Below are positions 1 through 36,726 of a stretch of DNA of 36,726 nucleotides, piece by piece. The notes under the pieces are model-generated. The model was given only the letters and a program-made list of their open reading frames with translations. It was not told where the DNA came from and made no database searches. The stretch's first letter is position 1, and every line of letters begins with the position of its first letter. A program made the position numbers and the translations under genes. The stretch is from Arcobacteraceae bacterium (GTDB lineage Bacteria; Campylobacterota; Campylobacteria; Campylobacterales; Arcobacteraceae): assembly GCA_029938215.1 (NCBI GenBank), contig JAOZVJ010000004.1, positions 1 through 36,726 on the forward strand. The letters run 5' to 3'.

Positions 1-31
1 AGCAATGCGTTAGCTTAATTAATTCTTAAGT

Positions 32-655
32 TTGGTTTTGGATAGCTATATCATTAATATAAACAAAGTTAAAGATGAAGATTTAATAGTTACTATTTTA
101 AGTGAAAATTATCTTTATACTACCTATAGATTTTATGGTGCTAGACACTCTATTATTAATATAGGATATAAAATTGATTTTGAATTAGAATCAAATTTAA
201 AAAGTAACATATCAAGACTCAAAGATGTATTACAACTTAGCACTCCTTGGATTTTTGATAGAGAAAAATTATATTGCTGGCAAAGATATATAAAACTTTT
301 TTATTCTCACTTAAAAGATATTGAAAATATAGATAAATTTTATATTAATTTACTAGACACTTTATCTCATAAAATGATAAAACAAAATCCCAAAAGAGCG
401 ATTATCGAAAGCTATATTCAGTTATGCGAATTTGAAGGACGACTTCATTGTGAATACGAATGTTTATTATGCGATAAAAAAATAAAATCTGATATTTCAC
501 TTGTGCGTAGTTTTTTACCAACTCATAAGAAATGCAGTTTTAGCCGTGGTTTTGAACTTAATAAAATAAAAGAACTTTTTAAAAATAAAAGTATGATAAA
601 TTTTGATGAAGAAGAAGTAGAATATTTATGGAATATTCTTATGCAAGGGTTGTAA
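32..655 (+). CDS. recO: DNA repair protein RecO (TTG start)
   Basis: 207-aa ORF; C-terminal CEYECLLCDKK..SFLPTHKKCSFSRGF resembles epsilonproteobacterial RecO. Confidence 0.75.
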   Translation: MVLDSYIININKVKDEDLIVTILSENYLYTTYRFYGARHSIINIGYKIDFELESNLKSNISRLKDVLQLSTPWIFDREKLYCWQRYIKLFYSHLKDIENIDKFYINLLDTLSHKMIKQNPKRAIIESYIQLCEFEGRLHCEYECLLCDKKIKSDISLVRSFLPTHKKCSFSRGFELNKIKELFKNKSMINFDEEEVEYLWNILMQGL

Positions 656-1049
656 ATGGATTTATAACAGTTAAGTCTTCTATTTTTTGATTATGTTGCA
701 TATCTTCACTATATAAAATATCACATTTTGAATTTATAGCTGATGATAAAATTAACGAATCATAATAAGAAATATTATATTTATCTCTTATACTACAAGC
801 TTTAGTATATATTGTTCTTTTAAAATTTATTATTTCATATTTATCATAGCAACTAAGTGTAAACTTTTCAATATAAATATTTGAGAAATTTAATTTTCTT
901 ATCATATTATTTGATACTTCATTGATAACCTGTGTACTTATAGTGCATTTAGAAGTCAATATATTTGAAGCTATATTTTTTTTGATTAAATCTTGTTCAC
1001 TAAATGCATAAAGAAAAATATTTGAATCACAAAATATTTTATCTTTCAT
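639..1049 (-). CDS. PIN-domain toxin (VapC-like)
   Basis: CDSNIFLYAF start, conserved acidic residues (..NEVSNN.., ..SYYDSLILSSA.., CDILYSEDMQ); stop codon lies inside the recO 3' end. Confidence 0.8.
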   Translation of the reverse strand: MKDKIFCDSNIFLYAFSEQDLIKKNIASNILTSKCTISTQVINEVSNNMIRKLNFSNIYIEKFTLSCYDKYEIINFKRTIYTKACSIRDKYNISYYDSLILSSAINSKCDILYSEDMQHNQKIEDLTVINPFTTLA

Positions 1050-1275
1050 TTGCTTCTTCTCTTGTCAAAAATTTAAAATCTTTTGAAACTTTTACAGGAT
1101 TATTTATTAAATATTCTATAAAATCTACATCATTTTTATTATTTTTTACTGTTGAATCAACTATCTCTTCTATGTCCATTAATGTGACTCTTACTTCATG
1201 ACCTTTAAATACTTCATAATTCGGAATATGAATATAAGGCTCATTGATTACTGTTTGAAATTCTGTTGCATACAT
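1039..1275 (-). CDS. Putative VapB-like antitoxin partner of the PIN toxin
   Basis: 78-aa ORF immediately upstream of and overlapping the PIN gene by 11 bp; typical TA organisation. Confidence 0.65.
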   Translation of the reverse strand: MYATEFQTVINEPYIHIPNYEVFKGHEVRVTLMDIEEIVDSTVKNNKNDVDFIEYLINNPVKVSKDFKFLTREEANER

Positions 1276-1355
1276 TTTTAATTCCTTTTTGTTTGAAATA
1301 TATAATATCTAAATAATGTTAATGTTCTACAACAAATTTTATTATCCTAGAAATA

Positions 1356-3443
1356 TTAAAAGTTTCCTAATAAACTAAATCTAACAAGATTTTGCTTCAA
1401 AATATCAATATTATGCATTTGCATCCCCTGCTCTATCCATATTTTTATATCATTTGGAAATTCATCGATTAATGGCTTAAATAGTTTTTCTTTATCCTCT
1501 TTGTTTATATAATTATTTTCCAATAATTCTACAATATGATTAATAATTGTCGTATCTTTTAGATTTCTTTCTTCACTAATTTCTTTGATACTTTTATTTT
1601 CTTTTATTAAATTTAAAGTTTCCATATATGTTTTACTAAGTTCTTTTATTTGCTTTGCACCATTTGCTTTTAAATTATTACATAAGTTTAGAAACTTTTC
1701 TCCGTATTTATCTAATTTCATTTGACCAACACCTGAAATACTTAAAAATTCATCATTTGTTATTGGCAATTTATTTGATATTTCCATTAAAGTTTTATCG
1801 CTAAATATTATATATGGAGGTACGGCTTCTTCTTTTGCTAATGCGGTTCTTAATTCTCTAAATTTTTCAAAAGTTTCATTTACTACATTTTGTTTTTCAT
1901 ATTCTTTATATGATTTTTCTACTATAAGATTTGATGTGTCTATTTGTACTTTTTTTTGTTTTTTTAGTATTTCTTTACCAATATTTGTGATTTTTAAAGT
2001 TCTATATTCGCCATCAATATTTATAGCGCCGATATCAAGTAAAACATCAGATATGCTTCCCCATTGTTCTTTATTTAAATCCATACCTATACCATGAACT
2101 GATAATCTATCATGCCCAAAATCCAAAATTCTTTTTGCTTTTGAACCTCTCAAAACATCGACAATATAAGTTTGCCCAAACCTTTCTTCACATCTTAAAA
2201 TTGTAGATAAAAATTTCTGTGCTTCGATTGTAACATCTTGATATTCTCTATCTCCACCCAAACAATTATCGCAAACATTTTTACATTCTTCTATTGTATC
2301 ATCAAAATATTGTGCGATTAGTTGATGGCGACATTTTGAAGATATACAAAATCTATACATTTGTTCTAATTTTTTATAATTGTTAGTTTTATATGCAGAA
2401 TTTGATAATTCATCTATAAATCTTTTTTTGCCAATCTCATCAGCCTTTGAATACAAAAGTAAAACATCAGCATTTAATCCATCCCTACCCGCTCGCCCTA
2501 TTTCTTGTGAATAATTTTCTAAAGTTTTTGGCATAGAAGTATGTAATACAAAACGAATATTGCTTTTATCTATCCCCATACCAAAAGCAATAGTAGCTAC
2601 AATTATTTTTACTTTTTCATTTTTAAACTTTTTAAATACATCATCTCTTTTATTAGCTGACATTCCTGCATGATAAGCCAAAGTTTTAAAACCAACTTCA
2701 TTTAGATATTCGGATACTTGCTCGGTTTCTTTTCGTGTAAAACAATAGATTATCCCACATTCGTCATTATGAGTTTTAAGAAATTGACTTATCTGATTTT
2801 TACCATTTCCTAATCGCTTTTGACTTCTGATAATTAAATTTGTTCGTTGAATTTTTCCTCTTAATACATTTTTTATATCTATTGATAAAGTTTTTAATAT
2901 ATCAGATTCTACACTTTTCGTAGCAGTTGCAGTAAAACAAGCAATAGGAGTATCTGGAAAATTTGTTTTTAAAAATTTTAACTTACGATAATCATCTCTA
3001 AATTCATGTCCCCATTCACTTACACAGTGAGCTTCATCTATAACAAAAAAGTTTATATTAATATTTTGTAACTTATCTAAAAAATATTCAGAAGTAAATC
3101 TTTCAGGAGCAATATATAAAAATTTCAAATTTCCTTGTAATAATTCATCGAAAGTTTGATTGTTTTGCTCATTTGAATTTTGTGAACTTATCATTTTTGC
3201 TGATATTCCATTTACTTGTAGATTTACAACTTGATCTTGCATTAAAGCAATCAATGGAGATATAACAACTGTAATACCTTCCATCATTAAAGTAGGAAGT
3301 TGATAAATAAGTGATTTACCACTACCTGTTGGCAAAATAGTAAGTAAATCTTTTTTTTCTAAAATATGATTTATAGCTTTTTCTTGAATAGGTCTAAATG
3401 TATCAAAACCAAAATGTTGTTTTAAAATTTGTTGCTTATTCAT
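1356..3443 (-). CDS. recQ: ATP-dependent DNA helicase RecQ
   Basis: 695 aa; TGSGKSLIYQLP Walker A, VIDEAHCVSEWGHEFR, RQC zinc cysteines (CRHQ..ECKNVCDNC), HRDC region. Confidence 0.95.
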   Translation of the reverse strand: MNKQQILKQHFGFDTFRPIQEKAINHILEKKDLLTILPTGSGKSLIYQLPTLMMEGITVVISPLIALMQDQVVNLQVNGISAKMISSQNSNEQNNQTFDELLQGNLKFLYIAPERFTSEYFLDKLQNININFFVIDEAHCVSEWGHEFRDDYRKLKFLKTNFPDTPIACFTATATKSVESDILKTLSIDIKNVLRGKIQRTNLIIRSQKRLGNGKNQISQFLKTHNDECGIIYCFTRKETEQVSEYLNEVGFKTLAYHAGMSANKRDDVFKKFKNEKVKIIVATIAFGMGIDKSNIRFVLHTSMPKTLENYSQEIGRAGRDGLNADVLLLYSKADEIGKKRFIDELSNSAYKTNNYKKLEQMYRFCISSKCRHQLIAQYFDDTIEECKNVCDNCLGGDREYQDVTIEAQKFLSTILRCEERFGQTYIVDVLRGSKAKRILDFGHDRLSVHGIGMDLNKEQWGSISDVLLDIGAINIDGEYRTLKITNIGKEILKKQKKVQIDTSNLIVEKSYKEYEKQNVVNETFEKFRELRTALAKEEAVPPYIIFSDKTLMEISNKLPITNDEFLSISGVGQMKLDKYGEKFLNLCNNLKANGAKQIKELSKTYMETLNLIKENKSIKEISEERNLKDTTIINHIVELLENNYINKEDKEKLFKPLIDEFPNDIKIWIEQGMQMHNIDILKQNLVRFSLLGNF

Positions 3444-3820
3444 TCTGTAATATATTTATAAATAATCCCATCTATCTCTTTAAGTGCTATTTCTTCTATT
3501 TCATCACTATTTTCAATAGTTGCTAAAATCTTACTGTCAAACATATAATTATCGGCTATTTTTTGTGCTTGTATTAAAATATTTTCACTTGGAATAATAT
3601 ATTTTGCGTCAAGACTAGAAGCATACATTACTTCCTTTATATTGCCTACTATTACTGCTGAATTTAAGTTATTTTTTTGAGTATATTTTAAAATTTCAAA
3701 ATCAAAATCAAAAAGTAAAGTAGAATTTGATTTTGTACTTTTTATATCGCCACAACAATTAATTTTTTCTATTGCTTCACTTGGTATATCTTTATCACCA
3801 ATTAAAATCATTTTATACAT
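3440..3820 (-). CDS. Conserved hypothetical protein
   Basis: 126-aa ORF, 4-bp overlap with recQ, same strand. Confidence 0.55.
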   Translation of the reverse strand: MYKMILIGDKDIPSEAIEKINCCGDIKSTKSNSTLLFDFDFEILKYTQKNNLNSAVIVGNIKEVMYASSLDAKYIIPSENILIQAQKIADNYMFDSKILATIENSDEIEEIALKEIDGIIYKYITE

Positions 3821-4020
3821 TCTTTGCTACAAAAATATTTTCCATTACTTAATATCGCATCATCTTTTGAGATATAAGTTTTACATGTTGGACACTCTAT
3901 CATCGTATCCGTTATCTCTTCATTTCTTTTATCTTTTATCTTTGTTTCTCTAATTTTTTTAAAAAAAACCAAATAAACCAAAAAAATTACCGCCAAAAAA
4001 GCTATTACTTTAAATATCAT
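3808..4020 (-). CDS. PP0621-family small protein: N-terminal TM helix plus CPTC..CSKEC zinc-binding motif
   Basis: The ORF track starts at 4059, but ATG at 4020 (MIFKVIAFLAVIFLVYLVFF) just after the rsmG stop is more plausible; ECPTCKTYISKDDAILSNGKYFCSKEC. Confidence 0.7.
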   Translation of the reverse strand: MIFKVIAFLAVIFLVYLVFFKKIRETKIKDKRNEEITDTMIECPTCKTYISKDDAILSNGKYFCSKECIK

Positions 4021-4024
4021 ATTA

Positions 4025-4603
4025 TTACTCCATATATAAATAGTTTCTATGTTCGCCAAAGTTTACTATTTTATAATTTTTTATTTTTGCCTGCTCTATT
4101 TCATCTTCACACAAGCTACCTTTATAAAAAAGATATTTTGTTTTTTGTATTGAAATATTTTTTGTTAAATCTAGCAACAAAGCAGTATTTGTAACCGCTC
4201 TTGAAGTTATAAGATCAACTTTTAAATCTTTTATATCCTCAACTCTTTTTGTTAAAACAGTAACATTGTCAAGCTTTAAAGCATTTTTAACAAAATTTAA
4301 AAATGCAACTCTTTTTATTCTAGGTTCGCATAAATATATTTTTTTTTCAGGTCTTGCAAATGCCAAAAGCATTCCTGGATAACCAGCACCAGTACCAACA
4401 TCTAGCAAAGAATCAAAATCATCCAAAAAAGTCAAAGGATAAATACTATCTATAATATTATCTTTGATTTGTTTTGGATGTAGCGATGCTGTCAAATTAT
4501 GCACAGCTCCCCATTCTTGCAATAATGCTATATATTTTTCACATCTTTCATAAAATAAATTGTCAAATGACAATCCTAGTTTTTCTATTTGATTTTTATC
4601 CAT
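4025..4603 (-). CDS. rsmG: 16S rRNA (guanine-N7)-methyltransferase RsmG
   Basis: LLDVGTGAGYPGMLLAFARP SAM motif, LITSRAV. Confidence 0.92.
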   Translation of the reverse strand: MDKNQIEKLGLSFDNLFYERCEKYIALLQEWGAVHNLTASLHPKQIKDNIIDSIYPLTFLDDFDSLLDVGTGAGYPGMLLAFARPEKKIYLCEPRIKRVAFLNFVKNALKLDNVTVLTKRVEDIKDLKVDLITSRAVTNTALLLDLTKNISIQKTKYLFYKGSLCEDEIEQAKIKNYKIVNFGEHRNYLYME

Positions 4604-4623
4604 TTTTTATATTAATTCCATTT

Positions 4624-5187
4624 TCATAATAAATGATTCATTTTTTCTTTTTTTACACGCAAATAGTCACTATTTTCTTTTGTTTTTCCAACTTTTATTG
4701 GTATTCTATTTGCGATTTCTACATTTAATTTTGTTAGTTTATTTGGATTATTACTTAGTAAGTTAATTTTTTTAATATCATAATAATTAAAAATAAAATC
4801 AACTATTTCGTATGTTCTTTCATCATCTTTGAAACCAAGCTGATGATTGGCTTCAACAGTATCAAGTCCAGTATCTTGCAAGGCATAAGCATTGACTTTG
4901 TTTAACAATCCTATATTACGACCTTCTTGTCGTAAATATATTACCATTCCGCCATTTTTACCCATATAATCAAGTGCATAATTTAATTGTGCTTGACAAT
5001 CACATTTGATACTTCCTATAGCATCCCCTGTTAAACATTCGCTATGTATTCTTACATTAGGCACATCTTCTAAATTTTGAGTAAATATTACAAGATGCTC
5101 TTTAATACCCTCTTTAAAAGATTGTATTAAAAAATTTCCATGTTTTGTTGGCAAATTTGCTTTTTTTGAAACTTCTATATTTATCAA
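4624..5187 (-). CDS. ribA: GTP cyclohydrolase II
   Basis: RIHSECLTGDAIGSIKCDCQAQL, YLRQEGRNIGLLNK. Confidence 0.92.
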   Translation of the reverse strand: MINIEVSKKANLPTKHGNFLIQSFKEGIKEHLVIFTQNLEDVPNVRIHSECLTGDAIGSIKCDCQAQLNYALDYMGKNGGMVIYLRQEGRNIGLLNKVNAYALQDTGLDTVEANHQLGFKDDERTYEIVDFIFNYYDIKKINLLSNNPNKLTKLNVEIANRIPIKVGKTKENSDYLRVKKEKMNHLL

Positions 5188-5244
5188 CTCTTAATTCCTG
5201 TTTCGTTAAAATATTGGCTATATTATCTAAAAAAGGCAAATAAA

Positions 5245-6219
5245 ATGTTTAAAAGATTTAGAAGACTAAGAGCAAATGAAACAATAAGAAGTTTAGTAAG
5301 AGAAACAGTTTTAACCGCAGATGATTTTATGTATCCACTTTTTGTAAAAGAAGGAAATTTTGAAAAAAAAGAAATAGCATCTATGCCCGGTGTTTTTCAA
5401 ATGGATATTGATGATATAGTTAAAGAATGTGGCACAATGCTAGAAATTGGACTTAAATCAGTGTTGTTATTTGGTATTCCAGATACAAAAGATAGCGTAG
5501 GAAGTGAATGCCTTTGTGACAATTCTTTAATAGTGCGAACAATAAAAGCTATAAAAAAAGAATATCCACAAATGTATATTGCTACTGATTTATGCTTTTG
5601 TGAATATACAGATCATGGGCATTGTGGAATTTTAAATCCAAAAACACAATCAGTTGATAATGATGCAACTTTGGAAATTTCTGCACAACAAGCAATAAAT
5701 CATGCAAAAGCAGGAGCTGATATGATTGCACCTAGTGGTATGATGGATGGTATTATTGGAGTTTTGCGAAATGCTTTAGATGAAAATGGCTTTGAAAATC
5801 TTCCGATTATGAGTTATTCTACAAAATTTGCAAGTGCATTTTATGGACCTTTTAGAGATGTTGCAGAAAGTGCTCCTAGCTTTGGAGATAGAAGAACTTA
5901 TCAAATGGATGTTGCAAATAGACTTGAAGCTATTGAAGAATCACTAGAAGATGAAAAACAAGGTGCAGATATACTTATGGTTAAACCAGCTTTGAGTTTT
6001 CTTGATATTATTAGAGATATACGAAATAACACAAATTTACCATTAGCAGCCTACAATGTAAGCGGAGAATATGCTATGTTGAAATTAGCAGGTATTCATG
6101 GGCTTGTTGATTATGAAAGAGTTATGATGGAAAAATTATTAAGTATGAAAAGAGCAGGAGCAAATATCATCATCACATATCATGCAAAAGAAGCTTGTGA
6201 GATATTAAAAAATCAATAA
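5245..6219 (+). CDS. hemB: Delta-aminolevulinic acid dehydratase (porphobilinogen synthase)
   Basis: RRLRANETIRSLVRET..DDFMYPLFV; DLCFCEYTDHGHCGIL; MVKPALSFLDIIRD. Confidence 0.97.
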   Translation: MFKRFRRLRANETIRSLVRETVLTADDFMYPLFVKEGNFEKKEIASMPGVFQMDIDDIVKECGTMLEIGLKSVLLFGIPDTKDSVGSECLCDNSLIVRTIKAIKKEYPQMYIATDLCFCEYTDHGHCGILNPKTQSVDNDATLEISAQQAINHAKAGADMIAPSGMMDGIIGVLRNALDENGFENLPIMSYSTKFASAFYGPFRDVAESAPSFGDRRTYQMDVANRLEAIEESLEDEKQGADILMVKPALSFLDIIRDIRNNTNLPLAAYNVSGEYAMLKLAGIHGLVDYERVMMEKLLSMKRAGANIIITYHAKEACEILKNQ

Positions 6220-6220
6220 T

Positions 6221-7024
6221 ATGAACAATAAAACACAATTTGAAATAATAGTATTATCTATAAAAGATTTATTAAGTAAACCAATGCTAAAAATTGCGTT
6301 TTTACCTTTTATTGCAACTGTTTTCATAATGTATTTTATGTTTTTTTCGGTTGCAGATATTGGGCTTGATGCTTTGCAAGAAGCAACAGTGCAAGTTCAA
6401 ACGCAAGAAACATCAATGCAAAATGGAATAACAAACACAACAGACACAACTCAAACATATACAGGATATTGGATATTGGATTTTTTATTAAAATACTCTA
6501 TAACTTCTTGGATTGTTGGCTTTTTAGTTTATACAGTTGGTAGTTTTGTAATTCTTTGGCTTTCTTTATTTGTCGCAATTATTATAGTTGGTTTTCTAAC
6601 GCCATCAATACTTAAAAATTTACAAAAAAAATATTATCAGGATGTTCAATTTGATGGATATGGAGATATTGCAAATAGTGCTTTTGCATTAATTAAATAT
6701 CTATTAATAATGCTTTTACTTTTTATTGTATTATCGCCATTATATTTTATACCTTTGATTAACATCATAGCAGTTAATATTCCTTTTTATTATTTTTTTC
6801 ATAAAATGCTTCATTTTGATGTAGGATCTACGCTTATGAGCAAAGAAGACCATCAAATTTTTAAAATAAAAAATTCTTTTTCAATTAAGCTACAAACACT
6901 ATTTTTATACTTTTTATCACTAATTCCTTTTGTAGCATTGATATTACCTGTATTTTATATTATATATTTAGGACATAATTATATGAGTAAAATAGAAGTT
7001 AAGAACATCAAAACATTAATTTAG
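6221..7024 (+). CDS. EI24 / CysZ-like multi-pass membrane protein
   Basis: 267 aa, multiple TM helices, GFLTPSILKNLQKKYY, immediately follows hemB. Confidence 0.65.
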   Translation: MNNKTQFEIIVLSIKDLLSKPMLKIAFLPFIATVFIMYFMFFSVADIGLDALQEATVQVQTQETSMQNGITNTTDTTQTYTGYWILDFLLKYSITSWIVGFLVYTVGSFVILWLSLFVAIIIVGFLTPSILKNLQKKYYQDVQFDGYGDIANSAFALIKYLLIMLLLFIVLSPLYFIPLINIIAVNIPFYYFFHKMLHFDVGSTLMSKEDHQIFKIKNSFSIKLQTLFLYFLSLIPFVALILPVFYIIYLGHNYMSKIEVKNIKTLI

Positions 7025-7064
7025 ATATAATAAATATTAAACTCAATTACGGAAATATATTATT

Positions 7065-7994
7065 ATGAAACATTTTTTAACACTAAAAGATTATTCAAAA
7101 GAAGAAATTTTAGAAATTATAGACTTAGCAATTCAAATAAAAAAAGAAACTAAAGAGAAAGTATTTAAAAATTATTTACCAAAACAAACTCTTGGTATGA
7201 TTTTTGAAAAAAGTAGCACAAGAACTCGTGTAAGTTTTGAAACAGGAATTTATCAGCTTGGTGGCACTGGATTATTTTTAAGCTCAAATGATATTCAACT
7301 AGGCAGAGGTGAGCCTATAAAAGACACATCAAGAGTTATTAGTAGTATGACAGATATGATTATGATTAGAAATGATTCACAAGATGAATTAGAAGAATTT
7401 GCTTCTTACTCAAAAGTTCCTATTATAAATGGCTTAACAGATAAATATCACCCTGTTCAATTAATGGCTGACTATATGACTATTTTAGAGCATGGACTTA
7501 GAGACAATACGATAGCGGCATATGTTGGAGATGGAAACAATATGACACACTCATGGCTTATGTTGGCTTCTAAACTTGGATTTGATTTAAGAGTTGCTAC
7601 ACCAAAAGGATATGAAGTAGATAAAACTATTTTAGATGAAGCTTTAGAATTTGCAAAAATAAGTGGTGCAAAAATCACAATTACAAATGACCCAAAAGAA
7701 GCAGTAAAAAATGCAACAGTAGTTACAACTGATACTTGGGTATCTATGGGTCAAGAGGATGAAAAAGAAAAAAGATTAAAAGATTTTGAAGGTTTTATAG
7801 TAGATAAAAATTTAATGAACTTAGCTGACAACAAAGCTATCTTTTTGCATTGCTTGCCAGCTTATAGAAACTATGAAGTAAGTGAAGAAATTTTTGAACA
7901 AAACAGTGAAACCATATTTAGTGAAGCAGAAAATAGATTGCATGCACAAAAAGGTATTATGGTTTACCTTGATAGGAACAGAAACAATGATTGA
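7065..7994 (+). CDS. argF: Ornithine carbamoyltransferase
   Basis: [37 protein letters not shown]. Confidence 0.96.
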
Positions 7995-9354
7995 TTTTAA
8001 AAAATTTGAAAAATACAGCAGACCAGGCCCTAGATATACTAGCTATCCGACAGCACCTGAATTTAATACAAATTTTACAGAAAATAATTTAATTGATAAA
8101 TTTAAAAATCAAAGCGATGATAGACCACTTTCTCTTTATACTCATATACCTTTTTGTAGAAGTGCTTGTTATTTTTGTGGTTGTAATGTAATTTTTACAA
8201 GCAAAGAAGATAAAAAAACAAGATATGTTGAATATTTAAAAAAAGAATTAAAAATATTAGCAAAACACATAAACACAAATAGAATAGTAACTCAAATGCA
8301 TTTTGGTGGCGGTACTCCTACATTTTTAGAGCCATCACAATTAAAAGAAGTGCTTGATGCTATAAAAGGAACTTTTCCAAATTTTGCTGATGATGCGGAG
8401 ATTAGTTGTGAAGTTGATCCTAGGTTTTTTACAAAAGAACATATGGATGTTTTAAAAGAAGCTGGAACAAATAGATTAAGTTTTGGCGTACAAGATATTG
8501 ACCCAAAAGTTCAACAAACAATACATAGAATTCAACCATTTGAAACAACTGCAAATGTTGTGCAAATTGCTAGAGATGCAGGAATAAAATCAGTAAATAT
8601 TGATCTTATTTATGGTTTGCCTCATCAAACAAAAGAAAGTTTTGCAAAAACAATTAAACAAATTGTTACGCTTAATCCTGATAGATTGGCTGTATTTAAT
8701 TATGCCCATGTTCCTTGGATGATGAAAACTCAACGAAAATTTGATGAAACAACATTTGCACCACCATCAACAAAGCTTGAACTTTTAAAAGATACTATTG
8801 CATTTTTTACAAGCAATGGTTATAAAATGGTAGGAATGGATCATTTTGCAAAACCAGAAGATGAATTATTTAAAGCAATTCAAAAAGGTGAACTTCATAG
8901 AAATTTTCAAGGATATACTACAAAAGGTGGTGCTGATTTAATAGGTATTGGAGTTACTTCTATTGGCGATGGTGTTGATTATTATGTTCAAAATTTTAAA
9001 GACTTAAAGGTTTATGAAGAAGCGATAGACAATAATCACTTACCAGTATTTAAGGGATACAGCCTAAACGATGATGATATTTTACGGCAATATGTCATTA
9101 TGGAACTTATGAGCAATTTTAGTTTAAATATAAAAAGAACCGAAGAAAGATTTAAAATAAATTTTAAAGAATACTTTGACGATGCAATTATTTCACTTAA
9201 AGAGTTTGTGGACGCCGAACTTGTCATAATTACTGATGATAAAATTTCTGTAAGTCAAACCGGAACTCTATTAATTAGAAATATCGTAATGCCTTTTGAT
9301 GCTTATTTAAACAATATTCCAGAAGACAAAAGAAGATTTAGCAAAACTATATGA
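7987..9354 (+). CDS. hemN: Oxygen-independent coproporphyrinogen III oxidase
   Basis: True start probably ATG 7987 ([26 protein letters not shown]) rather than 7882; radical [13 protein letters not shown] motif. Confidence 0.95.
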
Positions 9355-10724
9355 TAGACGATGTGAATTTGAAAAAAGAACAAAAATTCAACTTTACAGC
9401 TGTAAGTGATGAATGTATAAAATGTGGTAAATGCAAGTCTGTTTGCCCTATTTTTGAGATTAGTCACGATGAAACAACTAGCCCTAGGGGGTTTATTGAT
9501 CTGCTTGGTGCTTATAAAAGAGATGAGCTAGAACTAGACAAAACAACGAAAGATATTTTTGAAAGTTGTTTTTTGTGTACTTCTTGTACTGATGTTTGTC
9601 CAAATTCACTTCCTACTGATACCATAATAGAACAAATAAGATTTGATATAGCCAAAAAATTTGGAATTGCTTGGTATAAAAAAGCATTTTTTTGGCTTTT
9701 AAGAAATCGTAAGATTATGGATATTATGGCAAAAATGGGCTGGGTATTTCAAACTTGCGGATTAAAAATAAATCATAAAAATCAAAGTTCAAAATTTAGA
9801 ATAAATTTGCCAATTGAAATGATAAAAGATAGAACTTTGCCATTTGCAGATCGTAAGTCATTTTTAAATTCTTATCCTGAAAATATTATAAATAATAAAC
9901 AACAAGTATGCGTTCCCACTCAGGAGAGTGGGAACGAGGATAAAATTGCAGATAGTGAAAAATTATCAAAAGTTGCCATATTTATTGGATGCATTGGCAA
10001 TTATGCTTACACCAATATAGGGAAAAGCTTATTGTACATATTGGAACAACTAGAAATTGATGCTTTTATTCCTAAAAAACAACTTTGCTGTGGAGCACCT
10101 GCATATTTTACTGGGGACTTTAATACTGTAGATTATCTTATTAAGCAAAACATAGAATATTTTGAAACTTTTATAGACGATGTGGATGCTATTATTGTAC
10201 CAGAGGCTACTTGTAGTGCAATGATAAATACGGATTGGGAACATTTTTTACACGATCAACCAAATTGGCTTAAAAGAGCAAAAAAAATAGCACCTAAAGT
10301 AATAATGGCAACAAAATGGTTAAATGACAATACAAAATTAAATGAACTACTTAGCAATAAAAAATCCAAAAATCCAAATCTTAAACTTCCAACTATTACA
10401 TATCACGATCCTTGTCATGCAAAAAAAATGCAAGGAATATATAAAGAGCCAAGAAATCTCCTAGATAAAAATTATGAAATACATGAAATGAGTGATCCTG
10501 CTGCATGCTGCGGATTTGGAGGAGTTACTATGCAAAGTGAAAAATATCATCTCAGCAAAGCTGTTGGAAAAAACAAAGCAAAAATGATAAATGAAACAAA
10601 TGCGGATATTGTAAGTGCCGAATGTAGTGCTTGTAGAATGCAAATTACTGATAGTTTAGAAAGAACAAATTCTGACATAACATTTAAAAACCCAATAGAA
10701 TTAATTGCTGAAGCTTTAAAATAA
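9351..10724 (+). CDS. (Fe-S)-binding oxidoreductase, GlpC/heterodisulfide-reductase-type with CCG domains
   Basis: CIKCGKCKSVCPIF and CFLCTSCTDVCPN ferredoxin motifs; two CCG domains (QLCCGAPAYFTGD, AACCGFGG). Confidence 0.88.
   Translation: MIDDVNLKKEQKFNFTAVSDECIKCGKCKSVCPIFEISHDETTSPRGFIDLLGAYKRDELELDKTTKDIFESCFLCTSCTDVCPNSLPTDTIIEQIRFDIAKKFGIAWYKKAFFWLLRNRKIMDIMAKMGWVFQTCGLKINHKNQSSKFRINLPIEMIKDRTLPFADRKSFLNSYPENIINNKQQVCVPTQESGNEDKIADSEKLSKVAIFIGCIGNYAYTNIGKSLLYILEQLEIDAFIPKKQLCCGAPAYFTGDFNTVDYLIKQNIEYFETFIDDVDAIIVPEATCSAMINTDWEHFLHDQPNWLKRAKKIAPKVIMATKWLNDNTKLNELLSNKKSKNPNLKLPTITYHDPCHAKKMQGIYKEPRNLLDKNYEIHEMSDPAACCGFGGVTMQSEKYHLSKAVGKNKAKMINETNADIVSAECSACRMQITDSLERTNSDITFKNPIELIAEALK
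9912..9937. repeat. GC-rich REP-like palindrome inside a CDS (11-bp perfect stem, AGGA loop)
   Basis: CGTTCCCACTC-AGGA-GAGTGGGAACG; homologous to the reverse complement of the palindrome at 30732-30757. Confidence 0.85.
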
Positions 10725-11539
10725 TGACTTGGCAACATATTTATTCATCGTTTAATCCAATAGCTTTTCAAGCAGGAAGCATATCTGTTCACTGGTATGG
10801 AATAATGTATGCTTTAGCACTTTTGATCGCAATTTTTACAGCACATTGGATAATAAAAAAAGACAAGTTAAATATTTCCAAAGATACACTTGATAGCTAC
10901 ATTTGGTGGGTAGAAATTGGTGTAATATTAGGTGCTAGACTTGGTTATGTATTATTTTATGATACAAATACATATTATTATTTAACTCATCCTTGGCAAA
11001 TATTTAATCCATTTATAAATGGTGAATATGTTGGCATATCAGGTATGAGTTATCATGGTGCATTGGCTGGGTTTATTATAGCCTCTATTCTTTTTTGTAA
11101 AAAAAATAAAATATCTTTTTGGTTTATGGCAGATATTGCTGCACTATCTGTTCCTTTAGGTTATATCTTTGGAAGAATTGGAAATTTTATAAACCAAGAA
11201 CTTGTAGGAAGAATGACTGATATGCCGTGGGGTATTTTTGTAAATGGAGTTTTACGACACCCTTCAGCTTTATATGAAGCTTTTTTAGAAGGGTTTGTTA
11301 TCTTTATTATACTTTTTATAATAAGAAAGAAAAAACAATTTGATGGGCAACTAGCTCTTTTATATGTTATGCTTTATTCTATTATGAGAATAATTTCTGA
11401 AATTTTTAGACAACCAGATATTCAACTTGGATTTCTAGCAGGAACTTCTTGGCTTACTATGGGAATGCTGATATCAGGAATATTTGCTATATTTTGCACA
11501 ATACTTTATTTAAAATTATTAAAAATTAAAAAAAACTAA
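10724..11539 (+). CDS. lgt: Prolipoprotein diacylglyceryl transferase
   Basis: GISGMSYHGALAGFI, GRIGNFINQELVGRMTD, RHPSALYEAFLEG. Confidence 0.96.
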   Translation: MTWQHIYSSFNPIAFQAGSISVHWYGIMYALALLIAIFTAHWIIKKDKLNISKDTLDSYIWWVEIGVILGARLGYVLFYDTNTYYYLTHPWQIFNPFINGEYVGISGMSYHGALAGFIIASILFCKKNKISFWFMADIAALSVPLGYIFGRIGNFINQELVGRMTDMPWGIFVNGVLRHPSALYEAFLEGFVIFIILFIIRKKKQFDGQLALLYVMLYSIMRIISEIFRQPDIQLGFLAGTSWLTMGMLISGIFAIFCTILYLKLLKIKKN

Positions 11540-11811
11540 TCTTCTTTTTTATATGGATCTTCTATGTATCCGTATTTTATAGCTTCTTCTTCAATTTTAT
11601 TTTTCAATAAATCTAATCTCCACTTATGCAAAGTGGCAAACTTTTCTATTTCTTCTTCTCTCTCTTTTTCACTACAAAAAATAAAAATTCTTTTTAAAAA
11701 CAATTTTGGTATTTGAATTGCAATTAATTGAAAATAATTATCTTTACAACTTCTTGAGCAAAAAGCTTTACTCATAGCAATTTTCTTTTTACAGAAAGGA
11801 CAATGTGACAT
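11536..11811 (-). CDS. Small zinc-finger-like protein
   Basis: 91 aa with CPFC..CSRSC motif; 4-bp convergent overlap with lgt. Confidence 0.6.
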   Translation of the reverse strand: MSHCPFCKKKIAMSKAFCSRSCKDNYFQLIAIQIPKLFLKRIFIFCSEKEREEEIEKFATLHKWRLDLLKNKIEEEAIKYGYIEDPYKKED

Positions 11812-11829
11812 TTATATATTCCTTAAAAT

Positions 11830-12027
11830 TTATATTTTATTTTCTCTACATATTAATTTATAATATTGAGCATCTGTAACATCATGAAGATACTTTGGAT
11901 CCGTTTCATGAATGGCAACAATTTCTACTTTCATACCATTTAAAAGCCAACCTTTACTATCGTCTTTAAGTTCTTCTCTTTCAAACATATTTAAAAGCTC
12001 TTCTTTTGACACTACTAAATCACTCAT
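11830..12027 (-). CDS. Small hypothetical protein
   Basis: 65-aa ORF in a co-directional cluster, good spacing to neighbours. Confidence 0.45.
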   Translation of the reverse strand: MSDLVVSKEELLNMFEREELKDDSKGWLLNGMKVEIVAIHETDPKYLHDVTDAQYYKLICRENKI

Positions 12028-12035
12028 ATTAAAAC

Positions 12036-12725
12036 TTAATTTATTATATATCCTCTTGATGAAGCATTTTTGAAAATGTCATAATAAGTTTTTACTCTAA
12101 TTTTACTTACAATATTTCTCATTGTAAAAATACTCATTTTTTTATCTTTCCAAACTGCTTTTTTAATAGCATCATAATCTACTACTTGACCACGATTTTC
12201 AATAACTAGTTTTAATAAACCAAATTCAAGCCTAGTTAAGGCAATAACTTTTCCATTTTTATCATAAACTCTATCCCTATAAGAATCATAACAAAAACCT
12301 TTTCCCAGCTTTATCTTATCGCTTCTTTTAGTTTGATTTAATGACATAAGAATAGATAATTTTAAATTTATTATATCAAATGGTTTTACTAAAATAGTAT
12401 AAACATTACTGTTTATTGCATCTAGTACATCCTTTTCATTGTCAGCGTTACTTTGATCAATCACCAAGATTTTTAATGGGGTTGCCTTAAACTTTTCTAA
12501 TTCAGTAAAAAATTTAGTAAAATTATCACTTTTAGTATCAACAATAACAATATCAAAAGTTGAAATATTGCAAGCCTCTAATGCCTTTTTATTTGAATCA
12601 ACTATTTCTACTTTTTTCAAATTAACAAAACACTTCCACATGCTATCAACAAAATCATTATCTTGCGAAACAACTAGCAAACTAGCATTTTCACATCTTC
12701 TTAACTTTTTAATAGTATTTTTCAT
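12036..12725 (-). CDS. OmpR-type response regulator (receiver plus winged-helix DNA-binding domain)
   Basis: DIVIVDTKSD phosphoacceptor region, ILVKPFD, C-terminal TRLEFGLLKLVIENRGQVVDYDAIKKAVW..VSKIR winged helix. Confidence 0.8.
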   Translation of the reverse strand: MKNTIKKLRRCENASLLVVSQDNDFVDSMWKCFVNLKKVEIVDSNKKALEACNISTFDIVIVDTKSDNFTKFFTELEKFKATPLKILVIDQSNADNEKDVLDAINSNVYTILVKPFDIINLKLSILMSLNQTKRSDKIKLGKGFCYDSYRDRVYDKNGKVIALTRLEFGLLKLVIENRGQVVDYDAIKKAVWKDKKMSIFTMRNIVSKIRVKTYYDIFKNASSRGYIIN

Positions 12726-12768
12726 AATCTATCTTTCCATTAGGTTTTAATAACATTTTATCAAAAAA

Positions 12769-12797
12769 AATTATTTTTGTAAAGGGCAAAAATAATT
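12769..12797. terminator. 11-bp inverted repeat between polA and the response-regulator gene
   Basis: AATTATTTTTG-TAAAGGG-CAAAAATAATT, perfect stem overlapping the polA stop; could be terminator or operator. Confidence 0.4.
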
Positions 12798-15513
12798 ATT
12801 TAAGATTTCCCCAATTTTTATCCGCAGAAATGCTTACTTTTAACGGCACTTTTAGAATTTTTATATTTTCCATAATATTTTTTAACTCTTGAATTATTTC
12901 ATCAATCTTATCTTCTTTTATTTCAAAAATTAGCTCATCATGTATTTGAAGAAGCATTTTAACATCTTCACTGTCCTTATATTTTTCATAAATTTTATTC
13001 ATTGATAATTTTATTAAATCTGCAGCGCTTCCTTGAAATACAGTATTAACAGCTTCTCTTAAATATGCCGATTTCATCATACCAGTCGCACTTCCAAAAT
13101 CAAAAAATCTTTTTCTGCCTAATAAAGTTACAACAAATTCATCATCAAGTGCCTTTTTTTCAATAGACTGCAAATAATTTTTAACTGTCGAAAATTTCTC
13201 AAAATAACTATCAATATAACTTTTTGCTTCTTTTGTTGGTATTCCTAGAGTTTCTCCTAATTTTCTGCTTCCCATCCCGTAAATTAATCCAAAATTTATA
13301 GTCTTTGCAATATGTCTTTTTTCTTTTAATAAATCATTATTGCATTTAATTTCATCTCCAAAAATAGCTATTGCTGTTTGATTGTGAATATCTTGATCAT
13401 TATTAAAAGCATTTGTTAAAGTTGGGTCACAACTAAAATGTGCCAAAAGCCTAAGTTCTATCTGTGAATAATCAATACCTACTAATTTATATCCATCTTT
13501 TGCAACAAAAGCTTCTCTTATTTGTCGCCCTGCTTCACTTCTTACTGGTATATTTTGAAGATTTGGATTTTTACTACTTAATCTTCCTGTTGCTGTTCCT
13601 GTTTGCAAAAATGAAGTATGAATTCTATTGTCAGAATTTTTTAATCCCAATTCAAGTAATGGCTCAATATAAGTAGAATGAAGCTTAAATGCTTCTCTAT
13701 ACTCAAGTAATTTTTCAACTACTTGATGCTTGTCTTTTAATTTTAATAAAACAGCTTCATTTGTACTATATCCTGTTTTAGTTTTTTTAGATGAAGGTAA
13801 TCCTAGGGTTACAAATAGTATTTCACCTAATTGTTTTGGAGAATTAATATTAAATTGAGTTCCGCACATCTCATAAATTTTTTTAGTCAAAATATCTAAA
13901 TTTATTTTACTTTTTTCTTTTAAATTTTTTAAAAATTCAACATCTACTTTAATGCCATTGTTTTCAATATAATTTAAAACAAAAACAAAAGGAAATTCTA
14001 CACTAAAAGCAATATCCAAAAGTTTTTCATTGTCACACTTAAATTCTTCTAAAAATTTATTATAAAGTTTAAAAGTCATCCATGCATCTTCTCCAGCATA
14101 TTCGCAAGCTTTTTGAATATCTACATTAGAAAAATTTTCACCTTTTTTAACAACATCTTTAAAAGCTATCATTTTATGATCAAAATATTTATCAGAAAGC
14201 TTATCAAGTCCTACTGGCTTATCGCTATTTAAAAGCCAAGCCAAAATCATAGTGTCAGCGTATAATTTTAACTCTATATCAAAATTATTTTTAATAATCT
14301 CATAATCATATTTAAAATTTTGCAATACTAGTTTTTTAGTATTTAAAATCTCGACTGCTTTTTTTGCATTTTTTTTATCTATTTGACTAATAACTCCTAA
14401 ATAAAAATGTCCTATTGGTACATAATAAGCCTTATTGTTATTAAAACAAAAAGAAAAGCCAACTATATCAGCTTTTTTCGCATCTAAACCTGTAGTCTCA
14501 GTATCAAATGCAACGATACTATCATTTGAAATATTATTAATTACCTCAAAAAGTTTTTTTTCATCATTTAGCAATATATATTTTGGAATTAAAAGCTTAT
14601 TAGTAGTCAAAGATTGCTGTTTATAATCTTTTGGCAATACTGTTTTATAGCTAGTACCCTCTTTATGCACTCTTTGTATAATTCTATCCAAATCATAACT
14701 TATTAAAGTATTTGCTATTTTTAATATTGGATTTTCTTGCGGAAGTTCTAACTCATCCAAAGAATGTAAAGCATGAGCATTATTATGCAATGTCACAAGT
14801 TCTTTACTAATAAATGCCAAATCTTTACTCTCCACTAATAATTTTTGCCATCGTGGTTTTTCTATATTTTCTATATTTTTATAAATTTCATCCAAAGTTC
14901 CAAATTGCTTTATCAAAGCTTCGGCAGTTTTAGCCCCTACTCCTTTAACTCCAGGAACATTATCTGCACTATCTCCTAAAAGTGACTGATAATCTGTGAA
15001 CTGACAAGGATAAACTCCATATTTTTCATAACACATATCAACTGTAATTTCTTGTTTTTTCATTGGATCAAACATCGATATACCATCATCAATCAATTGA
15101 TACAAATCTTTATCATGACTTACTACTCTGATATTAAGTCCTTGTTTTTTGCCTTCATATGCCAACGAAGCAATAATATCATCTGCTTCATAGCCTATTT
15201 TTTTAGCGCTAGCAAATCCCATTTTTTCTATAAAATCAATAGCTACAGGTAATTGTGCCAGCAAATCTTCTGGAACATCTGGGCGATGTGATTTATATTC
15301 TGAATACAATTTGTTTCTAAAAGTATCACCTTTACTATCAAGTGCAAAAACCAAATAGTCAGTATCGAAGTCTTTTCCAATATTTGCAATAAAATTCATA
15401 AAGCCCGTAAGCATACCAGTGGGGAAACCTGTCTTGGATTTTAACGGAGGAAGTGCATAATAACTTCTAAATAAAAATCCAAATGTATCAATAATAGTGA
15501 GTGTTTTTTTCAT
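12796..15513 (-). CDS. polA: DNA polymerase I
   Basis: 905 aa; 5'-3' exo (GDSADNVPGVKGVGAKTA), intact 3'-5' exo (VAFDTETTGLD), polymerase (GRLSSKNPNLQNIPVRSEAGRQIR, KTINFGLIYGMG, QIHDELIFE). Confidence 0.97.
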   Translation of the reverse strand: MKKTLTIIDTFGFLFRSYYALPPLKSKTGFPTGMLTGFMNFIANIGKDFDTDYLVFALDSKGDTFRNKLYSEYKSHRPDVPEDLLAQLPVAIDFIEKMGFASAKKIGYEADDIIASLAYEGKKQGLNIRVVSHDKDLYQLIDDGISMFDPMKKQEITVDMCYEKYGVYPCQFTDYQSLLGDSADNVPGVKGVGAKTAEALIKQFGTLDEIYKNIENIEKPRWQKLLVESKDLAFISKELVTLHNNAHALHSLDELELPQENPILKIANTLISYDLDRIIQRVHKEGTSYKTVLPKDYKQQSLTTNKLLIPKYILLNDEKKLFEVINNISNDSIVAFDTETTGLDAKKADIVGFSFCFNNNKAYYVPIGHFYLGVISQIDKKNAKKAVEILNTKKLVLQNFKYDYEIIKNNFDIELKLYADTMILAWLLNSDKPVGLDKLSDKYFDHKMIAFKDVVKKGENFSNVDIQKACEYAGEDAWMTFKLYNKFLEEFKCDNEKLLDIAFSVEFPFVFVLNYIENNGIKVDVEFLKNLKEKSKINLDILTKKIYEMCGTQFNINSPKQLGEILFVTLGLPSSKKTKTGYSTNEAVLLKLKDKHQVVEKLLEYREAFKLHSTYIEPLLELGLKNSDNRIHTSFLQTGTATGRLSSKNPNLQNIPVRSEAGRQIREAFVAKDGYKLVGIDYSQIELRLLAHFSCDPTLTNAFNNDQDIHNQTAIAIFGDEIKCNNDLLKEKRHIAKTINFGLIYGMGSRKLGETLGIPTKEAKSYIDSYFEKFSTVKNYLQSIEKKALDDEFVVTLLGRKRFFDFGSATGMMKSAYLREAVNTVFQGSAADLIKLSMNKIYEKYKDSEDVKMLLQIHDELIFEIKEDKIDEIIQELKNIMENIKILKVPLKVSISADKNWGNLK

Positions 15514-15588
15514 TTTGTTATGTTATAATAATTTTGCTTAAAAATTTAAAGTACAAAATAATATTTTAATCTTAGGAAAATTGAGTAT

Positions 15589-17025
15589 ATGACAAACGAA
15601 AAAGATATAAAAACAATACAAAAAGAAAGTAATGTATTAAAAGAAATAATAAATAATTCATGGAATGGTATTGGTATTATAAATTTAGAATTTTCTTTTC
15701 TTTATTCCAATATTGCATTTTCTCCGATTCTTGGATATTCTCGTGCAGAATTAAAAAAACTTAATTTTATAGATTTGATTACAGATGAATACAAAGAAGA
15801 TTTTAAACAAATAGTATCAAAAAACTTTGAAGACAAATATACAAACAATTTACAACTATCTTGTAAAAGAAAAGATGGGGCGTTGGTTTATCTTAATGTA
15901 ACAGTTAGTGTAATGGAAAGCAAAAGACATATCATCTTAGATGTAAATGATATAACTCAAACAATTTCAGAACAACAAATTATTCAAAAGTATTTAGTTC
16001 AAATTCAAGTAGATTTAGATAAAAATATTGTTATGGCAAGTGATGCGTATTGTAGGCTTAGCGGATATAAAGAATCAGAATTGATTGGTAAACCATACAC
16101 AGCAAAACAGAAAAATAAAGAATCTATTCAATGGGAAGAAATAAAAGATGACAATGAATTCTCTTGTGTAATTTTAGATAAAACTAAAGAAAAATCTAAT
16201 TTTTGGATTGAAAGTATTATTAAGCCAAAGCACAATAAATATGGCGATATTCTAGGATATACTATTGTTATGTTTGACATAACAAATGAAATGTCTTTAG
16301 AAAAAAATAAATTAATTTTACAAGAACAAATTACTGATCGCGAAGAAAAACTGAACATTATGACAGACACTATGAAGCTAATTGCTCATGAATGGAGACA
16401 ACCATTAAATGCAATATCATTGGAAATTCAAAATCTAATAGTGAGTCATCAATTGGGAGAAAAATTAACTGAAGAAAAAACAATGGATGAACTTTCTTCT
16501 GTAACAAAAAAAATAGAAGATTTATCAAAGATTATAAATAATTTTCAAAATATTATAGAAATTACAGAAAAAAAAGTTGAGACAAATACAAAATCTATTA
16601 TAAGCAAAGCATTAGACTATTCTACAATTGACGAGTCAGCAGTTGAATGCAAAAGAGAACAAACTAATTATTTTTTTACATATATGAATGATTTATCAAA
16701 ATCAATAAGTCATATTTTGGATAATGCAAAAGAATTCAATGACAAATCAGATGCTAAAGATAAAAAAATACTTGTAAATACTTATGCGAAAAAGAATAAT
16801 ATAATTTTTGAAATAAGTAACAATGGAGGGCATATTCCTTCAGATATAATTTCTAATATTTTTACACCATACTTTAGCACAAAAGATTTAAAAAACGGTG
16901 TTGGGCTAAGTCTTTATAAATGTAAAACGATTGTAGAGCTTCATCTAAAAGGAACAATTGAAGCTTTCAATTTACCTGATGATTTTGTAATGTTTAAAAT
17001 AACCCTTCCAAAGGATTCAGAATGA
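15589..17025 (+). CDS. PAS-domain sensor histidine kinase
   Basis: Two PAS-like regions, H-box MKLIAHEWRQPLNAISLEIQNL, HATPase (ILDNAKEF, FTPYFSTKDLKNGVGLSLYKCKTIVE). Confidence 0.88.
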   Translation: MTNEKDIKTIQKESNVLKEIINNSWNGIGIINLEFSFLYSNIAFSPILGYSRAELKKLNFIDLITDEYKEDFKQIVSKNFEDKYTNNLQLSCKRKDGALVYLNVTVSVMESKRHIILDVNDITQTISEQQIIQKYLVQIQVDLDKNIVMASDAYCRLSGYKESELIGKPYTAKQKNKESIQWEEIKDDNEFSCVILDKTKEKSNFWIESIIKPKHNKYGDILGYTIVMFDITNEMSLEKNKLILQEQITDREEKLNIMTDTMKLIAHEWRQPLNAISLEIQNLIVSHQLGEKLTEEKTMDELSSVTKKIEDLSKIINNFQNIIEITEKKVETNTKSIISKALDYSTIDESAVECKREQTNYFFTYMNDLSKSISHILDNAKEFNDKSDAKDKKILVNTYAKKNNIIFEISNNGGHIPSDIISNIFTPYFSTKDLKNGVGLSLYKCKTIVELHLKGTIEAFNLPDDFVMFKITLPKDSE

Positions 17026-17735
17026 TAATAATACCAGCAAGATTAAACAGTAGTAGATTTGAAAATAAAATATTAGTTGATGTGCTTGGGCTTCCGATGG
17101 TTATAAGAACGGCATTACAAGTTAAAGATATTGATGATGTAGTAATTGCCACAGATTCATCAGAAGTAATAGAACTGGCAAAAAAATACAGTATTAAAGC
17201 GATATTAACCTCAAAAGACCATCAAAGCGGAACTGACAGGATAAATGAAGCTGTAAATATTTTAAAATTAGAAGATGATGAAATAGTCATAAATGTACAA
17301 GCTGATGAACCATTTATCGAACCAGAGGTTGTAAAAGCAGTTATTGATAAGATTAGATTACTCTCTTCGGACTTTAAAATGGTTAGTTGCTACAAAGAAA
17401 TAAATTCAGATTTAGCAGATGATCCAAATCATGTAAAAGTGGTATTAAACAATCATAATGAAGCAATTTATTTTTCAAGGAGTAAAGTTCCATATCACAG
17501 AGATCATTATGAAAATTCATTATATAATGGACATTTAGGAATTTATGGTTTTACAAAAAAAAGTTTAAATCAATTTTGTTTATTTGGGCAATCTTCTTTA
17601 GAAAATATTGAAAAACTAGAACAACTAAGAGCAATAGCACAAGGACATAAAATATCAATGGTAAAAGTAAAATCAAAAAGTTTTGGTATCGATACCCAAT
17701 CTGACTTAAAAAATGCAATTAAACTTTTTAAATAA
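17022..17735 (+). CDS. kdsB: 3-deoxy-manno-octulosonate cytidylyltransferase
   Basis: IIPARLNSSRFENKILVDVLGLPMV, VQADEPFIEPEVV, YFSRSKVPYHRD, HLGIYGF. Confidence 0.95.
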   Translation: MIIIPARLNSSRFENKILVDVLGLPMVIRTALQVKDIDDVVIATDSSEVIELAKKYSIKAILTSKDHQSGTDRINEAVNILKLEDDEIVINVQADEPFIEPEVVKAVIDKIRLLSSDFKMVSCYKEINSDLADDPNHVKVVLNNHNEAIYFSRSKVPYHRDHYENSLYNGHLGIYGFTKKSLNQFCLFGQSSLENIEKLEQLRAIAQGHKISMVKVKSKSFGIDTQSDLKNAIKLFK

Positions 17736-17754
17736 CAAAAAGATATAATCATAT

Positions 17755-19077
17755 ATGCTTAAAAAAATACTCAAAGAAATAGTTGTTTTATATGTGGAAG
17801 ATGAAGATGATGTAAGAAGTTTTACAGCAAAAACTTTATCTGACTTGGTTAAAAAAGTAGAGTGTGCTTCAGATGGACTGTCAGGTCTTAAAATTTTTAA
17901 AGAATATTTTCAAAACCCAAAATTAAGAAATTTTGATGTTATTATAACAGATATAAATATGCCAAAAATGAATGGTCTTGAAATGTTATCAGCAATAAAA
18001 GAAATAGATCCTTCTGTGCCAATGATTGTTACAACAGCATATAGTGATATGGATTTTCTAAAACAAGCTATAGAAATAGGTGTAACAGGCTATGTTATGA
18101 AGCCAATAGAACTCAATAAACTCTTAGATAATATTGTGGTTGCTACAGAGTCTAGAATTTTAAAACAACAATTAGAGGCTAGAGTAAATAAACAAACTGC
18201 TGAAATTAGATCAATTTTGGATTCTCAAGATAGTATTATAATTGTTACTGATGGTAAAAAAATAGCATATGCAAATCAATCGCTATTTAATTTTTTTAAT
18301 GTAACTTCGATAAAAAATTTTATCGAAAATTTTGGTTGTATTTGTAAACATTTTGTTAATTATCAAGATTATTTTAATTTAGATGAATCAAGTAAAAATG
18401 AAGACTGGATAAAAATCATCAAAGAACTTCCAAAAGAAAAACAAATAGTAAAATTAAAAAATTTAGATAAAAAAGAAAGTATTTTTCAAATTAAGATTAA
18501 AGAAACTTTTTTTAATGATTCTGGGCATGAATATATAATAACCCTAAATGATATAACACAAATATACGAACAATCGAAGAAATTAGAATATCAAGCGACT
18601 CATGATAATTTAACGAAACTATATAATAGGCAAAAGTTTAATAATGAATTAGACAAAGAGATTAAAAGAGAAATTCGATACAAGCGAAATTTATCAATTA
18701 TTATGATTGATATTGACTATTTTAAGCGCGTTAATGATACTTATGGACATGATATTGGAGATGAAGTATTAATTTCTATATCTTCTTTAGCAAAAAAGGG
18801 CATAAGAAATACTGATTTTTTAGCAAGATGGGGTGGCGAAGAATTTATGATTTTACTTCCCGAAACATCACTTAAAGATGCACAAAATGTAGCAGAAAAA
18901 ATAAGACTTTCTATTGACAATACATGCTTAATTGCTACTAAAAGTTATCATATCACAGCAAGTTTTGGCGTAACTATTTTTAACAAAGAAGATGATAAAT
19001 TAACATTTATAAAAAGAGTAGATGAAGCTTTATATGATGCCAAAGATAAAGGAAGAAACATAGTATGCATAAAATAA
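17755..19077 (+). CDS. Response regulator with receiver, PAS-like and GGDEF (diguanylate cyclase) domains
   Basis: LYVEDEDDVR..VIITDINMPKMNGLEM..VTGYVMKPIEL; GGEEF active site (ARWGGEEFMILLPE). Confidence 0.92.
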   Translation: MLKKILKEIVVLYVEDEDDVRSFTAKTLSDLVKKVECASDGLSGLKIFKEYFQNPKLRNFDVIITDINMPKMNGLEMLSAIKEIDPSVPMIVTTAYSDMDFLKQAIEIGVTGYVMKPIELNKLLDNIVVATESRILKQQLEARVNKQTAEIRSILDSQDSIIIVTDGKKIAYANQSLFNFFNVTSIKNFIENFGCICKHFVNYQDYFNLDESSKNEDWIKIIKELPKEKQIVKLKNLDKKESIFQIKIKETFFNDSGHEYIITLNDITQIYEQSKKLEYQATHDNLTKLYNRQKFNNELDKEIKREIRYKRNLSIIMIDIDYFKRVNDTYGHDIGDEVLISISSLAKKGIRNTDFLARWGGEEFMILLPETSLKDAQNVAEKIRLSIDNTCLIATKSYHITASFGVTIFNKEDDKLTFIKRVDEALYDAKDKGRNIVCIK

Positions 19078-19106
19078 CTCAAATTATGCAATAAAAATTT
19101 GAGTTA
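19075..19106. terminator. Bidirectional hairpin between convergent genes
   Basis: TAACTCAAATT-atgcaataaa-AATTTGAGTTA, 11-bp perfect stem. Confidence 0.65.
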
Positions 19107-19826
19107 AAAACTAAAATCTTCTCCAAGATAATGTTCTTTTACTAAGTTATTGATTTTTACATCCTCTGCAGTTCCAGAAGCTAAAACACTTCCTGTTTTC
19201 ATCACATAAGCCCTATCGCATATTTGCAAAGTTTCTCTAACATTATGATCTGTTATCAATACACCAATATCTCTTTTTACAAGTTGTGCAACTATATTTT
19301 GGATATCTTTAACTGCAATTGGATCAACGCCAGCAAAAGGTTCATCAAGAAGTAAAAATTTTGGCTCACTAACTAAGGCACGAGCTATTTCTGTTCTTCG
19401 TCGTTCACCTCCACTTAAACTTATACCTTTTCTGCTTCTAATTGGCTCTATATTAAATATTTCCAATAATTCTTCAACTTTGTCAAATCTATCTTTTTTA
19501 TTATCTATTGATATCTCCGCTGCAAGCATAAGATTATCTTCTACACTTAAATCTCTAAAAATAGAAGATTCTTGTGGCAAATATCCAATACCTTTTAATG
19601 CTCTTTTATGTAGCGATAAATTTGTAATATCCTTACCATCCAAAAGTATTGTTCCGCCAGATGGTTCTATAAGTCCGCAAATAGTATAAAAACTAGTAGT
19701 TTTCCCTGCTCCATTAGGACCCAATAAGCCAATGATCTCGCCACTATTTACTTCCAAACTTATACCGTGAAGTATTGGTGTATTTTTTATTGTTTTTGTT
19801 ATATTTTTTGCTTCTAATTTATGCAT
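19104..19826 (-). CDS. lptB: LPS export ABC transporter ATP-binding protein
   Basis: [49 protein letters not shown]. Confidence 0.95.
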
Positions 19827-19851
19827 TATTAGTATATTAATAAATCAAATT

Positions 19852-20277
19852 TTATTGATCTATAGTATATTTCCTTTTATCTTTTAATTTTTTTATCTTA
19901 ATAGTCAAAACATTAAAACCATATTTTAATAAAATATCTTTTAATTTCTCATCTCCCCACTCAACAAAATGAACTCCCTCTTTTTCAAATTCTTCCAAAA
20001 GACCAAGCGATATAAATTTATCCAATGTTTTGTTATAAATATCATAATGAAAAATATTATCACCATAAACAGTTTGCAATGAAAAAGTAGGACTAGTTAC
20101 AATATCTTGACATCCAATACTTTTTACATATTCTTTTACAAAAGTTGTTTTCCCACTTGCTAAATCACCTTGCAACAAAACAATGATATTTAAAGTATTA
20201 ATCTTAATCTTAATTTTATCAACAACTTCACAAAGCCTATTAAGCTCTACTTCATAATTTTCAGATTTTAACGCCAA
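19852..20277 (-). CDS. tsaE: tRNA t6A biosynthesis ATPase TsaE
   Basis: LLQGDLASGKTTFVKEYVKSIG, SPTFSLQTVY. Confidence 0.88.
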   Translation of the reverse strand: MALKSENYEVELNRLCEVVDKIKIKINTLNIIVLLQGDLASGKTTFVKEYVKSIGCQDIVTSPTFSLQTVYGDNIFHYDIYNKTLDKFISLGLLEEFEKEGVHFVEWGDEKLKDILLKYGFNVLTIKIKKLKDKRKYTIDQ

Positions 20278-20287
20278 ACTTTAAAAT

Positions 20288-21271
20288 CTATATAAAGGAA
20301 TTTGAAATTTTAATAATTTCTTCTAATTTTTCAATAGCCTTACCGCTATCTATAACATCTCTAGCCATAGCAATACCCTCTTCTGTTGAATTTACTTTTC
20401 CATCAACCAAAAGAGCTACACCTGCATTTAAAAGTACAATGTCTTTTTTAGCACCTAGAATAGTTCCATCTAAAATTCCTCTTGTAGTTTGTGCATTTTG
20501 TTTAGCATCTCCACCTTCTATATCACTTTTTGGATATAAATCAAATCCATATTCTCTAGGATCAATTGTAAATTCATTTATTCGTCCTCTTTCAACAAAA
20601 GCACAATATGTAATATCACTTATACTTAACTCATCCATACCATCTGCACTACTTACTACCATTGCTCTTTTTGTATTTAATTTTGTTAAAGCCTGAGCAA
20701 TTTTTAATACATATTCTTTATCAAATACTCCAATAAGTTGTTTATGTACACTTGCTGGATTTGACAAAGGCCCTAAAATATTAAAAATAGTTCTATGACT
20801 GATTGATTTTCTAATAGGCATTATATGTTTCATAGCAGGATGATGATTAACTGCAAACATAAAAACAAATCCACACTTTTCTAACATTTCTATTTGTTTT
20901 GGAACTGTCAGCGTTAAATTTATACCCAAAGCTTCAAGCATATCAGCACTGCCACTACTACTTGTTATACTTCTGTTGCCATGCTTTGCTACTTTGCTTC
21001 CACAAGCTGTTATTAAAATTGAAACTGTTGTAGAAATATTAAAACTATTACTCTTATCTCCGCCAGTACCACAATTATCTATCAATTGTTCTTGTAAATT
21101 TTGAGGCAAATTCAAGCATATCATATGTCCTCTCATGGCAGCTGCTGCTGAAGCTATATCATCTGCAGTTTCACCATGATTATATATATCAATCAAATAT
21201 TTTTTTGTGTCTTCAGCAGATAGTCTATTTTCGAAAATATCATCAAACTTTAATCTTGCTCTACTAAACAT
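20288..21271 (-). CDS. trpD: Anthranilate phosphoribosyltransferase
   Basis: DNCGTGGDKSNSFNISTT, KHGNRSITSSSGSADMLEALG, GPLSNPA. Confidence 0.96.
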   Translation of the reverse strand: MFSRARLKFDDIFENRLSAEDTKKYLIDIYNHGETADDIASAAAAMRGHMICLNLPQNLQEQLIDNCGTGGDKSNSFNISTTVSILITACGSKVAKHGNRSITSSSGSADMLEALGINLTLTVPKQIEMLEKCGFVFMFAVNHHPAMKHIMPIRKSISHRTIFNILGPLSNPASVHKQLIGVFDKEYVLKIAQALTKLNTKRAMVVSSADGMDELSISDITYCAFVERGRINEFTIDPREYGFDLYPKSDIEGGDAKQNAQTTRGILDGTILGAKKDIVLLNAGVALLVDGKVNSTEEGIAMARDVIDSGKAIEKLEEIIKISNSFI

Positions 21272-21524
21272 CTATTTCTCCTAATTTTTGTACATATTCA
21301 CTTTGTTTTGATTTTTGTGTTGATTTTGTAGTAGGAATTTGTAGCACTTTAAAAGTGTCAATATATTCAAGATATCTAATCTCAATTATATCATCTACTC
21401 TAATTTCTTTTGCTTTTTTACAAGACTGTCCATTTATAAAAACTACTTTATGTGACAACATGTCTTCTGCAACCGATCTTCTTTTTGTAATATTTGTTGC
21501 ATTTAAAAATTTATCTATTCTCAT
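21264..21524 (-). CDS. S4-domain RNA-binding protein (HslR-like)
   Basis: MRIDKFLNATNITKRRSVAEDMLSHKVVFINGQSCKKAKEIRVDD. Confidence 0.85.
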   Translation of the reverse strand: MRIDKFLNATNITKRRSVAEDMLSHKVVFINGQSCKKAKEIRVDDIIEIRYLEYIDTFKVLQIPTTKSTQKSKQSEYVQKLGEIDV

Positions 21525-21650
21525 AATAAAAGATTATATCAAATAAATAATTATATTTTAATTATTTTAAAACTAAAAACTAAAAACAATAAATAATTAT
21601 TTTTTAATACTAGCTTTAGTACAATCTAAAAAAAATAACGAAGGAATCAT

Positions 21651-22808
21651 ATGTTAAAAGAAAAATATTCACCCCTATATTTTCTATTAAGTCTTGGAGC
21701 TGGAGGTTTATCGGTTTCATTTTATATGTATTTAATGTTTTTAATACCACACGAGGGCGTACCAATAACTACATTTGATTTTGCATATCCTATTCTTTTA
21801 AAAGGAAATTGGCTGTCTTTTGCTACTGCCTTTTCTATGGTTTTTATAATTGGATTTGCATTTTTGCATTTTAAATTACTTATTTGGAATATAAAACAAT
21901 ATAATGCTTTTAAACAAACAGACTTTTTTAAATCTTTTAAAAACAGTAATGATGAAGTTACATTAATGGCATTACCATTAACATATACCATGACGATTAA
22001 TGTTTGTTTTGTTTTAGGTGCATTATTTGTTCCAGGACTTTGGAGTGTTGTTGAATATTTATTTCCTATCGCACTTTTAGGATTTGCAGCCGTTGGATAC
22101 TATGGGATAAAAATATTTATGGAATATTTTTCACGACTTTTAGTGACTGGTAATTTTGATTGTACAACAAGTAATAATCTTTCTCAAATGATTTCAATAT
22201 TTGCTTTTTCTATGATTGCTGTTGGTTTTGCATCTCCGGGTGCTATGAGTCATCATATGGAAATAAATGCCATAGGTATTTTTGGTGCAATTTTCTTTTG
22301 TGCAATTGCAATTTTATTACTTTTGATTAAATTAATTTTAGGCTTTAAAAATATGTTTGAACATGGTATTGGCAGTGAGCCTAGCCCATCTTTATGGATT
22401 ATTATTCCTATTTTAACACTTTTAGGTATTACTCTTATTAGAATTAATTTTGGTTTAGAACATCAATTCAATCAAACTTCAAATAATTCTTCACTATTTA
22501 CCCTTACAAGTTTTATCGTTGCACTACAAATAATATTTGGAATTTTAGGTTTTAAAGTAATGAAAAAACTTAATTATTTTGAAGAATTTATTCAAACAGA
22601 TAAAAAATCAGCCACATCATTTGCTTTGATTTGTCCAGGTGTTGCTTTTTTTGTATTTGGAATATTTTTTATAAATTTTGGATTAAATTTTAATGGCATT
22701 ATTGATAAATATTCTTTTGCTTATTTTTTATTCCATATCCCCTTTATGTTTGTGCATTATAAAACAGTTATTTACTTTTTTAAACTCAAAAATAAATTTT
22801 CACTTTAA
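21651..22808 (+). CDS. Multi-pass membrane protein, possibly TDT-like / 'TsoY family' of Campylobacterota
   Basis: 385 aa, about 10 hydrophobic segments; family name recalled, not verified. Confidence 0.5.
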   Translation: MLKEKYSPLYFLLSLGAGGLSVSFYMYLMFLIPHEGVPITTFDFAYPILLKGNWLSFATAFSMVFIIGFAFLHFKLLIWNIKQYNAFKQTDFFKSFKNSNDEVTLMALPLTYTMTINVCFVLGALFVPGLWSVVEYLFPIALLGFAAVGYYGIKIFMEYFSRLLVTGNFDCTTSNNLSQMISIFAFSMIAVGFASPGAMSHHMEINAIGIFGAIFFCAIAILLLLIKLILGFKNMFEHGIGSEPSPSLWIIIPILTLLGITLIRINFGLEHQFNQTSNNSSLFTLTSFIVALQIIFGILGFKVMKKLNYFEEFIQTDKKSATSFALICPGVAFFVFGIFFINFGLNFNGIIDKYSFAYFLFHIPFMFVHYKTVIYFFKLKNKFSL

Positions 22809-23117
22809 AACTTCAATATTTATATAAAGACGATGAAAATATTTAAGTTATAGTTGTAGATTAAAAGAGAAAAAAGAATCTTGATTATTAGATTTAATTA
22901 ATTTTAAGAATAAGGAGAAAATTGATAGAAATTTAGATAAATAATTGGCAAAAAGTAGTGTTGGTTTAAGTTTCAGAGTGTAGCAATTTTAGATTTTTAT
23001 CTGCCCATTTTTAGAGTTCGCTTGACAATAATAAACAAGATACCAAACATTTTAATAAACATCACAAAGCCTTATTTTTTAATATATTCTATCCTCATTT
23101 ATCTTAATGCAAAAAAT

Positions 23118-23841
23118 TTACAAAATAGACTTCTTCCAACGATTTAAAAAATCGCTTCTTTTATAAACTTTAGCACCCAAATCAATTTTATACTTTAAGC
23201 ACGCATGTCCCAAATTCCAAAAATCATAATTATTTTTTTGTAAATATTGAGCAAGTAAAACCAACTGTAATTTTCCCCAATTATCATATTTTTTATTTCT
23301 TTTGAAAAATCCAGTAAGACTTGTGTATGTTTTCCCTATTTTATACCCTATCTCTCCAGCTATTAATTTATCGGCTTCTTTATCAAATAGCTCTACGCTT
23401 AAAAGCTCAAAATTCTCATCCTTGTCATAATCTTTGAGCTTTATAAGCATTTGCCTATATTCTTCAATTATCCATGACTCTTTATGATATTTTTCTATAT
23501 TGTCCAACACTTTTTCTAAATTACGATTTATTAAAAGATCATAATTTTTTTGAGCTAATAATTTTTTTACCTTTTTGGATATATGCAAATCTTTAAAATC
23601 TAAAATAGCGTATTCGCACTGTATTTCAGGAAGTAGCAAAGGAACTTTTTTATAAATCATTGTAGTTGATATAAAACCAGCTTGTGCCAATTTGATATAA
23701 AATTCTGGTGAAAAATCATCACTACAATAATAATCAAGCTCCATATTTGGATAAATATAATTCTCTAAAAGCTGTTTATCTAGTATATCTTTAAGGCTTA
23801 TGCTATAAATTTTATTACCTCGGCTAAAGATTTTTATACAT
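23118..23841 (-). pseudogene. Leucyl/phenylalanyl-tRNA-protein transferase (Aat)-family gene with apparent 1-nt frameshift near the 5' end
   Basis: ILDFKDLHISKKVKKL, LIAGEIGYKIGKTYTSLTGFFKR, LGAKVYKRSDFLNRW match the Aat pattern; intact ORF 23118-23744 starts internally, coding continues upstream in the same frame with no standard start; ATG at 23841 joins after deleting one A from AAAAA. Confidence 0.65.
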
Positions 23842-24074
23842 TATTTGCGACATATCAACATATTTGTAATCTTGCGAATATGAGGCACTATTATAAGAAT
23901 TGTAGGAAAAGCTACAATAAAAGATTTCCAATATGCACTTAACCAAAAAAATACAAAATTATCAGTAAAGCCCAGATTTATCAAAGTAATTATAAAACTC
24001 ATAAATCCAGACATAAATAATGACATTAAAAATGAAAATAATAATATTTCGTATTTTTTACTTATCATTTTCAA
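23841..24074 (-). CDS. DUF2798-like two-TM membrane protein
   Basis: 77 aa; LMSLFMSGFMSFIITLINLGF..WLSAYWKSFIVAFPTILIIVP; coupled to tolC-like gene by overlap. Confidence 0.75.
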   Translation of the reverse strand: MKMISKKYEILLFSFLMSLFMSGFMSFIITLINLGFTDNFVFFWLSAYWKSFIVAFPTILIIVPHIRKITNMLICRK

Positions 24075-25302
24075 AAATTCTTTGAAGTGTTGATTTTGCT
24101 AAATATCTACCATAATAAGCACTAAAATAATTTTGTTTTGATTTTGTTAATAAATAATTAGCATCTATCAAATCTGCATTTGTAGAAATACCTTCTAAAA
24201 CTTTATTTTTTACTATATCATAATTCATTTTTGCTTGCTCTTTTGCTTTTGTTGCTGTTTTATAATTCAACTTTGAAACAATTAGTTCTTCTATAGCTTC
24301 CTCATATTGAAGCTTGATTTGGAGTTTCAAATCTTCAAGTTTCATTTTTGCTTGTTTGATTTTTTTATTATAAATCAAAATTTCTAATTTATCTTTTTCT
24401 CCATTGTACAAATTCCAATTTAATGCAACAGTTCCTATGTTTTGAGAGTTTGGATAACCAGCTCTTCCGCTTGGCATCAAATCATCTCCATATTTATTGT
24501 AGCTAAATTTTGCATCAACTTTTGGATAATAACTACCCTTAGACACCTTTGATTTACTTGCATAATTTTTCACAAGTTCTTCTGTTGCTTTTATTTCACT
24601 TCTGTTATTTAGTAATTTTTCATCAAAATTAAGCTCAAAAACATCATTTTTTTCCAATTCTTCTATTGGTTCATTTTCATTCATTTCTCCGCCTAAAACA
24701 TTTTTTAATTGTTTTTTGGCAATTTTTTGTGAACTTTTTGCTTTTTGATAATTTTGTTTTGCTTGAAGCATTTCAACTTCAACTTGCAATAACTCATTTT
24801 GTGCAATAAGCCCTTGTTTTAAGTAATTTTGAGAATCAAAATATTGTTTTTCATAAAGCTTTAATGCTTCTTTTAAAGTTTGTGTATTTTTTTGCTTTGA
24901 TAGATATGTTATGTATTTATTTTTTACATCCAAAACCAAATCTTGTTTAAAAGCATTTAGAGTAAATTTTGAAGAATTATATAAAAATTTACTCGCATCT
25001 ATATTAAACTTATCCGCAAAACCATTGAATAGATTATAAGAAATATTTGTACTTAAACTTGAATCGTTATCAATCTGACCAACAATTATTTTATTTCTAT
25101 CACTATAATTATAACTTAAATCAATTTTTGGACGATACAAAGACTTAGTAGAATCAAATGCCAGTTTTGATTCTTCTGTGATGTATTGTTGTTGTTTTAG
25201 GCTAAAATTATTTTTAAGTGCTATTTCTATAGCACCATTTACATCAATAGCATAAACATTTATAGCTGTAATTACTAAAAATCCTATTATTTTATTCTTC
25301 AT
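24058..25302 (-). CDS. TolC-family outer membrane efflux protein
   Basis: 414 aa; signal peptide, OEP repeats (ALKLYEKQYFDSQNYLKQGLIAQNELLQVEVEMLQAKQNY). Confidence 0.9.
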   Translation of the reverse strand: MKNKIIGFLVITAINVYAIDVNGAIEIALKNNFSLKQQQYITEESKLAFDSTKSLYRPKIDLSYNYSDRNKIIVGQIDNDSSLSTNISYNLFNGFADKFNIDASKFLYNSSKFTLNAFKQDLVLDVKNKYITYLSKQKNTQTLKEALKLYEKQYFDSQNYLKQGLIAQNELLQVEVEMLQAKQNYQKAKSSQKIAKKQLKNVLGGEMNENEPIEELEKNDVFELNFDEKLLNNRSEIKATEELVKNYASKSKVSKGSYYPKVDAKFSYNKYGDDLMPSGRAGYPNSQNIGTVALNWNLYNGEKDKLEILIYNKKIKQAKMKLEDLKLQIKLQYEEAIEELIVSKLNYKTATKAKEQAKMNYDIVKNKVLEGISTNADLIDANYLLTKSKQNYFSAYYGRYLAKSTLQRIFENDK

Positions 25303-28300
25303 TATTTTTTACCTCTTTTTTTCTTTTAGTTGCCTCTTGCAATTTAATAAAAAACATTAAAAGTGCTGGTGTAACAAAAATAGTAAATATAGTTGAAAAT
25401 GCTAAACCACCAGTAATAACAGAACCTAAACCTCTATAAAATTCACTTCCAGGACCTGGGATTAAAACCAAAGGCAACATTCCAAAAATAGAAGTTAAAG
25501 AACTCATATAAATTGGTCTTATTCTTGTCCTTGTAGCTTCAATTACTGCTTCTTTATGTTCCATATTTTCATTTCTTATATAATTTAAACTTTGATGAAC
25601 TATTAAAATCGCATTATTTACAACGATTCCAACTAATATAATAAACCCAAGCATAGTAAGCACATCCAGTGGTTGCATCGCAACAAATTTATTTGTAAGT
25701 GCCAATCCTATAAATCCACCAGCAGTTGCTAAAGGAACTGTAAATAAAATAACTATTGGATATAAAAAATTTCCAAACAAAGCAGCCATAAGTAGATATA
25801 TAATTATTAAAGCTAAAACAAAATTCATACTTAGCATTTGTATTGTTTGAGACAATTTATCAGCAGTTCCTGAGATACCTATTTCAACAGAATCAGATAT
25901 CATACCTTTTGCTTTCATACCACCTAGCATACCATTGATTTTTTTCATAGCTTCATCAATAGTCATCCCAAATGGCGGAGTTACTTGCAGAGTAATGGTT
26001 CTTTTCCCATTTAAGTGTCTAATTTCAGAAATTCCAGCAGTATTCTCATAACTTGCAAGAGAAGACACTAAGACAGTTGAAGAATTAGGCAAAGATAATT
26101 GCGAAGACATAATATCTTGCGGTGTTTGTATGGCTTCATCAGAAGCTTTTAAAACCAAATCGATTTTCTTTTTACCGTCTTGTTCAAAATCACCGACTTT
26201 TCTACCACTCATTAAAACATCAATTCCAACACCAAATTCAAACGAACTCATATTGGCAGCCTTTAGAGCATCTTGATTTGGTTTAATTCTTACTTCTGGA
26301 TATATTAACTCAATCGATGGCACAGGTCGCACTTGTGAGCCTTTTATTGAACCCATTGTTGCACCAAAAAGCTGTGCTCCAACATTTGCAATATCTTCAA
26401 TTTTTTCACCGCTTATATCTATATCTACACTTTTTCCTTTTCCTACTCCCTCATCAAATATTCCAGATTGAAGAGATACACCAAAAACCGATGGCATAGA
26501 ATTAACTATAGGTCTAAACATAGGGATTAATTCTTTTGCTCTACTTTCATGCATAGAAGTACCACCAAATAAATTAAAATCACCAAAAGAAACATAAAAC
26601 GCTCTATTTAGTCCAGGAACTCCATTCACATCTTTATTTATATGTGGCTTTATTTTGTTCATCAAATATGCACCCATTTCATATCTTTCTTTATAAGAAA
26701 GTCCTGGTGGAGCTATCAAAATATTAAAAACTAAGTTTTTATTTCCTTGTGGCAAATAATCAAGTTTTGGAAATAAAACATAAATAATACCAACAGAAAA
26801 AACTGCCAAAGATACAATAGTCATAATTTTTGTAAATATATTTTTTAAAGAAAGTTTTACAAAAAACATTATGAGACTTACCATCTTATTACCAAAAGTA
26901 GCAATTGCTCCTGCCTCTTTTGGTTCTTTTTTTGACATACTAGCAAGTTTTTTCCAAAGCATTGGAATAACTGCAATCGAAACAAACAAAGAAAAAGTAA
27001 CAGCAGATGTTACTGCTATAGCTATATCTTTAAACAATTGTCCAGCTTCATCTTGCAAAAATACAATTGGCAAAAATACAGCAATTGTTGTTAAAGCACT
27101 TGCTATCAAAGCTCCCCAAACTTCACTAGCACCCAAATACGCAGCTCTTGCTACATTCATCCCTTCTTTTCTATGCCTATCAATATTTTCCAACACCACA
27201 ATAGCAGAATCGACAAGCATACCAACAGCAAAGGAAATTCCTGCTAAAGAAATAGTGTTTAAACTTCGTCCAGTCCAATCCAAAATCACAAAAGTACCAA
27301 TAATAGAAATAGGAATAGCGATAGAAATTACAGCAGTAGGAGAAGCTGATCTTAAAAATATAATCAACATCATAACTGCCAAAATAGCACCAATTGCGAT
27401 ATTTTTTTGTACCAAATCAACAGAACCAATGATATAAGGTCTTTGATCATAAAGCCACTGAATTTTCAGACTTTTTTCTTTCAAAATTCCCGCATTTAAG
27501 TCATTTACAATTTTTTCAACATCGTTTGTTAGTTTTACAATATTTACAGATGAACTTGGCTGAACACCTAAAAAAATTCCATCTTTTCCCAAAAACATAG
27601 CTACAGAACTTGGAGTTTGATATCCAAAATTTACTTTTGCAATATCTGAAACTTTTACTCTTTGCTCTCTATTTGATACCAATATCAAATCTTCAATATC
27701 TTTTATACTTGCAAACTTATGCACAGTTCTTATTCTATAAGCTCTTCTTTCAAGATTTAAAATACCTGCTGCAACATCTACATTTTCACCTTGTAAAATT
27801 TGAATTACTTGATTTATTGTCAAACCATAAGAAGCTAGCCTATTCGTATCGAAAACAATTTCCATTTGCTCTTTTCTTCCGCCACCTCCCATAGTTCCAG
27901 AAACTCCATCAACCCTTTTAATTGCTGGTTTTATTTCATCATCAAAAAAAGTTTTATATTCATCAATATGTCTTTTGTTGCCCTCCAAAGTCTGAAGCAT
28001 CATCCATACAACTGGATTAGCCGTAGCTGTTTCAATTATCGGCTCTTCTACATCATCTGGATAATCACTAACTTCATTTAGTTTATTTGAAACATCTTGC
28101 AAAGATGCTCTTAGATCTGTACCCAATTTAAAAGTCAAAGTTATCTCTGAATAATTATCTTTTGAAGAAGATTCATATTTTATTAAATTGTTTAAAGATT
28201 TTAAAGCATCCTCTTGCTCCTCAATTATTTCTCTTTCAATCTCATAAGGAGTAGCACCTGGCCAAAAAGTAGTAACCTTAATCTCAGGTTTTGTAACAGA

Positions 28301-28414
28301 TGGCGTTAGCTGATAAGGCAGTTTATCTAGTGATAAAAAGCCAAACATCAGAACTATTAACACAGAAACGATTATCGTAACTGGGTTTTTAATAGAAAAT
28401 TTAATCAAATCCAT
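25292..28414 (-). CDS. RND efflux transporter permease (AcrB/HAE1-like)
   Basis: 1040 aa; N-terminal IKNPVTIIVSVLIVLMFGFLSL, FAVGMLVDSAIVVLENIDRHR, GIVVNNAILIVH. Confidence 0.96.
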   Translation of the reverse strand: MDLIKFSIKNPVTIIVSVLIVLMFGFLSLDKLPYQLTPSVTKPEIKVTTFWPGATPYEIEREIIEEQEDALKSLNNLIKYESSSKDNYSEITLTFKLGTDLRASLQDVSNKLNEVSDYPDDVEEPIIETATANPVVWMMLQTLEGNKRHIDEYKTFFDDEIKPAIKRVDGVSGTMGGGGRKEQMEIVFDTNRLASYGLTINQVIQILQGENVDVAAGILNLERRAYRIRTVHKFASIKDIEDLILVSNREQRVKVSDIAKVNFGYQTPSSVAMFLGKDGIFLGVQPSSSVNIVKLTNDVEKIVNDLNAGILKEKSLKIQWLYDQRPYIIGSVDLVQKNIAIGAILAVMMLIIFLRSASPTAVISIAIPISIIGTFVILDWTGRSLNTISLAGISFAVGMLVDSAIVVLENIDRHRKEGMNVARAAYLGASEVWGALIASALTTIAVFLPIVFLQDEAGQLFKDIAIAVTSAVTFSLFVSIAVIPMLWKKLASMSKKEPKEAGAIATFGNKMVSLIMFFVKLSLKNIFTKIMTIVSLAVFSVGIIYVLFPKLDYLPQGNKNLVFNILIAPPGLSYKERYEMGAYLMNKIKPHINKDVNGVPGLNRAFYVSFGDFNLFGGTSMHESRAKELIPMFRPIVNSMPSVFGVSLQSGIFDEGVGKGKSVDIDISGEKIEDIANVGAQLFGATMGSIKGSQVRPVPSIELIYPEVRIKPNQDALKAANMSSFEFGVGIDVLMSGRKVGDFEQDGKKKIDLVLKASDEAIQTPQDIMSSQLSLPNSSTVLVSSLASYENTAGISEIRHLNGKRTITLQVTPPFGMTIDEAMKKINGMLGGMKAKGMISDSVEIGISGTADKLSQTIQMLSMNFVLALIIIYLLMAALFGNFLYPIVILFTVPLATAGGFIGLALTNKFVAMQPLDVLTMLGFIILVGIVVNNAILIVHQSLNYIRNENMEHKEAVIEATRTRIRPIYMSSLTSIFGMLPLVLIPGPGSEFYRGLGSVITGGLAFSTIFTIFVTPALLMFFIKLQEATKRKKEVKNNEE

Positions 28415-28422
28415 AATTTACC

Positions 28423-29463
28423 TTATTTATTTATTATTTTAACTGGCGAGTTTGGGAAAATTCTTTCATTTCCTTTAGTAACAATTTTCATACCACTTTT
28501 AAGTCCATTTGCAGAAATTGCGATAAATTTTCCTTTATAGCCAACAACTTTCACAGGCATCATAATTGCTATTGATTTATCGTTTATTGTAAATATTACA
28601 TTTTGTCCAAATCTTTTTATTACAGCATCTCTTGGAACAATTAAACTTTTTACTTTTTTGTTTCTAGGAAGTTTTATTTTTGCTTCCATTCCATCGTATA
28701 AAAAATCATTATTTACTTTTGCTTTAAATTTCACAGGATATGTTCTAGTTCTTTTATCTCCCTTTGCGATTGAAGCATAAAGTTTAGAGCTTATTTTTTT
28801 TGCACCCAAATCTATTTTATAATTTTCTTTTTTACTTAATTTATAAAGATATGAAGTTGGCAAATTAAAAATCAAATCAATATTTTTAGTATCGACCAAA
28901 GTTGCGATAGAATTTCCTATATTTAGCCATTGGCTTATTTCAGTATTTTTTTCAACAACAACGCCATCAAATGGTGCTTTTATTGTTTTTTTCTTTTTTT
29001 GTATTAAAAGTTCATCCAAACTTGCTCTTAAAGAATTCAAATTTTGTTTTGCAGAATTTGCTTTAAAAAAACTATCATCATATATTTTTTGAGAAATTGA
29101 TTTTTTAGCAATAAGCCCTTTGTATCTATCGTGATCTTTTGTAGCATTTTCCAAATTTATTTTTGCTATTTCAAGTAAAGCTTTTGCGGATTTGATTTTT
29201 GAATCCAATATATCAGAATCAATTTTTACCAAAATATCACCTTTCTTAATCACATCCCCTGCTTCAAAATTTATTTCTATAACTGCACCACTACTTTGTG
29301 AAGCTATTTTTGAATTTTTTGAAAACTTAACAGTTCCTATAAATTCTTCAAGTGGATTTATAGTACCTTTCTTAACAATCGAAGTATTTACTAGTGAAAC
29401 TTGTCCTCCCATAGCAAAACCAACTATTGCCAAACTTACTAAAACTAAAAATTTTTTTATCAT
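28423..29463 (-). CDS. RND efflux periplasmic adaptor (membrane fusion protein)
   Basis: HlyD-like lipoyl/coiled-coil (GSGAVIEINFEAGDVIKKGDILVKIDSD, TIKAPFDGVVVEKN). Confidence 0.92.
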   Translation of the reverse strand: MIKKFLVLVSLAIVGFAMGGQVSLVNTSIVKKGTINPLEEFIGTVKFSKNSKIASQSSGAVIEINFEAGDVIKKGDILVKIDSDILDSKIKSAKALLEIAKINLENATKDHDRYKGLIAKKSISQKIYDDSFFKANSAKQNLNSLRASLDELLIQKKKKTIKAPFDGVVVEKNTEISQWLNIGNSIATLVDTKNIDLIFNLPTSYLYKLSKKENYKIDLGAKKISSKLYASIAKGDKRTRTYPVKFKAKVNNDFLYDGMEAKIKLPRNKKVKSLIVPRDAVIKRFGQNVIFTINDKSIAIMMPVKVVGYKGKFIAISANGLKSGMKIVTKGNERIFPNSPVKIINK

Positions 29464-30056
29464 TATTTCTCCTCAATTAATTCAAATAAAGCATCGACAT
29501 AATCATCGATTTCTTTTTTAACATCTTTTATTGTATTTGTTGTGCTACTAGCAATAAATACGCCCTCCCCTAATACAAACAAACCTTTTGAAAGCTTTCT
29601 TGCAATAGGTTTGATTTCACATTTTTTTATTCCATCTTCAATAATATCTTCTAACCAAGCATAATAATTTTCAAAACAACATGTTTGATACTCAATCATC
29701 TCTTCATTTGGATCAATCAAAGAAATTGATACAAATTCTTTATATAATTGTCTTAAGTCATCATCTTCTTTATCATAAAAAAAACTAAAAAATACTTTAA
29801 TTTTATTTTTTATAGAATCTGCTTTTTCTATTTTTTCTTGCTTTATTACATCGTGTTCTTGTGTTAAAATATTTACAATTTCAAAAACAATATCTTCTTT
29901 ATTTTTAAAATAATCATAAAGAGTACCTTTTCCCACACCTGCTTCTTTAGCAAGCAATGAAATTGTTAAATTTTTTATCCCTTTTTGAAGAAAAAGATTT
30001 TTACAACTAAGTGCTATATCTTTTCTTTTCTGTTTTTTATCTACAATTATTGCCAA
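29463..30056 (-). CDS. TetR/AcrR-family transcriptional regulator
   Basis: NLTISLLAKEAGVGKGTLYDYFKNKEDIVFEIV helix-turn-helix. Confidence 0.93.
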   Translation of the reverse strand: MAIIVDKKQKRKDIALSCKNLFLQKGIKNLTISLLAKEAGVGKGTLYDYFKNKEDIVFEIVNILTQEHDVIKQEKIEKADSIKNKIKVFFSFFYDKEDDDLRQLYKEFVSISLIDPNEEMIEYQTCCFENYYAWLEDIIEDGIKKCEIKPIARKLSKGLFVLGEGVFIASSTTNTIKDVKKEIDDYVDALFELIEEK

Positions 30057-30077
30057 ACAAAACTCCTTATTTTAATA

Positions 30078-30102
30078 AATGACTGACTGTCGGTCGTTCA
30101 TT
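30078..30102. promoter_or_regulatory. Putative TetR operator
   Basis: Imperfect palindrome AATGACTGACTGTCGGTCGTTCATT directly upstream of the tetR start; typical TGACxGACxGTCxGTCA architecture. Confidence 0.75.
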
Positions 30103-30220
30103 TTGAAATAATAAAACTTTTTCACTTAAACTCATATTAAAAATTTAAAATAATTTAATTTTTTTTTGATAATTATGTTTGTGTTTGATATACTACAAAA
30201 ATTTAACTTTTAGGAAAAAA

Positions 30221-30646
30221 ATGAAAAAAATTATTTTTATAACAATATTTCTATCTTTATTTGTACAAGCAAAAGAAACAACAAAGTCTTTGTATTCAAG
30301 ATTAGGCGGTTATGACGCTATTACTGCGGTATCTAAAGATTTTCATATTAGACTTAAAGCTGATCCTCAACTTGGTCGTTTTTGGGCATATAGAGGTACA
30401 GATGGACTAGATCGTGAACTACAATTACTAATTGATTATGTTTGCGCAAAGACAGGTGGTCCAACTTTTTATACTGGTAGAGATATGCCCACAACGCACA
30501 TAGGAATGAAAATAAGCCAAAGTGATTGGAAGATTTTTATGACTCTTTTCAAAGACACTTTGAAAAAATTTAAAGTTGCCAAGCAAGAAAAAGATGAAGT
30601 TATTGAGTTTATTGAAAGTTTAAAAACAAGTATGGTGGAACTATAA
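30221..30646 (+). CDS. Truncated hemoglobin (group I type) with N-terminal signal peptide
   Basis: Start ATG 30221 (MKKIIFITIFLSLFVQA|KE); SLYSRLGGYDAITAVSKDF, GGPTFYTGRDMPTTHIGM. Confidence 0.88.
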   Translation: MKKIIFITIFLSLFVQAKETTKSLYSRLGGYDAITAVSKDFHIRLKADPQLGRFWAYRGTDGLDRELQLLIDYVCAKTGGPTFYTGRDMPTTHIGMKISQSDWKIFMTLFKDTLKKFKVAKQEKDEVIEFIESLKTSMVEL

Positions 30647-30653
30647 TATCTAC

Positions 30654-30724
30654 TATATTTTATAATTATTTTCCAACTTCAAGAATATCATTGCTGTCAT
30701 AACAGCATCATTTATTGCATTATG
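30654..30724 (-). pseudogene. Orphan duplicate of the 3' end of the DnaQ-like exonuclease gene (direct repeat copy 1)
   Basis: 71/71 identity to 31518-31588. Confidence 0.95.
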
Positions 30725-30730
30725 CTTTTC

Positions 30731-30812
30731 TCGTTCCCATTCTCCTGAATGGGAATGCAGACTAAAATAATGACACAAAGATACACACCCTCAATGAAGA
30801 TATTGGGTACGA
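30731..30812. repeat. REPIN/MITE-like double palindrome
   Basis: Left stem-loop CGTTCCCATTC-TCCT-GAATGGGAATG, right stem-loop ACCCtcAATgaagatATTGGGT; outer ends TCGTTCCCA / TGGGTACGA form imperfect terminal inverted repeats. Confidence 0.65.
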
Positions 30813-30829
30813 ACAAAACAAACTCTTAA

Positions 30830-30858
30830 AGATATATTTATATCTAATTTGATATAAT
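30830..30858 (+). promoter_or_regulatory. Putative TA promoter/operator: perfect palindrome at the -35 position plus TATAAT -10
   Basis: AGATATA-TT-TATATCT (30830-30845) and TATAAT (30853-30858), 6 bp before the ATG at 30865. Confidence 0.55.
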
Positions 30859-30864
30859 TCAAAT

Positions 30865-31206
30865 ATGGAATGGAAAGTTAAATTTTATAAAACTCAAGAC
30901 AATAAATCACCAGTTGAAGATTGGTTAAAAATTTTAGATATAAAAACACAATCTAAAATTATTAGAAATCTTACTTTATTGGAAAAGTTTAATTTAAATT
31001 TAAAACAACCGTATGTTAAACCACTAGAAAATAAATTATATGAAATCAGAACAAAAGATACAAAAGGTATTTATAGAATAATTTATTTTGCCAATACTGG
31101 CAAACAATTTATTATGCTAAATGGTTTTACAAAAAAAACTCAAAAAACACCTGTAAAAGAAATTGAGTTAGCAAAACAAAGAATGAAGGAATTTATAAAT
31201 GAGTGA
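30865..31206 (+). CDS. higB: HigB-like toxin (RelE superfamily, phage Gp49-like)
   Basis: VEDWLKILDIKTQSKIIRNLTLLEKF..VKPLENKLYEIRTKDTKGIYRIIYFAN..MLNGFTKKTQKTPVKEIELAKQRMKEF. Confidence 0.9.
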   Translation: MEWKVKFYKTQDNKSPVEDWLKILDIKTQSKIIRNLTLLEKFNLNLKQPYVKPLENKLYEIRTKDTKGIYRIIYFANTGKQFIMLNGFTKKTQKTPVKEIELAKQRMKEFINE

Positions 31207-31471
31207 TTTACAAAAATTAATTAAAAATAATCTTAAAAATGAAGAATTTAAAAAAGAGTGGGATAATTTAGAATTGAGATATATGATTATTGAACAATTA
31301 ATTAAATTAAGAATTGCCTATAATTTAACACAAACTCAACTAGCTAAAAAAATAGGAACAACACAAGCTGTAATTAGTAGAATAGAAAATGGAACTACGA
31401 ATATAGGTATAGATTTTTTAGACAAGATAGCCCGAGCCTTTAATAAAAAAATAAAGTTTCAAATAGTTTAG
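31199..31471 (+). CDS. higA: HigA-like HTH (XRE) antitoxin
   Basis: LRIAYNLTQTQLAKKIGTTQAVISRIENGTTNIGIDFLDKIARAF; overlaps toxin by 8 bp. Confidence 0.9.
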   Translation: MSDLQKLIKNNLKNEEFKKEWDNLELRYMIIEQLIKLRIAYNLTQTQLAKKIGTTQAVISRIENGTTNIGIDFLDKIARAFNKKIKFQIV

Positions 31472-31516
31472 ATACTAACTTTGCATATTCTAGTGGAACT
31501 ACAAGTATAAGTTTTA

Positions 31517-32128
31517 TTATATTTTATAATTATTTTCCAACTTCAAGAATATCATTGCTGTCATAACAGCATCATTTATTGCATTATGTTTAGATAGAAT
31601 TGGCAAAGATAATTTTTTCATAATTGTATTAAATCTTAAATCAATATTTCCCTGAGGAATAGCTTCTATCACTTTATCATAATATAAAGCAGAAACTTCT
31701 ATTTGTTTATTTGGCAAAGTTATGCCAATTTTTGGTTTGATATATTTATTTATCATAGCTACATCAAATTCTAAGTAATATCCAACCAAAGGACGATTGC
31801 CAATAAAATCCAAAAATTCTTCAACTACTTGGTCTATATCTTCTGCATCTGATAAATCGCACTCTCTTATTTGATGAATTTTAATAGATTCTGCTTGTAA
31901 ATTTGTTTTTGGCTTAATAAATCTTTCAAATTTTTTACTTAAAATTATTTTATTATTTTTTATAACAACCGCACCAATCGAGATAATATCATCTACTTTT
32001 GGACTAAGTCCAGTTGTTTCACAATCAAAACATACATATTCATCATTTTTGTTTTGTTCAAAAAGATAAGAATAGTTTCTATCTTTTAATCCTTTTTTAT
32101 TAAAATATGTTTTGATTTTGTTAAACAT
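31517..32128 (-). CDS. DnaQ-like 3'-5' exonuclease (DEDDh)
   Basis: YVCFDCETTGLSPKVDDIISIGAVV, LVGYYLEFDVAMINKYI, KHNAINDAVMTAMIF. Confidence 0.92.
   Translation of the reverse strand: MFNKIKTYFNKKGLKDRNYSYLFEQNKNDEYVCFDCETTGLSPKVDDIISIGAVVIKNNKIILSKKFERFIKPKTNLQAESIKIHQIRECDLSDAEDIDQVVEEFLDFIGNRPLVGYYLEFDVAMINKYIKPKIGITLPNKQIEVSALYYDKVIEAIPQGNIDLRFNTIMKKLSLPILSKHNAINDAVMTAMIFLKLENNYKI
31518..31588. repeat. 71-bp direct repeat copy 2 (functional 3' end of the exonuclease gene)
   Basis: Identical to 30654-30724, offset 864 bp. Confidence 0.97.
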
Positions 32129-32130
32129 TT

Positions 32131-33972
32131 TTAGCTCAACATATTTAGTTTATAGTGATAGGTTAAAAACTTTTTAAATTTATCAACTATTTTAAAGCTA
32201 TCTCTTAATAAATCTTTTTCTAGAGTATTTAGGTTGTTAGGATTTATATAATTATTCGGCTCAAGTCCTGAGTCAATTTTTTCAAGTCTAGCTTTTAAAC
32301 GCAATGTTAATAAAAAATTAAACGCTTCAATAAGCTCACTCGTGGTTTCTCTATCTATTATATCAATATTGTTTAATTCTTTAAGTCTTTCAACTGTATT
32401 TGTTGTGCTTACATTGTATTCTAAACCCAAACTTCTCACACCATGAACTATTGCAAAAATACCACCTTTTTTGATATCTAATTCATTTTTATGTTTATCT
32501 TTTTTAACAATAAAATTAGCAAACATACTCAAAGGTGTGTCAAAATTTAAAATTGGTTTAGCAAAATGAGAATGGAACGATGGTGCATGATTACAGATAC
32601 TTTGTAAATATTTTTTTAACTCTTTCAAAAGCTTACCATCTCCACAAACACAAATAGCATCATAGAAAATTGCTAAATTTATAAGATCATCTTGCTTATC
32701 AGAATAAACCCAAGAATGAAGTTTTTGTTTAAAATCTTTTAAATTTAATCTCCAAAAAGGATTGTTAACCATAATTTTCCCATCACATTCTGGATATCCA
32801 AAATCACAAAGATGATATGAAAAATCAGATGTAAAATTTTCTAGCTCTTCTTGCGAAATATCACAATCATTACTTAAAATCAAAGCATTGTCTTGATCGG
32901 TTCTTAAGATTTGTTCGCTTCTTCCTTCGCTTCCCATAATAATCAATGCTGATTTTTCAATAAGCCCTTTTGGTGCTGTAAGTTCAAAAAGTTTATGAAA
33001 TAATTTACCATTTAACTGACTAATAAGTTTTGATATATACCGAACTTTTACACCTTTTGCGTAAAGTGTTCTAATAACTCTTATAAAATTATTACTTGCT
33101 TTTTTAAGCTCTTTAAGCGTTGTTGCGTTATCAAGCTCTAAAGTTACAGAATATGTATGAGAAGCAAAAAAACTTGTCAAAGATATCAGGTCAAGTATGC
33201 CTGAAATTTCTGATGTTTTTTCATCCTTTACAATCAATCTTTTTACACCAAACTTATTCATAGTAAGTTGAGCATTAAATAAAAATTCTTCGCTACTAAC
33301 ATAGATCAATTCAAAAGTTGCTATTTTAGATATTGGTTCATCAAAACTCATACGATTTAAGATAATTTTTTCTTTAAAATCAGTGTCAGTAACAATTCCC
33401 AAATTTCCTTCTTCATCTTTTATCAACAAAGATGAGCCTTTATTTTCTTTTAATTTACTTGCCGCATTAAAAATAGTTTCATTTGCATCTAAAATAAGAG
33501 GTTGTTGCAAATAGGCATCTTTAACCCTTGAAATCATAAAATTTATTAATTCTTTATTTTGTTTATTTGAAAGATTTGTATTTAATTTTTTTGAAATTGT
33601 TTGAAAAAAGAAACTCTCTAGCTCATCATGCTTATAAATAAATGATAAGAAAAACTCTCTTGGCAATATATAACAAATAGTTTCCTGTGCTGTTATAAAT
33701 GTATGCTTTACTTTGTTTTCAATTAAAGAAATAGGATCAAAATATTCATTATGAGAATACACAGAAACAACTTCATCTTCATGTATTTCCTGAACAACAC
33801 CTTTAATAATAAAGTATAAAAACTCAGGTTTATTTTGACTAGATAAAAGAATTTCATCTTTTTTAAAATAAACAATATCTAACTTTTCAATAACCTCTTC
33901 AAGACTGTGCTCATCAAGATTATCAAAAGGAACGATATTTTTAATAAAACTTTTTTGTTCCAAAAGACTCAT
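32131..33972 (-). CDS. cNMP-binding / CBS / DUF294 putative nucleotidyltransferase
   Basis: 613 aa; N-terminal cyclic-nucleotide-binding-like region, CBS pair, IMGSEGRSEQILRTDQDNALIL nucleotidyltransferase motif. Confidence 0.88.
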   Translation of the reverse strand: MSLLEQKSFIKNIVPFDNLDEHSLEEVIEKLDIVYFKKDEILLSSQNKPEFLYFIIKGVVQEIHEDEVVSVYSHNEYFDPISLIENKVKHTFITAQETICYILPREFFLSFIYKHDELESFFFQTISKKLNTNLSNKQNKELINFMISRVKDAYLQQPLILDANETIFNAASKLKENKGSSLLIKDEEGNLGIVTDTDFKEKIILNRMSFDEPISKIATFELIYVSSEEFLFNAQLTMNKFGVKRLIVKDEKTSEISGILDLISLTSFFASHTYSVTLELDNATTLKELKKASNNFIRVIRTLYAKGVKVRYISKLISQLNGKLFHKLFELTAPKGLIEKSALIIMGSEGRSEQILRTDQDNALILSNDCDISQEELENFTSDFSYHLCDFGYPECDGKIMVNNPFWRLNLKDFKQKLHSWVYSDKQDDLINLAIFYDAICVCGDGKLLKELKKYLQSICNHAPSFHSHFAKPILNFDTPLSMFANFIVKKDKHKNELDIKKGGIFAIVHGVRSLGLEYNVSTTNTVERLKELNNIDIIDRETTSELIEAFNFLLTLRLKARLEKIDSGLEPNNYINPNNLNTLEKDLLRDSFKIVDKFKKFLTYHYKLNMLS

Positions 33973-34041
33973 AAAAATTCCTAATTAAAATATTAATAAA
34001 TTATATATGTTTAGTATAGCATTAAAATAGCATTTTAGTTT

Positions 34042-34713
34042 TTATAATTTTAATAATTTTTTATATTGTTCCAAACATTCATTAGATAACTTTTTTGTTT
34101 CTTCTATCAAGCCTATCGCATTATTATCAAACAACAAATTAGCAGTTAATGGATTATCTTCATCATATTGTGTTTCTTTTTTGCAAAAACCTTCGCTTAT
34201 TATTTTTTTATTTTTTACATCTATCAATCTCATTTTTGTAGTTAATGCAATATAATATTTACCAAGTTTAAATTTATAATACATCACTCTCCAACTTGAT
34301 ACATAATTATCAACAATATAATCACTATCCGCAAACATTGAAACAAATTCATCTACTTCATATTTTCGTATATTCTGATTATCTTTCTTATTTAATATTA
34401 AATTATACTTTTTAGACATATCTTTATACAAACTCTCACTTAAATAGTTTGAAACAGAAAAATCTCCGTTACTATTATTAAGTGATTCTGACCACTCTCT
34501 TCTTTTGTCACTACCTATCTTTGAAAAACTTATTCCAAAAGCTTTTAGTGGTGTGAGTACTTGCAAATTTGATACCCTTGTAGTATATGTTAGTTTTTTA
34601 TTTTTAAGTTGTTCTGTATTTTTGTTAATTTGTACATTTTTTGTACTTATTACACATCCATTAAATCCTAGCATTATAATTATAGTTACCACTCCGTAAA
34701 CTAGTTTATTCAC
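34042..34713 (-). CDS. Putative lipoprotein of unknown function
   Basis: Signal peptide with lipobox-like GFNGC; 223 aa. Confidence 0.6.
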   Translation of the reverse strand: MNKLVYGVVTIIIMLGFNGCVISTKNVQINKNTEQLKNKKLTYTTRVSNLQVLTPLKAFGISFSKIGSDKRREWSESLNNSNGDFSVSNYLSESLYKDMSKKYNLILNKKDNQNIRKYEVDEFVSMFADSDYIVDNYVSSWRVMYYKFKLGKYYIALTTKMRLIDVKNKKIISEGFCKKETQYDEDNPLTANLLFDNNAIGLIEETKKLSNECLEQYKKLLKL

Positions 34714-34855
34714 TCTTTTTCCTTGTATTTTATTTTTAATAAAAATTATTGAAATTTTAACTATTTTAATCTTTATTTACTCTTTGTTCATTGCAAAATA
34801 AAAGCAATTTTCAAAATTTAATTTAACAATACTGTCATTTTAATAATTTACTATT

Positions 34856-35641
34856 CTATTTACCCATACGCTCTTTTAAAATAGCCATTATCTGTGCCGT
34901 AACTGCTGAAAGTTGTGAATTTAAACCAGCTAACTTATCTTGCAACATTTGAGATTGCTCTTCATCTGCATTAGACATTTTTAATGTTAGTTGAGTAATT
35001 TGTTTTTGTAATTTTCTTTGTCTTTCATATAACTCATCTAAGATATCTTTTCCACCACCATTTGAAGATTCTTCTATCTGATTATTCCGAATATTTTCAT
35101 CTTCTGTTATTTCTTGTATTGTTACAACACCGTCTTTATTTTTATCCAAAGAAATATGAAGATTTAATATATCATTTACTGACATAAAATTAGAATTATC
35201 TTTTTCTATTATATTTATAAGACCTAAAGGTAGCACATCTCTTGGTTTTAAAATTAAACTACTATGTTCATCTACAATATTTCTTGTGTCCAATGATTCT
35301 GCTATAGTAATCATACCATCTTGATTTTTATCTGCATTAGCTACATTTAACCCAGCCAAAACATAATTAGATATTTTTTTCAAATATTCTTCAGCTTTGT
35401 TTTTTGCAATCAAAATATTTTCATATTTTTTAAAATCTTGTTTAAATTCATCTTTTAAAGTTTTTAAAATTTCATTTTCTATTGCCATAACTTGATTATT
35501 AAATATTACAGCTGTTTTATTAAAATAATGACTTGATTTTTTTGCTTCTTCAAAAAGATCTTTTGAAATATAGATTGTATCTTTATTACTAGATATAGTA
35601 TTTAATTCATATTGTCCATTTTGTATATTTTCAATTTTCAT
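34856..35641 (-). CDS. EF-hand domain protein with C-terminal coiled coil
   Basis: Two canonical 12-residue EF loops: DKNQDGMITIAE and DKNKDGVVTIQE; C-terminal ERQRKLQKQITQLTLKMSNADEEQ. Confidence 0.8.
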   Translation of the reverse strand: MKIENIQNGQYELNTISSNKDTIYISKDLFEEAKKSSHYFNKTAVIFNNQVMAIENEILKTLKDEFKQDFKKYENILIAKNKAEEYLKKISNYVLAGLNVANADKNQDGMITIAESLDTRNIVDEHSSLILKPRDVLPLGLINIIEKDNSNFMSVNDILNLHISLDKNKDGVVTIQEITEDENIRNNQIEESSNGGGKDILDELYERQRKLQKQITQLTLKMSNADEEQSQMLQDKLAGLNSQLSAVTAQIMAILKERMGK

Positions 35642-35725
35642 ACAAATCCCCTTTATGCCAAAATCAAATAATAAAATAAAATTATTTTATTTTTATCAAT
35701 GTAATAAAAAATTTTAACATTTTAA

Positions 35726-36316
35726 CTAAAGTAAGTTTAAAATCTTTTTTGCCAATTTCAAAGCATTACTTCGATGACTAAAATTCTTTTTAATATTATT
35801 ATCCAATTCACCTAAAGTTTTATCGAATCCATTTGGTATAAACATTGGGTCATATCCAAAACCACCCTCACCTATCTCTTTATCAATCACATTGCCATAC
35901 ATCCATCCGTGAACTGTATAAATTTCATTTTGATAAATTATTGCAATACACGCAGTATAAAAAGCAGATGTTTTTTTAATATTTTTTTCTTTTAATTTTT
36001 GAATTAATTTTGCATTATTTTGTTTATCGGCTGCATTGACTCCTGCATATCTTGCACTATAAATATTTGGTTCATTATTTATTTCTGGTACTGATATGCC
36101 ACTATCATCAGATATTACCAATATATTTTTATTATCTTTTATTTTTTCATAAATAGTTTTTGCTTTAATTATAGCATTTTCTTTAAAACTATTTCCATCT
36201 TCAATTATTTCAATATCTCCAGTTACTTCTTTAAACGGTATCACTTCATCATTTGGAAGCAATACTTGAAATTCTTTTATTTTTCCTTTATTTCCAGATG
36301 CTATTATTATTTTCAT
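35726..36316 (-). CDS. rdgB: Non-canonical purine NTP pyrophosphatase (RdgB/HAM1)
   Basis: Probable start ATG 36316 ([16 protein letters not shown]) rather than 36361; [44 protein letters not shown]. Confidence 0.95.
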
Positions 36317-36373
36317 ATTTATTTTTACCTTTTTATTGTACAATCGCATATATTTTAACATACGGAGTATTAA

Positions 36374-36726
36374 ATGTTCAAATCAATTGCACCATTGAGC
36401 GCCATTATTTCTTTTAGATTTTTAGGACTTTTTATTGTATTGCCTGTTATTTCGGTATATGCTTTAAGTCTTCCAAATTCAACACCAGCTTTAGTTGGAA
36501 TAGTAATCGGCGGATATGCAATTACTCAGATGATATTTCAAGTACCTTTTGGAATTATGAGTGATAAACTTGGTAGAAAAACTACAATTGTTATTGGGCT
36601 TTTAATTTTTGCAGCAGGTTCAATTGTCTGTGCTTTCTCTGATAATATCTTGATACTTCTTATTGGAAGATTTTTACAAGGTGCAGGAGCTATTGGAGCA
36701 GTGGTTACAGCGATGATAAGTGATTT
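36374..36726 (+). CDS. MFS transporter, truncated by the window end
   Basis: [74 protein letters not shown]. Confidence 0.88.

Follow-up and report, generated by a model that had tools for sequence, protein, structure and literature searches.

Solitary toxin-antitoxin gene pairs in Campylobacterota seem able to insert by duplicating a long piece of their target

Solitary toxin-antitoxin (TA) gene pairs can apparently enter a new site by duplicating a long stretch of it. In the window, the whole 36.7-kb stretch of Arcobacteraceae DNA analyzed here (contig 32 of a 1.73-Mb, 145-contig draft genome, 99.6% complete), a bare type II TA module is probably a recent insertion at the 3' end of an exonuclease gene, with about 71 bp of the target duplicated on either side. 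The locus is composed of the following features, listed from left to right.

30221..30646, plus strand: globin, truncated-haemoglobin-like, the intact left flank (ORF; PF01152 above cut-off)
30639..30727, minus strand: left repeat copy, an orphan exonuclease 3' tail (exact part 30654-30724; repeat comparison)
30728..30813, no strand assigned: REPIN-like pair, a strong REP at 30730-30758 with a degenerate inverted partner at about 30779-30812
30865..31206, plus strand: HigB-like toxin of the Gp49 / RelE-ParE type (PF05973, 102.9 bits, cut-off 23.9)
31199..31471, plus strand: HigA-like Xre/HTH_3 antitoxin, overlapping the toxin stop (PF01381, 61.2 bits, cut-off 23)
31503..31591, minus strand: right repeat copy, the native exonuclease 3' end (exact part 31518-31588; repeat comparison)
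31517..32128, minus strand: DnaQ-like 3'-5' exonuclease (PRK09145 type), the intact target gene (NCBIfam PRK09145 above cut-off)

Positions 30654-30724 and 31518-31588 agree at 71 of 71 bases in direct orientation with a spacing of 864, and this pair is the sole exact direct repeat of at least 25 bp within the window. When mismatches are allowed, the pair grows to 89 bp at 93% identity (30639-30727 and 31503-31591; ungapped alignment, same spacing). The right copy completes the exonuclease gene and ends in TAA. Its left counterpart is an orphan tail whose stop codon, TAG (30653-30655), lies 6 bp away from that of the globin at 30644-30646. The orphan has no visible function yet is perfectly identical to the native end, pointing at a recent event. 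An earlier sequence-only reading had described this exact repeat as the exonuclease 3' end, with its copies bracketing a palindrome pair and a complete HigBA-like module; all of this is borne out, as the REP pair, the Gp49 toxin and the HTH_3 antitoxin were each confirmed. Its statement that recombination between the copies would remove exactly 864 bp agrees with the spacing. The same reading took the word gtggaacta as a trace of a duplicated globin tail. Similarity does extend beyond the repeat, but its origin in the globin tail is doubtful: the sequence itself shows TGGAACTAC within the antitoxin gene as well, near 31391, so the nine-base similarity is weak evidence for such a duplication.

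The toxin and antitoxin ORFs overlap by 8 bp with the toxin first. In this order, in the overlapping Xre antitoxin and in the combination of Gp49/PF05973 with HTH_3, the pair resembles HigBA / Gp49-HTH type II TA modules. It differs from them in missing the curated NCBIfam cut-offs (TIGR02683, 31.7 of 62.85 bits; TIGR02607, 19.9 of 47.7 bits), and we therefore call the module only HigBA-like, with toxin and antitoxin activity predicted. According to ORFs and Pfam, the insert encodes the TA pair only and no restriction-modification genes. Carriage by a plasmid or phage was considered and rejected, the closest plasmid HigB reaching 54.5% and viral contigs holding no relative. A separate, solitary PIN-domain (VapC-like) protein lies near the contig end (639-1049, minus strand).

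The arrangement recurs elsewhere in the phylum. We collected 80 unique PF05973 (Gp49) TA loci across Campylobacterota and compared the DNA on both sides of each toxin, counting as a case any repeat of at least 60 bp at 90% identity or more; such repeats were found at spacings of 790-911. Besides the window, three loci carry one, so that the total is four of 80.

Genome G385: tail of mfd, 84 bp exact, spacing 790
Genome G147: tail of recR, 60 bp exact, spacing 911
Genome G326: tail of an unnamed gene whose reading frame spans 467 codons or more, 69 bp at 94% identity, spacing 891

All four case assemblies are drafts. A comparable repeat was found at none of 260 control points, which are neighbourhoods of one gene family and not of other accessory genes (Fisher p about 0.003 for 4/80 against 0/260 by our own arithmetic, and about 0.012 without the discovery case). 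At every one of the four loci the repeat is the 3' end of a gene, and the order along that gene is intact gene, TA module, orphan tail. The repeated sequences are unrelated between the four genes and measure 60-89 bp or longer, around inserts of 0.7-0.9 kb. Pfam confirms mfd (TRCF domain), recR, a shikimate dehydrogenase and a CZB protein at the recurrence loci. In the recR case the duplicated 60 bp take in the end of aroE, so both recR and aroE stay complete; in G326 the duplication leaves one gene with its stop and the following gene with its start region. On a HigB tree of 84 proteins the cases fall as four separate changes, three of them within one larger clade, and so represent independent insertions.

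Two further bracketed TA loci were set aside as different. In G102 (L164, 2998-5198) a repeat of about 280 bp at a spacing of 1905 lies inside an integrase/replication-gene element; here the TA genes and a replication-type gene sit between the repeats beside a tyrosine integrase, and the whole looks like an integrated plasmid-like element. In G238 (L242, 368-4739) the TA genes lie between two near-identical flagellin genes. We also observed in the G147 locus (L273, 2940-3110) an inverted repeat, CCCAAATCTCG...CGAGATTTGGG, with arms about 150 bp apart, between recR and the TA promoter.

Related genomes supply the uninterrupted form of two of these sites. Many sister species in the genus of G385 have the order mfd-CZB-RlmC or mfd-RlmC with one mfd tail and no TA genes. 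Nine loci in the G147 family show recR and aroE side by side, in convergent orientation and without TA genes; in most of them the two genes abut or overlap. The reading of the window locus as a bracketed insertion holds, and its equivalents in other genera thus have single-copy, TA-free counterparts in their sister species. For the window itself, the proposed ancestral globin-exonuclease junction was not recovered: among 104 family genomes no relative has it. The nearest named exonuclease matches (70-80% identical, Arcobacteraceae) have no toxin relative in their loci. Among the same 104 genomes, the globin occurs outside the window only in G002, beside another neighbour and with no comparable exonuclease match there, so an empty site cannot be demonstrated for this locus. 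Downstream of that globin (L153, about 560-780) lies a remnant resembling an integrase C-terminus, and upstream a tRNA-like sequence; scanning the window itself for Rfam families and tRNAs gave no matches.

The extent of the mobile unit can be read from modules at unrelated loci. When the modules of G147 and G385 are compared with these, DNA homology covers only about 640-650 bp, that is, the promoter region and the two genes, and its start coincides with the edge of the duplication in G385 and G326. With homology limited in this way, the mobile unit looks like a bare TA module, as far as sequence comparison can tell.

The palindromes between the copies appear to play no part in this. A REPIN is present between the repeats in the window only, one of the four bracketed loci, and the inverted partner of its strong REP is degenerate (z = -2.67). 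We considered the REPIN as the mobilising part and rejected it: the REP palindrome is repeated at several other places in the genome without flanking repeats, and the three other cases have no REPIN. For the same reasons we do not retain the proposal of a specific cassette made of a gene end, a REPIN and a TA module. The palindromes resemble the REP/REPIN elements of RAYT systems in their GTTCCC...GGGAATG form, inverted pairing and several genomic copies, and differ from them in that the 99.6% complete genome has no match to the Y1 transposase (PF01797) and in that a REPIN is not required for bracketed insertion. As the other copies are unflanked and this transposase finds no match, the REP pair is unlikely to bracket or move the module; the REPIN is incidental to the insertion.

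Some REP copies are read within protein-coding frames. On the minus strand at 30656-30790, the orphan exonuclease tail runs in frame with the first REP as a 45-aa open frame (GEWEREKHNAIND...), with the same REP reading as in an ORF at L173. Further copies are read in frame in ORFs of different genes, in the window at 9911-9935 and in L173, L175 and L176 near position 1500. The peptides include CVPTQESGNE in a 457-aa Fe-S oxidoreductase and, elsewhere, CIPTQENGNE and HSHSGEWERG. Such in-protein copies recall the palindromic elements inside Rickettsia proteins.

How might a module of this size enter a gene end and leave a duplicated target? The insert would consist of a conserved core of about 0.65 kb and some extra DNA. 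In the copy-type repair that we favour, a strand would depart from the target at one boundary of the 71 bp, use the incoming TA DNA as template and then return to the target about 71 bp further upstream; filling in an equivalent staggered break could give the same product. We infer template switching or illegitimate recombination as the mechanism. If the copies later recombined, the module would be excised cleanly, and the toxin would be expected to counter-select such loss. Because the duplication leaves neither neighbour truncated, even at abutting or overlapping genes (recR/aroE, and the unnamed gene with its RhuM neighbour), insertions of this kind could survive selection. Only four of the 80 TA loci carry a repeat, indicating either rapid decay of the repeat or a different route for most insertions. 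One observation counts against a one-step insertion: beyond the perfect core, the window and G385 both show a short stretch that is still similar but has diverged, which a clean duplication does not predict.

That stretch lends weight to homologous recombination with DNA of a related strain that already carried the TA genes beside its exonuclease, the old tail being left as the orphan. This is the main rival, although we judge it rather unlikely. It could take the form of a single crossover with a circle, or of one homologous and one illegitimate end, either of which would bring in the TA genes together with an exonuclease tail. The copies in the window and in G385 differ just beyond the identical core, near the stop codon, as if donor and recipient tails had differed, and the 45-aa frame that joins the orphan tail to the first REP looks as if it came from an old exonuclease allele interrupted by a REP. 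Against this, the donor would have to be conspecific, since the 84-bp core in G385 is the lineage's own sequence, from which the sisters differ; the recR repeat is clean and has no diverged tail; and no genome examined has the TA genes next to just one copy of the exonuclease or mfd. The genomes searched do not separate copy-type insertion from this recombination.

The remaining alternatives fare worse. The exonuclease tail could have been duplicated in tandem first, with TA and REPIN DNA entering between the copies later. Short tandem duplications are common and the REPIN does lie between the copies, but each of the four loci would then require a pair of rare events, and an interval of TA size in four of four cases, set against no comparable repeat at any of the 260 control points, makes this account improbable. 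An integrase-borne cassette, or an integrative element restoring the 3' end of its target gene, is very improbable. Tyrosine-recombinase elements leave a duplicated gene 3' end at their att sites, and the TA loci share with them one intact copy and one 3'-end remnant. They differ in having no recognised recombinase in any of the four inserts, no common core, as the repeats at the four genes are unrelated, and inserts of only 0.7-0.9 kb. Judged from translations, no tyrosine or serine recombinase was recognised in the window ORFs or in the inserts of G385 and G147; the sequence-only reading was thus right that the window lacks an integrase, and its comparison with an integrated element that regenerates its target is not upheld. 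An assembly artefact, conceivable in a 145-contig draft, is equally improbable given that the copies differ in their neighbours and in their stop codons and that those in G326 mismatch (94%).

Insertion with a long target duplication is a known behaviour of restriction-modification genes, first found in H. pylori, as summarised in PMC3874152, PMC1643837 and PMC3031569 for the work of Nobusato et al. (2000) and Furuta et al. (2010). In the passages concerned, a review presents it for restriction-modification systems and not for TA modules, and according to it the mobility of TA modules is commonly put down to known mobile elements carrying them (PMC3874152). Our literature searches, in which subscription papers were largely outside reach, returned no TA example. 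The present loci resemble the restriction-modification insertions in several respects: selfish toxin-plus-antidote genes, a duplication on the order of 100 bp and variable length, no transposase, occurrence in the phylum of the original H. pylori case, and empty sites in relatives for two of the four TA loci. The target-derived repeats that flank the inserts are of that order, with 71 bp exact or 89 bp at 93% identity in the window and 84, 60 and 69 bp elsewhere. The present loci differ in carrying a type II TA module rather than a restriction-modification system and in the small size of the insert (0.7-0.9 kb).

The window locus alone would be a curiosity, and its recurrence with empty sites is what raises its interest. 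Four independent Campylobacterota cases, two of them with empty sites, amount to a direct footprint of insertion and carry over to toxin-antitoxin genes a mechanism described for restriction-modification genes. This footprint makes the question of how solitary chromosomal TA modules move testable. As a tentative generalisation, which we regard as possible but doubtful, chromosomal type II TA modules may move autonomously and without a recombinase, entering gene junctions by insertion with long target duplication in the manner of restriction-modification systems. If true, this would give addiction modules a general route of spread that needs no vector element and does not break abutting genes.
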